Positions 1 to 64,000 of a DNA stretch of 64,000 nt are shown in pieces. Location of the stretch: NCBI GenBank assembly GCA_900537125.1, contig UNRJ01000002.1:248001-312000 (forward strand), read 5' to 3'. Position numbers and translations under genes: made by a program. Each line of letters opens with the position of its first letter. Positions within the stretch are counted from its first letter, which is position 1. Origin of the DNA: Rhodobacteraceae bacterium Alg238-R152. GTDB taxonomy: Bacteria; Pseudomonadota; Alphaproteobacteria; Rhodobacterales; Rhodobacteraceae. The notes under the pieces are model-generated. The model made no database searches and had not been told where the DNA came from. It saw only the letters and a program-made list of their open reading frames with translations.

Positions 1-167
1 TTGGCCCGCGCGTTGGGGGTGTAGTTATGCGCCCGCGCCGCATCCAAAACTTTGAGACGGGTTGATTCGCGCACTTCCGGATAGCCGTTGAGTGCACGAC
101 TCACCGTTGTTTGAGACAATCCAAGCAGTTCCGAAAACTCTTTTAGGTTCATTGACTTCTTATTCAT
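1..167 (-). CDS. aglR: LacI-family transcriptional regulator AglR, N-terminal part
   Basis: Only the N-terminal 55 or so codons are in the window; the gene continues past position 1. The translated start carries a LacI-type helix-turn-helix (SELLGLSQTTVSRALNGYPE), ending in the typical NARA hinge entry. It is divergent from aglE, with CAAAGCGCTTTG palindromes in between, so by family knowledge it is probably the maltose/trehalose/sucrose-responsive repressor of aglEFGAK; the inducer is inferred, not seen. The start is either the ATG at 167 or an in-frame ATG at 152 (MNLKEFSELL), which has AAGAAG upstream. One operator lies directly in front of 167, so repressor binding there would also block its own gene. 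Confidence 0.85.
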   Translation of the reverse strand, partial: MNKKSMNLKEFSELLGLSQTTVSRALNGYPEVRESTRLKVLDAARAHNYTPNARA

Positions 168-171
168 TTTC

Positions 172-183
172 CAAAGCGCTTTG
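172..183. promoter_or_regulatory. AglR operator, site 1
   Basis: A perfect 12-bp palindrome CAAAGCGCTTTG lies 5 bp upstream of the first possible aglR start. LacI-family regulators bind such CG-centred palindromes. Its place at the regulator's own start suggests autorepression (inference). Confidence 0.7.
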
Positions 184-223
184 ATTTTTGCGTTGGTCAC
201 AATGGTTAGAATTACGTGATCTG

Positions 224-235
224 CAAAGCGCTCCT
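224..235. promoter_or_regulatory. AglR operator, degenerate site 2
   Basis: The sequence CAAAGCGCTCCT matches the CAAAGCGCTTTG palindrome at 9 of 12 positions, in the middle of the aglR-aglE intergenic region and between the two perfect copies. Confidence 0.45.
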
Positions 236-304
236 CCCGTTTTCCCTAATAAATCATATGGATCTAGGTGACAAGCGGCACAAATTCTTCACCGTTGCAA
301 TTTT

Positions 305-316
305 CAAAGCGCTTTG
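305..316. promoter_or_regulatory. AglR operator, site 3
   Basis: A second perfect CAAAGCGCTTTG lies 41 bp upstream of the aglE start codon, probably at or just downstream of the aglE promoter. It is 133 bp centre to centre from site 1, so DNA looping between the two is possible (inference). Confidence 0.7.
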
Positions 317-356
317 GTAAATTAGGTGCCAGTTCATGAAACTGGGAGGAACTCTC

Positions 357-1715
357 ATGAAACCGACTCTCTATGCAGGTGCAGCCGTTCTGGCGCTGAC
401 CGCCAGCACCGCCATGGCCGACGGCCACCTGAAATTCACCCCTGGCGAAGGCGCTTTTAGCTGGGACAGCTACAACGCCTGGTCTGAAAACGCCCCAGAT
501 CTCAGCGGTCAAACCGTGACCGTTGCTGGCCCCTGGCTGCAGCCAGAGGATGAGGTGTTTCGCTCCGTTCTCGCGTATTTCACTGCCGCCACAGGTGCCG
601 AGGCGATTTACACCGGCTCCGACAGCTTTGAGCAGCAGATTGTGATCGACGCCGAAGCCGGTGCCGCACCCAACATCGCCGTGTTCCCACAGCCGGGCCT
701 CGCCTCTGATCTGGCGGCACGTGGCCTGCTGCACCCTTTGCCAGCCTCGATGAACGCCTGGACCGTAGACAACTACGGCGCGGGCCAAAGCTGGGTTGAT
801 CTGGGCACCTACGCTGACAAAGCTGGCGCAGATCAGCACTACGGCTTCTTCTACAACGTCAACGTAAAATCCCTGGTTTGGTTTGTACCAGAGAACTTCG
901 AGGATGCTGGCTACGAAGTGCCTGAATCCATGGAAGACCTGCGCGCCCTGACCGAGCAGATCGTTGCTGACGGCGAAACCCCTTGGTGTGTGGGTCTGGG
1001 GTCCGGTGCAGCCACCGGTTGGCCAGCCACTGACTGGGTCGAAGACATCATGCTGCGCACCCAGCCAGCAGAGGTTTACGACGATTGGACCACCAACAAA
1101 ATTGCCTTCAACGACGAGCGTGTCGTTGCTGCAATCGAAGAGTTCGGCTGGTTTGTGGGTGACGATGCCAAAGTCTCCGGCGGCGCCGGTGCAGTGGCCA
1201 CCACGGACTTCCGCGACAGCCCCAAGGGCATGTTTAACTCGCCATTGGATTGCTACATGCACCGTCAGGCGTCGTTTGTGCCTGCCTTCTTCCCAGAAGG
1301 TATCGAGTTCGGTGAAGACGTAGATTTCTTCTACTTCCCATCTTACGAAGGCAAAGACCTCGGCAATCCGGTTCTGGGTGGCGGCACGCTGATGGCGATC
1401 ACCGATCCATCTGATGCCACCTCCGCGCTGATGGAATTCTTCCAGCTGCCAGTGGCACACGAAGTCTTCGCGGCACAATCCGGCTTCCTGACCCCACACA
1501 AAGGTGTGAACCCAGAGACCTACCTGAACGACGCCCTGCGTGGTCAGGCGGACATTCTGGTGAACGCCACCACCTTCCGCTTCGACGGTTCCGACCTGAT
1601 GCCAGGTGGTGTGGGCGCGGGCTCTTTCTGGACCGGTATGGTTGATTTCACCAGCGGCAAAGACGCCGCAACAGTCGCCTCCGAGATCCAGGATAGCTGG
1701 GACGCGCTGAAGTAA
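357..1715 (+). CDS. aglE: alpha-glucoside ABC transporter, periplasmic binding protein AglE
   Basis: This is the family-1 solute-binding protein of the alpha-glucoside importer (sucrose, maltose, trehalose in related systems), acting in the periplasm. The 452-residue product begins with a clear signal peptide (Lys, hydrophobic stretch, cleavage near AMA/DGH at about residue 22). The ATG at 357 is chosen over 336 because GGGAGGA sits 6 bases upstream of it. Downstream lie two permeases, an alpha-glucosidase and an ATPase in the classic agl order, which fixes the assignment. Three operator-like palindromes upstream indicate LacI-type control. Confidence 0.92.
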   Translation: MKPTLYAGAAVLALTASTAMADGHLKFTPGEGAFSWDSYNAWSENAPDLSGQTVTVAGPWLQPEDEVFRSVLAYFTAATGAEAIYTGSDSFEQQIVIDAEAGAAPNIAVFPQPGLASDLAARGLLHPLPASMNAWTVDNYGAGQSWVDLGTYADKAGADQHYGFFYNVNVKSLVWFVPENFEDAGYEVPESMEDLRALTEQIVADGETPWCVGLGSGAATGWPATDWVEDIMLRTQPAEVYDDWTTNKIAFNDERVVAAIEEFGWFVGDDAKVSGGAGAVATTDFRDSPKGMFNSPLDCYMHRQASFVPAFFPEGIEFGEDVDFFYFPSYEGKDLGNPVLGGGTLMAITDPSDATSALMEFFQLPVAHEVFAAQSGFLTPHKGVNPETYLNDALRGQADILVNATTFRFDGSDLMPGGVGAGSFWTGMVDFTSGKDAATVASEIQDSWDALK

Positions 1716-1738
1716 TCCACTCACGTAGCAAATTGCTG

Positions 1739-1760
1739 CCTCGCGCACTTCTGCGCGGGG
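1739..1760 (+). promoter_or_regulatory. intercistronic stem-loop between aglE and aglF
   Basis: CCTCGCGC and GCGCGGGG form an 8-bp GC-rich stem (one T-G pair) with a 6-nt loop, 23 bases after the aglE stop. There is no T-run. Such hairpins after binding-protein genes usually protect the upstream message or reduce read-through, so the binding protein is made in excess of the membrane parts (family knowledge; effect here inferred). Confidence 0.5.
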
Positions 1761-1790
1761 TGGCCAACCAAAACTCGGGGGGAATGCGTC

Positions 1791-3017
1791 ATGTCACCAG
1801 CACTGCTGGGTCTTGTGACCATCGTCATCGGAGTGGGCGGATGCCTCGGGTATTTCTACTTCTCCAACCTTTTTCTAGACAAAGTTCTGTTTCCGGCAAG
1901 CGGCCCCAACGCAGGGCGGAATATCAACCGCGCCAATATGATCCGCCCCTGGTTGTTCCTTGGCCCCGCCATCCTCGCCCTTGGCCTCTACCTCGGCTAT
2001 CCGGTGTTTGAGACCCTGCGCCTGTCCCTGACTGACCGCACCCAAGACGGTGCCTTTGTCGGCCTTGCCAATTACCAACAGATGTTTGCCGAACCCAAGT
2101 TCTGGGAAGCCATGCGCAACAACATGCTCTGGCTGATAGTGGTACCCGCCGCGTCCACAGCCTTTGGTCTCTTGGCGGCCCAACTCACCGACCGCATCAA
2201 ATGGGGCAGCATCGCCAAGTCGCTGATCTTCATGCCAATGGCGATCTCCTTTGTTGGCGCCTCGGTGATTTTCAAATTGGTTTACGACGCCCGCCCCGCT
2301 GGCAACGAACAGATTGGCATCCTCAACGCCGTTTGGATGCAATTTGACGGTGGCTTTGGCTCGCTCTTGTTCCTCAAGGTGGCCCCAGTTCTAATCCTGG
2401 CGGTCTTTGCGGCCTTAGTGGCCTACATTGGCTGGCTGCTGCTCCGCCCAATTGTGTCCGGCGGCGACAACATTCTAGTGAAAGCCTTACGGGCCATTTC
2501 CGGCTTAATTAGTCTCTGGATCGCCTTGGTCGCCCTGCGCAACATCCTCGATGTGATTGGTATGGACTTCCCTTACGGCCAGCCTCAATCCTGGCTCACC
2601 GTGCCGTTCTACAACAACTTCTTCCTGATGGTTGTGCTGATCTGGATCCAAACCGGATTTGCCATGGTGATCCTCTCTGCCGCCCTGCGTGGCATCCCTG
2701 AGGAAACTGTTGAAGCCGCCATTGTCGACGGTGCCAATCCGTTCCAGATCTTTTTCAAGATCAAGGTGCCACAAATCATGCCCACCATTGTGGTGGTCTG
2801 GACCACCATCACACTAGTGGTGCTCAAGGTCTTTGACATCGTCTTTGCGATGACCAACGGCCAATGGGAAACCCAGGTTTTGGCCAACTACATGTACGAC
2901 AAACTGTTCCGCGCCAACGATTGGGGCGTCGGCTCCGCCAGCGCCATCATCATCATGCTGCTCGTCTCCCCGATCCTGATTTGGAACGTGGTGCAGGCCC
3001 GCAAAGAAATGCGCTGA
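1791..3017 (+). CDS. aglF: alpha-glucoside ABC transporter permease AglF
   Basis: This is one of the two inner-membrane subunits of the importer. The 408-residue protein is strongly hydrophobic. It carries the cytoplasmic EAA loop (EAAIVDGANPFQIFFKIKVP) that docks on the ATPase, about 90 residues before the C-terminus. An N-terminal hydrophobic segment (residues 4-25) precedes the usual MalF-like core, and a further insertion around residues 170-250 makes it longer than minimal permeases. The ATG is preceded by a G-rich Shine-Dalgarno sequence. aglG follows after 11 bp. Confidence 0.9.
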   Translation: MSPALLGLVTIVIGVGGCLGYFYFSNLFLDKVLFPASGPNAGRNINRANMIRPWLFLGPAILALGLYLGYPVFETLRLSLTDRTQDGAFVGLANYQQMFAEPKFWEAMRNNMLWLIVVPAASTAFGLLAAQLTDRIKWGSIAKSLIFMPMAISFVGASVIFKLVYDARPAGNEQIGILNAVWMQFDGGFGSLLFLKVAPVLILAVFAALVAYIGWLLLRPIVSGGDNILVKALRAISGLISLWIALVALRNILDVIGMDFPYGQPQSWLTVPFYNNFFLMVVLIWIQTGFAMVILSAALRGIPEETVEAAIVDGANPFQIFFKIKVPQIMPTIVVVWTTITLVVLKVFDIVFAMTNGQWETQVLANYMYDKLFRANDWGVGSASAIIIMLLVSPILIWNVVQARKEMR

Positions 3018-3028
3018 GGAGAGAGATC

Positions 3029-4192
3029 ATGGACAATATCGCAGGACGCAAATCCGGTCTTTCCTGGGCAGTGAACATCTCCGTTGTGGCGCTGGTGTTG
3101 CTCTGGCTGTTCCCCACAGTGGGCCTACTGGTCTCCTCCTTCCGCACCGCTGATCAAATCTCCGCCTCCGGCTGGTGGAAAGCCCTGTTCCCGTCTGAAC
3201 AGGTGGTGCAACTGCGCACCGGCGGTGCAGAGGCTGCCACACAAGAGGGCGACCTCTGGGTGGTCGAAGGCAATCTGCTGAAAGACTCCGAGGAAGGCCC
3301 GGAGCCGGGCGCAGAGATCACCCGTTTTGGTGTGTCCTCCAAAGCCGTGGATGCCTTTGCTGTGGGGGAAACCACCACCTTCGCCAAAGACACCAAGACC
3401 TTCACCATGGACGCCGCTGGCACCTATCGCTTTACCTCCACCAAGGAACTTAAAAAACGCGGGCAGCGCGTGTTCATCACTGCCACCCTGCCGCCGGAGT
3501 TCACGCTCGCCAACTATGATCAGGTGCTCCTGTCCGGCAACAGCAACGACAGCATGACCAAGGCGTTTCTCAACACGCTAACAGTCACTATTCCAGCCAC
3601 AATCATCCCAATTGTGATTGCCGCCTTCGCCGCCTACGCGCTGGCATGGATGGAGTTCCCCGGTCGTGCGCTGTTGATCGCGGCAATTGTTGGCCTGCTG
3701 GTGGTGCCTCTGCAACTGGCACTCATTCCGTTGCTCAAACTGCACCTCAACATTGGCATTGGCAAAGGCTACCTTGGTGTCTGGCTCGCCCACACCGGAT
3801 TTGGCCTGCCGCTCGCGATCTACCTGCTGCGCAACTACATGTCCGGCCTGCCCCGCGACATCATCGAAAACGCCAAAGTTGACGGCGCCACCGACTTTCA
3901 GATCTTCACCAAGATCATCCTGCCGCTGTCTTTTCCAGCTTTGGCCTCCTTTGCTATTTTCCAGTTCTTGTGGACGTGGAATGACCTACTGGTCGCCAAA
4001 GTGTTCCTCATCGACAGCACGGGCAACACCACGGTGATGACCAATCAGATTGTCGAATTACTCGGCACCCGCGGTGGCAATTGGGAAATCCTCGCCACCG
4101 CAGCCTTTGTTTCCATATCGGTACCGCTGCTCGTCTTCTTTGCGATGCAACGCTACCTGGTGCGCGGCCTTCTGGCCGGCTCCGTCAAATAA
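3029..4192 (+). CDS. aglG: alpha-glucoside ABC transporter permease AglG
   Basis: This is the second permease of the importer (MalG-like), 387 residues. It has a first transmembrane segment at about residues 14-38, then a periplasmic loop of roughly 130 residues, then a membrane block with the EAA motif (IENAKVDGATDFQIFTKIIL) near residue 270. The ATG at 3029 has GAGGAGAGA just upstream and lies 11 bp after the aglF stop; the open frame extends upstream inside aglF without a better signal. The large periplasmic loop is typical of AglG and may contact the loaded binding protein. Confidence 0.9.
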   Translation: MDNIAGRKSGLSWAVNISVVALVLLWLFPTVGLLVSSFRTADQISASGWWKALFPSEQVVQLRTGGAEAATQEGDLWVVEGNLLKDSEEGPEPGAEITRFGVSSKAVDAFAVGETTTFAKDTKTFTMDAAGTYRFTSTKELKKRGQRVFITATLPPEFTLANYDQVLLSGNSNDSMTKAFLNTLTVTIPATIIPIVIAAFAAYALAWMEFPGRALLIAAIVGLLVVPLQLALIPLLKLHLNIGIGKGYLGVWLAHTGFGLPLAIYLLRNYMSGLPRDIIENAKVDGATDFQIFTKIILPLSFPALASFAIFQFLWTWNDLLVAKVFLIDSTGNTTVMTNQIVELLGTRGGNWEILATAAFVSISVPLLVFFAMQRYLVRGLLAGSVK

Positions 4193-4260
4193 AACAGATA
4201 CTAACACGGCCCAAAAGGGCCTTACTATCGGACACAACCATGACTTATCAGGACCCGACC

Positions 4261-5925
4261 ATGACCAATGATTCCGCACTCATCACAGACCCCGATTGGT
4301 GGCGTGGTGCGGTGATCTATCAGATCTACCCGCGCTCCTACCAAGACAGCACCGGCGACGGCATTGGCGATCTCGCGGGCATCATCCAGCGCCTGCCGCA
4401 TGTCGCCTCCCTTGGCGTGGACGCCATCTGGCTGTCCCCGTTTTTCACGTCGCCCATGCTCGACTTCGGCTATGACGTGTCTGATTACCGCGATGTGGAC
4501 CCGATGTTTGGCACGCTCTCAGACTTCGACGAGCTGATCGCCAAGGCGCATGAACTGGGCATCAAGATCATCATCGATCTGGTGTTGTCCCACACCTCAG
4601 ATCAACACCCGTGGTTTATCGAAAGCCGTGCAGATCGCACCAACGACAAGGCGAATTGGTTTGTCTGGGCAGATCCCAAACTGGACGGCACACCGCCCAA
4701 CAACTGGCTCTCCATCTTTGGTGGTCCAGCTTGGCAGTGGGACACTTCCCGCCAGCAGTACTTCCTGCACAATTTCCTGGCCGAACAGCCTGACCTGAAC
4801 TTCCACAATGCCGAAGTTCGTCAAGAACTGCTTGATGTCGCCCGCTTCTGGCTTGATCGTGGCGTGGATGGCTTCCGTCTGGACACGGTGAACTTCTACT
4901 ATTGCGACGCGCAATTGCGCGACAATCCAGCCCTGCCACTGGAGGAGCGCAATGACAACATCGCGCCCGCCGTGAATCCCTACAACCATCAGGAACATCT
5001 CTACGATAAGAACCAGCCCGAGAACCTTGGCTTCCTGCAAGACCTGCGCAGCTTGCTCAACGAATATGACGCCATCACCACCGTGGGCGAAGTCGGCGAC
5101 AGCCAGCGCGGCAGCGAAATTCAGGCAACGTATACCGGTGGCGGCAACAAGCTGCATATGGCCTATGACTTTGCCTTGCTGTGCCAAGCCCACCCCACCG
5201 GCACCCGTGTGGCGGAGATCATGCAAACCGCCGAAAGCTTTGGCAGCGACAGTTGGGGCTGCTGGGCCTATTCCAACCATGACGTGGAACGCCACGGCTC
5301 CCGCTGGAACCTCTCGGACGCCGCCCAACGCACCTATGCCGCTTTGCTGATGTCCCTGCGTGGCTCGGTCTGCATCTACCAAGGCGAAGAACTTGGCCTG
5401 TCAGAGGCGGACGTGGCTTTTGATGACCTGCAAGACCCCTACGGCATCCGCTTCTGGCCAAAGTTCAAAGGCCGCGACGGCTGTCGCACGCCGATGGTCT
5501 GGAAGTCCGACAACCAAAACGGCGGTTTCTCAGACGGCAAACCCTGGCTGCCAGTCAGCGCGGAGCACCTGCCAAAGTCAGTTGAGGCGCAAGAAGACGC
5601 CCCCGGCTCCATGCTGAACTTTTATCGCCGTCTGATCGCCTTCCGCAAAGGACAGCTGCCCTTGCTCAAAGGCATCTTCGAGTTGCTACACGCCGACGAC
5701 ACCCACATCCGCTTTGTGCGGGAACACAACGGCCAAAGAATCCTCTGCGCTTTCAACCTCTCAGGCGTAGAGCAAAGCTTCGACTTGCCAACAGGGGCTT
5801 GGACCATGGACCCCAAAGCGCCCTTCACCATCAGTCGCGACGGCGCCAAAGTGACTCTACCCGCCTGGCAAGCCGCCTTCGCCGTAACACAAAGCGCTAA
5901 CTCGGGAGACAACGGCAATGGCTGA
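4261..5925 (+). CDS. aglA: alpha-glucosidase AglA, glycoside hydrolase family 13
   Basis: This cytoplasmic enzyme hydrolyses imported alpha-glucosides to monosaccharides. The 554-residue protein shows the family-13 barrel: DGFRLDTVN with nucleophile Asp208, TTVGEVGD with acid/base Glu277 and SNHDVERHG with transition-state Asp341. Short loops and the RGAVIYQIYPRSYQD opening place it with oligo-1,6-glucosidase and sucrose hydrolase types; the exact linkage preference cannot be read here. ATG 4261 is preferred because AGGA sits 7 bases upstream; an in-frame ATG at 4240 would add seven residues. There is no signal peptide. Its 3' end overlaps aglK by 8 bp. Confidence 0.9.
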   Translation: MTNDSALITDPDWWRGAVIYQIYPRSYQDSTGDGIGDLAGIIQRLPHVASLGVDAIWLSPFFTSPMLDFGYDVSDYRDVDPMFGTLSDFDELIAKAHELGIKIIIDLVLSHTSDQHPWFIESRADRTNDKANWFVWADPKLDGTPPNNWLSIFGGPAWQWDTSRQQYFLHNFLAEQPDLNFHNAEVRQELLDVARFWLDRGVDGFRLDTVNFYYCDAQLRDNPALPLEERNDNIAPAVNPYNHQEHLYDKNQPENLGFLQDLRSLLNEYDAITTVGEVGDSQRGSEIQATYTGGGNKLHMAYDFALLCQAHPTGTRVAEIMQTAESFGSDSWGCWAYSNHDVERHGSRWNLSDAAQRTYAALLMSLRGSVCIYQGEELGLSEADVAFDDLQDPYGIRFWPKFKGRDGCRTPMVWKSDNQNGGFSDGKPWLPVSAEHLPKSVEAQEDAPGSMLNFYRRLIAFRKGQLPLLKGIFELLHADDTHIRFVREHNGQRILCAFNLSGVEQSFDLPTGAWTMDPKAPFTISRDGAKVTLPAWQAAFAVTQSANSGDNGNG

Positions 5926-7039
5926 TCTCATTCTCAAAGACATAGCAAAGTCCTACGGCCCGGTGAATGTCCTCGCCAACATCGACCTGGAGATCGAAAA
6001 AGGTGAACTGGTGGTCTTTGTTGGCCCTTCAGGCTGCGGCAAATCCACTTTGTTGCGCATGATTGCGGGGCTGGAGCACATCACCTCCGGAACGCTGGAA
6101 ATTGACGGCACATTGGTCAACGATGTGCCACCATCCGAGCGCGGCATCGCCATGGTGTTCCAGTCTTACGCGCTTTATCCGCATCTGACCGTGCGCGAAA
6201 ACATGTCATTTGCGCTTAAAATTGCCAAGATGAGCACAGAAGAGATCAACGAGCGGGTCGAAAAAGCAGCCAAAACGCTTCAGCTGCACAACCTGCTCGA
6301 CCGCTTGCCCAAAGAACTTTCCGGTGGTCAGCGTCAGCGGGTGGCCATCGGCCGGTCCATTGTGCGCGATCCCAAGGTCTATCTGTTTGACGAGCCGCTC
6401 TCCAACCTCGACGCAGCCCTGCGTGTGGCGACCCGTATCGAGATTGCGCAGCTCAAGGAAAGCATGCCCGACAGCACCATGGTTTACGTGACTCACGATC
6501 AGGTTGAAGCCATGACATTGGCCACCCGCATCGTGGTGCTGGCTGGTGGCGGCATTGCCCAGGTTGGCACGCCGCTGGATCTCTATGAGCGTCCTGAAAA
6601 CGAATTTGTTGCCCAGTTCATTGGCTCCCCCGCCATGAACCTCCTCCCCGGCAAGATCACCGGCACCGGCGAGATCACATCGATCACGTTGGATGCTGGG
6701 GGCACGGCCACCTCCACCGTGCCTTCCTTGCCGGAGGACATGGGGCGTCAGGTCAACATTGGCGTGCGCCCCGAAGACCTGATCACCACCGATGGCGACG
6801 CACTCTACACCGGCACCGTGAACATCACAGAGGCCCTGGGGGAAGTGACACTGCTGTACTTTGAGGCGCAAGGAAGTGCAGAACCCGTCATCGGCAAACT
6901 TCAAGGCATTCACCGCAATCTCAAAGGTAAACAGGTAAATTTGACCGCCGATCCGTCCAAGGTTCATATCTTTGCCAACACTCAGTCTTTTCTGTATCGG
7001 GATCAACCAACCAAGCACATCGAAACAAACGCACACTAG
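5918..7039 (+). CDS. aglK: alpha-glucoside ABC transporter ATP-binding subunit AglK
   Basis: This is the MalK/UgpC-type ATPase that powers the importer, 373 residues. Walker A GPSGCGKST is at 36-44, the Q-loop at about 82 (FQSYALYP), the signature LSGGQ at 134-138, Walker B VYLFDEP at 154-160, and the switch histidine in VTHDQVEA. A C-terminal OB-fold regulatory region follows (from about residue 235). The 8-bp overlap with aglA implies translational coupling. It closes the operon; no clear intrinsic terminator follows. Confidence 0.92.
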   Translation: MADLILKDIAKSYGPVNVLANIDLEIEKGELVVFVGPSGCGKSTLLRMIAGLEHITSGTLEIDGTLVNDVPPSERGIAMVFQSYALYPHLTVRENMSFALKIAKMSTEEINERVEKAAKTLQLHNLLDRLPKELSGGQRQRVAIGRSIVRDPKVYLFDEPLSNLDAALRVATRIEIAQLKESMPDSTMVYVTHDQVEAMTLATRIVVLAGGGIAQVGTPLDLYERPENEFVAQFIGSPAMNLLPGKITGTGEITSITLDAGGTATSTVPSLPEDMGRQVNIGVRPEDLITTDGDALYTGTVNITEALGEVTLLYFEAQGSAEPVIGKLQGIHRNLKGKQVNLTADPSKVHIFANTQSFLYRDQPTKHIETNAH

Positions 7040-7091
7040 CAACAAGTCACCCCAATAGCGGGAAATCGGTACAGCATAGCCAAACCTCTGG

Positions 7092-7110
7092 CGTGAAAAG
7101 GATTTTCACG
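7092..7110. repeat. perfect inverted repeat in the aglK downstream region
   Basis: CGTGAAAA and TTTTCACG are separated by three bases, giving an 8-bp perfect stem. There is no T-run on the plus strand, so it is not a standard terminator. It could be an operator or an mRNA-end structure. The rest of 7040-7310 is fairly AT-rich with nothing recognisable apart from the AGGAGG at 7289-7294. Confidence 0.4.
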
Positions 7111-7310
7111 GCACTGTTGATGAATGTCGCGCAAGAAACCCGAATCAAGTGACTCGAAGCTGGCATCATCCGCGGTGCCAGTAAGCAATTTTACAAAAAA
7201 TCGTTGGAAATTTACCGCATCCGACGGGATTCCGCGGGTATCCCCCTATTCATTAAGCGATGGTTTAGACTTTCCTAATACCGCCAATAGGAGGTCATGG
7301 AACATCTCGA

Positions 7311-8216
7311 ATGCCAATGCTTAAAAGGATCATAGTCTGTCTCGCCGCCTGTTTGTCATGGCTCAACGTCTCTTGGGCGGATGCAGAGACTCTGAATCTG
7401 GGGACGTTAAACGAAGGTATCCGCGGACAGATGCGGGTTTTTGAACCTTTGCTCTCCTATCTGGAAGACGACCTCGAAGAATATGGCATCTCCGAAGTAC
7501 GCCTTGTCGTGCATCCAAGCACCCAACTCATGGCCGAAGCCATCTCCCGAAGAGAGGTCGATATCTTTATCGACAGCCCGCTTGTGGTGGCCAAAGTGGC
7601 AAAGCTCTCAGGCGGTACGCCTTTCATGCGCCACTGGAAAGAAGGTCAAGCCGGCTATTACTCTGTGATATTCACCCATACCGACAGCGGGATTACCTCT
7701 CTGGAGGACCTTCAGGGAAAACGAATTGCCCTTGAGGATTTTGGCTCTTCCTCAGGCTTCATTCTTCCTGTGCACCTGCTACTGCAGGCCGGACTCAGCT
7801 TGAAAAAACTGCGGGCGCCAGGCGCGCCACACACGGGCAGCGAAATCGGATACTTTCTGACCTACAACGACAAAAACACGATGTTTGCGGTGGCATCCCG
7901 GCGTGCCGATGCTGGTGCCACCAACAATCAAAAATACCTTGATCTAATGGAAGCCCGCCCAGACGAGTTTCGAGTTCTGGCCATTTCAGAGCAGTACCCA
8001 CGCAGCGTCCTGATGCACCGCCCTGGCATCTCCAAAGTGCTTCTGGACGAACTGCGCTACAGCCTCAAATCCATGTCCAAATCCGAAGAGGGACGCACTG
8101 TATTGAATAACTTTCAAAACAGCGCTGGATTTGATGAATTTGCTGCGGGATCAAAACACACTTTTGCGCCTATATTTCAGATTCTACAGGATCTCGAAGA
8201 CGCGGGGTTTAACTAA
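7311..8216 (+). CDS. PhnD-like periplasmic substrate-binding protein linked to a sensor kinase
   Basis: The 301-residue protein has a signal peptide (cleavage near SWA/DAE, residue 23). A type-2 periplasmic binding fold of the phosphate/phosphite/phosphonate (PhnD) superfamily follows, recognisable from LNLGTLNEGIRGQMRVFEPLLSYL and from GITSLEDLQGKRIALEDFGSSSGF. No permease or ATPase lies nearby; instead a hybrid histidine kinase starts 2 bp after its stop. It is therefore better read as a ligand sensor that reports to the kinase than as a transporter part (inference). The ligand is unknown. ATG 7311 and 7317 are both possible, and neither has a well-placed Shine-Dalgarno; the only strong one serves a short overlapping frame at 7297. 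Confidence 0.8.
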   Translation: MPMLKRIIVCLAACLSWLNVSWADAETLNLGTLNEGIRGQMRVFEPLLSYLEDDLEEYGISEVRLVVHPSTQLMAEAISRREVDIFIDSPLVVAKVAKLSGGTPFMRHWKEGQAGYYSVIFTHTDSGITSLEDLQGKRIALEDFGSSSGFILPVHLLLQAGLSLKKLRAPGAPHTGSEIGYFLTYNDKNTMFAVASRRADAGATNNQKYLDLMEARPDEFRVLAISEQYPRSVLMHRPGISKVLLDELRYSLKSMSKSEEGRTVLNNFQNSAGFDEFAAGSKHTFAPIFQILQDLEDAGFN

Positions 8217-8218
8217 AG

Positions 8219-10663
8219 ATGTCCTCCGACGACGACAAAAAAATCAACCGCATGTACAAAGTGCGCAAATCTCTGACCTACGGTCTGGGGCGCCGGATGA
8301 CTTTGTATTTTGGCCTCATGATTGGTGCCTTTGTCTCTACCCTGATTTACCTGAACACCATCACGCAGTTGGAACTGGTGCACACCCGCTTCTCTGAACG
8401 GTCAGATTCTCTTGGTATTCTCATTCAAGAAGTCACCCTTCCTTACCTGTTTGAAGGTCGTCCGGCGGAACTCGACATCATCTATCAAGAGCTGATGCGC
8501 CAACCCGACATCTTGGCACTTCGGTTCATCGACCCTGACGGGTTTCTGTTGGTCAACGGCTCTTCCGAAGGCAACGCGCTATTCCTTGGACGTGTCGATG
8601 ATGAACTGGTGACCGAGGCAGTCACGTCAGAAACCACCCACATCCGCAATCTCGAAGGTCGCATTCAGGTGGCGGTCCCAGCGATCTATGGCAACGTGAA
8701 CTACGGCACCATCCGCTTTGATTTGGACGGCACCGCGGCCAATCGTGAAGTGAATCTCGTGTTGCGACGAAACCTGATGTTTGGTGTGTTCTTCACCCTC
8801 ACCGGTATCCTGCTATCGATCTGGATTTCTCGCCGACTCACCGAACCGCTCGCCCGTCTCAACAGCGCCACAGAGCGCGCTGCCAAAGGCAATTTGAACC
8901 AGTCCATTGTGATCCGTACCAATGACGAAGTTGAAAGCCTCGCTGACAGCTTCAATTTGATGTTGGGTAACCTGCGCGCTTGGGTAAAATCCCTCGAGGA
9001 CACCCAGACAAAGCTGGAGATTTCTTCCGACGACCTCAACGCCAAAAACACCGAACTACAAGTTGTCGCAGAACGGGCCAAAACCGCTGAACAGGCCAAA
9101 TCGCAGTTCCTTGCGCGGATGAGTCACGAAATCCGCACCCCAATGAACGGTGTGCTTGGCATGACCGAGTTGTTGTCAGACACCGATTTAACCTCAAATC
9201 AACTCAGCCTTGTGGACTCGATCCACACCTCAGGCACCACACTACTCAATATCATCAACGATATCTTGGACTTTTCCAAAATCGACAGTGGTCACATGAC
9301 CCTTCGTGACGAACCGTATCATCCCTCGGATCTTGTCGAAAACACCGCTCAGATGCTCTCCTACCAAGCCGGCCACGCAGGTGTTGATCTCATAGCACGC
9401 GTGGCTCCGGACCTGCCCAAAACACTGCTAGGTGATGAATCCCGCCTAAAGCAGATCATTATCAATCTGGTTGGCAATGCACTGAAGTTCACCGACGACG
9501 GGTACGTTTTGATCAATGCCACACTGAAAGAGGAAAACGGCACTCCAGTCATGCAGGTTGATGTGTGTGACACCGGCGTTGGCATTCCCGAAGAGAAGCT
9601 GGCCAGCGTATTTGATCAATTCACGCAAGTTGACGGCTCTTACAGCCGCAAACATCAGGGCACCGGTCTTGGTCTGGCCATCGCCAAAGGATTTATCGAA
9701 CTTATGGGCGGCCGCATCTGGGTGAAATCTACCGTGGGCACCGGCACCACCTTCTCCTTCAACGTGCCTCTAGTGGAACCAAAGGTACCGCTTCATACCC
9801 GCCCCATTGACTTCGCAGATCTTAACAAAATGAAGGTCATGGTGCTGCAGTCAGAACCCACTGCACTTTTTGTCATGAATGAAACCATGTCCGCCTGGAA
9901 CTGTCAGGTCTCCACCTTTGAAACGGCCAAGGAGGCGCTAGAAGGCCTGCACGAGGCCAATCAAAGCAACACCCCTTATGATGTGATCCTCACCGAAATG
10001 AGCATGCCTGATATGGATCGCCAAGACCTGTTCAATGCTATTCAGGAGGCAAAAGGCAGTGCCAGAACACGCATCGTAGCACTTCGGCCGATGAACGACG
10101 CCATCCATCACACCGATGAGGAAAACGTGTTCACCCACACCGAAGTGATCAAGCCGGTGCAAACACCCAAGCTTCTGGCCGCGCTTACGACGCCAGGTTG
10201 CAAAGATCCGGACAAACACGAAGGCACTGGCGCCAACATCGAACCAACCACCTCCAACGGAACCGCGAACAAGCGCGTCGCCACGGAGCTCACCTCCGAT
10301 AAAACCATCCTGATTGTGGACGATAACAAAACCAATCGAAAGCTGATCGAGATCTTCCTGAACAGACTGGGTGTGGCGTATCACTCTGCCAGCGACGGCG
10401 AACAGGCTGTGAAGCGCTACCGTGATTTTCACCCGGATCTGGTTCTGATGGACGTGAGCATGCCGGTGATGAATGGCCTCGATGCCACCCGTGAAATCCG
10501 CCGCCTTGAAGACGCCAACGGTGAGTTTCGCAGCCATATTATTGGCCTTACCGCCCACTCGGCGCCGGAAGACCGCGAAGCCTGCCTGGACAGCGGCATG
10601 AACGCCCATATGGCCAAACCAATCAAACTGACGCAGCTCAAAGATGTGATTGCACAACTCTGA
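8219..10663 (+). CDS. hybrid sensor histidine kinase with a pseudo-receiver and a receiver domain
   Basis: This 814-residue membrane kinase has the order TM1 (about 28-48), periplasmic sensor, TM2 (about 183-203), HAMP, coiled coil, HisKA with His303 in MSHEIRTPMNG, an HATPase with N, G1 and G2 boxes, REC1 (about 540-650) and REC2 (about 695-814). REC2 is canonical: VDDN, phospho-acceptor Asp745 in LMDVSMP, GLTAH and the AKPIK lysine. REC1 lacks the acidic pair and has Glu593 (ILTEMSMP) where the acceptor Asp should be, so it probably cannot be phosphorylated. No Hpt domain or DNA-binding output is seen. It starts 2 bp after the periplasmic binding protein, so the two probably form one sensory unit. 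Confidence 0.9.
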   Translation: MSSDDDKKINRMYKVRKSLTYGLGRRMTLYFGLMIGAFVSTLIYLNTITQLELVHTRFSERSDSLGILIQEVTLPYLFEGRPAELDIIYQELMRQPDILALRFIDPDGFLLVNGSSEGNALFLGRVDDELVTEAVTSETTHIRNLEGRIQVAVPAIYGNVNYGTIRFDLDGTAANREVNLVLRRNLMFGVFFTLTGILLSIWISRRLTEPLARLNSATERAAKGNLNQSIVIRTNDEVESLADSFNLMLGNLRAWVKSLEDTQTKLEISSDDLNAKNTELQVVAERAKTAEQAKSQFLARMSHEIRTPMNGVLGMTELLSDTDLTSNQLSLVDSIHTSGTTLLNIINDILDFSKIDSGHMTLRDEPYHPSDLVENTAQMLSYQAGHAGVDLIARVAPDLPKTLLGDESRLKQIIINLVGNALKFTDDGYVLINATLKEENGTPVMQVDVCDTGVGIPEEKLASVFDQFTQVDGSYSRKHQGTGLGLAIAKGFIELMGGRIWVKSTVGTGTTFSFNVPLVEPKVPLHTRPIDFADLNKMKVMVLQSEPTALFVMNETMSAWNCQVSTFETAKEALEGLHEANQSNTPYDVILTEMSMPDMDRQDLFNAIQEAKGSARTRIVALRPMNDAIHHTDEENVFTHTEVIKPVQTPKLLAALTTPGCKDPDKHEGTGANIEPTTSNGTANKRVATELTSDKTILIVDDNKTNRKLIEIFLNRLGVAYHSASDGEQAVKRYRDFHPDLVLMDVSMPVMNGLDATREIRRLEDANGEFRSHIIGLTAHSAPEDREACLDSGMNAHMAKPIKLTQLKDVIAQL

Positions 10664-10689
10664 TTGCAAAGCTGCGTCACCCTTGGCAA

Positions 10690-10720
10690 CACTGTCCCAA
10701 CAACAAGCGAAGGGACAGTG
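10690..10720 (+). promoter_or_regulatory. hairpin enclosing the ribosome-binding site of the DadA-like gene
   Basis: CACTGTCCC and GGGACAGTG form a perfect 9-bp stem with a 13-nt loop, ending one base before the start codon at 10722. The only Shine-Dalgarno candidate, AAGGGA, is partly inside the right arm, so the folded RNA would hide it. Confidence 0.55.
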
Positions 10721-10721
10721 A

Positions 10722-11960
10722 ATGCCGCAAAATGTGGTGGTGATTGGCGCCGGCATCGTGGGGGCTGCAACGGCTCTTTGGCTGCGTCGTGCAGGACATT
10801 CTGTCACGCTTCTGGATAAAAACACTCCCGGTATGGGTGCCTCTTTTGGCAACGCCTGTTTGCTTGCGTCCTGCGCCGTGGTGCCCAATGCGACACCAGG
10901 ACTGGCCCGCAGCGCTCCTGGCTACCTGCTCAACCCAAACTTTCCGCTGTTCCTGAAATGGGCCGATCTGCCCCGCCTGACACCGTGGTTCCTAAAATAC
11001 CTGAGCTTTGCCAACCACAGCGACGCCCAGCGCATCACAGGTGTATTGTCCGATCTCATCGGGGACAGTGTGGCCCAACACAAAGCGCTGGCCAGCGGCA
11101 CCGCCGCCGAAGACTTCATTGCAGACACTGATTACCTCTACGCCTACAAAGACCGCGCTGCCTTTGAAGCCGATCACTACACATGGGACCTGCGTGCCAG
11201 TGTTGGATTTGTACCCGACATCATCGAAGGCCCCGCAGTGCAGGACATCGAGCCAATCCTCGATGCACAAACGTCATTTCTCGCAGTGAACAAAGACCAC
11301 GGCTATATCCTCAACCCAGCCGGCTACGTTCAAGCGCTGGTGGACACATTCACCGGCATGGGCGGGCGCTTTGTGCAGGCCGAAGTGCGCGACTTTGCCC
11401 TCTCCGGCGGACGGGTCACCTCCGTGATGACTGATCAGGGTCAGTTTGACTGCGACCGCGCCGTGTTGTCCTCCGGCATCTGGTCCAAACCGCTGATGCG
11501 CAAATTGGGCTTCACTGTACCGCTGGAGTCTGAACGTGGCTATCACATCACGTTCAAAGAGCCATCCATCCGGCCCAACCACCCAATGATGATTGCCTCT
11601 GCAAAATTTGTCGCCACCCCAATGCAGTACGGCCTGCGCTGCGCCGGCATTGTCGAGTTTGGTGACCTCTCGGAGAAGAAATCCAAAGCCCCGCTGGCCT
11701 TGTTGCGCCGCCGCGTGGCCGAAGTCTTCCCTACCATGACCGCAGATAGCGACGAGGAATGGCTTGGCTTCCGCCCTTCCTTGCCTGACAGCCTGCCCAT
11801 GGTGGGTGAAATTGGGCAGAGCGGCGTTTATGCCGCCTTTGGTCACCAGCATGTGGGCCTGACCGGCGGGGCCAAAACCGGGCGACTGGTGGCGGATTTG
11901 ATCTCGGACACGCCGCCGAACATCGACCTCTCGCCCGTAAACCCAATGCGGTTTAGTTGA
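10722..11960 (+). CDS. FAD-dependent D-amino-acid dehydrogenase (DadA-like)
   Basis: The 412-residue protein opens with a dinucleotide-binding fold (VVVIGAGIVGAATALWLRRAG) followed by the DadA/DAO family GASFGNAC segment. It ends with a conserved C-terminal region (FGHQHVGLTGGAKTGRLVADL). Such enzymes oxidise D-amino acids, or related amines, to keto acids and pass electrons to the respiratory chain at the inner membrane face. Substrate specificity cannot be deduced, and glycine/proline-type oxidases are close relatives. A perfect hairpin covers its ribosome-binding site. It lies 58 bp after the hybrid kinase on the same strand and could be co-transcribed. Confidence 0.85.
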   Translation: MPQNVVVIGAGIVGAATALWLRRAGHSVTLLDKNTPGMGASFGNACLLASCAVVPNATPGLARSAPGYLLNPNFPLFLKWADLPRLTPWFLKYLSFANHSDAQRITGVLSDLIGDSVAQHKALASGTAAEDFIADTDYLYAYKDRAAFEADHYTWDLRASVGFVPDIIEGPAVQDIEPILDAQTSFLAVNKDHGYILNPAGYVQALVDTFTGMGGRFVQAEVRDFALSGGRVTSVMTDQGQFDCDRAVLSSGIWSKPLMRKLGFTVPLESERGYHITFKEPSIRPNHPMMIASAKFVATPMQYGLRCAGIVEFGDLSEKKSKAPLALLRRRVAEVFPTMTADSDEEWLGFRPSLPDSLPMVGEIGQSGVYAAFGHQHVGLTGGAKTGRLVADLISDTPPNIDLSPVNPMRFS

Positions 11961-11974
11961 CGTCAAAAGCAAAA

Positions 11975-11998
11975 CAGCGCCACCCAAAGGCGACGCTG
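11975..11998 (-). terminator. probable terminator of the hemY operon
   Basis: CAGCG and CGCTG arms with further pairing (two mismatches) form a stem. On the minus strand it is followed by the T-rich TTTTGCTTTT, as expected for an intrinsic terminator downstream of hemY. It may also slow transcription leaving the DadA-like gene. Confidence 0.55.
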
Positions 11999-12023
11999 CT
12001 TAATATTCTCTCAAACAAAGCTT

Positions 12024-13514
12024 CTAAGCGGACTTAAGCTCTTCTTTTGGCGCTTCTTCGGTACCCGCAGGTGCCTCAGTGGCCTCCCCTTCGACAACCT
12101 CGACCTCTTCCGCTTCCTCTGCCTCGGAATGATCTTCCAACGCGCCGATAATCAGCGGCAGCATTGCGGCCCCGGTCTCGCCCAACCCTTCGGTTTCGGG
12201 CGGCGCGGTCCAGCTCAGCGTGTCAAAGCTGTGGCAGTTGTCACAGGTTGGCGCCCAATCCGCATGAATGTTGTGGCAGGTGTCACACACCCACTGCGGA
12301 CCTCGCGGCGAACTCAGAGCTTTGGCCAGATAGCCTTTTACAACCGCATCATTGGCGCCTTCACCCCGCTCAATCGCCGCCATGATGGTCAACGAGCGCT
12401 GGGTGGCATCCGTTTCCACCAGATCACCCAGCGCCCGCCGTGCTTCCGGGAAATCCTCTGCCGCAATAAACAACTCCGCCATCAACATCTTGCTTTCGGC
12501 ATGGGTTGCGGTGTTTTTGGTCAGGTTTTTGAATCGTTTGATCCGCGCCTCTGGGGTTTCCTCCGGCGCAATCTCGGCAAAGGCCGCCGCCAAATCCGGA
12601 TGTGGCTGCGCATCCCAAGCTTTCTTGATCAGACGGGTAGCATTGCGCGGTTTGCCTTTCCCAACATAACCGCGCGCCGCCATCACTGCCGCTGGGATCA
12701 AATCAGGCGACAGCCGGTTGGCCTCAATCGCCTGTTCCTGCGTCTCAAGGCTCGCATCTTCAGCGATCAAATCCTTGGCCTCAGACAGCGCCAAAACCGC
12801 ATCACGGCGGCGATGCACATCACGCGGCAAGGTGCCATGACGCAGCTTCGCATTTAGCGTGCCACGCGCCCCTTTCCAATCTTTGCTCTCGGTCTGCAGG
12901 CGCAGCAGCGTGTCCTGCACTTCGACATGGCGCGGCTTAATCGCAAAGGCATTCTCCGCCAGCTTCAGTGCCACCTCGGTGTTCCCGGCTTCGAGCTTCT
13001 GCTTCATCAGTCCGCGAATGCCCACAAACCGCGTGCCTTCGTTCTGCAGCAGCTTTTTGTAGGTCTCTTCCGCCTTCTTGGTGTCGCCGCTCATCTCTGC
13101 TGCCTGGGCCACAATCAGGTTGGTCAGCTCCGGCTTATGCAGCTTCTTCTCTGCCAATCGCGCTTTCTCCATCGCCGTGCGCCCCTCACCGGAGGCCAGC
13201 GCAGTCACGCTGTCAGCCAAAGCCTGATAGCCTTTCTTCTCGCGATTGCGGTCAAAGTAGCGGCTGATCGCGGTTTCATCCCCGTTCAGGAACTTCAGCA
13301 CCGCCACCAACAGGCCCAGCGTTTTGATGACCAGCCAAACCGCCGCCACCAGCGCAATCAGCGCCAAAGCAGTCTGAAACGGCCCAAGGCTGTATTCCAC
13401 CCCGGCCACGGTGACCATCACCCCGCCGTCGCTTTCCAGCAGGTAAATCGAGCCAAAGGTCAATCCGGCGACAATGGCAACAAACGCAGTAATTTTGATC
13501 AGAGACCAGAGCAT
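12024..13514 (-). CDS. hemY: HemY-type tetratricopeptide membrane protein
   Basis: This inner-membrane protein of the haem-biosynthesis-associated HemY (COG3898) family has 496 residues. Two hydrophobic segments lie in the first 70 residues, followed by a long helical TPR region. Near the C-terminus a double CxxC (Cys410, Cys413, Cys424, Cys427) in a rubredoxin-like setting probably binds zinc. An acidic, low-complexity tail follows. It is encoded directly behind the mitofilin-like gene (10 bp) and hemD on the same strand. It is not the protoporphyrinogen oxidase also called HemY; its role is probably structural or regulatory in tetrapyrrole synthesis. Confidence 0.85.
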   Translation of the reverse strand: MLWSLIKITAFVAIVAGLTFGSIYLLESDGGVMVTVAGVEYSLGPFQTALALIALVAAVWLVIKTLGLLVAVLKFLNGDETAISRYFDRNREKKGYQALADSVTALASGEGRTAMEKARLAEKKLHKPELTNLIVAQAAEMSGDTKKAEETYKKLLQNEGTRFVGIRGLMKQKLEAGNTEVALKLAENAFAIKPRHVEVQDTLLRLQTESKDWKGARGTLNAKLRHGTLPRDVHRRRDAVLALSEAKDLIAEDASLETQEQAIEANRLSPDLIPAAVMAARGYVGKGKPRNATRLIKKAWDAQPHPDLAAAFAEIAPEETPEARIKRFKNLTKNTATHAESKMLMAELFIAAEDFPEARRALGDLVETDATQRSLTIMAAIERGEGANDAVVKGYLAKALSSPRGPQWVCDTCHNIHADWAPTCDNCHSFDTLSWTAPPETEGLGETGAAMLPLIIGALEDHSEAEEAEEVEVVEGEATEAPAGTEEAPKEELKSA

Positions 13515-13524
13515 AAAATGACCC

Positions 13525-14823
13525 TCAGTTGGAGTTTAGGGTTTGCGCCAAATCTTCGGCGGCTTGCGTGGCAGCAGCACGAGTCTGTGCTTGCGCAACC
13601 CACTCTGCCATCGCGGCTTTTGGCCCCTCGGCCAATGTATCCAGTTCGGCAAGCACAGCTGTCAAATCGCCCCCCTTGAGCGCCGCTTCAGCTCGGCTTA
13701 ACACCGCATCGGTGTCTGTGCCTTCCCGCGCCTCAACAGACCGTGCGCCAAACTGTGTCTTCAGGAAATTGCCCAGCTTATTGCCGGTGCCTGCATCCAC
13801 CTTATCCTCACGGGCCTTGGCCAAGGCTGACCGCGCCGCTTCGGGATAACTCTCAATCAACGCCGCCAAAGTGATCACACCGCTGTCCGCATGATCTTCC
13901 AGCACCGCCGCCACGGATTCGCCGGTTGTGGAGCGCAGATCAACAACTGCAGCCCGATACGGCGCGCCACTTTCCAACGCTGCCACAATCCGTGTCACAG
14001 ACGAACGTGCAAGTGCCGCTTTGGCTGACAGGTCCGCTTTGTCTTTCAACTCAGAGGCCTCGGCCTTTTGCGCCGAGACAAGATCCTTAAGGTCTTTCAC
14101 CTCACGCTCATAAGCCGCAATCGCGGCTGCGCCGAGCCCCTCGTTCAAGGGTCGTTTTTCAATATCGGTTAGACGGGTTTCCAAGGTGGCGACGGCCTCA
14201 GCCACACGCCCCATCTCCGCCGTCAACTCAGTGTTCAACGTGCCTAGGTCCACTACCGCACCGCTTGCTGTGGTTTCTGCAGCGTTGGCCAAATCCGCGT
14301 TTGTCACCTGAGCCGCTTGAAGCGCCGCAAGCGCCTCGGTCTGCGCCTCAAGCTTGGCCGCCATCTCGCTCAGTACTGCATCTGTATCCGCGCCCAACCC
14401 AAGCTGATCGCCAAAATACACCGCGCCGCCAAATCCAATCACCGCTGCAATCACACCGCCAAACACCATCGGCACAAACCCACCTTTGCGCGCGGTCTCC
14501 TGTGGGACTGACATAGGGGCCGGAGTCTCGGCAACCGGCTCTTCCGCAGGTGCCTCGTCCTCAACAGCCTCAGAAACGTCCGCCGCTTCGGCCGCCTCAT
14601 CCGTGGGCTCTTCAATCTCTACGGGAGACTCATCAGGCTCATAGTCTTCAGCAGCTTCTTTGACCTCATCCGTCGAACCGGAGTCCGATGCCCCATCCGG
14701 CGCAATCTCTTCGACAATCTCCGCGTCCTCGACCACAATTTCTGCGTCGGCTTGCGTATCGGTCTGATCCTGTTGATCAACCTGATTTTTGCTTGGCTTG
14801 TCCGATTTATCCGTGGTTCCCAC
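13525..14823 (-). CDS. mitofilin-like (Mic60-type) inner-membrane protein
   Basis: The 432-residue protein has a very acidic, disordered N-terminus (residues 1-110, rich in Glu, Ala and Val), one transmembrane helix (115-136), then a long coiled coil and a C-terminal helical mitofilin signature region. Alphaproteobacterial relatives next to hem genes are bacterial Mic60 homologues that bend intracytoplasmic membranes (family knowledge). It sits between hemD and hemY on the minus strand, the conserved arrangement. The HemX name is sometimes used for this position, but the domain here is mitofilin-like. Confidence 0.82.
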   Translation of the reverse strand: MGTTDKSDKPSKNQVDQQDQTDTQADAEIVVEDAEIVEEIAPDGASDSGSTDEVKEAAEDYEPDESPVEIEEPTDEAAEAADVSEAVEDEAPAEEPVAETPAPMSVPQETARKGGFVPMVFGGVIAAVIGFGGAVYFGDQLGLGADTDAVLSEMAAKLEAQTEALAALQAAQVTNADLANAAETTASGAVVDLGTLNTELTAEMGRVAEAVATLETRLTDIEKRPLNEGLGAAAIAAYEREVKDLKDLVSAQKAEASELKDKADLSAKAALARSSVTRIVAALESGAPYRAAVVDLRSTTGESVAAVLEDHADSGVITLAALIESYPEAARSALAKAREDKVDAGTGNKLGNFLKTQFGARSVEAREGTDTDAVLSRAEAALKGGDLTAVLAELDTLAEGPKAAMAEWVAQAQTRAAATQAAEDLAQTLNSN

Positions 14824-14896
14824 AGGTCACCCTTTCGAATCCGTTTTTTGCAAATGCAGCACCAATCTAGGCGAGCAATCCGTGTGTCTCAATGCA

Positions 14897-15592
14897 TCAC
14901 CCTGCGTCTAACAGTCTCGCCACCGCATTTGCCATGGCTTTTGCCTCTTTTTTCCCCGCCAAAACAACTGTTTCCACAGGCAAATCCCCCAATGCGTCCC
15001 GTACGGCCTCACTCATCACAACCACATGAAGCGGGGCATGATACGGCCCTTGCTCAGCAAACTGCGCTGCCGCACGTGGTGAAAAAAGGGGAACAATCAC
15101 AGGATTCTCCCGCATTAGGGCCGTTTTTGCACGCTTCGACAGCGGTTGTGCTGTCTGGCGATAAACCACGACCTCATGTGTTTGTATCCCGACTTTGGTC
15201 AAACGCCCGGCCAAATCGCCGCGCGCAACCTCACCGCGAATGTGCAGCAACGGTCCTTGCGGCGCATCGGCCAAAACCCGCGCATAAAGGGACTCCGCAT
15301 CACCATCCGCCGCCACCGCTTGCCACCCTTTTGCCCACGCCGCCTCCGCCGTGGCCTCGCCAACGCACCAGGCTGGAAGGTCACCCCCCTCCACCGCAGC
15401 CACGGCATTGCGTGAGCTAAAAATCACACCGGAGATGTTGGTCAGGTCTACGTCAGCATTGGTTGGCACAATCTCCACAATCGGGGAAAACGCGATCTCC
15501 GCAGTGATCCCCAAACCCGTCAGCATCGTGGCAAACCCCTTCGCATCGGCCAAAGGCCGGGTCAATAAAATCAAAGGGGTCACATTTGCCAT
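14897..15592 (-). CDS. hemD: uroporphyrinogen-III synthase HemD
   Basis: The 231-residue cytosolic enzyme should cyclise hydroxymethylbilane to uroporphyrinogen III. Sequence support includes the family opening ILLTRPLADAKGFATML, the mid-protein IFSSRNAV segment and the C-terminal VIVPLFSPRAAAQF (conserved SPR/SxR motif of HemD). ATG 15592 is chosen over an in-frame GTG at 15604, which has no ribosome-binding site. hemC, commonly its neighbour, is not present here; tsaD starts divergently 81 bp away. It is followed by the mitofilin-like gene and hemY. Confidence 0.85.
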   Translation of the reverse strand: MANVTPLILLTRPLADAKGFATMLTGLGITAEIAFSPIVEIVPTNADVDLTNISGVIFSSRNAVAAVEGGDLPAWCVGEATAEAAWAKGWQAVAADGDAESLYARVLADAPQGPLLHIRGEVARGDLAGRLTKVGIQTHEVVVYRQTAQPLSKRAKTALMRENPVIVPLFSPRAAAQFAEQGPYHAPLHVVVMSEAVRDALGDLPVETVVLAGKKEAKAMANAVARLLDAG

Positions 15593-15673
15593 AAGGCCCA
15601 CCACTGTTGTTTGAGGCGCTCTCCGGTGTTACCTGCCAACAAACTTCCGCGCAACGGCAAGGACCTGTGACAC

Positions 15674-16771
15674 ATGGACGGCCCGCTCACCATTCTTGGC
15701 ATCGAAAGCAGCTGTGACGACACCGCCGCCGCCATCTTACACCAACCCATTGTGGGCGACGCCGAAATCCTCGCCTCTGTTGTGCATGGTCAAACCGATC
15801 TGCATGCCCCTTTTGGCGGTGTGGTTCCGGAAATCGCAGCCCGCGCCCACGCCGAAAAGGTCGATCTCTGTGTTGAGGAAGCGCTGATGGCCGCCAACGT
15901 ATCTCTGTTGGATGTGGACGCCATTGCTGTCACCGCAGGCCCTGGCCTCATTGGTGGCGTGATCTCTGGCGTGATGTGCGCCAAAGGGCTCTCAGCCAGC
16001 CTTGGCATCCCGCTCATTGGTGTGAACCACCTCGCCGGTCACGCCTTGACCCCCCGCCTCACTGATCAGGTGGCCTTCCCCTACCTGATGCTCTTGGTCT
16101 CAGGTGGCCATTGCCAATTCTTGATTGCCCATGGCCCCGAAAAATTCTCGCGCCTTGGCGGCACCATCGACGACGCCCCCGGCGAAGCTTTTGACAAAAC
16201 CGCCCGCCTTCTTGGCTTGCCGCAACCCGGTGGACCCGCTGTGCAAGCCGAAGCCACAAAAGGCGACCCCAAACGCTTCCGCTTCCCGCGCCCGCTTCTG
16301 AACCGCCCCGGTTGTGACATGTCTTTCTCCGGCCTTAAGACCGCGTTGCTACGTCAACGCGATGCCATCATCACTGAGAAAGGCGGCCTACCGGTTCAGG
16401 ACCGCGCCGACATGTGCGCCGGGTTTCAAACCGCTGTTGTGGACGTCTTGGCCGAAAAAACCCGCCGCGCGCTCGACACCTATCTGGCCGAAAATCCCTC
16501 TAAACCTCTGCTAGCCGTCGCAGGGGGCGTGGCGGCAAATACAGCCATTCGCGCTGAATTAGAGATAGTTTGTGCCAACAAAGGCGTGGCCTTCACTGCC
16601 CCGCCTTTGGCTCTGTGCACCGACAACGCCGCGATGATTGCCTATGCCGGACTAGAGCGTTTCCACACCGGCGCACGCGATGGCATGGACCTGTCCGCCC
16701 GCCCACGCTGGCCGCTAGATCAAACCGCCCCTGCGCTTTTGGGCAGCGGCAAAAAAGGAGCCAAAGCATGA
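15674..16771 (+). CDS. tsaD: tRNA N6-threonylcarbamoyladenosine transferase TsaD
   Basis: TsaD is the Kae1/Gcp catalytic subunit that transfers the threonylcarbamoyl group to A37 of ANN-decoding tRNAs. The 365-residue protein shows the ASKHA ATPase opening [13 protein letters not shown], the metal-binding pair His119 and His123 (NHLAGH) and the GGVAAN motif near residue 283. Its partner TsaE is encoded elsewhere in this window (33557-34030). The last four bases overlap the gpsA start (ATGA), which suggests coupled translation. Confidence 0.95.
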
Positions 16772-17721
16772 TCTCCGTTCTTGGCTCCGGCGCCTTTGGC
16801 ACTGCCCTTGCTGTGGCCTTCGCCCACAGCGGCACCAACGTGACCCTCTGGGCCCGCAATGGTGAGGCCGCCAAAATCATGCAAACCACCCGCGCCAACC
16901 CACGTCTGCCCGGTGTGGAACTGCCAAAACCAGTCTCTGTTACAGCCAATTTTGCCGATGCGCTCACCGATGTGGTCCTGCTGGCCGTGCCCATGCAAAA
17001 GCTGCGCGGCCTTCTGGAGGACCATCCAGAGCTCTCCGGTCGCAGCCTGATCGCCTGCTGCAAAGGTGTCGAGCTTGGCACGCAACTTGGGCCCGTCGCT
17101 GTGATCCGTGATGTGCTGCCTGACGCCACGCCAGCCATCCTAACTGGCCCTAGCTTTGCCGCCGACATCGCCCGTGGCCTGCCCACAGCCCTGACCTTGG
17201 CGGTCCAGGACGAAACGGTGGGCAAAGCCCTGCAACAGAGACTGATTTCGCCCAATCTGCGCATCTATCGCACCACCGACACCGTCGGCGCAGAGCTTGG
17301 CGGCGCCCTCAAAAACGTGATCGCCATCGCATGCGGCATCGCCATTGGCGCAGGCCTCGGCGACAGCGCTCGCGCCGCGCTGATGACCCGTGGCTATGCT
17401 GAGATGAAACGCATGGCACAGGCATTGGGCGCCAAGCCAGACACGCTCTCCGGCCTGTCTGGTTTTGGCGACCTCACCCTAACCTGCTCGTCCGAGCAAT
17501 CGCGCAACTACAGCTTTGGCCTCACGTTGGGGCGCGGCGTCTCCTTTGACCCAACGGTCACCGTTGAAGGCGCGGCCACTGCACGCGCGTCTCTGGCGCG
17601 CGCCAAAGCCATGCACGTTGATATGCCCATCACCCAAGCCGTCGTCGCCATCCTTGATGGGGGCTTGCAAATCCGCGACGCCATGGAAATGCTGCTCGCA
17701 AGACCACCCAAGGAGGAATAA
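16768..17721 (+). CDS. gpsA: NAD(P)-dependent glycerol-3-phosphate dehydrogenase GpsA
   Basis: GpsA reduces dihydroxyacetone phosphate to sn-glycerol-3-phosphate for phospholipid synthesis. The 317-residue protein has the N-terminal nucleotide-binding [10 protein letters not shown] (residues 5-14), the [16 protein letters not shown] substrate region, and the catalytic-lysine segment [19 protein letters not shown] 16768 has AAGGAG seven bases upstream and overlaps the tsaD stop. It begins the tsaD-gpsA-YCII-EVE run. Confidence 0.95.
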
Positions 17722-17723
17722 TC

Positions 17724-17999
17724 ATGCTGGTTGCATTGATCGCCAAAGACAAACCCGGCGCGTTGGACATTCGAAAAGCCAACCGCGACGCCCACGTGGC
17801 CTATCTGAAAGGCTCCGGGGATACGATTATGATGGCCGGCCCGTTTCTGGATGACGCTGGTGACATGTGTGGCTCGCTGATCATCCTGAATGTGGGTGAC
17901 ATGTCCGAAGCCGAAGCCTGGGCCGCAAATGATCCCTACAAAGCTGCCGACTTGTTTGCGTCGGTTGAGCTGAAAGCCTGGAACAAGGTGCTGGGCTGA
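17724..17999 (+). CDS. YCII-domain protein
   Basis: The 91-residue protein matches the YciI-like dimeric alpha/beta-barrel family: it opens MLVALIAKDKPGALDIRKANRDAH and has the DDAGDMCGS and PYKAADLF segments typical of the fold. His24 and an acidic residue are the usual putative active-site positions. Biochemical function in most members is unknown. It has a GGAGGA ribosome-binding site, follows gpsA after 2 bp and shares one base with the EVE gene (TGATG). Confidence 0.85.
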   Translation: MLVALIAKDKPGALDIRKANRDAHVAYLKGSGDTIMMAGPFLDDAGDMCGSLIILNVGDMSEAEAWAANDPYKAADLFASVELKAWNKVLG

Positions 18000-18412
18000 T
18001 GCGTTACTGGCTGTTCAAATCTGAACCGTCCACTTGGGGCTGGGACCAACAGGTTGCCAAAGGGGACGCAGGCGAGGAATGGGACGGCGTGCGCAATTAC
18101 CAAGCGCGCAATTTTATGCGGGAAATGGCCGTGGGCGACCGCGGCTTTTTCTACCATTCTCAAAAAGAAAAATCGGTGGTGGGCATTGTTGAAGTCTGCG
18201 CCGAAGCCCATCCAGATAGCACAACCGATGATGACCGCTGGGACTGCGTCGACATCAAGGCCATCAAGCCTGTGAAAATGCCTGTGTCCCTCGATATGAT
18301 CAAAGCCGACCCACGTCTGGCCGAAATGGTGCTGGTGAAAAGCTCACGCCTGTCTGTGCAGCCTGTCACCGAAGAGGAATGGAACATCATTGTCGAGCTC
18401 AGCGGGACATAA
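17999..18412 (+). CDS. EVE-domain protein
   Basis: The 137-residue protein is a single EVE domain of the PUA-like superfamily, recognisable from MRYWLFKSEPSTWGWDQQ, EWDGVRNYQARNFMREM and the GDRGFFYHS motif. EVE/YTH-like domains bind modified bases in RNA or DNA. Standalone bacterial versions have mostly unproven targets. Its place after tsaD, a tRNA-modification gene, fits an RNA-linked role (inference). Its start overlaps the YCII stop. Confidence 0.88.
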   Translation: MRYWLFKSEPSTWGWDQQVAKGDAGEEWDGVRNYQARNFMREMAVGDRGFFYHSQKEKSVVGIVEVCAEAHPDSTTDDDRWDCVDIKAIKPVKMPVSLDMIKADPRLAEMVLVKSSRLSVQPVTEEEWNIIVELSGT

Positions 18413-18529
18413 AACTGACCTCACAGAGCAAAGGTCTTTGCGCCACCCAAGCCGGGGAATGTCCGCTGCACCAAAACAAAATGGCACTGCTCATGAAAGA
18501 GCCGCGCCAAACATCCGCTTGATATTAAA

Positions 18530-18601
18530 CATAGGGGGCTGACTCCACTCCAGCCAGACCCCCTATGCCACCCCGCGTGTATCCCATAACCACCACACGC
18601 G
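18530..18601. repeat. two tandem hairpins in the EVE-DUF2853 intergenic region
   Basis: The first hairpin pairs CATAGGGGG (18530-18538) with CCCCCTATG (18559-18567), with an inner GGCTG/CAGCC pair. The second, six bases later, pairs CGCGTGT (18574-18580) with ACACGCG (18595-18601). A weaker GAACCG/CGGTTC pair lies further on (18660-18699). On the minus strand the first hairpin is followed by TTTAATAT, so it could end a minus-strand RNA. The gap 18413-18779 has no convincing protein gene; a small RNA is possible. Confidence 0.4.
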
Positions 18602-18720
18602 TTCTGAAACTTGGGTCCGGCCATCCTAGCCCGACAAGACATGTGTAGCGCAAACACGCCGAACCGTTCAATTATCAAGTACCTACAATCCGAGCGGTTC
18701 CCGAAGCACTTTGGCAACCA

Positions 18721-18760
18721 AACAAAAAACGCGCCCGAAACCCTCAGGTCTCGGACGCGT
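18721..18760 (-). terminator. intrinsic terminator of the DUF2853 gene
   Basis: On the minus strand ACGCGTCCGAGACC pairs with GGTTTCGGGCGCGT around a TGAG loop and is followed by TTTTTTGTT. It lies 20 bp after the DUF2853 stop. Confidence 0.85.
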
Positions 18761-18779
18761 TAAACCGCAAGTGGTGGTT

Positions 18780-19121
18780 TTACCCGTAGTGGGCCTCTTT
18801 GCCGAAGTGTTTGGTCAGCATGTAGTAAACAACAGCCCGATATTTGTTGCGTTCGGACTTGCCGTAAGTTTCAATCACCGCATTGATGGCATCCATAAGG
18901 CCTGGCCCATCGCTCAAACCCAACTTCTTGATCAGGAAGTTGTTTTTCACGGTTTCAAGTTCGTCAGGTTGGGAACCGGCAACGGTGGAAGCGTCATCGT
19001 TATAGATCGCCGGGCCACAGCCGATGGTAACCTTTTCCAGCAGAACCATATCCGGCTCGATGCCACATTTGTTCTTCAGATCGTCCGCGTATTTCGCGAT
19101 CAACTCGTCCCGTTTGCCCAT
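18780..19121 (-). CDS. DUF2853 family protein
   Basis: The 113-residue, mostly helical soluble protein begins MGKRDELIAKYADDLKNKCG and ends in YRAVVYYMLTKHFGKE. These features match the small DUF2853 family found in alphaproteobacteria; the function is unknown. ATG 19121 is preferred because GGGAGA lies about 8 bases upstream; an upstream in-frame TTG has no signal. It is monocistronic, with its own terminator. Confidence 0.8.
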   Translation of the reverse strand: MGKRDELIAKYADDLKNKCGIEPDMVLLEKVTIGCGPAIYNDDASTVAGSQPDELETVKNNFLIKKLGLSDGPGLMDAINAVIETYGKSERNKYRAVVYYMLTKHFGKEAHYG

Positions 19122-19195
19122 CTGATATTCTCCCAATTGTCGATAAATGCACCCGAAGTTTAACCGAATGCGCTGCCATTGACGACATTCCTATC

Positions 19196-19213
19196 GTTGA
19201 CCTTAACGTCAAC
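19196..19213. promoter_or_regulatory. GTTGAC palindrome upstream of the oxidoreductase
   Basis: GTTGAC and GTCAAC arms are separated by CTTAAC, 107 bp before the oxidoreductase start and 75 bp before the divergent DUF2853 start. It resembles an operator and could serve either gene; the regulator is unknown. Confidence 0.3.
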
Positions 19214-19320
19214 AAAGGGGAAAGAACGCGCCTCTTCCCCCTCAGAGCACATCCCGCTGGCCATTTGCAGAATCGCTGCCTAGGTTGACCTCCTTGTCGA
19301 GCACTACATAGGAGAGCGTC

Positions 19321-20475
19321 ATGCTGCGTTGGGGTATCCTCGGAACCGGATTCATTTCACACGCCATGCTGGGTGCCATCCGCCAAAGTGATGGCTCTAC
19401 TGTCGCGTTGCTCTGTGGCCGCAACGAAGCCACGCTCGCCGACCTTGCCACAGAGTATAGTGTCGCCAACACCACCACTGACCAAGCGGAGCTCGTTGCA
19501 AACCCAGACGTGGACGTGATCTACATCGCTTTGCCCAACCACCTGCACCGCGCAGCCACTGAGGCTGCCGTGGCTGCGGGCAAACCCGTGCTCTGTGAAA
19601 AATCCCTGACCATCACCATGGAGGACACTGAGACACTGATCGCATCGGTCCAAGCTGCCGACACCTTCTTTGCCGAGGGCCTCATGTACCTCGCGCATCC
19701 GTTCATGCAGCAGTTGGTCACCGTCCTGCGTGATCCGTCTGTGGGGGAGCTGCGCTCCGTTTCCGGTTTTTACGCTGCCGACATCTGGCAAGTGGTGAAC
19801 CCGTCTGGCGGCGGGACGCTTTACAACCTTGGCTGCTACCCCGCCTCCCTCTTGCATCTGGTTGTGCAAACCATGTGCGGCGAAGAAGCCTTTGCCTCCC
19901 GATCCATCGCCGCTTTTGGCAACATCGGCAAAGACACCACCCTGCAAGACGCCAACCTCTCCGTGCGCTTTGGCAACGGTGTGCTCGCCAATCTGATGAG
20001 CACAGACAGCCACGGCATGGCCCACGCGTTCACCATCGTGACCACCAAGGGCACACTTCGAATAGCCACCAACCCCTGGCTGCCGGTTGCTGGTGAAAAC
20101 CACATGATCTGGCAACCGTATGACGGCCCTGCCCGTGACATCGTGGTCGAAACCAAACACGAGGCCTTCTATCATCAGGTCAAAATGGTCGAACGCGCGC
20201 TGACTACAGGCGCCAAAGAAGCCTCGCGCCCCTCACCGCGTCTGTCTGACAGTCTGGAGATCATGCAGTTCCTCACAGACTGGGAAACGGCAGCATTTCA
20301 AAAGGACCCCCCCCCCAATGATTGGCTACGTCTGTGTCGGCAGCAACGACATCCCGCGCGCCAAACGCTTTTACGCCGCCTTCCTACCTGCCCTAGGCTA
20401 CAGCGTAAAAGAAGGCCCCGAAGGCCTCAGCTACGCCCTGCCTGTTCCAGAGGGCCAACGCCCGCTGCTGCCTGA
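19321..20475 (+). CDS. Gfo/Idh/MocA-family oxidoreductase, C-terminus out of frame or extended
   Basis: The N-terminal Rossmann fold (WGILGTGFISHAMLGAI), the EKP-like CEKSLT motif and the C-terminal barrel (GGGTLYNLGCYPASLL) identify a Gfo/Idh/MocA NAD(P)-dependent dehydrogenase. Substrates in this family are usually sugars or cyclitols; none can be assigned here. The family-like part ends near residue 332 at DPPP, encoded by a run of ten C. After it the frame runs 52 more residues of Arg/Pro-rich sequence inside the next gene. With 8 or 11 C the protein would stop at a TGA that overlaps the VOC start; with 9 C it would fuse in frame to the VOC protein. Either a sequencing slip or a variable tract is likely. 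Confidence 0.8.
   Translation: MLRWGILGTGFISHAMLGAIRQSDGSTVALLCGRNEATLADLATEYSVANTTTDQAELVANPDVDVIYIALPNHLHRAATEAAVAAGKPVLCEKSLTITMEDTETLIASVQAADTFFAEGLMYLAHPFMQQLVTVLRDPSVGELRSVSGFYAADIWQVVNPSGGGTLYNLGCYPASLLHLVVQTMCGEEAFASRSIAAFGNIGKDTTLQDANLSVRFGNGVLANLMSTDSHGMAHAFTIVTTKGTLRIATNPWLPVAGENHMIWQPYDGPARDIVVETKHEAFYHQVKMVERALTTGAKEASRPSPRLSDSLEIMQFLTDWETAAFQKDPPPNDWLRLCRQQRHPARQTLLRRLPTCPRLQRKRRPRRPQLRPACSRGPTPAAA
20307..20316 (+). repeat. C10 homopolymer tract at the oxidoreductase/VOC junction
   Basis: Ten consecutive C lie one base before the ATG of the VOC gene. Tract length sets the reading frame across the junction: 10 extends the oxidoreductase, 9 fuses the two proteins, and 8 or 11 gives a stop overlapping the next start (ATGA). 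Confidence 0.9.
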
Positions 20476-20734
20476 TTTCTACGTGAAACCCCCGTTTGAC
20501 GGTCAAACCGCCTCGGTAGGCAACGGCGCCATGGTGGCGTTTGAAGCCACAAGCCAAGCGCAAGTCCGCTGCCTTCACACCGCCGCCCTCGCCGCCGGCG
20601 GCACAGACGAAGGACAACCCGGCTTTCGCGCCAACTACGGGCCCCAATTCTACGTCAGCTACCTGCGCGACCCAGACGGCAACAAGGTCGCGATTTTTTC
20701 CAGCGATCCAAATGAGCCTGGGCGAGACGGATAG
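20318..20734 (+). CDS. VOC (glyoxalase/bleomycin-resistance-like) family protein
   Basis: The 138-residue protein has the paired beta-alpha-beta-beta-beta layout of the vicinal-oxygen-chelate fold: MIGYVCVGSNDIPRAKRFYAAFLPALGY at the start and FYVSYLRDPDGNKVAIF at the end, a common signature of glyoxalase-like lyases. No reaction can be assigned. The start codon is preceded by a pure C tract with no Shine-Dalgarno, so translation probably depends on ribosomes ending at the upstream oxidoreductase gene. Confidence 0.8.
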   Translation: MIGYVCVGSNDIPRAKRFYAAFLPALGYSVKEGPEGLSYALPVPEGQRPLLPDFYVKPPFDGQTASVGNGAMVAFEATSQAQVRCLHTAALAAGGTDEGQPGFRANYGPQFYVSYLRDPDGNKVAIFSSDPNEPGRDG

Positions 20735-20801
20735 TTTTTGGTCACATTGGGAAGCGGCGGCGACACCATTGACTTAAATGGTGCAAACTTAGTTTTTGGT
20801 C
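20732..20801. repeat. 12-bp direct repeat flanking a 46-bp spacer
   Basis: TAGTTTTTGGTC occurs at 20732-20743, starting at the VOC stop codon, and again at 20790-20801. The spacer holds ACCATT and AATGGT arms (20765-20782). The repeat borders the AT-rich nucleotidyltransferase gene and may be a footprint of an insertion event. No transposase is present. Confidence 0.45.
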
Positions 20802-20822
20802 GACATTGCGGACTTTCAACTT

Positions 20823-21272
20823 TCAAAGTTTTTGAACCCTGATTAGGTCCTTTTCTCTACCGCAGAGTTCAAAAATCTCTCTTAGCCTGGATCGAGACGC
20901 CAAGTTTACAGGCTCGCCCAAAACTAAAATGGTGTCGTAACCTACTGGGTGAACAGGCTCCCAAAAATGTTGATTAAACACTTCAAAGCCGCCCATAATT
21001 TCAACAGGAATGGGACCATCATTGAGCTTTAACAAAATCGAAGAACGAAAGCGCTCAGAAACGCAGTCGGCTTGATTATTAAGAACAAATTTGTCTGCCA
21101 AGCTTTTGACGGAGTCAACAGATGACACAACATCAATGTCGCTAACAGGTGAGTCAGAGAGCCCATGCAGCGCCATTGCGGCACCGCCAAACAGCATCCA
21201 ATCACCTGTAATCGAGTTCATCTTCGATGCGCATTTGGAAATAGTTTCCAGTAAAGTTGCTTGATTGGTCAT
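20823..21272 (-). CDS. orphan nucleotidyltransferase-fold protein
   Basis: The 149-residue protein carries the start of a polymerase-beta-type nucleotidyltransferase fold: FGGAAMALHGLSDSPVSDID, with Gly29-Gly30 and the metal-binding pair Asp45 and Asp47. Such small proteins occur as AbiEii-like or MNT partners in toxin-antitoxin pairs. No HEPN or AbiEi partner is next to it, so the role is open. Codon use is more AT-rich than its neighbours (Ser, Asn, Lys-rich), suggesting recent acquisition. ATG 21272 is chosen for its AGGGTGA six bases upstream. Confidence 0.65.
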   Translation of the reverse strand: MTNQATLLETISKCASKMNSITGDWMLFGGAAMALHGLSDSPVSDIDVVSSVDSVKSLADKFVLNNQADCVSERFRSSILLKLNDGPIPVEIMGGFEVFNQHFWEPVHPVGYDTILVLGEPVNLASRSRLREIFELCGREKDLIRVQKL

Positions 21273-21370
21273 GTGCTTCACCCTGAAAGCCGCCTTTGAT
21301 GCGTTTCGCATTCGCGGCATTGGGACGCAATGGCTTCAAAGCTGGCTTTTACACTATCCACCCCAACAAA

Positions 21371-21397
21371 CAAACGGCGCCCCAATCCGGGACGCCG
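21371..21397 (-). terminator. terminator of ahcY
   Basis: On the minus strand CGGCGTCCC pairs with GGGGCGCCG around a short loop and is followed by TTTGTTTG. It lies 27 bp past the ahcY stop. Confidence 0.7.
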
Positions 21398-21423
21398 CTC
21401 TCTATTTCAGTCACTAACGAAGC

Positions 21424-22806
21424 TTAATAGCGGTAGTGCTCCGGCTTAAACGGACCCTCTGGGGACACACCAATGTAAGCCGCTTGCTCTGGAGTCAACT
21501 TGGACAGCTTCGCGCCCACTTTGGCGAGGTGCAACGCAGCCACTTTCTCATCCAAGTGCTTCGGCAGGATGTAGACTTCGTTGTTGTACGCGTCACCTTT
21601 GGTGAACAGCTCAATCTGTGCCAGCACCTGGTTGGTGAACGACGCAGACATCACAAAGGACGGGTGACCCGTGGCATTGCCAAGGTTCAACAAACGGCCC
21701 TCGGAGAGCAGGATCAACCGGTTGCCAGATGGCATCTCGATCATGTCCACTTGCTCTTTGATGTTGGTCCACTTGTGGTTTTTCAGGCTTGCGACCTGAA
21801 TTTCATTGTCGAAGTGGCCGATGTTGCCAACAATCGCCATGTCCTTCATCTCGCGCATGTGCTCGATGCGGATCACGTCTTTGTTGCCGGTGGTGGTGAT
21901 GAACAGATCCGCGTCCAGCGACTCTTCCAGCAACACAACCTCATAGCCGTCCATCGCCGCCTGCAAAGCACAGATCGGATCCGCTTCGGTCACCTTCACA
22001 CGTGCACCTGCGCCAGACAACGACGCTGCGGAGCCTTTGCCCACGTCGCCATAGCCACAAACCACGGCCACTTTACCCGCCATCATTGTGTCGGTGGCGC
22101 GGCGGATGCCATCTACGAGGCTCTCTTTACAGCCGTATTTGTTGTCAAACTTCGACTTGGTCACAGAGTCGTTCACGTTGATCGCAGGGAACGGCAGCTC
22201 GCCTTTTTTGTGCAGATCATACAGACGGTGAACGCCCGTGGTGGTTTCTTCAGACACACCCATGATGTCCGCACGTGTCTTGGTGAACCAGCCAGGGCTC
22301 GCTGCCATACGCTTTTTGATCTGCGCGTGAATGGCTTCTTCTTCTTCCGACGTCGGCACGCCAAGGTCTTCGCCAGCTTCCGCTTTGGCACCCAACAGCA
22401 CGTACAGAGTAGCGTCGCCGCCATCATCCAGGATCAGGTTTGCGCCTTCCGGGAACATGAACGACTTGTCCAAGTAATCCCAGTGCTCTTCCAACGACTG
22501 ACCTTTGATCGCAAACACTGGCACGCCAGATTTCGCAATCGCCGCCGCCGCATGGTCTTGTGTGGAGAAAATGTTGCAGCTCGCCCAGCGCACATCCGCG
22601 CCCAGCGCCACCAGCGTTTCAATCAAACACGCAGTCTGAATGGTCATGTGCAGCGAACCAACAATGCGTGCACCGGCCAATGGTTTTTTATCACCATATT
22701 CCTCGCGCAGCGCCATCAGGCCCGGCATCTCGGTTTCGGCAATATCGAGTTCCTTACGGCCAAAATCAGCCAGGGAAATATCTTTTACTGTGTAATCGGT
22801 CGCCAT
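21424..22806 (-). CDS. ahcY: adenosylhomocysteinase AhcY (SahH)
   Basis: AhcY hydrolyses S-adenosylhomocysteine to adenosine and homocysteine, removing the product inhibitor of methyltransferases. The 460-residue protein has the family core: the [20 protein letters not shown] substrate segment, the [13 protein letters not shown] catalytic region, the NAD-binding [12 protein letters not shown] and the C-terminal [12 protein letters not shown] ending with Lys-Tyr contacts. It contains the insertion (about residues 140-175) typical of the longer bacterial form. AAGGAG lies 9 bases before the ATG. The 81-bp leader was examined for a SAH riboswitch and none was convincing. Confidence 0.95.
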
Positions 22807-22887
22807 TGCGCCCAGCTCCTTACGGGTTTGCTTTGGCGACCAGATAACACTCAGAAGGTCTTTCTACAACGTTACTAGGCGCTGGAC

Positions 22888-23205
22888 CTAACCTTCGATT
22901 CCGTCAGGCGGCAGCTCCGCCTCTTGCTGAAACCAGTCCGTTCCGGCGGCCAAGATACAGGAGACCCCCTGCGCATTGGTCATAATCACCGTAAATGTCC
23001 CGGTTTTCTCTGACGACCACACCTCAAGCATGGCCATCTTGTTGTCATGGGAGCCTTGCAACCCACCTGCGACCATCGCTTCTGCGTATTTGCTCTGCAA
23101 ACGCTCCACAACGATGTCTCGCATCGCACATCCGGCGGCATTTGCCGGTGGCGCTGCTGCGGCCATGCCAAACAGCAAGGCTGCTCCTACCACTCTCTTA
23201 AACAT
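22888..23205 (-). CDS. small secreted protein, unknown function
   Basis: This 105-residue protein has a clear signal peptide (MFKRVVGAALLFGMAAAAPPANA, split here as residues 1-23) and a small mature domain. The two cysteines of the mature part (Cys26, Cys83) could form a disulphide in the periplasm. A good AAGGAGAG ribosome-binding site precedes the ATG. It lies upstream of ahcY on the same strand, 81 bp from it, and could be co-transcribed. The family was not recognised. Confidence 0.7.
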   Translation of the reverse strand: MFKRVVGAALLFGMAAAAPPANAAGCAMRDIVVERLQSKYAEAMVAGGLQGSHDNKMAMLEVWSSEKTGTFTVIMTNAQGVSCILAAGTDWFQQEAELPPDGIEG

Positions 23206-23353
23206 AGCGCTCTCCTTTCTCGCGCAGATTGGCCCTTAGAGGGTCAATTCATTGAGGTTTGGAGAGGAGGACACGCGGGAGGAAGCCGATGTAAAAACGT
23301 GCCCCCCTCGCTAGTCATGTCGGTATCGCGTCGCGCTTTTACAAAACACGCCT

Positions 23354-23383
23354 GATCACGTTGTTTTGTGGCAGCACGTGATC
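23354..23383. repeat. inverted repeat GATCACGT/ACGTGATC
   Basis: GATCACGT (23354-23361) and ACGTGATC (23376-23383) form a perfect 8-bp inverted repeat with a 14-nt spacer, in the 330-bp gap between the secreted protein gene and the small membrane ORF. It could be a divergent operator or a hairpin. The remainder of 23206-23535 shows nothing else firm. Confidence 0.4.
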
Positions 23384-23535
23384 CCGACACAATATAAGGT
23401 GCGCCTCAAATGTGTCTAAAATGTGGCGACGCCCATTTTTGCAGCAAACTGCACCACGTCGAGGTCAGATTCCCCTGACTGTTAAGACATCCTCAACCAA
23501 GGTATAAGAAACCTTTATTTGTTAGGTTTTTGGTC

Positions 23536-23658
23536 ATGAATTTCCCGCCACTTAGGGCCATGTTTCGGTCTGCTTTCTTCATTCCTGCCGTCTTGCTGAT
23601 GGGCACACTCATTGTGATTACCAACGCGTTGGTCACCTCCGGTGTGGCTGCTGGTTGA
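23536..23658 (+). CDS. possible 40-residue single-span membrane protein
   Basis: An ATG at 23536 opens a 40-codon frame. It has a short positively charged N-terminus (Arg7, Arg11) and about 25 hydrophobic residues from AFFIPAVLLMG onwards, and ends in GVAAG. The only Shine-Dalgarno candidate, AGG at 23524-23526, lies in the right arm of an AAACCT/AGGTTT hairpin (23509-23529). No family was recognised. It could also be the leader of the following HD-domain gene. Confidence 0.4.
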   Translation: MNFPPLRAMFRSAFFIPAVLLMGTLIVITNALVTSGVAAG

Positions 23659-23744
23659 TACCAGCCCGGCTCCTATCCGCCTGACTGTTGCGCATCGCCA
23701 CTTTGGTGGCGTACACCGGTTTCACACAACTGGGAGGCACCCCT

Positions 23745-24329
23745 TTGGCACGAGCATGGCAGCGCATGTTGTCCGGTCGCAGACTTGACTTGCTGGACCC
23801 CACCCCCGTGGATATCGAAATCGAAGACATTGCCCACGGGCTGGCCTTTGTCGCCCGCTGGAACGGACAAACACACGGCGATTTTGCCTACTCCGTGGCC
23901 GAGCACTCCCTGCTGGTCGAAGAGCTATATGGCCGTATGTACAAATCCGCCACGCCCAAAACCCGGCTGACCGCCCTACTGCATGACGCGCCGGAATATG
24001 TGATTGGCGACATGATCTCCCCAGTAAAAGCCGCGGTGGGTCCGGATTACGGCGAACTGGATGACCGGCTGATGGCTGCAATTCACATCCGTTTTGGATT
24101 GCCTGCCGAAACGCCCAAACGGCTCAAGGCACAGATCAAGAAAGCCGACAAAATTTCTGCTTGGATGGAAGCCACCCAAATCGCAGGCTTCTCTGTGACT
24201 GAGGCCAACAAACTGTTTGGCACACCAGATCCCAAAGTGATTGAAGGCCTGTCCATTCACCTGCGTCCCCCAGTCGAGGTGCGCGCTGATTATACCGCTC
24301 GCCATGAAGCGCTTCTGGCCACAATTTGA
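23745..24329 (+). CDS. HD-domain phosphohydrolase (YfbR-like)
   Basis: The 194-residue protein carries an HD metal site: His54 (SVAEHSLLVEE), His80-Asp81 (LLHDAPEYVIGD) and a later Asp in KKADK. This places it with 5'-nucleotidase-type HD hydrolases that act on deoxynucleoside monophosphates or similar substrates. The start is judged to be the TTG at 23745, which has GGGAGG seven bases upstream and gives MARAWQRMLSGRRLDLLDP, the usual family N-terminus. An earlier in-frame TTG at 23688 has no signal. The GNAT gene follows after 30 bp. Confidence 0.82.
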   Translation: MARAWQRMLSGRRLDLLDPTPVDIEIEDIAHGLAFVARWNGQTHGDFAYSVAEHSLLVEELYGRMYKSATPKTRLTALLHDAPEYVIGDMISPVKAAVGPDYGELDDRLMAAIHIRFGLPAETPKRLKAQIKKADKISAWMEATQIAGFSVTEANKLFGTPDPKVIEGLSIHLRPPVEVRADYTARHEALLATI

Positions 24330-24359
24330 GCCTTGTTAGTCCCTGATACAGAGGATTTT

Positions 24360-24851
24360 ATGTCGACAATCACCATCCAAAAGGGCTGCGTCGCCGATCT
24401 GCGCCAAACCGCAGAGTTGCTCAATGAAATCATCGCCATTGGCGGCTCCACAGCGATGACAAACCCCATGTCCCGCGAAGACCTAGAAGGCTGGTTGATG
24501 GCAGATCAAGACAGCAGCAGTTGGCATATCGCGATGGCTGAGGACGGCACTCTTCTGGGGTTTCAATGGGTTGGCCCATGGGGTGATCTGCCACCCGAAG
24601 CCTGCGCCATCGGCACCTTTGTCAAAGCAGGCCGCACCGGGTTTGGCATTGGGTCCAAATTGTTTGACGCTAGCGTCCGGGCCGCACGCGCACTGGGGTA
24701 CACATGGATGGATGCTGAAATCCGCACCGACAACGAAGGTGGGCTGGCCTATTATCAAAGCCGAGGCTTTGAAAACTACAGAACTTTAAAAGACGTTCCT
24801 CTGGACGACGGCAGCTTTGTGAACAAGCTTTGCAAACGCTACGACCTCTAA
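24360..24851 (+). CDS. GNAT-family N-acetyltransferase
   Basis: The 163-residue protein has a GNAT fold with the acetyl-CoA loop region AIGTFVKAGRTGFGIGSKLFDAS (motif A, R/Q-xx-G-x-G/A form). It ends in YYQSRGFENYRTLKDV, a typical motif B ending. The substrate is not predictable. GAGG six bases upstream supports ATG 24360. It may be cotranscribed with the HD hydrolase, and converges with the Lrp-type gene with only 4 bp between stops. Confidence 0.82.
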   Translation: MSTITIQKGCVADLRQTAELLNEIIAIGGSTAMTNPMSREDLEGWLMADQDSSSWHIAMAEDGTLLGFQWVGPWGDLPPEACAIGTFVKAGRTGFGIGSKLFDASVRAARALGYTWMDAEIRTDNEGGLAYYQSRGFENYRTLKDVPLDDGSFVNKLCKRYDL

Positions 24852-24855
24852 GCTG

Positions 24856-25311
24856 TCACATCGCAGGCAACACATCCCGCCGAACCAGCGCCCGCAGGGC
24901 AAAGTTGCTGCGCATGTTGCGCACACCTTTTACCTTCATCAGCCGATGCTCCAGAAAAGCGTCAAACGCGTCCAGATCAGCCGCCACAATCCGCAGCAAG
25001 AAATCGCGCGACCCGGTCATCAGATAACACTCCATAACCTCCTCAAACGCGCTTACTGAACGCTCGAAATTATTGATCACATCTGCACCCTGCGCCTCCA
25101 ACTCCACCGACACAAAAATTGTGACCGGCAGGCCAATTTTGCGCGGATCCACCCGTGCACCATAGCCGGTGATCACCCCATCCGCCTGCAACCGCTCCAA
25201 CCGCCGTGCACAGGGCGTGGCGGATAGCCCAACCTGCTCTGCCAGTTCACCAATCTTCATGCGTCCGTCCAGCTGCAGCGCACGCACGATTCTACGATCA
25301 ATGGCATCCAT
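24856..25311 (-). CDS. Lrp/AsnC-family transcriptional regulator
   Basis: The 151-residue protein has an N-terminal HTH (DRRIVRALQLDGRMKIGELAEQVGLS) followed by TPCARRLERLQADGVITGY and a C-terminal RAM ligand-binding domain (VMECYLMTGSRDFLLRIVAADL). It is transcribed divergently from a Leu/Glu/Phe/Val-type dehydrogenase. By analogy with BkdR/Lrp-like activators it probably senses an amino acid and controls that gene. ATG 25311 is preferred over an upstream TTG. Confidence 0.88.
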   Translation of the reverse strand: MDAIDRRIVRALQLDGRMKIGELAEQVGLSATPCARRLERLQADGVITGYGARVDPRKIGLPVTIFVSVELEAQGADVINNFERSVSAFEEVMECYLMTGSRDFLLRIVAADLDAFDAFLEHRLMKVKGVRNMRSNFALRALVRRDVLPAM

Positions 25312-25466
25312 AGGGAAAATCTCCAAAAGTTAACCATATTTGGGCCATTATCCCTAAATATTACCCATGTGCATAGGTAAATTTGGAGAAAACCTCTGTG
25401 CAACCTGTGTCAATTTGCCGCCACTTCGCGCCTGGGACGCAGCAAACAAAAACAAGGAAACGCCCG
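25312..25466. promoter_or_regulatory. shared promoter region of the Lrp-type regulator and the dehydrogenase
   Basis: This divergent 155-bp region contains an AT-rich block at 25330-25384, with TTAACCATATTT facing AAATATTACCC. Such spaced AT-rich half-sites are expected for Lrp/AsnC binding. Exact sites are not determined. Confidence 0.4.
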
Positions 25467-26513
25467 ATGCAAATCACCCGTTTGGCCACACCAACTCATG
25501 AAACCGTTTTACGCGTACATGACGCCAACATTGGCCTCACTGGGTTTATTGCGGTGCATTCTACCAAACTGGGTCCAGCGGCAGGCGGCCTACGCATGCG
25601 TCCTTATGACAGTGAAGACGCCGCCCTGACCGACGCGCTGCGCCTGTCCGAAGGCATGACCTACAAAAATGCTGCAGCTGGCCTGCCCCTGGGTGGTGGC
25701 AAAGCTGTGATCATGGGCAATGCCTCCCAAAAATCCTCGAGCCAACTGCTGACCTTTGCTCGCGCCATCAACACCTTAGAAGGCAATTATTGGACCGCCG
25801 AAGACATGGGCATGAGCCCAACCGACATGTCCCTGCTCGCCACAGAGACCAAATTTGTCGCCGGCTTGCCCAATGGTCCGCACGCCTCCGGTGATCCGTC
25901 CCCAATCACCGCCCGTGGCATCTTTGAGTCCATTAAGGTCACCGCCAAACATCAATTTGGCAGCGCCGACCTGAACGGACGCACCGTTGCAGTCCAAGGC
26001 CTGGGCCATGTTGGCACCTATCTCTGCGAGTTCTTGCACAAAGCCGGCGCCAAACTGATCCTCGCGGACATCGACCAGAAGCGTGTGGCAGAACTTGCCA
26101 CACAATTTGACGCAAAGACCGCCACGCCGGATCAGATCCTTACTGTCAAAGCAGATATTCTCGCGCCTTGTGCCATCGGTGCAATCCTGAACGAAGACAG
26201 CATTGCGAAGCTAAATGTGGGGGCCGTTTGCGGCGGTGCCAACAACCAGCTTGCCACCTCTGAGGACGGCGCTCGCCTGTACGCCCGCGGCATTCTCTAC
26301 GCCCCCGATTTTGTCGCCAATGCTGGCGGCATCATCAATGTCGCAACCGAAGTTCTCGCCATCAAAGGTCGTGCGACCTACGTAGATGAAAAGCTCTCTG
26401 CGGTGGAAAACACCCTGGATCGCATTTTCTCCCGCGCTAAAACTCTGGATTGCAGCCCGGCTGATGTGGCTGTGGCCATTGTGGATGAAATGTTGGCCGA
26501 TCAGGCCGCGTGA
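25467..26513 (+). CDS. Leu/Glu/Phe/Val-type amino-acid dehydrogenase
   Basis: The 348-residue NAD-dependent enzyme oxidatively deaminates branched-chain or related amino acids. Lys67 and Lys79 lie in the conserved MTYKNAAAGLPLGGGKAV, followed by a Rossmann fold with VQGLGHVGTYLCEFLHKAG and the AGGIINVATEV segment. Leucine, valine and phenylalanine dehydrogenases cannot be separated by eye, so the substrate is left open. The upstream Lrp-type regulator suggests amino-acid-responsive expression. ATG 25467 follows AAGGAAA. A strong terminator follows. Confidence 0.88.
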   Translation: MQITRLATPTHETVLRVHDANIGLTGFIAVHSTKLGPAAGGLRMRPYDSEDAALTDALRLSEGMTYKNAAAGLPLGGGKAVIMGNASQKSSSQLLTFARAINTLEGNYWTAEDMGMSPTDMSLLATETKFVAGLPNGPHASGDPSPITARGIFESIKVTAKHQFGSADLNGRTVAVQGLGHVGTYLCEFLHKAGAKLILADIDQKRVAELATQFDAKTATPDQILTVKADILAPCAIGAILNEDSIAKLNVGAVCGGANNQLATSEDGARLYARGILYAPDFVANAGGIINVATEVLAIKGRATYVDEKLSAVENTLDRIFSRAKTLDCSPADVAVAIVDEMLADQAA

Positions 26514-26572
26514 TACCCTACAATAAGAAGTGGCGTGTCACATATGTGTCCGAGCCGCCTATATCTCAAATT

Positions 26573-26598
26573 GCCCGGCCAATTGGCCGGGCTTTTTT
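26573..26598 (+). terminator. intrinsic terminator of the amino-acid dehydrogenase
   Basis: GCCCGGCC-AATT-GGCCGGGC forms a perfect stem with a 4-nt loop, followed by six T. The rest of the gap to the chemoreceptor start (26599-26908) is AT-rich, with a small CACCT/AGGTG palindrome at 26616-26630 and no convincing gene. Confidence 0.92.
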
Positions 26599-26908
26599 AA
26601 TTAGTATATGAAATACACCTTTTATAGGTGCCAAATGTCCACTCCATTTATTCTGCGTCACTTTGTATCAGAACTGCCTGTGTTTATGAACGACCCAACC
26701 CACTCGCAAAAATGAAATACCCACAAGGACAAACAATCAAACGATTTTTTGAGTACCTTACTCCAAAAACAATTTTCAGATTTCCCATAATTAGGCGGCC
26801 GCAAACCACCAACCTTTTCCGTTCGGCAATTCCATTAACCGCCCGTTCAGCCTCCGCATGCGACCTGCACACAACGACGCAAAAGCAAGAGACCGGAAAG
26901 GCATCGCT

Positions 26909-28987
26909 ATGACGCTCAAATCGCAAATTCTGGCACTAATCATTATTCCTTTAATTGCATTGGCTGCCATCGGCAGTCTCAAAGCACGCAACGACTGGAC
27001 CCGACTGACAAACGCACAGGCTACGCAAGTCATAACAGAGGATTCCGTGGCACTGCTCGAGGTAGTGCACCACCTTCAGGTCGAACGTGGCCTGTCTGCC
27101 GTCCACATCACCGCCGCAGATCAAAGTACAATGTCAGAGCTTAGAGCCACCCGCGACCTGGCCAACACAGCCACACAAAAGGTACCGACAAGCGCAGCTC
27201 ACATTCTGAAACATCTGGCCCCGCTTGAAGCGCTGCGCGCTAACGTCACTGACCGTAATGTTCAACCCGGCGAAATGGGCGCGGGCTATTCCGGTATGAT
27301 CGCCAAAGTTCTTTCTGATGTGAGCGACCTGCTTTTGCACCAAAACAATGCAGAACTCAGCCAGATCAGCTCCGGTCTCGTAAGCCTGTCATACGCCAAA
27401 GAAGCCGCCGGCCAACAACGCGCGGCTGGTTCCGGTGCCTTTGGACGCCAAACCTTTGACCTGGCTGCGTTCCGCTGGTTCACCCGCACCGGCGCCATCG
27501 AACGCCAACTTCTGGACATCGCAGACCTGTCGTTTGCAAGCCATTTCACGGATCTTGATCTCCGGGTCGGACTCGCGCCCACTGGGCTGCCAGGGATTCG
27601 CGAGGAAGTCCTCAGTACGGGTCCCAACGTTTTGGCGCCAAACTATGCATCCAAAGACTGGTTTGATCGGGCAACCCGGTGGGTGTCTTCCTTACGGGAT
27701 GTTGAGAACACCGTTTCCGACAGAATGATCGAGATCGCCATCGCGGAGGCCCGCAATGCGCGCAATTCCCTCATTTTAACTTTGGCAGTGTCTGCCGCCT
27801 GCCTATTGTGCAGCGCTGGTATTGGTTGGCGACTTATCTCCATTTTTTCCTCTCAGTTTTCGGCCCTTCAGCAGGACCTGAACAAACTTGCCCACAAGGA
27901 ATTTGACTTTGTGCCTGCCAACCTCCAAAGCCGCGCCGAAGTCGGTGGCCTCAGCCGCAGCATGGAAAAAACACGACTTGCCTTGGCACAAGCCGAAGAT
28001 CAATTGCAGCAAATCGAACAAACCCGCATTTCGAATCGCGGTACCTTTGTCAGCAGCCTTGAGGACGGCCTTGCCCATTTGGCGCGCGGAGAACTCGACT
28101 GCCCAATCGAAGAGGCGTTTGCAGAAGAATACGAAAGCCTGCGCAACAGCTTCAACGAGTCTTTGGTTCATCTTCAAAATACCATCCAGAACGTCACAAT
28201 CACCGCTGACAGCATCAATGTAGGCGCTGCCGAGATCAGCCAATCGGCGGATCACCTGTCGCGCCGCACAGAAAGCCAGGCTGCAACACTTGAGGAGACC
28301 GCAGCCGCGCTCGAGGAGCTCACCACATCAGTTCAGGCGTCGGCCAGCAGCGCTCGCAGTGTTGAAGGGGCCATGTCTGAGGCACGTGAACAGGCGCAAT
28401 CAAGCGGCGAAGTTGTCCAGAAAGCTGTCTGTGCCATGACCACAATTGAGAAGTCCTCAGCCAAAATTGCGCAGATCATTGGGGTGATCGACGACATTGC
28501 CTTCCAAACCAATCTTCTGGCTCTAAATGCTGGAGTTGAGGCTGCCCGGGCCGGTGACCACGGCCGAGGATTTGCAGTCGTTGCTTCCGAGGTGCGCGCC
28601 TTGGCTCAGAAGTCGGCTGAGGCCGCCACCGAAATCAAGACTCTTATCGGGGAAAGCACGCGTCAGGTTCAAGACGGTGTCTCTTTGGTGGGGGCCACTG
28701 GAACGTCGATCACAAATATCGTGGAACGGGTCAATGAGATCTCCAAATTGATGAGCGGCATTGCCAACGGCACAGTGGAACAGGCCACCGGCCTTCAAGA
28801 AATTAACGGCAACGTGCATCAGCTCGACGAGGTGACACAGAAAAATGCCGCCATGGTCGAAGAATCCACAGCCGCCGGACATCTTCTTCACGCTGACGCC
28901 AGCAAACTCTCTGAGTTGATGAGCCAGTTCCGTGTCGAAGCCTCAGGCTCCGACACCGCTCATGAGAGTTTCAGGCAGGCCTCCTGA
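26909..28987 (+). CDS. methyl-accepting chemotaxis protein with NIT sensor domain
   Basis: This 692-residue chemoreceptor has TM1 at about residues 5-25 and a large periplasmic domain whose VVHHLQVERGLSAVHI start matches the NIT (nitrate/nitrite-sensing type) domain. TM2 is at about 285-310, followed by HAMP segments and the signalling coiled coil with the conserved tip IAFQTNLLALNAGVEAARAG (about 530-550). No CheR-tethering pentapeptide is seen at the C-terminus. No che genes are nearby. GGAAAGG precedes ATG 26909. The ligand is inferred only from the domain name; NIT domains may sense other small molecules. Confidence 0.9.
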   Translation: MTLKSQILALIIIPLIALAAIGSLKARNDWTRLTNAQATQVITEDSVALLEVVHHLQVERGLSAVHITAADQSTMSELRATRDLANTATQKVPTSAAHILKHLAPLEALRANVTDRNVQPGEMGAGYSGMIAKVLSDVSDLLLHQNNAELSQISSGLVSLSYAKEAAGQQRAAGSGAFGRQTFDLAAFRWFTRTGAIERQLLDIADLSFASHFTDLDLRVGLAPTGLPGIREEVLSTGPNVLAPNYASKDWFDRATRWVSSLRDVENTVSDRMIEIAIAEARNARNSLILTLAVSAACLLCSAGIGWRLISIFSSQFSALQQDLNKLAHKEFDFVPANLQSRAEVGGLSRSMEKTRLALAQAEDQLQQIEQTRISNRGTFVSSLEDGLAHLARGELDCPIEEAFAEEYESLRNSFNESLVHLQNTIQNVTITADSINVGAAEISQSADHLSRRTESQAATLEETAAALEELTTSVQASASSARSVEGAMSEAREQAQSSGEVVQKAVCAMTTIEKSSAKIAQIIGVIDDIAFQTNLLALNAGVEAARAGDHGRGFAVVASEVRALAQKSAEAATEIKTLIGESTRQVQDGVSLVGATGTSITNIVERVNEISKLMSGIANGTVEQATGLQEINGNVHQLDEVTQKNAAMVEESTAAGHLLHADASKLSELMSQFRVEASGSDTAHESFRQAS

Positions 28988-29009
28988 TCAACGCAGATTT
29001 GGCAACAAC

Positions 29010-29046
29010 AAGGGCGTGATTTCCACAAGGAGATCACGCCCTTTTC
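29010..29046. terminator. terminator after the chemoreceptor gene
   Basis: AAGGGCGTGAT (29010-29020) and ATCACGCCCTT (29033-29043) form an 11-bp stem followed by TTT on the plus strand. It stands between the chemoreceptor and the convergent regA and may act in both directions. Confidence 0.8.
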
Positions 29047-29171
29047 ATTTCAAAACCGTGTCGCGTCGAAACCATAGACAGCGGATTCATTAACCTTTGT
29101 CGGACAGTCGCAAAACAGTCAGTATACCGACGCTATACCGACGTTGTTTTGGGATAAGCTCGATACAGATC

Positions 29172-29726
29172 CTAACGCGGCGACCGCTTTGCCAATATCC
29201 GCTGCAACGTCCGGCGATGCATGTTCAAGCGACGTGCGGTTTCACTCACGTTGCGATCACACAATTCATACACCCGCTGAATATGCTCCCACCGCACGCG
29301 ATCCGCGCTCATTGGATTTTCCGGCGGCGGCGGCAATTCGTCCGGCCCGCTCAGAAGCGCGTTCATCACGTCCGTCGCATCCGCTGGTTTGCTGAGGTAA
29401 TCGGTTGCGCCAATCTTCACCGCAGCAACCGCCGTGGCAATCGCCCCATAGCCCGTCAGTACAACAACTCGGCTGTCTGCACGTTTTTCCCGAATAACCT
29501 CGACAACGTCCAATCCGTTGCCATCCCCAAGCCGCAAATCGACCACGGCATAGGCCGGTGGACGGGCTGTGGCAATGGCTTGCCCTGCCGCAACAGACCC
29601 AGCCGTTTCCACCTCAAAACCACGTTTTTCCATGGCCTTAGCGAGTCGCCGCAAAAACGGCTCATCGTCATCTACCAACAGAAGTGATTTGTCCGGCCCG
29701 ATCTCCGACAGCGCGTTTTCCGTCAT
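29172..29726 (-). CDS. regA: response regulator RegA (PrrA/ActR type)
   Basis: This is the global redox response regulator of photosynthetic and non-photosynthetic alphaproteobacteria. The 184-residue protein has a receiver with acidic residues in LLLVDDDEP, phospho-acceptor Asp63 (VVDLRLGDGNG) and Lys in YLSKPAD. A four-proline linker (PPPP) and a short Fis-type HTH (NVSETARRLNMHRRTLQRIL) follow. Length and Asp63 match the characterised RegA. It is transcribed away from regB together with senC (74 bp upstream). ATG 29726 gives the family N-terminus; an upstream TTG is unlikely. Confidence 0.95.
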   Translation of the reverse strand: MTENALSEIGPDKSLLLVDDDEPFLRRLAKAMEKRGFEVETAGSVAAGQAIATARPPAYAVVDLRLGDGNGLDVVEVIREKRADSRVVVLTGYGAIATAVAAVKIGATDYLSKPADATDVMNALLSGPDELPPPPENPMSADRVRWEHIQRVYELCDRNVSETARRLNMHRRTLQRILAKRSPR

Positions 29727-29800
29727 GTGCCTGTTCCCCACTGCGTGTTTCGACAAGTATTAGCGTCCCTGGCCTATTGGGTCAAACAGACCCCTGAACA

Positions 29801-30430
29801 CTACATGTTGTCTACGAAGCACGCGACGGTCTCCGCCATTTTTTCTGGCGTTGTGTCACGGCGGAAATACTCAACAAAGCCATGTCCTGGCAGCGTCAGG
29901 TAAGTGAACGTGGAGTGATCAACGAGGTAAAACTCGTCATCCCCATCGTCCGCAGGCTGTTTCTTGTAATAGGTGCGATACGCTTGACTGGCCTTTTTCA
30001 CCTGCTCCGCAGAGCCGCTCAAACCAATCATGCGCTCATGCATATAGCCTGAGAAATCTTTCATCACTTCCGGCGTGTCCCGCTCTGGATCGATTGTGAT
30101 GAACACCGGGTTCACAAGCTTGCCATCTGCTTCAAGGATATCAACGGCTTCTGCGTTACGCGTGTTGTCCAGCGGACAAACATCGGGGCAGAACGTATAG
30201 CCAAAATAGATCAAAGAGGGTGCGGTCAGAACATCTTTGTCCGTGACGGTTTCTCCATCCCCATTTAACAGCTCAAACGGCCCACCAATGGCGCTTGTGC
30301 CACCTGCAACCTGACCTTGACGGCATTGCGTAAACTGATCTCCGTCATCATCGCCACGGCTCACGTACCACATGCCGGCCAGCGCAAAGAGCGCCACAAA
30401 TGCGGCCACAGCCGCCACAGTCCGAACCAT
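29801..30430 (-). CDS. senC: SCO/SenC-type copper chaperone (PrrC)
   Basis: This membrane-anchored thioredoxin-fold protein is needed for copper delivery to cytochrome oxidase and is linked to RegB signalling in relatives. The 209-residue protein has one N-terminal membrane anchor (residues 3-24), a CxxxC motif (Cys81, Cys85 in FGYTFCPDVCP) and the third copper ligand His172 (VDHSTF). GAGG six bases upstream supports ATG 30430. It is located between regB (divergent) and regA (downstream), the conserved order. Confidence 0.93.
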   Translation of the reverse strand: MVRTVAAVAAFVALFALAGMWYVSRGDDDGDQFTQCRQGQVAGGTSAIGGPFELLNGDGETVTDKDVLTAPSLIYFGYTFCPDVCPLDNTRNAEAVDILEADGKLVNPVFITIDPERDTPEVMKDFSGYMHERMIGLSGSAEQVKKASQAYRTYYKKQPADDGDDEFYLVDHSTFTYLTLPGHGFVEYFRRDTTPEKMAETVACFVDNM

Positions 30431-30514
30431 ATCAAACCTCATCAAGTTTAGTTGCGGGATATGACGCAGAGACCTATCAAGGTTGCACCAAGACACAAGC
30501 GGAAAGGCCCCGAA

Positions 30515-31900
30515 ATGACGGATTTGTCAGGCGAGCTGCTCAATGCAAATCGTCGTAGTAATTGGATTCGATTGCGCACATTCATCATGCTGCGCTGGAT
30601 TGCCATTTGCGGTCAGATTGTTGCGCTGTTGGTTGCCCAATTTGGCTTCGACCTCGAGCTCTACTATGGCCTTTGTTACATGGCTGTAGGCATCTCCGTA
30701 ATCGGCAATCTGGTCGCTATTTTTGTCTTTCCAGAAAACAAATTGCTGACCGAGAAAGAGAACATGGCAATGTTGCTCTTTGACGTGTTGCAGCTGAGCT
30801 TCCTGCTTTTCCTCACTGGTGGCCTGCACAACCCATTTTCATTCCTGATGGTGGCTCCGGTTACCATCGCCGCCTCAGTTTTGTCCGCGCGTTCAGCCAT
30901 ATTCCTCGGCTGCCTAACCGTCGCGATCGTCACGGTGCTGCTTGAATTCTATGTTCCATTGCGCACCCAAAATTTCTTCTATTTGCATGTGCCAGAGGTT
31001 TTCTTATTTGGAAACTGGGCGGCCATCATCATCGCCCTGGTCTTTTCATCGCTCTACTCCCGTCGCGTGGTGTCAGAGATGTCCTCCATGGGGGAAGCTT
31101 TGGCCGCCACGCAAATGGCCCTCGCCCGCGAGCAGAAACTCACAGATCTTGGTGGTGTTGTGGCCGCTGCTGCACACGAGTTGGGCACGCCGCTGGCGAC
31201 AATCAAACTTGCCAGTGCAGAATTGATGGAGGAACTCGAAGACCAACCCGATCTCCACGAAGACGCCGCCCTCATCCGCCAACAAGCGGATCGATGTCGG
31301 GACATTCTGCACTCTATGGGCCGCGCCGGGAAAGACGATTTACATCTTCGCAAAGCGCCACTCTCAACGGTGATCGAAGAGGCCGCGGAGCCGCATATAG
31401 GTCGCGGAAAAGAAATCATATTCGACCACTTTGACCTGTTGGATGGACCAGAGATCCTGCGCAAGCCGGAGATCATTCACGGCTTGCGCAACCTGATTCA
31501 AAATGCGGTCGACTTTGCCCAAACATCCGTTTGGGTTGAAACTGAGTGTGAGGGTGAGTCGGTTTCCGTTCGAATAATGGACGATGGTCCGGGATATCCA
31601 ACTCACCTAATTGGACGTATTGGTGACCCCTTTGTACGCTATCGAAAATCCAAGAAAGATGTAAAACGGCGGCCTGGATATGAGGGAATGGGCCTAGGAC
31701 TTTTCATTGCAAAAACCTTATTGGAAAGATCTGGCGCGGAGATAAGTTTTGCAAATGGCTCCAGTGTCTTAGATGATCAACTCGTGACCAAGGAACGCAG
31801 AGGTGCCGTTGTTGAAGTTATTTGGCCACGTAACAAAGTTGATGCTTCCATGAACCTCACCGCGCTTGGAAAGGGGGGCAACCCGTTACACCAATCTTAA
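30515..31900 (+). CDS. regB: redox sensor histidine kinase RegB (PrrB)
   Basis: This 461-residue membrane kinase phosphorylates RegA under reducing conditions. Six hydrophobic segments fill residues 25-180, with the ubiquinone-sensing GGLHNPF motif in LLFLTGGLHNPFSFL. The H-box has His221 (AAAAHELGTPLATI) and the redox cysteine is Cys261 (QQADRCRDIL), equivalent to Cys265 of the Rhodobacter protein. An HATPase domain follows (NAVDFA, DDGPGYP, GMGLGLFIAKTLL). It is divergent from senC across 84 bp, so one region controls both arms. The start has AAAGG seven bases upstream. Confidence 0.95.
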   Translation: MTDLSGELLNANRRSNWIRLRTFIMLRWIAICGQIVALLVAQFGFDLELYYGLCYMAVGISVIGNLVAIFVFPENKLLTEKENMAMLLFDVLQLSFLLFLTGGLHNPFSFLMVAPVTIAASVLSARSAIFLGCLTVAIVTVLLEFYVPLRTQNFFYLHVPEVFLFGNWAAIIIALVFSSLYSRRVVSEMSSMGEALAATQMALAREQKLTDLGGVVAAAAHELGTPLATIKLASAELMEELEDQPDLHEDAALIRQQADRCRDILHSMGRAGKDDLHLRKAPLSTVIEEAAEPHIGRGKEIIFDHFDLLDGPEILRKPEIIHGLRNLIQNAVDFAQTSVWVETECEGESVSVRIMDDGPGYPTHLIGRIGDPFVRYRKSKKDVKRRPGYEGMGLGLFIAKTLLERSGAEISFANGSSVLDDQLVTKERRGAVVEVIWPRNKVDASMNLTALGKGGNPLHQS

Positions 31901-32005
31901 TCCCGCGGGCGCACCAACTTGATAAAAGATGCAATTCTGGATAAGGTATTCGGGTAAGTTTATTACGCACTCCTCGTTGTTTCAAAAGTAACTTTGAGGT
32001 CACGC

Positions 32006-33508
32006 ATGTTTGTATTTAGTGTCCTGTTTTTTGCACTCCTTGTGCTCACGAGCCTCGCAACTACCGCTGTGGTTCGTTACTCTATGACCTCACGGGACAA
32101 AAAGGCCTTCGTACGCTCAAAATTGACTGAGCCCCCCCCACCCGTCGCGCGGTTTTTGTTTCGCGCTGGCACCTTGGTTGATGCAAACCCAGCTGCCCTA
32201 AGAATATGCTCCGAAATGCCCACCGATCGATTTGATTGGGAAGCCCTTCGCAAAAAACTATCGGTGAATTTCCCGGACTTCCCATTTGCGCAGGGCGCAT
32301 CTCACGACAGGGATTTGACCGTGCTGAAATCCATCGACCCAAATGACGCCTCTGTTGTAACCTTGGACCAATGGCATGACGTGGCACGCGTAACATTGGA
32401 ACAGGACGCGAGGCCAGATTTGGCGCGACGAACGGCGATATTGCAAGCTATGTTCCAAGCGCCCAATCCGATTTGGAAAACCAACTCTGAAGGCACGGTA
32501 ATTTGGCGCAATAGTGCCTATAAATCTCTGGGCGCAGCGCTTGGCTATTCTGCGGACAATCAGCTTCTTTTTGACACCACAAATATATGCGCAGGGGACC
32601 CCGCGCAAAAGTTCAAACTGTCCAGCTCAAATGGATCGCGCACGCATTGGTTTAACGTGACGGCAGTACATGCGGGACCGAACACAATGCTTTATGCAAC
32701 TGAGGCAGACGCCGAAGTCTCAGCCCAAGATTCACGTCGCAGTTTTGTGCAAACATTCTCAAAAACCTTCGCCCAATTGTCCACAGGTCTGGCGATCTTT
32801 GATGGTGACCAAAAGCTGGTTTTGTTTAATCCAGCCTTGACGCAATTAACGGGATTACCAGGAGATATCCTGTCCAACAGATGTGATCTGTTTGCATTTT
32901 TTGACCAGTTGAGAGAGCGCCATGTTGTCCCGACCAAAAGCCGCCAAATGGATTGGCACAGTCAAGTTGTGGATATCCTGAGGCGCGCACAAGACGGCGA
33001 ATATTGTGAAACTTGGACCTTACCAACCGGCGTCACCTACAAGGTGTCGGGGCGCCCACATCAGGATGGCGCGTTGGTCTTTTTGCTGGAAGACATCACC
33101 GCAGAAATCACTGTTACAAGGCGGTTCCGCAGTGAGCTTGAGCAAGTACATGGGGTGTTGGACACGATCGACAGTGCACTGGTGCTCTTTTCCCCAACCG
33201 GTCAGCTCCGGCTGTGCAATCAGGCTTACCGCGACTTATGGAAAAGCGATCCTGATAGCTCGTTTGCGGAGTACACCTTCCGTGATGCAATGCTGCATTG
33301 GCAAGCGGACTGTTTGCCATCATCCGTTTGGACAAAGCTCAAGCGGCGCATTCTCTCCACATCAGATCGCAGCACTTGGTCCGCCTCCGTCACCAAATCG
33401 AGTGGTGAAACACTCGACATCGGGGTGTCACCGGTCGCAGGGGGCGTCACTCTGCTCACCTTCAAGGCAACAAATGTAGCGGAATACCCACTGCCTTCGA
33501 CTCACTGA
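32006..33508 (+). CDS. membrane-anchored PAS-domain protein without a kinase domain
   Basis: The 500-residue protein has one N-terminal membrane segment (residues 2-22), then two or three PAS-like domains, recognisable from PNPIWKTNSEGTVIWRNSAY, STGLAIFDGDQKLVLFNPAL and DSALVLFSPTGQLRLCNQAY. It then stops: there is no H-box, ATPase, GGDEF or other output domain. It follows regB after 105 bp on the same strand. It may be a signalling partner of a separate kinase, or a degenerate kinase. ATG 32006 is supported by GAGG six bases upstream. Confidence 0.75.
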   Translation: MFVFSVLFFALLVLTSLATTAVVRYSMTSRDKKAFVRSKLTEPPPPVARFLFRAGTLVDANPAALRICSEMPTDRFDWEALRKKLSVNFPDFPFAQGASHDRDLTVLKSIDPNDASVVTLDQWHDVARVTLEQDARPDLARRTAILQAMFQAPNPIWKTNSEGTVIWRNSAYKSLGAALGYSADNQLLFDTTNICAGDPAQKFKLSSSNGSRTHWFNVTAVHAGPNTMLYATEADAEVSAQDSRRSFVQTFSKTFAQLSTGLAIFDGDQKLVLFNPALTQLTGLPGDILSNRCDLFAFFDQLRERHVVPTKSRQMDWHSQVVDILRRAQDGEYCETWTLPTGVTYKVSGRPHQDGALVFLLEDITAEITVTRRFRSELEQVHGVLDTIDSALVLFSPTGQLRLCNQAYRDLWKSDPDSSFAEYTFRDAMLHWQADCLPSSVWTKLKRRILSTSDRSTWSASVTKSSGETLDIGVSPVAGGVTLLTFKATNVAEYPLPSTH

Positions 33509-33556
33509 CGCTTAAACCCACTTGCAGGTCTTGCTGGGCGTTTTTACTGTGGCGCC

Positions 33557-34030
33557 ATGACGCCATTCTCTCGCACTCTTACCCTAAATTCCCCCTCCGA
33601 AACCCAAGCCTTAGCGCTTCAAATTGCAACAACACTCTCGCCTGGAGACGTGATGCTGCTCGAGGGACCTATCGGAGCCGGGAAAACCCACTTTGCGCGA
33701 AGCTTGATCCAAGCTTTGCTGCCTGTGTTGGAAGACGTGCCTTCTCCCACTTTCACACTTGTTCAGGTTTATGACGGGCCAGTCTCCGAAATCTGGCACG
33801 CGGACCTATACCGTCTGACATCTCCGGAAGAGGTTGTTGAGCTTGGTCTGACAGATGCGTTTGAAGAGGCCATCTGCCTTGTGGAATGGCCCGATCGACT
33901 GGCGGAGCTCGCCCCAGAAAATGCCCTAAAGATCATTTTTGAACTTTCCACTCAGGAACAACAGCGCATCTTAACGTTTTCTTCTGCGAGCCCATCTTGG
34001 GAAGCAAAACTTGAGAAGCTCTCAAAATGA
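33557..34030 (+). CDS. tsaE: tRNA threonylcarbamoyladenosine biosynthesis ATPase TsaE
   Basis: TsaE is the P-loop ATPase that works with TsaD and TsaB in t6A formation. The 157-residue protein has Walker A GPIGAGKT (37-44), the PSPTFTLVQVY segment and the HADLYRL and LVEWPDRL motifs typical of the family. TsaD is encoded at 15674-16771 in this window. It opens a tight operon: its stop overlaps the next start by 4 bp, and murU-like, addB, addA and trxA follow. Confidence 0.94.
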   Translation: MTPFSRTLTLNSPSETQALALQIATTLSPGDVMLLEGPIGAGKTHFARSLIQALLPVLEDVPSPTFTLVQVYDGPVSEIWHADLYRLTSPEEVVELGLTDAFEEAICLVEWPDRLAELAPENALKIIFELSTQEQQRILTFSSASPSWEAKLEKLSK

Positions 34031-35049
34031 CCCCTCGTGACATCGCAATAGACCGTTTTCTCACAAACACCCCATGGGCGGCGGCTGACCAGCTTGATTT
34101 GGCTGGCGACGCCTCTGCGCGCAGCTACAAACGCCTGAAGCTCAAAAATGGAACATCTGCGGTACTGATGGATGCCCCAGTGCAGGATACCAGCACCACC
34201 AAGCCGTTTGCTTCAATCGCAAGTTTTCTAAAGCGCAGTGGCCTGTCAGCACCGGACATATTTCTGTGTGATCATGATTTGGGTCTGATGCTGATCGAAG
34301 ACCTCGGGGACGATCTATTTGCCCGCGTTGTCCAAGAAGATCCAAGCACCGAAGAACCGCTCTATTTTGCGGCGGCCGATGTGCTAACCACACTGCAACG
34401 CCATGTCCCGCCAAATGGTTTGCAAAGCATGGACAATGCCACGCTTGCGCAAATGATCGAACCGGTTTTCTCTTGGTATATTGCGGGCGCCGATCTTCCT
34501 TGGAAGCCGGCCTGGCGAGATTTCCATCAGGCGATTTTGCCGATTTTTACAAACCACCTAGGCGCGCCCACCACCATGGTTCTCCGGGACTACCACGCAG
34601 AAAACTTGCTTTGGCTGCCTGACCGACAGGGTGAGGCCCGGGTGGGATTATTGGATTTTCAAGATGCCCTAGTTGGCCACAAGGCTTATGACTTGGTCTC
34701 TCTCCTGCAAGATGCGCGCCGAGATGTGCCCCAAGATATCGAGACACGCACCAAAGCGCATTTTGTATCCTCCGCCAATTTGGATCCAGATATCTTTGAC
34801 GTGGCCTATAGCCTGCTTGGCGCCCAGAGAAACTTGCGCATTGTTGGGGTGTTTGCTCGCCTGTGTATGCATTTTGGGAAACCAAACTATATTGACCTGA
34901 TCCCACGAGTCTACAATCTTGCCATGCGCAATCTGCGCCATCCAACCTTACAGGAACCCGCCGCAATCCTGCGAGATGCTTTGCCTGCGCCAACCCCAGA
35001 AATTCTTGAAAAGTTAAAAAGCAAATGCGCCAAGATCCCGAAGCTGTAA
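34027..35049 (+). CDS. amgK: aminoglycoside-phosphotransferase-fold kinase, AmgK-like
   Basis: The 340-residue protein has the APH kinase fold: an N-lobe (LAGDASARSYKRLKL), catalytic VLRDYHAENLLWL and metal-binding LLDFQDALVGHKAYDLVSLLQDA. In pseudomonads and other proteobacteria the homologue AmgK phosphorylates the anomeric position of N-acetylmuramic acid, feeding recycled peptidoglycan sugar back to UDP-MurNAc with MurU. The adjacent MurU-like gene (24-bp overlap) supports that role; substrate is inferred from this pairing. Start overlaps tsaE (ATGA). Confidence 0.85.
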   Translation: MTPRDIAIDRFLTNTPWAAADQLDLAGDASARSYKRLKLKNGTSAVLMDAPVQDTSTTKPFASIASFLKRSGLSAPDIFLCDHDLGLMLIEDLGDDLFARVVQEDPSTEEPLYFAAADVLTTLQRHVPPNGLQSMDNATLAQMIEPVFSWYIAGADLPWKPAWRDFHQAILPIFTNHLGAPTTMVLRDYHAENLLWLPDRQGEARVGLLDFQDALVGHKAYDLVSLLQDARRDVPQDIETRTKAHFVSSANLDPDIFDVAYSLLGAQRNLRIVGVFARLCMHFGKPNYIDLIPRVYNLAMRNLRHPTLQEPAAILRDALPAPTPEILEKLKSKCAKIPKL

Positions 35050-35717
35050 TGCTCTTCGCCGCCGGTTTCGGCACACGTATGGGTGAACTCACCAAAAAAA
35101 CCCCAAAGCCGTTGTTAAAAGTGGCCGGGCAAACGCTTTTGGATCGGACACTTGATCTCATCACCCCAATTGCTCCCAAGCGAATTGTCGTGAACGCGCA
35201 TTATCACCACCAAAAACTGTGTGATCATCTCTCCGGTTCCGATGTTTTGGTATCGGTTGAGCAACCGCATATTCTGGAAACAGGCGGTGGTCTGCGCAAT
35301 GCGCTTCCGCTATTGGGAGAGGGCGCGGTTTATACCAGCAACACAGACGCAATCTGGTCTGGACCAAACCCCTTTGAAATGCTTCGCGAGGCGTGGCGCC
35401 CAGACATCATGGATGCGCTGCTGCTGTGTCTCCCCAAGGAGAACGCCCTTGGACATAAAGGCCGCGGTGACTTTGTCCTCGACCCTCATGGCCAAGCCAG
35501 TCGAGGGCCCGGGGTGGTCTATTCTGGCATTCAAATTCTCAAATCAAACGGGCTGCATGACATCGAAGAAAACTCTTTTTCACTCAACATACTGTGGGAC
35601 AAATTGCTCGCGACCGGTCGACTATACGGATTAATCTACTCCGGTAAATGGTGCGATGTTGGCAACCCTGAAGGGCTCCGTCTTGCCGAAAGGCTTCTGG
35701 AGGCACCACATGTTTGA
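35025..35717 (+). CDS. murU: nucleotidyltransferase MurU-like (N-acetylmuramate-1-phosphate uridylyltransferase)
   Basis: The 230-residue protein is a sugar-phosphate nucleotidyltransferase with the signature LFAAGFGTRMGELTKKTPKPLLKV at its N-terminus and a metal-binding Asp in SNTDAIW. The end contains the GKWCDVGNPEGL motif of MurU-type enzymes. It would convert MurNAc-1-phosphate to UDP-MurNAc after AmgK. It overlaps the kinase gene by 25 bases at the start and addB by 8 bases at the end. An in-frame ATG at 35049 would cut the first eight residues and is less likely. Confidence 0.85.
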   Translation: MRQDPEAVMLFAAGFGTRMGELTKKTPKPLLKVAGQTLLDRTLDLITPIAPKRIVVNAHYHHQKLCDHLSGSDVLVSVEQPHILETGGGLRNALPLLGEGAVYTSNTDAIWSGPNPFEMLREAWRPDIMDALLLCLPKENALGHKGRGDFVLDPHGQASRGPGVVYSGIQILKSNGLHDIEENSFSLNILWDKLLATGRLYGLIYSGKWCDVGNPEGLRLAERLLEAPHV

Positions 35718-38634
35718 TCCAAGCGACATCCCGCGGGTTTTTGCACTCCCGCCAGGCGCAGATTTCCCAAAGTACTTGGTCAAAGGCATCCGCAGCAAAT
35801 TTGCAAACCAACGACCAGACACAATCGCGCAAGCCACGGTTATTGTGAACACGTCACGTATGGCGCGACGCGTACATGCCCTATTTGATGACGGCCCAGC
35901 CACATTGCTACCACGCATTCAGCTATTGGGTGATTTTGCCAAAACGGCTTCAGCCCACCTTCCAGCTGCAACACCAGACATGCGTCAACGGTTTGAATTG
36001 ATCCAGTTGGTAACAAGACTGCTCGAGCAACAGCCAGATCTCGCCTCTCGCGCCTCGATATATGATCTTGCTGACAGCCTCGCGGCACTTTTTGATGAGA
36101 TGGCTGGCGAGGGTGTCCCTGTGGATGCAATCGAAAACTTGGACGTGAGTGACCAATCGGGACATTGGGCGCGCGCGCAATCATTCTTCGGGATCGCAAG
36201 GCACTTCCTTGAGAACCTAGACAGCGCACCCGGTCACGAAGCCCGCCAACGGCGCGCCATCGAAGCCATCGTCGCATCTTGGGAGCAATCTCCACCACAG
36301 CACCCGATCATTTTGGCTGGCTCCACCGGATCACGCGGCACTATGCAGCTTCTGATGCGCGCCGTAGCCAAACTGCCCCAAGGCGCAGTTGTTCTGCCCG
36401 GTTTTGATTTTGAAATGCCACTCGAAACTTGGGACCACCTGTCAGACGGCTTGCAAAGTGAAGACCACCCACAATACCGGTTTCACACGATTTTGCAGGG
36501 TCTCGATTTGGGGCCGCAAGACGTGCGTCTTTGGCACTCCTGCGACGCGCCATCTAAGGCTCGAAATAAACTGATATCGCTTGCCCTGCGGCCTGCCCCC
36601 GTCACCGATCAGTGGCTCAGCGAAGGCCCGACGCTTGGAAATCTATCAACGGCGACACAAGACATCACACTTGTGGAAGCCACAACCCAACGCGAAGAAG
36701 CGCTCACCATTGCTGCACGCTTGCGACAAGCCGCTGAAGAGGGGCTCACAAGCGCGCTCATAACACCGGATCGAATGCTGACCCGCCAAGTCAGCGCGGC
36801 TTTGGACCGCTGGGATATCCTGCCTGATGACAGTGCGGGGCAACCGCTGCAATTGTCCCCACCCGGTCGCTTCTTGCGTCATATTGCGGCTCTGTTTCAC
36901 CAGAAATTGACCTCTGAGGCACTTCTGACTCTGCTCAAGCACCCGCTGACCCACAGCGGCCAGGACCGGGGCTCACATCTCAAATTTTCGCGCGATCTTG
37001 AACTCTGGTTGCGCAGAAAGGGTGTCACCTATCCCGATGCTGTAGATCTGTCTGTCAGGGCCAGCGCAAAGAACGAAGCCATGATACCCTGGATGACTTG
37101 GCTGACAGAATGCCTCTGCACTGGACCAAGACCTACTGCAAACATGGCGGACATTCTCTCCGATCATATCACACTTGCGGAGAAAATAGCCCAAGGCCCT
37201 GGTGAAGGCAGTGGCGTGTTGTGGGATCAAGCAGCCGGCCGTGCCGCAGCCCGGCTTGTCGCTGACATCAAAACGCACGCGGACGTGGTGGGGCCAATTT
37301 CACCAAACGACTACGCGGATCTGTTTGGCGCCCTCTTATCGCGCGCGGAGGTGCGGGACCGGGATGCCGGGCATCCCAACATCCTAGTTTGGGGGACACT
37401 AGAGGCACGTGTACAAGGCGCCGATCTGGTCATTCTTGGCGGGCTCAACGAGGGAACATGGCCAGAAGCGCCTGCGCCTGATCCATGGCTCAATCGAAAA
37501 TTGCGCCACGACGCTGGCCTCTTATTGCCGGAGCGGCGCATCGGCCTGTCAGCCCACGACTTTCAACAAGCCATCGGCGCGCCGGAGGTGTGGATCACAC
37601 GATCGGTGCGTTCTGATGAGGCGGAGACCGTACCGTCCCGGTGGGTCAACCGCCTTGTAAACCTGTTAAGCGGGCTCCCCGACCAAAATGGTCCAGAGGC
37701 GTTGAACGAAATGAAATTCCGCGGCAACACGTGGTTGTCCTATGTCCGCACCATGGAAACTGTTCCGATGGTGCCAGCAGCTCAGCGCCCATCTCCCACG
37801 CCGCCAGCTGAAGCACGTCCTCGACAGCTTTCCGTCACCGAGATCAAACGTCTGATCCGCGACCCTTACGCGATCTACGCCAAACATGTGCTGCGACTAC
37901 GACCTCTCGATCCATTGATGCGCACCCCAGATGCGCTCCTGCGGGGAATCATCGTGCATGAGATCCTCGAAAAGCTGATCAAGAGCTCGGTCGATGACAA
38001 TTTGCCTATCACGCGTGATCAGATTCTTGAGATATCAGAGACTGTTTTGGCTCAAAACGTCCCATGGGCCACGGCTCGCGCGCTTTGGCAAGCCCGGTTG
38101 GATCGCGTGGCGGATCACATTGTGCAGGGTGAAAAAAAGCGACGTACACGTGGAGAGCCTTTGGCGTTTGAAGTCAAAGCAGAGGGTGTCATTCCAGAAC
38201 TGAGCTTCCGCCTGACGGCAAAGGCTGATCGTGTTGACCGCACCGAAACAGGGGCCTTGATCCTTTACGATTACAAAACCGGCGCACCACCCTCCAAAGA
38301 CGAGCAAACCTATTTTGACAAACAACTCTTGCTCGAAGCTGCAATGGCGGAGCAGGGCGGTTTCACTGACATAGCCCCCTCTGATGTTGCTGATGCCATT
38401 TACATTGGCCTTGGCACCGCCCCCAAGGATCAACCCGCGCCACTCTTGGAAACACCCCCCACAAAAGTCTGGGAAGAGTTCACCGCATTGATCGAACACT
38501 ATGTGGCAGACGGCAAAGGCTTTACGTCGCGACGCGCCATGCGCACGGAACGCGATGAAAGCGACTACGATCAACTGGCCCGGTTTGGCGAGTGGGATGC
38601 CACCGACGATCCAACACCGGAGGCTTTGTCATGA
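35710..38634 (+). CDS. addB: double-strand break repair protein AddB
   Basis: AddB is the non-translocating partner of the AddAB helicase-nuclease that processes double-strand breaks for RecA. The 974-residue protein belongs to the alphaproteobacterial AddB type, with a helicase-like body (DLVILGGLNEGTWPEAPAPDPWLNRKLR) and a C-terminal PD-(D/E)xK nuclease: AKADRVDRTETGALILYDYKTG, with Asp854 and Lys856. No clear Walker A is seen at the N-terminus, consistent with an inactive motor. ATG 35710 follows GGAGG and overlaps murU; it also overlaps addA by 4 bp. Confidence 0.93.
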   Translation: MFDPSDIPRVFALPPGADFPKYLVKGIRSKFANQRPDTIAQATVIVNTSRMARRVHALFDDGPATLLPRIQLLGDFAKTASAHLPAATPDMRQRFELIQLVTRLLEQQPDLASRASIYDLADSLAALFDEMAGEGVPVDAIENLDVSDQSGHWARAQSFFGIARHFLENLDSAPGHEARQRRAIEAIVASWEQSPPQHPIILAGSTGSRGTMQLLMRAVAKLPQGAVVLPGFDFEMPLETWDHLSDGLQSEDHPQYRFHTILQGLDLGPQDVRLWHSCDAPSKARNKLISLALRPAPVTDQWLSEGPTLGNLSTATQDITLVEATTQREEALTIAARLRQAAEEGLTSALITPDRMLTRQVSAALDRWDILPDDSAGQPLQLSPPGRFLRHIAALFHQKLTSEALLTLLKHPLTHSGQDRGSHLKFSRDLELWLRRKGVTYPDAVDLSVRASAKNEAMIPWMTWLTECLCTGPRPTANMADILSDHITLAEKIAQGPGEGSGVLWDQAAGRAAARLVADIKTHADVVGPISPNDYADLFGALLSRAEVRDRDAGHPNILVWGTLEARVQGADLVILGGLNEGTWPEAPAPDPWLNRKLRHDAGLLLPERRIGLSAHDFQQAIGAPEVWITRSVRSDEAETVPSRWVNRLVNLLSGLPDQNGPEALNEMKFRGNTWLSYVRTMETVPMVPAAQRPSPTPPAEARPRQLSVTEIKRLIRDPYAIYAKHVLRLRPLDPLMRTPDALLRGIIVHEILEKLIKSSVDDNLPITRDQILEISETVLAQNVPWATARALWQARLDRVADHIVQGEKKRRTRGEPLAFEVKAEGVIPELSFRLTAKADRVDRTETGALILYDYKTGAPPSKDEQTYFDKQLLLEAAMAEQGGFTDIAPSDVADAIYIGLGTAPKDQPAPLLETPPTKVWEEFTALIEHYVADGKGFTSRRAMRTERDESDYDQLARFGEWDATDDPTPEALS

Positions 38635-41600
38635 TCCAACCCATGAACGATGCAACCCGCCGTCAAATCGCTGCTGCACGCCCCGACACCAGCACGTGGT
38701 TGTCTGCAAACGCCGGATCAGGAAAGACCCGTGTTTTGACCGATCGTGTGGCACGGCTGCTGCTCGAAGGTGTGTTGCCTCAGCACATCCTCTGCCTGAC
38801 CTATACCAAAGCGGCCGCCAGCGAGATGCAAAACCGCCTTTTTAAACGGCTTGGCAGTTGGGCAATGAAATCCGATGACGACCTTGCCACGGAACTTGCC
38901 GAACTGGGCGTGACCGGTAAATCTGATCCGGACGCCCTCAAAAACGCGCGCACGCTATTTGCCCGTGCCATCGAAACGCCTGGGGGTTTGAAAATTCAAA
39001 CCATTCACTCGTTCTGTGCGTCCATGCTGCGCCGCTTTCCGCTAGAAGCAGGCGTATCACCTTTGTTCAGTGAAATGGAAGACCGGGCGGCGGTTCTGCT
39101 GCGAGAAGAGATTGTGGAACAAATGGCCGAAGGGGCCGATTCCGTCGTAGTCCGCGATCTGGCACTGCATTTCACCGGAACGGCTTTGGGCGATCTGACA
39201 GCGGACATTTGTCGTCACGCAGATCGGTTGCGCAATCCTCTGTCGCAATCTGACCTAAGCGACTTGCTTGGCCTGCCGAAGGAATACACCCAGGATAAAT
39301 TGCAAGCTGACGTGTTTTTGGGTGGCGAAGATGCTCTGATCAAAAGCTTAATTGAGGTGCTTCACGCCGGCGGGAAAACCGACATGGGTGCCGCCGCAAA
39401 GCTCACCTCAATTGCCCGTCTTGAGGTGTCCACTTTACCAATTTTGGAGTCAGTTTTTCTGACAGGCAAAGGTGCAAAAGAACCGTTTTGTGCAAAGTTA
39501 GACTCTTTCCCGACCAAAGCTCTCCGCACAAACCACGCTGACATGATGGAGCGTTTGAAGCCACTCATGCTGCGGGTGGAAGATGCAAGACCCCGCCGCC
39601 TTGCCCTTCAAGCCAAAGACCGAAGCTCCGCCCTGCATGCCTTCGCTGCGCGGTTCCTCGCGCGATATGACACCGCCAAACAACGTCGTGGTTGGTTGGA
39701 TTTTGACGACCTTATCTTGCGCGCCCGCAACCTATTGAACGAGCCGGCTGTGGCGGAGTGGGTTCTGTATCGTCTTGATGGCGGTATCGATCACATACTG
39801 GTCGACGAGGCCCAAGACACCAGCCCCGTACAGTGGCAGGTGATCGAACGCTTGGCGCAAGAGTTTACGTCCGGGTCCGGTGCGCGAGGCGATGACACCC
39901 GCACCATCTTTGTGGTTGGCGACAAAAAGCAATCGATCTACAGCTTTCAAGGTGCCGACCCGGCCGAGTTTGATCGTATGCGCGATGAGTTTTCCAGCCG
40001 CCTGCAATCAACTGACAAGCAACTTCAGGACCTGAGCCTGGAGTATTCTTTCCGCTCCTCTCCAGCCGTGCTCAATCTGGTAGATCGATGTTTCGACTCC
40101 CATGCGGACGCGGGTTTCCCCACTGGCAACCGTCATATCGCGTTCAATGATGATATGCCCGGACGTGTTGATCTTTGGCCGGTGGTGGAGCCGGTCTCCA
40201 AAGCCGAGAAAGATGACTGGTTTGATCCCGTCGACCGGCTTGGGGACACGCACCATACGGTGATCCTCGCCGATCGCATCGCCGCGCAAATTGCCCGCAT
40301 GATCAAACAGGACACCATTGCGGACACACGTGATGCCCAAGGCGTCTTCACACAGCGCAAAATTGAGCCGGGTGACTTTCTAATCCTGGTCCAACGCCGC
40401 TCTGATCTGTTTCACGAAATCATCCGCGCTTGCAAATTACACGGCTTGCCCATTGCTGGTGCCGACCGCTTGAAAGTGGGCGGCGAAATGGCGGTGCGAG
40501 ATCTTGGGGCCTTGTTGTCTTTCTTGGCCACACCTGAAGATGATCTTTCCCTCGCAACCCTCTTACGCTCCCCGCTCTTTGGCTGGTCCGAACAAGCGTT
40601 GTTTGATTTGGCCCATCGCCGCGCGCCTAAATCCTATCTCTGGGCCGCATTGCGGGATCGTGGCGACGAGTTTCCAAAAACCATGGCGGTATTGGATGAC
40701 TTGCGTGACCACACCGATTTCTTACGTCCCTATGACCTCATCGAACGTGTCCTCACCCGGCACAAAGGTCGCCGCGCGTTCCTTGCGCGCCTTGGGGCAG
40801 AGGCCGAAGATGGTATCAACGCCTTGCTCACGCAAGCATTGGCATTTGAGAAATCTTCGGTGCCGAGCCTCACTGGTTTTCTTCAATGGATGCAGACCGA
40901 TGATCTGGAAATCAAACGCCAAATGGACAGTGCAACAAACCGTATTCGCGTGATGACTGTGCATGGCTCCAAAGGGTTGGAAGCCCCCATCGTGATCATG
41001 CCGGACACCGGCAAACGTTTGATCAAAACAGATGCCCCCATTGTGCCCGTCGGCGACACCGCCCTTTGGAATATGGCCTCTGCGTCGGCCCCAGCACCCC
41101 TTGCCAGCGCACGCGAAGATCTGGCTGACGCACAAGCTGCCGAACGGTTAAGACTGCTCTATGTGGCCATGACCCGCGCCGAAAAATGGCTAATTGTCGC
41201 GACCGCAGGCGATTTGGGCAAAGACGGCAAAAGTTGGTACGCCACTATTCGTGCCGCAATGGTGGCGTCAAACGCACAGCCGTGTCTGTTTGATGGCAAC
41301 GAAGGATTGCGCCTTGAGCACGGCATTTGGGCTGGAACAGTCTCGAAAACGGAGATGACGCCCGCCCCCGCAGAACCCGAAATTCCGGAATGTCTCAAAA
41401 CCCCTGCGCCCAAACTGGCCACTCAAATTGCCGCGCTCAGCCCTTCTGATTTGGGCGGCGCCAAAGCTTTGGCCGGAGACCAAGGATTGGATCAAGACGC
41501 AGCTATGCAACGTGGCACTTGGCTGCATTTGTTGTTGGAACATCTACCAAGCTATCCGCAATCCGAGTGGCTCAACATCGCAACCTCCCTGCTACAAGAC

Positions 41601-42026
41601 GATCTTGTGGACATGTCTGAAGGCCAGTTTGAAGAGCTGCTCACTGAAGCCACACAAACTTTGGTGAAGCCAGACTTGTCTTGGCTTTTTGACCCAGGTG
41701 CCTTGGCCGAGGTTCCAATCACCGCAGATCTTGGCCCACATCGCCTGCACGGCATCATCGACCGTTTGGTGATTCAGGACGATTGTGTCTGGGCAATTGA
41801 TTTTAAAACCAATGCCACTGTTCCAGGCGCTCCAAACGGAATTCCAGACGGAATTCTGCGCCAGATGGGCGCCTATACCCATGCTTTGGAACAGATTTTT
41901 GACCTGCCAATCCGCACAGCGATCCTTTGGACAGCCACAGCCGAGTTGATGGAACTACCACACGATCTTGTGACAAAATCGCTTGCAGCCACACCATATC
42001 TTGACGACCCCGCCTCGCAAACCTAG
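38631..42026 (+). CDS. addA: double-strand break repair helicase AddA
   Basis: AddA is the UvrD/SF1A motor and 5'-strand nuclease of AddAB. The 1131-residue protein has Walker A GSGKT (29-33), the motif Ia/II region [15 protein letters not shown], motif [16 protein letters not shown] and the late helicase motifs [15 protein letters not shown] and [13 protein letters not shown]. The C-terminal nuclease has Asp1044 (GIIDRL), Asp1057 and Lys1059 (IDFKTNA). ATG 38631 overlaps addB (ATGA) and has GGAGG seven bases upstream. Confidence 0.95.
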
Positions 42027-42075
42027 GTTCCCTCGAACCAACACTTACCAGCACCCTCTTTCAGGAGACCTCCAA

Positions 42076-42396
42076 ATGGCAACCGTCGCTGTCACCGATG
42101 CCACCTTTGACGAAGAAGTAAAAAACGCCGATGTGCCTGTCGTCGTGGATTTCTGGGCCGAATGGTGTGGCCCCTGTAAACAAATCGGCCCAGCGCTCGA
42201 AGAGCTTTCCGCTGAAATGGACGGCAAAATCAAGATTGCCAAGGTCGACGTGGACAGCAACCCGGGCGCAGCTGCTGCTCTGGGTGTGCGTGGCATCCCA
42301 GCCTTGTTCATCTTCAAAGACGGCCAGGTGATCTCCAACCGCGCAGGGGCGGCCCCAAAAGCCGCGCTGCAAAGCTGGATCGAAGACTCCCTCTGA
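42076..42396 (+). CDS. trxA: thioredoxin TrxA
   Basis: The 106-residue protein is a classic cytosolic thioredoxin: active site WCGPC at 30-34, cis-Pro75 (RGIPALF) and the FWAEW lead-in. AGGAG eight bases before ATG 42076 defines the start. It follows addA after 49 bp and is closed by a strong terminator, ending the tsaE-amgK-murU-addBA-trxA run. Confidence 0.95.
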
Positions 42397-42421
42397 TCCC
42401 GTCAGACTATAGATCTCGAAA

Positions 42422-42446
42422 GGCGCTCCATTGGGGCGCCTTTTTT
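42422..42446 (+). terminator. intrinsic terminator of trxA
   Basis: GGCGCTCC and GGGGCGCC arms form an 8-bp stem (one T-G pair) with a short loop, followed by six T. The T-run overlaps the stop of the convergent Kps-like gene. Confidence 0.9.
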
Positions 42447-43353
42447 AGGTCACCGGCCAGCCAAGCGCGGCCAATCGGGCTCTGATCCGGTCTTCGGCTT
42501 CGGGCCGTCCCGCGTTTATCGACATCTGCTGCAAAAACCACCACAGATACTTGGGGTAGGGCGGCTTCGTTTTGCGCACCGCCTTAAAAGCACCCGCAAC
42601 ACCCAACTCATTCACATTTGCTGCAATGTGATGGAAATCGATCCCGGCAAACAGCACACAGGGCTTTTTCAGGAAATAACCCGCAAAGGCCACGCTGGAA
42701 TTCATGGCCACTACATAGGAACATTTCGGCAGAAGCTCCTGCATGCCGCCAACCTGCAAGGATAGGCGGGTATGTTTGGCAACCAAATCACTAAGCGTTT
42801 GCTGCTCCCTATCTGAATAGATCTCACCGGGGTGCAGCGTTGCAACAATCTCCCGGTCTGGCTCCTGCGCCAAAACATGCTCCAACATCTCCACCGGGCT
42901 GCAATGTTGAAAATAGCGCTTCTCCAGCAGTTTCCCTTGAAGCGGCACATAAACAAAATCGCCCTTCTCAACGGACTTCAGCAAAGGCTCATAAAGCCTG
43001 CGTCGCCACGATTGAAAAAACTTCCGAGCTGCGTCTTCATCAATTTTTGACGGGTCAAAAGTGCTGTTCGAAACCTCCCAATGCCAGCGTTCGTTGGTGG
43101 TTTCTATGTGCCAGAACGGATAGTAATAGGCCTTTCTCACGGTCACCGAATTGCGCACAAACGGATCGCGCATAAAGAACACCGAATACCCCCCAAGCCG
43201 TGGGTCCGCCGCCACAGGATCCTCAAAGCTCACCTGCATTCCCGCGGTGGAGAGCACATCCGCCACCTTATTGATAAAGTTATGATCTCCGGCTTCCGCG
43301 CGCTGCTTATCCGGCCACGGCAAATAGAAGCGGGCGTGTTTTTCGCTGCTCAT
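42445..43353 (-). CDS. capsule-polysaccharide-synthesis-like (KpsS/KpsC-fold) protein
   Basis: The 302-residue protein resembles the Kdo-transferase-like capsule synthesis family: [33 protein letters not shown] (a His-Pro motif) and the nucleotide-sugar-site-like [24 protein letters not shown]. It has no signal peptide or membrane segment. No other kps or wza genes are close, so it is an orphan, and a glycosyltransferase role is only inferred. ATG 43353 is chosen because the longer frame would run into the hslV promoter region. Confidence 0.7.
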
Positions 43354-43370
43354 GACCCGGACGCTAAGCG

Positions 43371-43397
43371 CTTGCAATCGTGCTCGCAAGCCATACC
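43371..43397 (+). promoter_or_regulatory. possible heat-shock (RpoH-type) promoter of hslV
   Basis: CTTGCAA (43371-43377) is followed 13 bases later by CCATACC (43391-43397), 57 bp before the hslV start. This resembles the CTTG / C-rich-CAT pattern of sigma-32 promoters. The same region also holds a GCTTGC/GCAAGC inverted repeat, so the call is tentative. Confidence 0.35.
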
Positions 43398-43453
43398 CTT
43401 GTGCCTTTCTCGCCGCAGGCTCATATAGAGCAAAGGACAAAAGGAGCTTTTGG

Positions 43454-44011
43454 ATGTCTGAGGATCAATTCCCCGGTTGGCACGGCACCACCATCATTGG
43501 TGTGAAAAAGGGTGGCGAAGTGGTGATCGCCGGCGACGGGCAGGTCTCTTTGGGCCAAACCGTGATCAAAGGCACCGCGCGCAAAGTCCGCCGTCTGAGC
43601 CCTGGTGGATATGACATCGTTGCTGGATTTGCAGGCTCCACTGCTGACGCCTTCACGCTTCTGGAGCGCCTAGAAGCCAAGCTTGAAGCAACACCAGGCC
43701 AGCTAGCCCGCGCTTCTGTCGAACTCGCTAAAGACTGGCGCACAGACAAATACCTGCAAAAACTCGAAGCCATGCTTATTGTCTCTGACGGCACTGACAT
43801 CTTTGTGATCACCGGGGCAGGGGACGTGCTCGAACCGGAACATGACGTCACCGCCATCGGCTCCGGTGGGAACTTTGCACTGGCCGCAGGCCGCGCCTTG
43901 ATGGACACCAACCTGTCCGCCGAAGAAGTCGCGCGCAAAGCCATGGGCATAGCTGGCGACATTTGCGTCTACACCAACGGCAACTTGACCGTGGAGACCA
44001 TCAAACAATGA
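43454..44011 (+). CDS. hslV: ATP-dependent protease proteolytic subunit HslV
   Basis: HslV is the threonine peptidase of the HslUV (ClpQY) protease. The 185-residue precursor has an 11-residue propeptide ([11 protein letters not shown]) before the catalytic Thr12 and continues [21 protein letters not shown]. The Lys and GSGG ([16 protein letters not shown]) motifs of the fold are present. AAGGAG 8 bases upstream supports ATG 43454. Its partner HslU is two genes downstream rather than adjacent. Confidence 0.95.
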
Positions 44012-45042
44012 GCGATATGACCTACACCCGCATGGGCAACTCCGGTCTGGTGGTGTCTCGTCTAGCTCTGGGCACCATGACCTTCACCCATGGCTCTGAC
44101 TGGATCCCCGGTGTTGCCAAAGTTGGCCTTAACGATGCCCAGCGCATGGTCGACACAGCGCTTGACGGTGGCATCAACTTTTTTGACGCCGCAGATGGCT
44201 ATTCCAGTGGCGAAGCCGAAGACATTCTTGGCAAAACACTCAAAGGCAAACGCAACGACGCGGTGATCTGTACTAAACTTGGTTTCCGCCAAAGCGATCG
44301 CATCACCGATGCGGGCCTGTCGCGGGGGCATATTCTGTCATCCGTAGATGGCTGCCTCAAACGGCTCGACACCGACTGGATCGACCTTTTGGTGCTGCAC
44401 AAAACCGATTTTAGCACGCCGTTGGAAGAAACCCTGTCGACGCTGCAAACCGTGATTGACGCAGGAAAAGTGCGCCACATCGGCGTCTCCAACTGGCCGG
44501 CGTGGAAGGTCGCGCAGGCCGTGCAATTCCAGCGTGACAACACCATGAGCCAGTTTGTGGCAGGGCAATACCTTTACAACGCTGTGGGCCGCGACATCGA
44601 AATGGACATCCTGCGCATGGGCGCAGAACTCGGCGTCGGCCTCATGGCGTGGTCGCCGCTGGCGGGTGGTCTGCTGACGGGCAAATACGATCTCAACAAG
44701 CTGGAAGACAGCGACGGCCGCCTGGCAGAAGGCGATTTCCTGCAAGTCTCCAAAGAGCAGGCGCAGACAGCGATCACCGCGCTGACAGCTGCCGCCGAAG
44801 CTCACAACGCCACGCCTGCGCAAATCGCCCAAGCCTGGATATTAAACAAACGCCGCAACCACACCGTCATCATTGGCGCCTCCAAGCTCAGCCAGCTTGA
44901 ATCCGGCATTACTGCAGCCGATATCGAGCTCAGCGACGCGGGAATGGCCGCGCTGGACGCCGCTGCCGCGCCAGACCGCCGCTACCCAGAATGGTTTGAT
45001 GACATGATGAAAGACGAATTGTTTGCCAAAGTGCTCGCGTAA
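44008..45042 (+). CDS. aldo/keto reductase
   Basis: The 344-residue NADPH-dependent oxidoreductase has a TIM-barrel with the catalytic Asp/Tyr segment [18 protein letters not shown], a Lys in CTKLGF and a His in LLVLHKTD. The cofactor region near the end ([13 protein letters not shown]) is typical. The substrate is unknown. It overlaps hslV by 4 bp (ATGA), so it is translated with the protease genes and stands between hslV and hslU. Confidence 0.9.
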
Positions 45043-45059
45043 CGAGAGACCTACACGTC

Positions 45060-46124
45060 ATGATTAACAAAGATGATCTTCGCGCCGCTGTTGGTTCCGG
45101 CCTGCTGAACGAACAACAGGCCGCGTCGCTTGCGGCGCTGGCTGACAGCCGCCGTGGTGCCCGCGAAGACCTCGCAATTGGCGACGAACCGTTTGAACTG
45201 TTCAAAGGCTTCAATGAGATTTTCATCGTAGTGGGTCTGCTCATCCTTGCCAGCGGCTGGGCCGCGGTCAACGGCATCGCCATGGCCGCTGAAGTGGTGA
45301 ACTACAAAACCAAATTTGTCACCACAACGGCCATTTCCGGCGCTGTGATCTGGGCCCTTGCCGAATACTTCATCCGTCGCCGCCGTATGGTGGCCCCGGC
45401 CATCGCCCTGTCGATCCTTTGGGCGATCAATGCCGGCTCCGGCATCACCGCCTATTTCGCGCAGCCCTTCATGCTCGCGCAAGAAGACTTCTCCAGCCTG
45501 CCACTGCCGCTAGCGCTCACCACCTTGGCCACGCTGATCTTCTGGCTACGCTTTCGTGTTCCTTTTGCCATGGCGCTGATTGCACTTGGCGTCTTTGGCA
45601 TCGCACTGATGCTTGGCGCCAACCAATCAGGCACGCCGACAAGCCCTCAAGATCTCTTCCTCCTATCCGCCGGAGGACCCTTCGCCTTCATCACGCTGGG
45701 TGTGGGCATTGCGGTGTTTGCCGTCGCCATGTTCTTTGACATGTCCGATCCGCATCGTGTGACCCGCCGCAGTGCGCAAGGCTTCTGGCTGCACGTTGTT
45801 GCCGCACCGGCTCTAATCAACACCGTTGCTCTCACGCTTCTCGAAGCGGGCGGGAACAGTGCCCATATGGCCCTCATGCTCTTCCTTCTGGGATTTGCTG
45901 CCATCGCCATCATCATCGATCGCCGCTCTTTCCTGATTGCGGCCATCGGTTACACCGTTGCCCTCGCAAGCATTGTGTTTGACGGCGAAGGCGCAGCCTT
46001 CACCATTCTTTTCCTCGGCATCTTTCTGGTGGTGCTCGGCGCCTTCTGGTCCCGCTTCCGCGCGGCCCTTCTTGCGCCGCTCTCCGGCATCCTACCGCTG
46101 CATCGCCTGCCGCCTTCTCACTGA
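45060..46124 (+). CDS. DUF2157 multi-span membrane protein
   Basis: The 354-residue protein has a short soluble N-terminus (DLRAAVGSGLLNEQQAASLAAL, typical of the DUF2157 opening) and about ten hydrophobic segments filling residues 55-345. No transport signature was recognised. It starts 17 bp after the aldo/keto reductase gene and ends 12 bp before hslU, so it is part of that operon. Function unknown. Confidence 0.75.
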   Translation: MINKDDLRAAVGSGLLNEQQAASLAALADSRRGAREDLAIGDEPFELFKGFNEIFIVVGLLILASGWAAVNGIAMAAEVVNYKTKFVTTTAISGAVIWALAEYFIRRRRMVAPAIALSILWAINAGSGITAYFAQPFMLAQEDFSSLPLPLALTTLATLIFWLRFRVPFAMALIALGVFGIALMLGANQSGTPTSPQDLFLLSAGGPFAFITLGVGIAVFAVAMFFDMSDPHRVTRRSAQGFWLHVVAAPALINTVALTLLEAGGNSAHMALMLFLLGFAAIAIIIDRRSFLIAAIGYTVALASIVFDGEGAAFTILFLGIFLVVLGAFWSRFRAALLAPLSGILPLHRLPPSH

Positions 46125-46136
46125 TTGGACACCGTT

Positions 46137-47447
46137 ATGACTGATCTCACCCCACGTGAAATTGTTTCTGAACTCGACCGTTTCATCATTGGCCAAAATG
46201 ACGCCAAGCGCGCCGTAGCCGTGGCCCTGCGCAATCGCTGGCGCCGCAAACAGCTGGCTGATGACATCCGTGACGAAGTTTATCCCAAGAACATCCTGAT
46301 GATTGGGCCAACCGGTGTCGGTAAAACAGAAATCTCCCGCCGCCTCGCCAAACTGGCCCGCGCACCTTTCATCAAGATTGAGGCCACCAAGTTCACCGAA
46401 GTTGGCTATGTTGGCCGCGATGTGGAACAGATCATCCGTGATCTCGTGGATGCCGCCATCATCCAAACCCGTGAACACATGCGCGAAGACGTAAAAGTCA
46501 AAGCCTATGCTGCTGCTGAAGACCGCGTAATCGAAGCCATCGCTGGCACGGACGCCCGTGAAGCCACCCGCGAGATGTTCCGCAAGAAACTCAAAGACGG
46601 ACTTCTGGACAACACCGTGATCGAACTTGAGATTGCCGATAGTTCCAACCCACTTGGGGGCATGTTTGACGTGCCTGGCCAACCCGGTGGTCAGATGGGC
46701 ATGATGAACTTGGGTGACATTTTTGGCAAAGCCATGGGCGGCCGCACCACCAAGAAACGCATGACCGTGTCCGAAAGCTACGAAATTCTGATCTCTGACG
46801 AAGCCGACAAACTCCTAGACGATGAAACCGTCAACGCCGCCGCTCTTCAATCTGTGGAGCAGAATGGCATCGTGTTCTTGGACGAAATCGACAAGGTCTG
46901 CGCCCGGCAGGAAGCCCGTGGTGGTGACGTCTCCCGCGAAGGTGTGCAACGTGATCTATTGCCCCTGATCGAAGGCACCACAGTCTCCACCAAACACGGC
47001 CCGGTCAAAACCGACCACATCCTCTTCATTGCCTCCGGCGCGTTCCACATCGCCAAACCGTCTGATCTGCTGCCCGAACTACAAGGCCGCTTGCCGATCC
47101 GCGTGGAGTTGCGTGCTCTGACGGAAGAAGATTTTGTGCGCATCCTCACCGAAACAGACAATGCATTGACTCTCCAATATACAGCGTTGATGGACACCGA
47201 AGAGGTCGTCGTCACCTTCACCGAAGATGGCATCGCCGCGCTGGCCAAAATCGCGGCCGACGTGAACCAATCCATTGAAAACATCGGTGCGCGCCGTCTC
47301 TACACCGTGATGGAACGTGTCTTTGAGGAACTGAGCTTCACCGCCCCAGACCGCTCTGGCGACGAAATCACCGTCGATTCCGCTTTTGTAGAGACCAATC
47401 TGGGGGAGCTTGCCAAATCTATGGATATCAGCCGCTACGTGCTCTGA
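46137..47447 (+). CDS. hslU: ATP-dependent protease ATPase subunit HslU
   Basis: HslU unfolds substrates and feeds them to HslV. The 436-residue AAA+ protein opens [34 protein letters not shown], with Walker A GPTGVGKT (57-64), [11 protein letters not shown] as Walker B and the I-domain between about 105 and 220. The C-terminal [18 protein letters not shown] sensor-2 and the final ISRYVL are typical. ATG 46137 is preferred to an upstream TTG at 46125. It is last in the hslV-akr-DUF2157-hslU run. Confidence 0.95.
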
Positions 47448-47484
47448 TTTCCCCCTAGCAGCGCTTTCCGTTCCTCGGCATAGT

Positions 47485-47515
47485 CCCGGCAACTTAGCTT
47501 TGCCGGGATTTTTTT
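47485..47515 (+). terminator. intrinsic terminator of hslU, abutting the next start codon
   Basis: CCCGGCAA (47485-47492) and TTGCCGGG (47500-47507) form an 8-bp stem with a 7-nt loop, followed by A and seven T (47509-47515). The next base begins the GTG start of the lipoprotein gene. Confidence 0.9.
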
Positions 47516-48613
47516 GTGCGTGGTCTCATTGTCATCTTCACCTGTTGCCTTTTATCCGCCTGCGCGGATCGGATCACCGCACCGGTTCAACCAGAGGCGC
47601 TGAGTTCTCCCAACACGCGCCAAATTTTTGTCGTCACCAACCGTCTGCGCAACGAGCGAGGGTTCCTAGCTACCACCCGAAATTCTGAGCTGACTTTCCT
47701 GGATACAACGGTCTCTATTCCACCTGAACACACGTCTGGCGAGGCCCCAACATTTAGCGCGCGGCCGGACCCACAAAAACACTTCGTGATCGCAAAGGAG
47801 ACCAAGATTGCCACCCTTTCACAGCTGGCAACCAAGGTCTCATCCAGCCTTTCAGACAAACCTAGTCGCAATCGCGAAGTCACCGTTTTTGTTCATGGGT
47901 TTTATAACACCTACCAAGACAGCCTGTTTCGCATCGCTCAGCTTCAAAACGATTTTGATATGCCCGGGACCGTTGTGAATTTTGCTTGGGCCAGCGCTGG
48001 AAGCCCCTTGGGGTATGCGCACGATAGGGAAAGTGCGCTTTTCTCACGCGACGATTTGGAACGCACTCTGCGGGCCCTCACCAAATCCAAATCCGATCGT
48101 TTGTTGTTGGTTGGCCATTCCCTTGGAACATTCTTGATCACCGAAACGCTGAGGCAGATCGAGCTCAAAGAACCCGGCTGGACCTCACGCAACATTGATG
48201 CTCTGGCGCTAATTTCGCCGGACATGCCAGTGGATTTGTTCCTGCGTAACTTGGAACCAATAAAGGCTTTACCCGAGTCCACAGTGATTTTGACATCCAC
48301 AGAAGACAGCGCTCTACGCCTGTCCAGCCGGATCAACCGCTCAACCCAACGTTTGGGTCAGCTCACCAACCCCGATGTGTTGGCGGACCTTCCTGTGATT
48401 GTGTTTGATGTATCCAGTTTTTCTGATGGCAGTAGCAACCATATGACCTTTGCCGAAAGCCCAGCCTTGATTGCGCTACTGCGCGACGCCCGAAACTTTG
48501 ATGAGCTGCTTGCACCAGATGACCCAAACTTCCTTTTGCGCCAAGCTGAACGGGTGCGTGTCTCCAATCAAGCCATCGCCATTCAAATTTCCGGCCCGTC
48601 AGGCGGATCATGA
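47516..48613 (+). CDS. lipoprotein alpha/beta hydrolase (DUF900-like)
   Basis: The 365-residue protein has a short lipoprotein signal with lipobox LLSAC (Cys16). An alpha/beta hydrolase domain follows: VFVHGFYNTYQDSLF, nucleophile elbow GHSLG with Ser202 and a late acidic/His segment. It would sit on the periplasmic side of the membrane; the substrate is unknown. The start is GTG 47516, directly after the T-run of the hslU terminator. An in-frame stop at 47495 and no other start codon leave no upstream choice, and there is no Shine-Dalgarno. Its stop overlaps the MFS start (ATGA). Confidence 0.82.
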   Translation: MRGLIVIFTCCLLSACADRITAPVQPEALSSPNTRQIFVVTNRLRNERGFLATTRNSELTFLDTTVSIPPEHTSGEAPTFSARPDPQKHFVIAKETKIATLSQLATKVSSSLSDKPSRNREVTVFVHGFYNTYQDSLFRIAQLQNDFDMPGTVVNFAWASAGSPLGYAHDRESALFSRDDLERTLRALTKSKSDRLLLVGHSLGTFLITETLRQIELKEPGWTSRNIDALALISPDMPVDLFLRNLEPIKALPESTVILTSTEDSALRLSSRINRSTQRLGQLTNPDVLADLPVIVFDVSSFSDGSSNHMTFAESPALIALLRDARNFDELLAPDDPNFLLRQAERVRVSNQAIAIQISGPSGGS

Positions 48614-49830
48614 TCTCAACCAGCAGTTTCCTCCGGCAAAATGGTCGCTATCTTTTGCCCGGCGCAATGCTGATGTTTGTATCTTGCTTTGGCCAAACCT
48701 TCTTTATTGGCACTTTTGCATCCGACATCCGAAAGTCCTTTGATCTGTCCCATAGTGAGTGGGGCGCGATCTATATGATTGGCACTGGAACTTCAGCGCT
48801 CATCATGTTGTGGGCAGGCACATTGGCGGACCGAGTTCGGGTACGTATCCTTGGCCCTATCATGTTGATCTGTCTTGCAGGGGCTTGTTTTACAATGGCC
48901 TGGTTGTCGTGGGTCTGGGCTTTACCCTTTGTCATCCTCGCATTGCGTTTCACCGCACAAGGCATGCTGCCACATATCTCCGCCGTCGCCATGGCGCGTT
49001 GGTTTTCCGGCTCCCGTGGTCGTGCGTTGGCTTTTGCCACCATGGGGTTCATGCTGGCAGAAGCCACGATGCCAATCACTGTGGTTTGGCTCAAGGGTAG
49101 AATGGACTGGCATCTCATTTGGGCGGCAGCAGCATGTTTCTGCCTCCTGATGGCCCCTGTAATCTATGCGCTGCTACGTCAAGAACGCGACCCACAACAC
49201 ATCACCACAGAGCACAGCACCTTAGGCATGGAGGGCCGATCTTGGACCCGTTGGGAGGCCATTCGCCACCCTGTCTTTCTGTCAGCAATCCCTGCAATGA
49301 TGGCCTTTCCGGCCTTTTCCACCGTATTTTTCTTTCAACAGAGCTATTTTGCGGAAATCAAAGGCTGGTCGCACCTCGCCCTTGTGTCGGTCTTCCCATT
49401 GGGAACCCTGTCCTTTGCGCTGTCCACACTGACCTTTGGCTGGCTGATCGATCGGTTTGGTGCATCCCGCTTGATGCCGATCTATCTCCTGCCCTTGATG
49501 GCTGCTTTCGCTTTGCATGCCTGGGCCCCGTCCATCGGATGGGTCGCCGCTGGTGTGGTGCTAATGGGGTTGGCTGGCGGCGGCCAAGCAACTCTACCCG
49601 CTTCAGTTTGGTCAGAGTTCTTCGGCACGCGGCACCTCGGCGCGATTAAGGCCACCGTTGCAGCCTTTATGGTCCTCGGATCGGCCCTCGGGCCGGGTCT
49701 TTCAGGTTGGATGATCGACAAGGGCGTGCTGTACGAAACTCAACTCTACGCCTTTGCCATTTGCTTTGCCTTGGCCAGCGCCGTGATGGTGGTCCCGTTT
49801 GCCCGTGCCAGACGCGCCTTAACGACGTAA
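48610..49830 (+). CDS. MFS transporter
   Basis: The 406-residue protein has about twelve hydrophobic segments in two halves and the cytoplasmic loop 2-3 motif (WAGTLADRVRVRILGPI) of the major facilitator superfamily. The substrate is not predictable. It overlaps the upstream lipoprotein gene by 4 bp. Its last 12 bases overlap the 3' end of the convergent smr gene; the TAA stops are read on opposite strands of TTAACGACGTAA. Confidence 0.88.
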   Translation: MISTSSFLRQNGRYLLPGAMLMFVSCFGQTFFIGTFASDIRKSFDLSHSEWGAIYMIGTGTSALIMLWAGTLADRVRVRILGPIMLICLAGACFTMAWLSWVWALPFVILALRFTAQGMLPHISAVAMARWFSGSRGRALAFATMGFMLAEATMPITVVWLKGRMDWHLIWAAAACFCLLMAPVIYALLRQERDPQHITTEHSTLGMEGRSWTRWEAIRHPVFLSAIPAMMAFPAFSTVFFFQQSYFAEIKGWSHLALVSVFPLGTLSFALSTLTFGWLIDRFGASRLMPIYLLPLMAAFALHAWAPSIGWVAAGVVLMGLAGGGQATLPASVWSEFFGTRHLGAIKATVAAFMVLGSALGPGLSGWMIDKGVLYETQLYAFAICFALASAVMVVPFARARRALTT

Positions 49831-50406
49831 ATAAACGTAATACGCCCCGGTACCACCATGGCGTATGTGTGCCTCAGCCACCTGAAGGATGCAGGCTTTC
49901 AAAGGCGGCAGCGCAAACCACTGTGGCACTTGGTGTTTCAGCACCCCACGGCGGGTTGGGATCGGCCCTTCGTCGCGCCTGATTTTACCCTTCCCCGTGA
50001 TAACCAACACCAGCCGTTTGCCCTCGCCATGGGCGCGCAAAATAAAACCAGTTAGCGCCCCATGCGCCTGATCCGCGGTCATACCATGCAGGTCGATTTT
50101 GCCTTCCGGCTTCAGCTTGCCACGTTTCATCCGGCCAAAGGCTTTTTTGTCCATATGCAGCGGTTGCCGCGCAACACGATCCGACACGCTGCCCATCAGG
50201 TCATGTCCTGACCGTCCAACCGGCGCCTTTGATCCTACTTCAAAACTTGGCAGGGCAGGGGAGAGGTGTGGACGCGGTTTTTTGGTTGGTTTTGGCTTGG
50301 GTTTGGGCAATTCATGGGAGCTGGTCCCGGGATGCAATCGCTCAGCTGTATCCGCCACCTTCCGCCAGAGGGTGACCTCATCTTCGCTCAATTTCCGCCG
50401 TGTCAC
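49819..50406 (-). CDS. Smr-domain protein
   Basis: The 195-residue protein has a basic, Pro/Lys-rich N-terminal half (KPKPKPTKKPRP) and a C-terminal Smr domain: KIDLHGMTADQAHGALTGFI, LVITGKGK and AHIRHGGTGAYYVYLR. Smr domains are nicking or RNA/DNA-binding endonuclease modules, first known from MutS2. Free-standing forms have poorly known roles. It starts at GTG 50406, overlapping the mltA stop (GTGA), and is the last gene of the tim44-mltA-smr run. Confidence 0.87.
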   Translation of the reverse strand: MTRRKLSEDEVTLWRKVADTAERLHPGTSSHELPKPKPKPTKKPRPHLSPALPSFEVGSKAPVGRSGHDLMGSVSDRVARQPLHMDKKAFGRMKRGKLKPEGKIDLHGMTADQAHGALTGFILRAHGEGKRLVLVITGKGKIRRDEGPIPTRRGVLKHQVPQWFALPPLKACILQVAEAHIRHGGTGAYYVYLRR

Positions 50407-51440
50407 AGAACTGACTCCGGCAACATCGCATAGGCCCGCTGAATGGGTAGCAGCACCACCATGCGCCCCGGATCTTTGAGCGTCCCGGCCGCTTTACCAG
50501 CGGCGTCGCCGGTGCCAAAGAAAATATCCGCCCGCTGCGCACCTTTGATGGCCGACCCAGTGTCCTGTGCAATCATCAATCGACGCAGCGGTCCAGCACC
50601 ATCTTTTTCAACCCAAACTGGGGCGCCAAGCGGCGTAAACTTTGGGTCCACCGCCACCGAGCGCATCGCCGTGATCGACCGGTTCATGGCCCCCAACGGC
50701 CCTTTGTGGGCGGGCACACGGCTCACTTCTCGGAAAAACACAAAGCTGTCGTTGTGACGCAGCAACTCTGCGCCATCAACTGGATTACGCTTCACCCAAT
50801 TTTTGATGACCTGCGCGCTAACTTGGTGTGCATTATAGACGCCGCGCCGCACCAACTCGGCCCCAATGGAGCGATATTTATGACCATTGGCACCGCCATA
50901 TCCGACGCGAATGTAGGACCCATTTGGCAAGCGAATACGCCCCGACCCCTGAATTTGGAGGAAGAAAAGTTCAACGGAATCATCCACCCAGGCGATCTCC
51001 AAGCCACGCCCTTTCAAAGCGCCGCTTGTTTCGAGCTGCCGTCGGGTGAGCCATTGGCCGTTCCGGGCTTCTGACGGCATTCGATACACTGGAAACCGAT
51101 AGCGGCTGCTTGGCGACAGAGCGCCTTCCAATTCTGGTTCAAAATATCCTGTGAACAGGGCATTTTTGTCAGGCTGCTCAATCAAAACTGGCCGAAACAG
51201 CAGCTCAAAAAACTTGCGGGCATCTTCAATGCCCGTGGCCGCCGCGCAAAGCGTCTGCCAATCCGGTGCATCAAAATCGCCGCAGGTGTTCAGAAAAACT
51301 TGACGGGCGGCCTCGTGATCATCCGCGGCCCACCCGTCAAGGTCTTCAAAAGACAGAATCTTCATATGTGTTTCGGACATGGCAGCCCCTCCGGCCAAAA
51401 CAAAGACCGCGGCCAGTGCCGCCCGAAACGCCCGGGTCAT
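50403..51440 (-). CDS. mltA: membrane-bound lytic murein transglycosylase A (MltA)
   Basis: The 345-residue protein has a signal peptide (MTRAFRAALAAVFVLAGGAAM, here residues 1-21) and the MltA barrel with FTGYFEPELEGA, FFLQIQGSGRIRLPNG and the 3D domain ending MIAQDTGSAIKGAQRADIFFGTG. The catalytic Asp lies in the QDTGSAI region. There is no lipobox cysteine, so it may be periplasmic rather than lipid-anchored. ATG 51440 overlaps the upstream gene stop by 4 bp. Confidence 0.92.
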   Translation of the reverse strand: MTRAFRAALAAVFVLAGGAAMSETHMKILSFEDLDGWAADDHEAARQVFLNTCGDFDAPDWQTLCAAATGIEDARKFFELLFRPVLIEQPDKNALFTGYFEPELEGALSPSSRYRFPVYRMPSEARNGQWLTRRQLETSGALKGRGLEIAWVDDSVELFFLQIQGSGRIRLPNGSYIRVGYGGANGHKYRSIGAELVRRGVYNAHQVSAQVIKNWVKRNPVDGAELLRHNDSFVFFREVSRVPAHKGPLGAMNRSITAMRSVAVDPKFTPLGAPVWVEKDGAGPLRRLMIAQDTGSAIKGAQRADIFFGTGDAAGKAAGTLKDPGRMVVLLPIQRAYAMLPESVL

Positions 51441-52096
51441 TCGCCCGTGGCAACAAGCTGCCAGTTTGGATCGTCTGATCCCATCGCGCGGGCAAAAGTC
51501 CAAACGTCCTTTTGGCGCTTAACCTGACTTTCGCTGCCCTCAACAATATCGCCGCCGTTGTCGCGCACAACGTGGGTCAACTCGCCAACAAAGCGCACAG
51601 TCATTTCGCCCTCTTGGCTTGCCTCATCAAAGTGAGCGGCCTGAAGCGTCATTTCACGTACGCCAATAAACTCACTTTCAACGGTCAGACCTTTGTCCGC
51701 ACGCATTTCCACAACCTGAGCAAAGCTTTCATACACTTCTTCACCCAGGAATTGCTTGATTTCGCCAAGGTCGCCCTTTTCGAACGCCATCAGGATCATC
51801 TCATAGGCGCCGCGCGCACCCCCAAGAAAATCACTCACGCCAAATTGCGGATCCATGGATTTCATTTTTGCAAGCGCAAGCGCCGTCACGCTGCCCTCTT
51901 CGGCATGATCCAGAATGTCTTGATCTGGACCACCTTCAATCACTTCAAGGTTTGGGCCACTGCGACGCACAGGGGACATGCCCTCCTGACGTGGCTCCTC
52001 ATGTCCTTCGCGGGTCCCCAAAACACTGCGCAGACGCATGATCAGAAACACGGCAATACCGGCGAGAACCAGAAGCTGAATTAGGGAGGAGTTCAT
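51437..52096 (-). CDS. Tim44-domain inner-membrane protein (TimA-like)
   Basis: The 219-residue protein has one N-terminal transmembrane helix (residues 5-21). A linker and a C-terminal Tim44-like domain (GARGAYEMILMAFEKGDLGEIKQFLGEEVYESFAQVV) follow. Alphaproteobacterial homologues resemble the Tim44 part of mitochondrial import and are associated with the inner membrane. ATG 52096 has GAGG six bases upstream. It heads the tim44-mltA-smr run and is divergent from fxsA. Confidence 0.87.
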   Translation of the reverse strand: MNSSLIQLLVLAGIAVFLIMRLRSVLGTREGHEEPRQEGMSPVRRSGPNLEVIEGGPDQDILDHAEEGSVTALALAKMKSMDPQFGVSDFLGGARGAYEMILMAFEKGDLGEIKQFLGEEVYESFAQVVEMRADKGLTVESEFIGVREMTLQAAHFDEASQEGEMTVRFVGELTHVVRDNGGDIVEGSESQVKRQKDVWTFARAMGSDDPNWQLVATGE

Positions 52097-52200
52097 TTGA
52101 ACCTCATGTTGGGCATGGAAACACTGTTCTATCGCACTTATGTAAGTCACCGACGGGGTCAAGTCCACCTCGTCAAATATAGCAATGGAGTAAAGCTAAG

Positions 52201-52743
52201 ATGTGGCTCTTGTTGGCCTTTATCGCGATCCCAATGATCGAAATCGCCCTGTTCATCAGCGTTGGTGGCGCAATTGGGTTGTGGCCGACCCTTGCGATTG
52301 TTTTTCTCACGGCAGTGCTTGGCACACATCTTGTGCGTTCTCAGGGTCTTGCAGCCATTGGAAACGTGCAACAGTCTTTCAACGAGCTCAATGACCCTAC
52401 GGAACCACTCGCGCACGGGGCCATGATCCTGATCGCAGGGGTATTACTCTTAACACCTGGATTTTTTACCGATGCCGTTGGCTTTGCGCTGCTGACTCCC
52501 GCATTCCGCAAAATCATGTTCGCATTTGCGAGAAAACGTGTGCGTGTTCAAGGGTTCACAATGGGAAGCACCCAATCCGCAAACTTTCACTCCGGTCCAA
52601 CCCGTTCACGACAACCGTCAGCGCCTTCTGACGTCATTGATGGTGAGTTTTCCGAGGTTGATCCAACACCAAATCCAGCCCAAGAACAGATTGATGGTGT
52701 GAAAAAACCTCCACACAATCAATCCGGTTGGACTAAACATTGA
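52201..52743 (+). CDS. fxsA: FxsA family membrane protein
   Basis: The 180-residue protein has the FxsA core of hydrophobic segments in residues 1-115 (FIAIPMIEIALFISVGGAIG, TPGFFTDAVGFALLTP). A soluble, Ser/Pro-rich C-terminal tail follows. In E. coli FxsA modulates phage T7 exclusion by the F plasmid; its normal role is unknown. It is divergent from the Tim44-type gene and lies 52 bp upstream of secB on the same strand. Confidence 0.85.
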   Translation: MWLLLAFIAIPMIEIALFISVGGAIGLWPTLAIVFLTAVLGTHLVRSQGLAAIGNVQQSFNELNDPTEPLAHGAMILIAGVLLLTPGFFTDAVGFALLTPAFRKIMFAFARKRVRVQGFTMGSTQSANFHSGPTRSRQPSAPSDVIDGEFSEVDPTPNPAQEQIDGVKKPPHNQSGWTKH

Positions 52744-52795
52744 GACAAGCAATTTGACCTGTTAAAGCAGGGCAAACAAATTTTGGAGAACTCCC

Positions 52796-53293
52796 ATGGC
52801 GGAAACTGAAAACGGTGCAGCACAGGCACCGCAATTGAAAATGAACGTGTTGACCCAATTTGTGCGCGACATGTCCTTTGAGAACATTCTGGCTCAAAAA
52901 GGCTCTTCAGGTAACCCACAACCAGACGTGCAAGTTCAGGTCAACCTGGATGCCAAGAAGCGCAACGCTGAGCATCAGTTTGAAATCTCCATGAAGCTCA
53001 ACATCACGGCCAAGAACAAAGAAGACGGCGCAGAGATGTTCATTCTGGAACTGGATTATGCCGGTGTGTTCCACGTAGAAGGCGTGCCAGAAGACCAACT
53101 GCACCCGTTCCTGCTGATCGAATGTCCACGCATGCTGTTCCCATTTGTGCGCCGCATCGTTTCCGACGTGACCCGCGACGGCGGCTTCCCGCCGCTGAAC
53201 CTGGAAACCATCGACTTTGTGGCCCTGTACCGCGCAGAGCTGGCCCGCCGCGCCCAAGAACAGCAGCCCGAAGAGCAGCCTGTTGCCAACTAA
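52796..53293 (+). CDS. secB: protein-export chaperone SecB
   Basis: The 165-residue protein is the cytosolic export chaperone that delivers unfolded preproteins to SecA. It has the family start APQLKMNVLTQFVRDMSFEN, the AEMFILELDYAGVF core strand and the PRMLFPFVRRIVSDVTRDGGFPPLNLE signature. TGGAGAA precedes the ATG. A strong terminator follows. Confidence 0.95.
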   Translation: MAETENGAAQAPQLKMNVLTQFVRDMSFENILAQKGSSGNPQPDVQVQVNLDAKKRNAEHQFEISMKLNITAKNKEDGAEMFILELDYAGVFHVEGVPEDQLHPFLLIECPRMLFPFVRRIVSDVTRDGGFPPLNLETIDFVALYRAELARRAQEQQPEEQPVAN

Positions 53294-53313
53294 GCACGTT
53301 GCTTAAGTGTTCA

Positions 53314-53343
53314 GGCGCTGCCTTTTGGGGCGGCGCCTTTTTT
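53314..53343 (+). terminator. intrinsic terminator of secB
   Basis: GGCGCTGCC and GGCGGCGCC form a 9-bp stem with one mismatch and a 6-nt loop, followed by six T. It ends 5 bp before the stop of the convergent dnaQ. Confidence 0.9.
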
Positions 53344-53348
53344 GTGAC

Positions 53349-54083
53349 CTAGCCCAACTTGGTCCACAAAGCCTCATCTCCCATCTTCTCGACAAACTCT
53401 TTGTGTGCTGAGGCTTCTGTGTCTGTAATACGAGAGGGCAGGGGTGTGGATCGTTTGCTGGGGCGCCAATCGTCCGATTGCTGTGATTTGGCTTTGCCGC
53501 CACTGCCAGAAGCCAGAACCAAATCCGGTTGCCGCCCGCCAATCAGCTCCAGATACACTTCTGCCAGAATTTCGGAATCAAGCAACGCGCCGTGTAACGT
53601 CCGCGACGAGTTGTCGATCCCATACCGTCGACACAGCGCATCCAATGTTGCCGGCGAACCCGGAAATTTCTTACGCGCTATCGCCAATGTGTCCAACGCC
53701 CGTTCCATCGGGATTTGCGGCAAATCCATCCAGCTGAGCTCAGCGTTCAGGAACTTCATGTCAAATTTGGCGTTGTGAATGACAAGCTTGCTGTCAGTGC
53801 CAATGAAATCAAGGAAGGCTTGGCCGTGCGCCGTGAACACCTTTTTGTCCTTGAGCGTCACTTCTCCCGGCTGAGCATCCCTCGGGACGTCCAACAAATC
53901 CGGGCCAATCCCATGCACCCCAAAGGCCTCTTCCGGCATGCCCCGCATTGGATTGATGTAAACATGAAACGTCTCTCCGGTTGGCAAGTGGTTATAAAGT
54001 TCCAATGCCCCAATTTCGACAATCCGGTCACCCGAGAACGGATCAAATCCGGTGGTTTCCGTATCAAGTACGATTTCACGCAT
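53349..54083 (-). CDS. dnaQ: DNA polymerase III epsilon subunit (proofreading exonuclease) DnaQ
   Basis: The 244-residue protein has the DEDDh exonuclease motifs: DTETTG (Asp7, Glu9), IHNAKFDMKFL in motif II, and the His-containing motif III near HGALLDSEILAEVYLEL. A C-terminal tail for binding the alpha subunit follows. It overlaps coaE by 8 bp and lies with coaE, aroE and maf on the minus strand, running away from the probable origin. Confidence 0.94.
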   Translation of the reverse strand: MREIVLDTETTGFDPFSGDRIVEIGALELYNHLPTGETFHVYINPMRGMPEEAFGVHGIGPDLLDVPRDAQPGEVTLKDKKVFTAHGQAFLDFIGTDSKLVIHNAKFDMKFLNAELSWMDLPQIPMERALDTLAIARKKFPGSPATLDALCRRYGIDNSSRTLHGALLDSEILAEVYLELIGGRQPDLVLASGSGGKAKSQQSDDWRPSKRSTPLPSRITDTEASAHKEFVEKMGDEALWTKLG

Positions 54084-54669
54084 TGGCCAACTGTCCCCTG
54101 ATAGTGGTCAAGATCTTCTCCACCTGCGCACGCGCATGGTCAAGTGTATCGGTAATCACAATGTAATCTGACTTCGCAACTTTCTCATCGTTTGGCATCT
54201 GCTTTGCGCGGATCTGCTCAAATTGCGACAATGTCATTGTGCCTCGCGCCAACACACGTTTTTCCTGCTCTTCAGCTGGAATAGAGACACAAACAACTGC
54301 ATCCATGGCCCTATTTCCGCCGGTTTCAAACAGCAGAGGAATGTCAAAAACCAATATGTCAGCGGTGGCAGTCTCAATAAACGACGCGCGATCTTGTGCC
54401 ACCAACGGATGCACAATTTCTTCGATGATTTTTAGTGCCGTCGCATCACGCCCAATTGCCACTTTAAGTTTGTCGCGCGATACCGCGCCATCAATCACGG
54501 TTTCCGGAAAGGCTGTCTGCATCGGCGCGACCGCAGCCCCGCCCGCACTATAGAGGCGATGCACCGCCGCATCCGCATCCCATAGCGCACAGCCTAAATC
54601 GACAAACATCTGCGCAGTGGTCGACTTGCCCATGCCAATCGACCCAGTCAATCCCACCTTAATGCTCAT
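54076..54669 (-). CDS. coaE: dephospho-CoA kinase CoaE
   Basis: CoaE phosphorylates dephospho-CoA at the last step of coenzyme A synthesis. The 197-residue protein opens with the P-loop GSIGMGKS (9-16) and has DADAAVH, HPLVAQDR and the VFDIPLLFETGG lid region. It overlaps aroE at its start (ATGA) and dnaQ at its end. Confidence 0.94.
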   Translation of the reverse strand: MSIKVGLTGSIGMGKSTTAQMFVDLGCALWDADAAVHRLYSAGGAAVAPMQTAFPETVIDGAVSRDKLKVAIGRDATALKIIEEIVHPLVAQDRASFIETATADILVFDIPLLFETGGNRAMDAVVCVSIPAEEQEKRVLARGTMTLSQFEQIRAKQMPNDEKVAKSDYIVITDTLDHARAQVEKILTTIRGQLANA

Positions 54670-55499
54670 TCCAGCACAACCCGCCGTGTGGTGTTATCCA
54701 CCACCGGACGGCGACCAAACCAACGCTCAAACCCTGGCACGGCTTGATGCAGCAACATGCCCAGACCATCCACGGTCACACAGCCCGCTTCCTGAGCCGT
54801 GCGTAGGAAGGTTGTAGTCAACGGTGTATAGACCAGATCACTCACAATTGTCTCTTTGCGCAGCCCATCCATAGGCACCCGCAATTCCGATTTACCCGTC
54901 ATTCCAAGAGAGGTCGTGTTCACCAGCGTCGCTGCCTCCTCAAGAATATTGCCTGCTTGGACCCATTCCACCACTTTCACCCGTGCGCCAAAATCTTCCC
55001 GCAATTTGTCAGCTCGGACACGTGTGCGGTTGGTCAATAAAATCTCAGGCGCACCGGCATCGAGCAAAGAGGCCACCACAGCCCGCGCCGCACCACCGGC
55101 GCCCAAAACCACCGCTGGGCCAGCGGATGCATCCCACCCCGTCGCCCCCTGGCGCAGGTTTTCGATAAAGCCATATCCATCGGTGTTGTCACCCAAGATG
55201 CTACCGTCATTGAGAAATATCAGCGTGTTCACCGCCCCAATCAGTGTTGCGCGATCGGTGATCTGATCAACAAACTGCATCACGCGCTCTTTATGTGGGA
55301 TCGTCACGTTGCAGCCCACAAACCCCATCTTTGGCATCGCTTTCAACACATCTCCCAGAGCATCCGCCTCGACCTCAAGCGGCACATAGTGTCCGGCAAT
55401 GTCATAAGTCTTGAGCCAATGCCCATGCAGGACCGGTGATTTTGAGTGGGCAATCGGGTTCCCGATCACACCCGCCAATGGAATGGAGGGCAATGTCAT
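54666..55499 (-). CDS. aroE: shikimate 5-dehydrogenase AroE
   Basis: AroE reduces 3-dehydroshikimate to shikimate in aromatic amino-acid synthesis. The 277-residue protein shows GVIGNPIAHSKSPVLHG (substrate site), CNVTIPHKE with the catalytic Lys, NTDGYGF and the NADP fold VVLGAGGAARAVVASLLDAG. It overlaps maf at its start and coaE at its end. Confidence 0.95.
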   Translation of the reverse strand: MTLPSIPLAGVIGNPIAHSKSPVLHGHWLKTYDIAGHYVPLEVEADALGDVLKAMPKMGFVGCNVTIPHKERVMQFVDQITDRATLIGAVNTLIFLNDGSILGDNTDGYGFIENLRQGATGWDASAGPAVVLGAGGAARAVVASLLDAGAPEILLTNRTRVRADKLREDFGARVKVVEWVQAGNILEEAATLVNTTSLGMTGKSELRVPMDGLRKETIVSDLVYTPLTTTFLRTAQEAGCVTVDGLGMLLHQAVPGFERWFGRRPVVDNTTRRVVLE

Positions 55500-56095
55500 T
55501 GTGGCAGTTCTCCCCGTGTCGTCAGGAACGACAGAATTTCTACAAGCGGCATGCCAAGAACAGTGAAATAGTCCCCGTCAATCTTATCAAACAGACGCAC
55601 GCCTTCTTCTTCCAACTTATACCCACCAACCGAATGACGGATGCTGTCAAAGTTGCGATCCAGATAGCCCTCAAGGAAGTCGTTGCTGAATTGCCGCATG
55701 AACAGCCGCACAACACCCACATGTCGCCAAAGGGGCTCACCATTCTGATAGATCACAGCCGCAGACAACAACATGTGTCGCTGCCCACGCAACAATAATA
55801 GCTGATTGCGTGCGTCCTCAATGCTTTCCGGTTTAGAAAAAATTGTACCCTGGAAATCGAGCACTTGATCGCATCCAAGCACCAAAGCTTCCGGCCGCTT
55901 TAAGCTCACCTTTCGCGCTTTTCCCTCAGCCAAAGCATCCGCCACATCGCGCGGTGTGGCACCCTCAGCGCGCAAAGAGCGTTTTATCATCTCTTCATCT
56001 ACACGTGGCTTAACGATTTCGTAACCAACATTGGCGTTAGATAGGAGCTGAGCCCGTATCTCGGAGCCTGAAGCAAGGATCAGGGGTATGGTCAT
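55496..56095 (-). CDS. maf: Maf-family nucleoside triphosphate pyrophosphatase
   Basis: The 199-residue protein has the Maf fold: ILASGSEIRAQLLSNANV at the start, VLGCDQVLDFQG with the catalytic Asp and HSVGGYKLEEEGVRLFDKIDGDYFTVLGMPL near the end. Members hydrolyse non-canonical or modified nucleotides. ATG 56095 touches a perfect DnaA box (56095-56103), so the gene forms the left border of the probable origin. It leads the maf-aroE-coaE-dnaQ run with 4- to 8-bp overlaps. Confidence 0.93.
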   Translation of the reverse strand: MTIPLILASGSEIRAQLLSNANVGYEIVKPRVDEEMIKRSLRAEGATPRDVADALAEGKARKVSLKRPEALVLGCDQVLDFQGTIFSKPESIEDARNQLLLLRGQRHMLLSAAVIYQNGEPLWRHVGVVRLFMRQFSNDFLEGYLDRNFDSIRHSVGGYKLEEEGVRLFDKIDGDYFTVLGMPLVEILSFLTTRGELPQ

Positions 56096-56508
56096 GTGGA
56101 TAAACCCGTGGAGAAAGGAAGGAACTTCTTTGGAGTCCTTTCTGGAAACTTCTGTGGTATTTTGCAAGCTGGAGAAACTCTCCCCTGTTTCACGAAGATC
56201 CCCCGATTTTCTGCACGGTGGATGGGGAAAACTTTTTGCGTGGGAGGAATCATCTGCTTGCGAATTTCTCCACTTGATTATCCACAGTCATCCACCTGTT
56301 ACATTTCACCTAACTCACTGAAAATGTTAATATCATTTAACTTTCTCACCAGCCTGTGAGACTCTTTCTCAAGCTCTATCCATATGTGGGTAAGTGCCGG
56401 GGGAAATCGATAATCCACAGGATTGGTCGTCCCTACATAATCATCATCCTTTTCTATATATATTTATTTATTTAAGGAGGGTCAGGCAGGGAAAAGGATC
56501 TTACCGGC
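56095..56508. other. oriC: probable chromosomal replication origin (oriC)
   Basis: This is the longest gene-free stretch of the window and its most AT-rich part. DnaA boxes are perfect TTATCCACA at 56278-56286 (plus) and 56095-56103 (minus), and one-mismatch forms TAATCCACA at 56411-56419 and TTACCCACA at 56385-56393 (minus). A 25-bp block of A/T with a single C (56451-56475) would serve as unwinding element. TTAA repeats at 56327-56341 resemble a CtrA site with one base too short a spacer. The flanks (maf; hemJ, rho, mnmE, mnmG, rsmG, parAB) match alphaproteobacterial origins, and genes diverge on both sides. Confidence 0.75.
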
Positions 56509-56958
56509 ATGGGCTATTTTCTCGTCGATATTTACCCTTATGTGCTCTCACTGCATATCATCGCAGTGATCAGCTGGATGGCAGGTATTTTTTATCTCCC
56601 TCGTCTCTTTGTGTATCACGCAGAGAGAGCAAAGAAGGGGGACCAACTCGACGAAACCCTGAAGATCATGGAGTATAAGCTTCAGCGCTACATCATGGCA
56701 CCGGCCAGCATCGTGGCATGGGTTGCTGGTCTCACGCTTGTGTTCACACCAGGTGTGGTCGATTGGTCCGCAATTTGGCCCTACACCAAAATGTTTGGTG
56801 TGATCTCCATGACAGTGTTTGATCATTGGCTGATGATTATGCGGAAGAAGTTTGGCCGCGATGAAAACAAACTCTCCGGTCGCCAGTATCGCATGATGAA
56901 CGAAGTTCCGACGGTTTTGATGGTTCTGATTGTGGTCTCTGTTGTTGTAAAATTCTGA
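56509..56958 (+). CDS. hemJ: protoporphyrinogen oxidase HemJ
   Basis: The 149-residue integral membrane protein has four hydrophobic segments. It carries the HemJ-type His16 in SLHIIAVISWMAGIFYLPRLFVYH, and DETLKIMEYKLQRYIMAPA with a conserved Lys. HemJ oxidises protoporphyrinogen IX to protoporphyrin IX in organisms without HemG or HemY-type oxidase. The AAGGAGG at 56474-56480 is too far upstream to serve ATG 56509; AAGGA at 56494-56498 is the nearer, weaker site. It forms the right border of the probable origin. Confidence 0.88.
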   Translation: MGYFLVDIYPYVLSLHIIAVISWMAGIFYLPRLFVYHAERAKKGDQLDETLKIMEYKLQRYIMAPASIVAWVAGLTLVFTPGVVDWSAIWPYTKMFGVISMTVFDHWLMIMRKKFGRDENKLSGRQYRMMNEVPTVLMVLIVVSVVVKF

Positions 56959-57080
56959 AGCGTTTGACTCAGGCGAAGAAAGTGGCGTAGAACTGCCGGC
57001 AACTGGCCCGTCCGGGCTAAGTGTCTTCCAAATACAGAGTACATGATCTGCCCCGCATTCGGGCAGCACAGGATATTTTC

Positions 57081-58352
<1,272 letters not shown>

Positions 58353-58362
58353 GGGATGCGTG

Positions 58363-59661
58363 ATGGCCTATGTGGCTGACACAATTTTTGCATTGGCAAC
58401 GGCCCCCGGTAAAGCGGGGGTCGCTGTCGTTCGTGTGTCCGGTACGCGCGCAGCGCTGGCGGGCAGGGTACTTATTGGAGATATCCCAAAGCCACGTTAT
58501 GCCGCCCTAAAACTGTTGAAAGACCAAGAAGGGCGTCGCCTGGATCAGGCTTTGGTGCTCTATTTTGAGAAGGGCAGCAGCTTTACCGGCGAGGATGTCC
58601 TGGAGTTTCATCTTCATGGCTCCACCGCAGTTGTGAACGCAGTATTGCGCGAACTCTCAGAAATGGATGGCCTACGGCTGGCCGAAGCGGGCGAATTCAC
58701 CCGCCGTGCGTTGGAAAATGGGTGTCTTGATTTGGCACAGGTCGAAGGTCTTGCGGATCTGATTGACGCTGAGACCGAAGCCCAACGACGACAAGCATTG
58801 CGAGTGCTCTCCGGCGACCTTGGAAACCTTGCCGGAAAATGGCGCATAGATCTGATCCGTGCGGCAGCTCTGATTGAAGCCACCATCGACTTTGCTGACG
58901 AAGATGTGCCGGTGGATGTGACCCCTGAGGTGACAGCACTGCTGTCCGACGTGCGTTCCGAACTCGACAAAGAAATTGTAGGTGTTGATACGGCGGAACG
59001 CATTCGTGCTGGCTTTGAGGTTGCCATTCTTGGTGCACCCAATGTAGGTAAATCAACTTTGCTCAACGCGCTTGCCGGTCGTGAAGCAGCCATTACATCG
59101 GAATATGCTGGCACCACACGCGACGTTATTGAAGTGCGTATGGAGCTGAACGGCCTGCCGGTGACATTGCTCGACACCGCTGGCTTGCGCGAAACCGATG
59201 ATCATGTCGAAGGCATCGGTATTCAACGTGCCCGTGAGAGAGCAGGCGCAGCTGATCTACGCGTGTTTCTAACGTCTGAAGGCGAAGATCCCGATTTCGC
59301 CCCTTTGCCAGATGATGTGATCAGATCTGCCAAAGCGGACACATTGACTGATCCGCATAACGCGATTTCTGGCAAAACTGGGTTTGGTGTGACTGAATTG
59401 GTCGCGGAGATCACAGCCAAGCTTTCTGAACAAGCCGGACGCTCTGGTGTCGCCACGCGGGAACGTCACCGGATCGCAATGAAGCGGGCCTCGGAATCCT
59501 TGGATGCTGCGCGTGCGGTTCTCGCCTTAGGGCCGGATCACTATGATATAGGCGCTGAGGAACTGCGTTCTGCGATTCGGGCCCTTGATTCCATCGTTGG
59601 CCATGTCGATGTAGAGAACCTGCTGGATGAGATCTTTTCGAGCTTTTGCATCGGAAAGTGA
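58363..59661 (+). CDS. mnmE: tRNA modification GTPase MnmE
   Basis: MnmE works with MnmG to form the 5-carboxymethylaminomethyl group on wobble uridines. The 432-residue protein has an N-terminal tetrahydrofolate-binding domain ([23 protein letters not shown]), helical domains, an inserted G domain ([24 protein letters not shown]) and the C-terminal catalytic FCIGK. AAGGG seven bases before ATG 58363 sets the start; GTG 58360 is an alternative. mnmG follows after 23 bp. Confidence 0.95.
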
Positions 59662-59676
59662 TTCAAATTTGAGGAG

Positions 59677-59692
59677 TGTTTCACGTGAAACA
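59677..59692. other. parS: parS centromere site 1, overlapping the mnmG start codon
   Basis: A perfect 16-bp parS palindrome TGTTTCACGTGAAACA. ParB nucleates on this sequence. The central GTG (59685) is the likely start codon of mnmG, so the site covers the translation start and the first codons. Confidence 0.92.
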
Positions 59693-61547
59693 TTTTGACG
59701 TCATTGTTGTTGGGGGCGGTCACGCCGGCGCGGATGCCGCAGCGGCCTCTGCACGGTTGGGGGCCACAACAGCCCTTGTGACATTGAAAAAATCTGGCAT
59801 CGGCGTCATGTCCTGTAATCCCGCGATCGGCGGTCTGGGCAAAGGGCATTTGGTCCGGGAAGTGGACGCACTTGACGGAGTCATGGGGCGTATCGCTGAC
59901 AAGGCTGGAATCCAGTTTCGGCTTCTGAACCGTCGCAAAGGTCCAGCTGTACAGGGCCCGCGTGCCCAATCGGATCGCAAAATCTATCGCACCGAAATGT
60001 TGGCCGAAATCGAGGCGACGCCAAACCTGTCCATCATCGAAGGGGAGGTTGTCGATTTCCGGATGGAGGGGGAAGCCGTGCGCGGCGTGGTTCTGGCTGA
60101 TGGGTCGGAAATCGCTGCCCAGTCCGTGGTGCTGACAACGGGCACCTTCCTGCGCGGCGTCATTCACATCGGTGATGTCTCACACAGCGGTGGCCGTATG
60201 GGGGACAATGCGTCGGTCAAGCTGGCGGAACGCATCGACAGCTTTGGCCTGCCGCTGGGGCGACTGAAAACTGGTACGCCACCACGGCTTAATGGCAAAA
60301 CCATCCAATGGGATTTGCTGGACAGCCAGCCGGGCGATGATGATCCGGTGCTGTTCTCATTCCTGAATAAGGTGCCCTCTGCTCGCCAGGTTGCCTGCGG
60401 AATCACCCACACCAACGCTCAGACCCACGACATCATCCGAAAAAACCTGGATCGCTCTGCCATGTACGGTGGGCACATTGATGGGGTAGGGCCGCGATAC
60501 TGTCCTTCCATCGAAGACAAGATTGTCCGGTTTGCTGACAAGGACTCTCACCAGATCTTTTTGGAGCCGGAAAGTTTGGATGATGACATTGTCTATCCCA
60601 ACGGCATTTCAACCTCATTGCCAGTGGATGTGCAGGAAGCTTATGTGCGTTCGATCTATGGTCTTGAAAACGTCGAAATCCAGCAGCCAGGCTACGCCAT
60701 TGAGTATGATTACGTCGACCCGCGCGCGCTGAATGCCGAACTTGGCGTCAAAAATGTGCCAGGTCTCTATCTTGCTGGTCAAATCAACGGCACCACAGGC
60801 TATGAAGAGGCCGCTGCGCAGGGGCTTGTGGCCGGACTAAATGCTGCGCTCTCGGCACAGGGCAAAGACCCACATCACTTTAGCCGCTCCGACTGCTATA
60901 TCGGCGTAATGGTGGACGATTTGATCACACGCGGTGTGACTGAACCTTACCGCATGTTCACGTCACGCGCCGAATTCCGGCTTTCTTTGCGTGCGGACAA
61001 CGCTGATCAACGCCTGACGCCGATTGGTATCAATCTTGGTATGATTGGAGAAACACGCAAGGCCTGTTTCTCCGATAAACAGGACCGTCTCGCTGCAGGA
61101 AAAACTCTGTTGGAAGGGAAGGGGTTTACGCCCAAGGAAATCAGCGCCGCCGGAATTCCTGTGAGCCAAGATGGCAATCGTCGCACTGCATTTCAGGTTC
61201 TGGCCTTCCCGGAGGTTAAGTTTGGAGATTTGTCGGGTCTGGATGATCGATTCAACGGTGTTGATTCTGAAATTCAAGAACAATTGGAAAGGGACGCGCT
61301 CTACGCGATCTACATTGATCGTCAGAAGCGTGATGTCGCGGCAATGCGTCGTGATGAGACGCAAGTGATTCCGTCAAATTTCGATTTCGACGGCATTGAT
61401 GGTCTCAGTAACGAGTTGACGTCAAAACTCAATGCCGTGAGACCCTCAAATCTTGGTCAAGCAGGACGAATTGATGGCATGACACCTGCGGCCTTAACAT
61501 TACTTCTGGCCAAGCTGCGACAAGCCAAGAAAGCGAATTCTGCCTGA
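59685..61547 (+). CDS. mnmG: tRNA uridine-5-carboxymethylaminomethyl modification enzyme MnmG (GidA)
   Basis: The 620-residue FAD-dependent partner of MnmE opens [20 protein letters not shown]. It carries the GidA signatures [22 protein letters not shown] and [20 protein letters not shown], and ends in a helical C-terminus that binds MnmE. GTG 59685 lies 9 bases after GAGGA and is preferred; the earlier GTG 59676 directly touches that GAGGA, although FHVKH at the N-terminus is common in annotated relatives because parS encodes it. rsmG overlaps its stop (TGATG). Confidence 0.94.
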
Positions 61548-62185
61548 TGAACTGTCCAGATACGGTAAAAGCTCAACTCAATGTTTCACGTGAAACATTG
61601 GTACGATTGGAAACGCTTGCTGATTTGTTGGTGAAGTGGAATCCACGCATCAATCTGGTATCCAAGTCCACTATCCGGGATTTATGGTCTCGCCACATTT
61701 TGGATTCGGTACAGATATTACGGCTGGCGCCCGCCAAAGCCACACATTGGGTGGATATCGGCAGTGGAGGAGGCTTTCCGGGTTTGGTGATTGCGTTGAT
61801 GTGTGATGAGCCTGAGGCCCCAGGTAATGTGACTTTGATCGAAAGTGACATGCGTAAATGTGCTTTCTTGCGCACTGTCCTGCGCGAAACCGGCGTGCAT
61901 TCCACCGTGATCACCGAACGCATCGAAAAAGCCGTGCCACAGAACGCAGATGTGCTTTCCGCACGGGCTTTGGCCGATTTGTCGATGCTTTTGGGATTTT
62001 CGGAGAGGCATTTGAAGGAAACTGGTACGGCGGTGTTCCCAAAAGGCGCACGCTGGCAAAAAGAACTGCAAACCGCACAGGAATCGTGGTCATTTGATTG
62101 CGAAGTGGTAAAAAGTATCACGGACCCAGAAGCGGTCATCCTGAAGATCGGAGATCTCACACGTGTCGGACCCCACTCGCCCTAA
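61547..62185 (+). CDS. rsmG: 16S rRNA (guanine-527-N7)-methyltransferase RsmG (GidB)
   Basis: The 212-residue SAM-dependent methyltransferase modifies G527 of 16S rRNA. It has ITLVSKSTIRDLWSRHILDSVQ-type family sequence (here NLVSKST), SAM site VDIGSGGGFPGLVIAL and VLSARALADLSMLL. The NVSRET near its N-terminus is encoded by parS site 2. The start overlaps the mnmG stop by one base; the end overlaps parA by 23 bp. Confidence 0.95.
   Translation: MNCPDTVKAQLNVSRETLVRLETLADLLVKWNPRINLVSKSTIRDLWSRHILDSVQILRLAPAKATHWVDIGSGGGFPGLVIALMCDEPEAPGNVTLIESDMRKCAFLRTVLRETGVHSTVITERIEKAVPQNADVLSARALADLSMLLGFSERHLKETGTAVFPKGARWQKELQTAQESWSFDCEVVKSITDPEAVILKIGDLTRVGPHSP
61582..61597. other. parS: parS centromere site 2, inside rsmG
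   Basis: A second perfect TGTTTCACGTGAAACA, 1.9 kb from the first and 1.4 kb before parB. It is read as part of codons 12-18 of rsmG, giving the NVSRET segment. Confidence 0.92.
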
Positions 62186-62972
62186 AGGGCCAAAAATCGT
62201 TGCAGTGGCCAACCAAAAGGGTGGCGTGGGCAAAACAACAACCACAATCAATCTTGCCGCCGCTCTGGCAGAAGAAGGCTGTCGGGTGCTTTTGATTGAT
62301 CTTGATCCCCAGGGGAACGCCTCTACTGGGCTTGGTGTTGATGTCGAAGACCGGGTTCACACGACATATGATCTCCTGACCGGTGATGTAGAGCTGGAAG
62401 ATGTTGTTCAAGCTACGAGCTCGAATAACATGTCGATCGTACCAGCCACGGTGGATTTAAGCTCGGCTGACATCGAGCTTATGTCCAACGAAAAGCGGAG
62501 CTTCCTTCTGCATGATGCACTGCGCCAAACGGCCATGGATAAATACGAATTTGATTACATTTTGATCGATTGTCCGCCCTCTTTGAGCCTCTTGACTGTC
62601 AACGCGATGATTGCAGCAGACTCCGTTTTGATTCCGCTACAGAGCGAATTTTTTGCACTGGAAGGCCTCTCTCAGCTCATGTTGACCGTACGAGAAGTGC
62701 GTCAGACCGCCAATTCTGACCTGCGTATCGAAGGTATTGTGCTGACCATGTTTGATGCCCGCAACAACCTGTCCCAACAGGTGGAGCAAGATGCGCGTGA
62801 CAATTTGGGGGAACTGGTGTTTGAGACCAAGATTCCGCGAAACGTGCGTGTTTCCGAAGCCCCTTCTTTTGCGCAACCTGTATTGGATTACGATCCAAGC
62901 TCTAAAGGGGCGGAAGCTTACCGCGCTTTGGCCAAAGAACTATTGGCCAAGAACTTGAAAATTGCTGCGTAA
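62163..62972 (+). CDS. parA: chromosome-partitioning ATPase ParA
   Basis: The 269-residue protein has the deviant Walker A KGGVGKTT (19-26), the DLDPQGNASTGLG switch and YILIDCPPSLSLLTVNAM as Walker B. It binds DNA non-specifically when ATP-bound and moves ParB-parS complexes. It starts at GTG 62163 inside rsmG (23-bp overlap), and parB follows after 10 bp. Confidence 0.95.
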   Translation: MSDPTRPKGPKIVAVANQKGGVGKTTTTINLAAALAEEGCRVLLIDLDPQGNASTGLGVDVEDRVHTTYDLLTGDVELEDVVQATSSNNMSIVPATVDLSSADIELMSNEKRSFLLHDALRQTAMDKYEFDYILIDCPPSLSLLTVNAMIAADSVLIPLQSEFFALEGLSQLMLTVREVRQTANSDLRIEGIVLTMFDARNNLSQQVEQDARDNLGELVFETKIPRNVRVSEAPSFAQPVLDYDPSSKGAEAYRALAKELLAKNLKIAA

Positions 62973-62982
62973 GGGGTAGATC

Positions 62983-63876
62983 ATGGCAGATAAGAAAAAA
63001 CAGCGTGGCCTCGGTCGCGGCCTCAGTGCCTTAATGGCTGATGTGACCGTGGATACCGCCCGTCAGAACAGTGACGCCGCGCCGAGGCGTGCTGACCTTC
63101 TGGTGCCCATCGAACGTATTGAGCCAAATCCGGATCAACCACGTCGTGATTTTACACCGGAACAGCTCGAAGATCTGGCCAACTCCATTCGTGAAAAAGG
63201 CGTGATTCAGCCGCTGATCGTGCGCAAGAAGCCTGACGATCGATATGAAATTGTTGCAGGGGAACGCCGCTGGCGCGCCTCTCAAATGGCACAACTTCAT
63301 GAGTTGCCAATTATTGTCCGTGACTATGACGATACCGAAGTGCTCGAAATTGCGATCATTGAGAACATTCAGCGCGCTGATCTGAACCCGGTTGAAGAGG
63401 CGATGGGGTATCGCCAGTTGATGCTCAAATTTGGTCATACACAGGAAAAGGTCTCAGAGGCACTTGGCAAAAGCCGCAGCCATATTGCCAACCTCATGCG
63501 CCTGCTCAACTTGCCGGATGATGTGCAGGGTATGTTGCGTGATGGCATATTGTCGGCGGGTCATGCACGGGCGCTGGTCACCTCTGATAACGCTTCAGAG
63601 CTCGCCCGCAAAGTAGTGAAAGATGGCCTCTCGGTGCGTCAGACTGAAAAACTGGCCAAAAAAACAGGCTCTCTCGTCGCGCAAACCAAAACATCTCGCC
63701 CAAAGACCCATAAGGACGCCGATACAGTCGCGCTGGAAGGCGATCTTTCGGCAAATTTGGGGATGAAAGTGGCGGTTGATCACGTTTCAGGTGGGGAAAG
63801 CGGAAAAATTACCATTTCATATCAAACGCTTGATGATCTTGATGAGCTTTGCCGAATTTTGTCTTCTACGAATTAG
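62983..63876 (+). CDS. parB: chromosome-partitioning protein ParB
   Basis: The 297-residue CTPase clamp protein has an N-terminal ParA-contact segment (RGLGRGLSALMAD), the CTP-binding ParB/Srx domain with PDQPRRDF and GERRWRA, IIENIQRADLNPVEEA, and the HTH HTQEKVSEALGKSRSHIANLMRLL that reads parS. The C-terminal dimerisation part is present. Two parS sites lie upstream in mnmG and rsmG. Its last 11 bases overlap the 3' end of a minus-strand gene. Confidence 0.96.
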   Translation: MADKKKQRGLGRGLSALMADVTVDTARQNSDAAPRRADLLVPIERIEPNPDQPRRDFTPEQLEDLANSIREKGVIQPLIVRKKPDDRYEIVAGERRWRASQMAQLHELPIIVRDYDDTEVLEIAIIENIQRADLNPVEEAMGYRQLMLKFGHTQEKVSEALGKSRSHIANLMRLLNLPDDVQGMLRDGILSAGHARALVTSDNASELARKVVKDGLSVRQTEKLAKKTGSLVAQTKTSRPKTHKDADTVALEGDLSANLGMKVAVDHVSGGESGKITISYQTLDDLDELCRILSSTN

Positions 63877-64000
63877 GCCGCGTCCAGATGAAAAAAAGTA
63901 CCGCGCTCAAAACCACCATTTGAATGACAATCACGGTGGTTTTGACACCCAGAACCACCGAAATTCCAAAAACCAACAGAATAGACAGCGTTGCTGCCCT
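63866..64000 (-). CDS. C-terminal end of an unidentified membrane protein
   Basis: A minus-strand frame enters from beyond the window and stops at TAG (63868-63866), overlapping the parB 3' end. The visible 44 residues are two hydrophobic stretches separated by a short polar turn (GVKTT), ending FFIWTRPNS, typical of a small integral membrane protein. No family can be named from the fragment. Confidence 0.55.
   Translation of the reverse strand, partial: RAATLSILLVFGISVVLGVKTTVIVIQMVVLSAVLFFIWTRPNS
63909..63943 (+). terminator. hairpin downstream of parB, within the convergent gene
   Basis: AAAACCACC and GGTGGTTTT form a perfect 9-bp stem with a 17-nt loop, 33 bp after the parB stop. The T-containing right arm and A-containing left arm could terminate in either direction, but the T-run is short and the loop long, so the call is uncertain. 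Confidence 0.35.

Follow-up and report, generated by a model that had tools for sequence, protein, structure and literature searches.

The 413-base gap between maf and hemJ, at positions 56096–56508 of the window (the whole stretch of 64,000 nucleotides analysed here), is very probably the DnaA-dependent chromosomal origin (oriC) of a Shimia-like member of the Rhodobacteraceae, as judged from sequence comparison. An earlier sequence-only reading had proposed a probable chromosomal origin between maf and hemJ, and this proposal is now supported by the agreement of a cluster of DnaA boxes, a local flip of GC skew, nearby parS sites, conservation of the gap in relatives, and matches of a sequence profile of its hemJ-side end (R1) at the hemE/COG1806 position of other Alphaproteobacteria.

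Gene neighbourhood and parS sites

The source genome consisted of 4,265,012 bases in 14 unordered contigs, and the window corresponded to G000:C2:248001-312000 on a contig of 660,104 bp (C2). The closest relatives of its HemJ belonged to Shimia (96% identity at best); thus, the host is called Shimia-like. Nine proteins in the window were named by Pfam (Maf, UPF0093 (HemJ), Rho, MnmE, MnmG, RsmG, ParA, ParB, and AroE), and coaE and dnaQ were assigned by eye. The gap was flanked on the left by maf (55496–56095, minus strand, PF02545) and on the right by a PF03653/UPF0093 gene (56509–56958, plus strand), which we take to be hemJ. Farther to the right were rho (57081–58352, plus strand, PF07497 and others), parA (62163–62972, plus strand, PF13614), and parB (62983–63876, plus strand, PF02195, PF17762, and PF23552). 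The divergence of gene orientation on both sides, as previously described, held for the immediate flanks, with maf, aroE, coaE, and dnaQ on the minus strand and hemJ, rho, mnmE, mnmG, rsmG, parA, and parB on the plus strand; it was only local, since secB-like and fxsA-like frames farther left lay on the plus strand. The gene cluster in the family likewise comprised maf-aroE-coaE-dnaQ on one side and rho-mnmE-mnmG-rsmG-parAB on the other. The dnaA gene was located at C2:41930-43288, approximately 261 kb from the gap.

A pattern search retrieved two perfect parS sites, within the starts of mnmG (59677–59692) and rsmG (61582–61597). These were the only parS sites in the whole genome at up to one mismatch, lying 3.2 and 5.1 kb from the gap; parAB was likewise close to it. 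All three relatives checked also had exactly two parS sites, 3–6 kb from the maf-hemJ locus (distances worked out from contig ranges).

DnaA boxes and the A/T-rich block

Pattern matching located four DnaA boxes at the gap. Two were perfect copies of TTATCCACA, at 56095–56103 (minus strand, sharing the first base of the maf start codon) and 56278–56286 (plus strand), and two carried one mismatch, namely TTACCCACA at 56385–56393 (minus strand) and TAATCCACA at 56411–56419 (plus strand), the latter being a conserved non-consensus box and the closest to the putative unwinding region. The two perfect boxes were the only ones in the window. With up to one mismatch allowed, 17 boxes were found in the window and 111 on contig C2; the densest 414-bp spans of the window, with four boxes each, all fell at the gap, and this four-box cluster was unique on the contig, where the maximum elsewhere was two. 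Among 5000 dinucleotide shuffles of the gap, none reached two perfect boxes and none reached four boxes at up to one mismatch. Perfect boxes numbered 38 genome-wide versus 19 for the reversed pattern, which means that perfect boxes alone are not rare, whereas their clustering is.

The A/T-rich block at 56450–56475 is proposed, on the basis of its A/T content and conservation, as a candidate DNA unwinding element, and no 25-mer elsewhere in the window was richer in A/T than the one it held (24 of 25 bases A/T, starting at 56450 or 56451). Both the two perfect and two one-mismatch boxes and the 25-bp nearly pure A/T block of the sequence-only reading were thus recovered. Between the last box and this block, the alignment of relatives showed conservation of a CTAC...TCATCATCCTTTTC stretch that has a period of three bases (56433–56454, plus strand) and is a candidate DnaA-trio. 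A box cluster above chance in one gap and an adjoining A/T-rich element are both present; for the A/T-rich element, the finding concerns presence and not unwinding.

With regard to other motifs, the strict CtrA site TTAA-N7-TTAA was absent from the window (CtrA was otherwise covered by TTAA counts only), which gave no evidence for CtrA control of the gap; 10 of the 80 family gaps contained a strict site. The IHF pattern had no match within the gap, and no Rfam family reached its gathering score in the window. Three GANTC (CcrM-type) sites were present in the gap (56133, 56247, and 56360), versus 0.66 expected from the 102 in the window.

GC skew

Because the genome was in 14 unordered contigs, skew was read per contig and not as a whole-replicon curve. 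All 28 of the 2-kb bins left of 56000 in the window were negative and all four to the right were positive, placing the sign change at 56.0 kb. The cumulative-skew minimum of contig C2 was at C2:338403, approximately 34 kb to the right of the gap, where it was displaced because 9 of the 13 2-kb bins at 312–338 kb were negative. The sequence-only reading had named a skew minimum elsewhere as evidence against its proposal, and the outcome was divided: the local flip was at the gap, but the cumulative minimum of the contig was 34 kb away. That minimum and the negative bins beside it would fit an active origin some tens of kilobases to the right of the gap; however, neither a box cluster, nor an R1 match, nor a parS site was found near C2:338403, and the mixed coding strands at 312.5–338 kb (13,533 bp plus versus 12,222 bp minus) fit a rearranged stretch, so that we regard such an origin as extremely improbable. 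The stretch itself (G000:C2:312000-338000), with its mostly negative skew, mixed strands, and cumulative minimum moved by 34 kb, is perhaps a recent rearrangement. A second irregularity was observed at G000:C2:100000-180000, where the skew was positive, the wrong sign, inside an otherwise negative left arm.

In Shimia biformata (a 3.1-Mb contig, 20 samples of 12 kb), the five samples up to 364 kb were negative, 10 of the 11 from 369 kb to 2.18 Mb were positive, and the remainder were three negative and one zero; the skew thus flipped at the locus (~366.6 kb). In strain QY30, samples to the left and right of the locus (~50 kb) were negative, as were those up to 132 kb, and the sign was positive by 340 kb. 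The flip was therefore somewhere between 132 and 340 kb and, as far as the sampling resolved, not at the locus, and the skew of QY30 neither supports nor excludes an origin at the locus.

Conservation of the gap among relatives

A total of 80 loci were found with HemJ, of which 79 had maf beside hemJ (L054, without maf, was dropped); together with the window, these provided 80 gaps. The maf-hemJ gap was of similar length in all 80 sequences (median 409 bp). At least one perfect DnaA box was present in 46 gaps and none in 34, and 50 of the 80 had three or more boxes at up to one mismatch, the median chance expectation being 0.08 boxes. In 72 of the 80, a 25-mer reached 88% A/T or more. The 18 aligned Shimia-type sequences had a box-like sequence at the position of the maf-start box. 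Conservation was strongest at the hemJ end, where the TAATCCACA box was followed by CTAC, TCATCATCC, and T-rich sequence. The TAATCC columns of this box were kept in 89–99% of the 80 sequences, and its second base was A in at least 69 of the 80 gaps, a count biased by anchoring on this motif. The maf-hemJ gap is very probably the ordinary origin of the family, in a family-typical rather than an odd neighbourhood.

A tandem second box behind TAATCCACA was considered and rejected, as only 6 of the 80 gaps had one at up to two mismatches. Two loci (L053 and L078) had two directly abutting DnaA boxes approximately 100 bp before hemJ, ahead of the conserved stretch; these resemble the published tandem-box arrangement, whose second box was not recognisable in the window.

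A profile of the hemJ-side end across the class

R1 is a 118-position, sequence-only model of the hemJ-side end built from 30 Rhodobacteraceae, and in the window it matched 56369–56480 (plus strand; box, spacer, CATCATCC, and T-rich block). It matched 59 of 80 family genomes, in one place each, a figure that is not independent given that R1 was trained on family sequences and some of the family genomes have contigs equal in length to training records (e.g., 141502 and 176658 bases). The independent result is that for the class, in which 24 of 142 alphaproteobacterial genomes, the source genome and one congener included, had a single match (E-values from 7e-24 to 1e-3). Under the strict filters used, there was no match in 21 of the 80 family genomes and 118 of the 142 class genomes. 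Neighbouring genes were examined at 20 loci from each set (of 59 family and 24 class matches). All 20 family loci were bordered by maf, aroE, or COG1806 at one end; at the other end, 17 were bordered by hemJ and three by rho. In these last three, the module immediately preceded rho and left no space for hemJ, which means that it is not tied to hemJ. Regarding the 18 class loci counted without the source genome and its congener, 11 were between hemE and COG1806, two between maf and hemE, three between rho and COG1806 or maf, and one next to hemE, with no hit on the opposite flank. Seventeen of the 18 thus occupied the hemE/COG1806 position or another place within that gene cluster, and one (L181) was without these genes. 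On re-searching the locus, L179, one of the rho-maf class loci, had no score at E<=0.01. L181, from a large alphaproteobacterial genome, had two R1 matches (1501–1575 and 1730–1803, 229 bp apart, the second with E 0.003), which may be false or may reflect a repeat or another replicon.

Experiments have placed the origin of Caulobacter in the hemE-COG1806 gap (PMC1914354). R1 was never trained on hemE-COG1806 sequence and yet landed there, which is the main reason for our confidence in the origin. By sequence resemblance, a related element appears recognisable at the hemE/COG1806 origin position of some distant Alphaproteobacteria.

These loci also bear on the reading of the gap as only a divergent, DnaA-regulated regulatory region of maf and hemJ, with the origin elsewhere. 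DnaA boxes occur in promoters too, and a second cluster, with two perfect boxes and one one-mismatch box, was found at C5:250862-250957, where one of the two neighbours is a YbjN-family gene. A weak promoter-like match was also present at 56414–56441, but the region's total of three such matches fell inside the spread given by shuffles (mean 1.7, sd 1.3). We consider this reading very improbable: the module is retained at loci that lack hemJ (3 of the 20 in the family) and at those where it adjoins hemE or rho, the skew flips at 56.0 kb, and the C5 cluster has no R1 match and no origin-cluster genes among its listed neighbours. As a separate observation, the three boxes on C5 (G000:C5:250862-250957; L122:10862-10957) lie within approximately 100 bp, in a gap between the YbjN-family gene and a divergent gene. 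This cluster could serve to titrate DnaA or be under DnaA regulation; it was rejected as an origin for want of an R1 match and origin-type neighbours.

The changed flanks of the gap

According to the sequence-only reading, the usual hemE was missing and hemJ took its place. hemE was indeed absent beside the gap, being located on another contig in the source genome (G000:C5:331487-332509), but the word usual fits Caulobacter and Rickettsia, not Rhodobacteraceae. In all six genomes checked, hemE was away from the origin, and its absence beside the gap is normal for the family. COG1806 (PF03618) had no match in the source genome, and of 61 family genomes five carried it; where seen in the family loci (L193, L194, and L204; 3 of 20), it lay between maf and the module. 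In the simplest history, COG1806 would have been lost and hemE would have moved, leaving maf and hemJ as neighbours. Flanking by hemE and COG1806 was not found at the gap and the homologous module was found in it; on sequence likeness, the gap is filed as a putative homologous position with changed flanks, not as the hemE/COG1806 layout itself.

Candidate unwinding stretch and box strength

The search for a DnaA-trio asked for three or more in-register triplets with a central A, no farther from a box than the 16 bp used as a limit in PMC8287927. The gap had six triplets at a 17-bp spacer, a run equalled by 5% of 200 shuffles. Three or more triplets, starting 4–20 bp after the box, were found in 26 of the 80 family gaps; with starts 10–26 bp after the box, the uncontrolled count was 69 of 80. 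The order of box, short spacer, three-base repeats, and A/T-rich stretch resembles that of the basal unwinding system (PMC8287927 and PMC6669920), as does the box-proximal 3'-GAT-5' at 13 bp. Unlike that system, the triplets after 3'-GAT-5' in the gap lose the central adenine in that register, and the register keeping it starts 17 bp after the box, exceeding the 16-bp limit (PMC8287927) by one. The six-triplet register was not kept across the family.

The T-to-G change that distinguishes Caulobacter G-boxes is at their second base. This conserved change lowers their affinity (PMC4468827), and together with the second-base A of the family gaps it makes plausible, by analogy, that the hemJ-end box is kept weak, as the G-boxes are.

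The boxes, A/T block, conservation, order, gene context, and parS sites come directly from the sequence, and from them we infer DnaA binding, the opening point, and activity. DnaA-ATP would bind first to the two perfect boxes and then cooperatively to the weaker ones; from the box at 56411, nearest the A/T block, a DnaA filament would extend over the CTAC...CATCATCC stretch and open the block at 56450–56475. The helicase would then be loaded, two forks would leave, one toward maf and one toward hemJ-rho-parAB, and ParB on the two parS sites would separate the new origins.

Discussion

The gap resembles Cori of Caulobacter crescentus and the origin of Rickettsia prowazekii in its length of approximately 400 bp, gene cluster, DnaA boxes, A/T-rich stretch, and parS within 8 kb. 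In contrast to Cori, the source genome has no COG1806 match and carries hemE on a different contig. Moreover, Cori has five CtrA sites (PMC1914354), versus no strict CtrA site in the window, and uses weak G- and W-boxes (PMC4468827), versus two perfect DnaA boxes in the gap. Marker frequency in Hyphomonas neptunium peaks near hemE (PMC6650430), and marker-frequency data exist for Cereibacter and Paracoccus (PMC13342612). In Rhodobacteraceae, oriCs were predicted with Ori-Finder for 101 strains (PMC6699656), that is, in the same family and by the same criteria (boxes, skew, and parAB) as the gap; maf and hemJ do not occur in the main text of that paper, supplementary tables apart.

It is quite possible, although we would stop short of calling it probable, that alphaproteobacterial origins share a module of approximately 75 bp that has survived while its flanking genes hemE, COG1806, and hemJ were lost or moved, and whose box is purposely weak. 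The proposed module would consist of a weak box TAATCC[A/C]C, a nearly fixed spacer of 13–14 bp, C[T/A]AC, three-base repeats, and a T-rich strand; no description of it was found in the open-licence literature. If this is true, the ~75-bp module could by itself suffice to find origins in draft genomes, with neither skew nor gene order needed. The R1 result also bears on a published statement, made about Rickettsiales, that alphaproteobacterial origin sequences are alike only among close relatives (PMC1914354), in that it appears possible to align part of the gap across the class. Overall, the assignment would fix the origin of the Shimia-type chromosome to one 413-bp gap and explain the absence of its textbook neighbour hemE, and the class-alignable part of the gap would offer a concrete target for studying how DnaA opens alphaproteobacterial origins.
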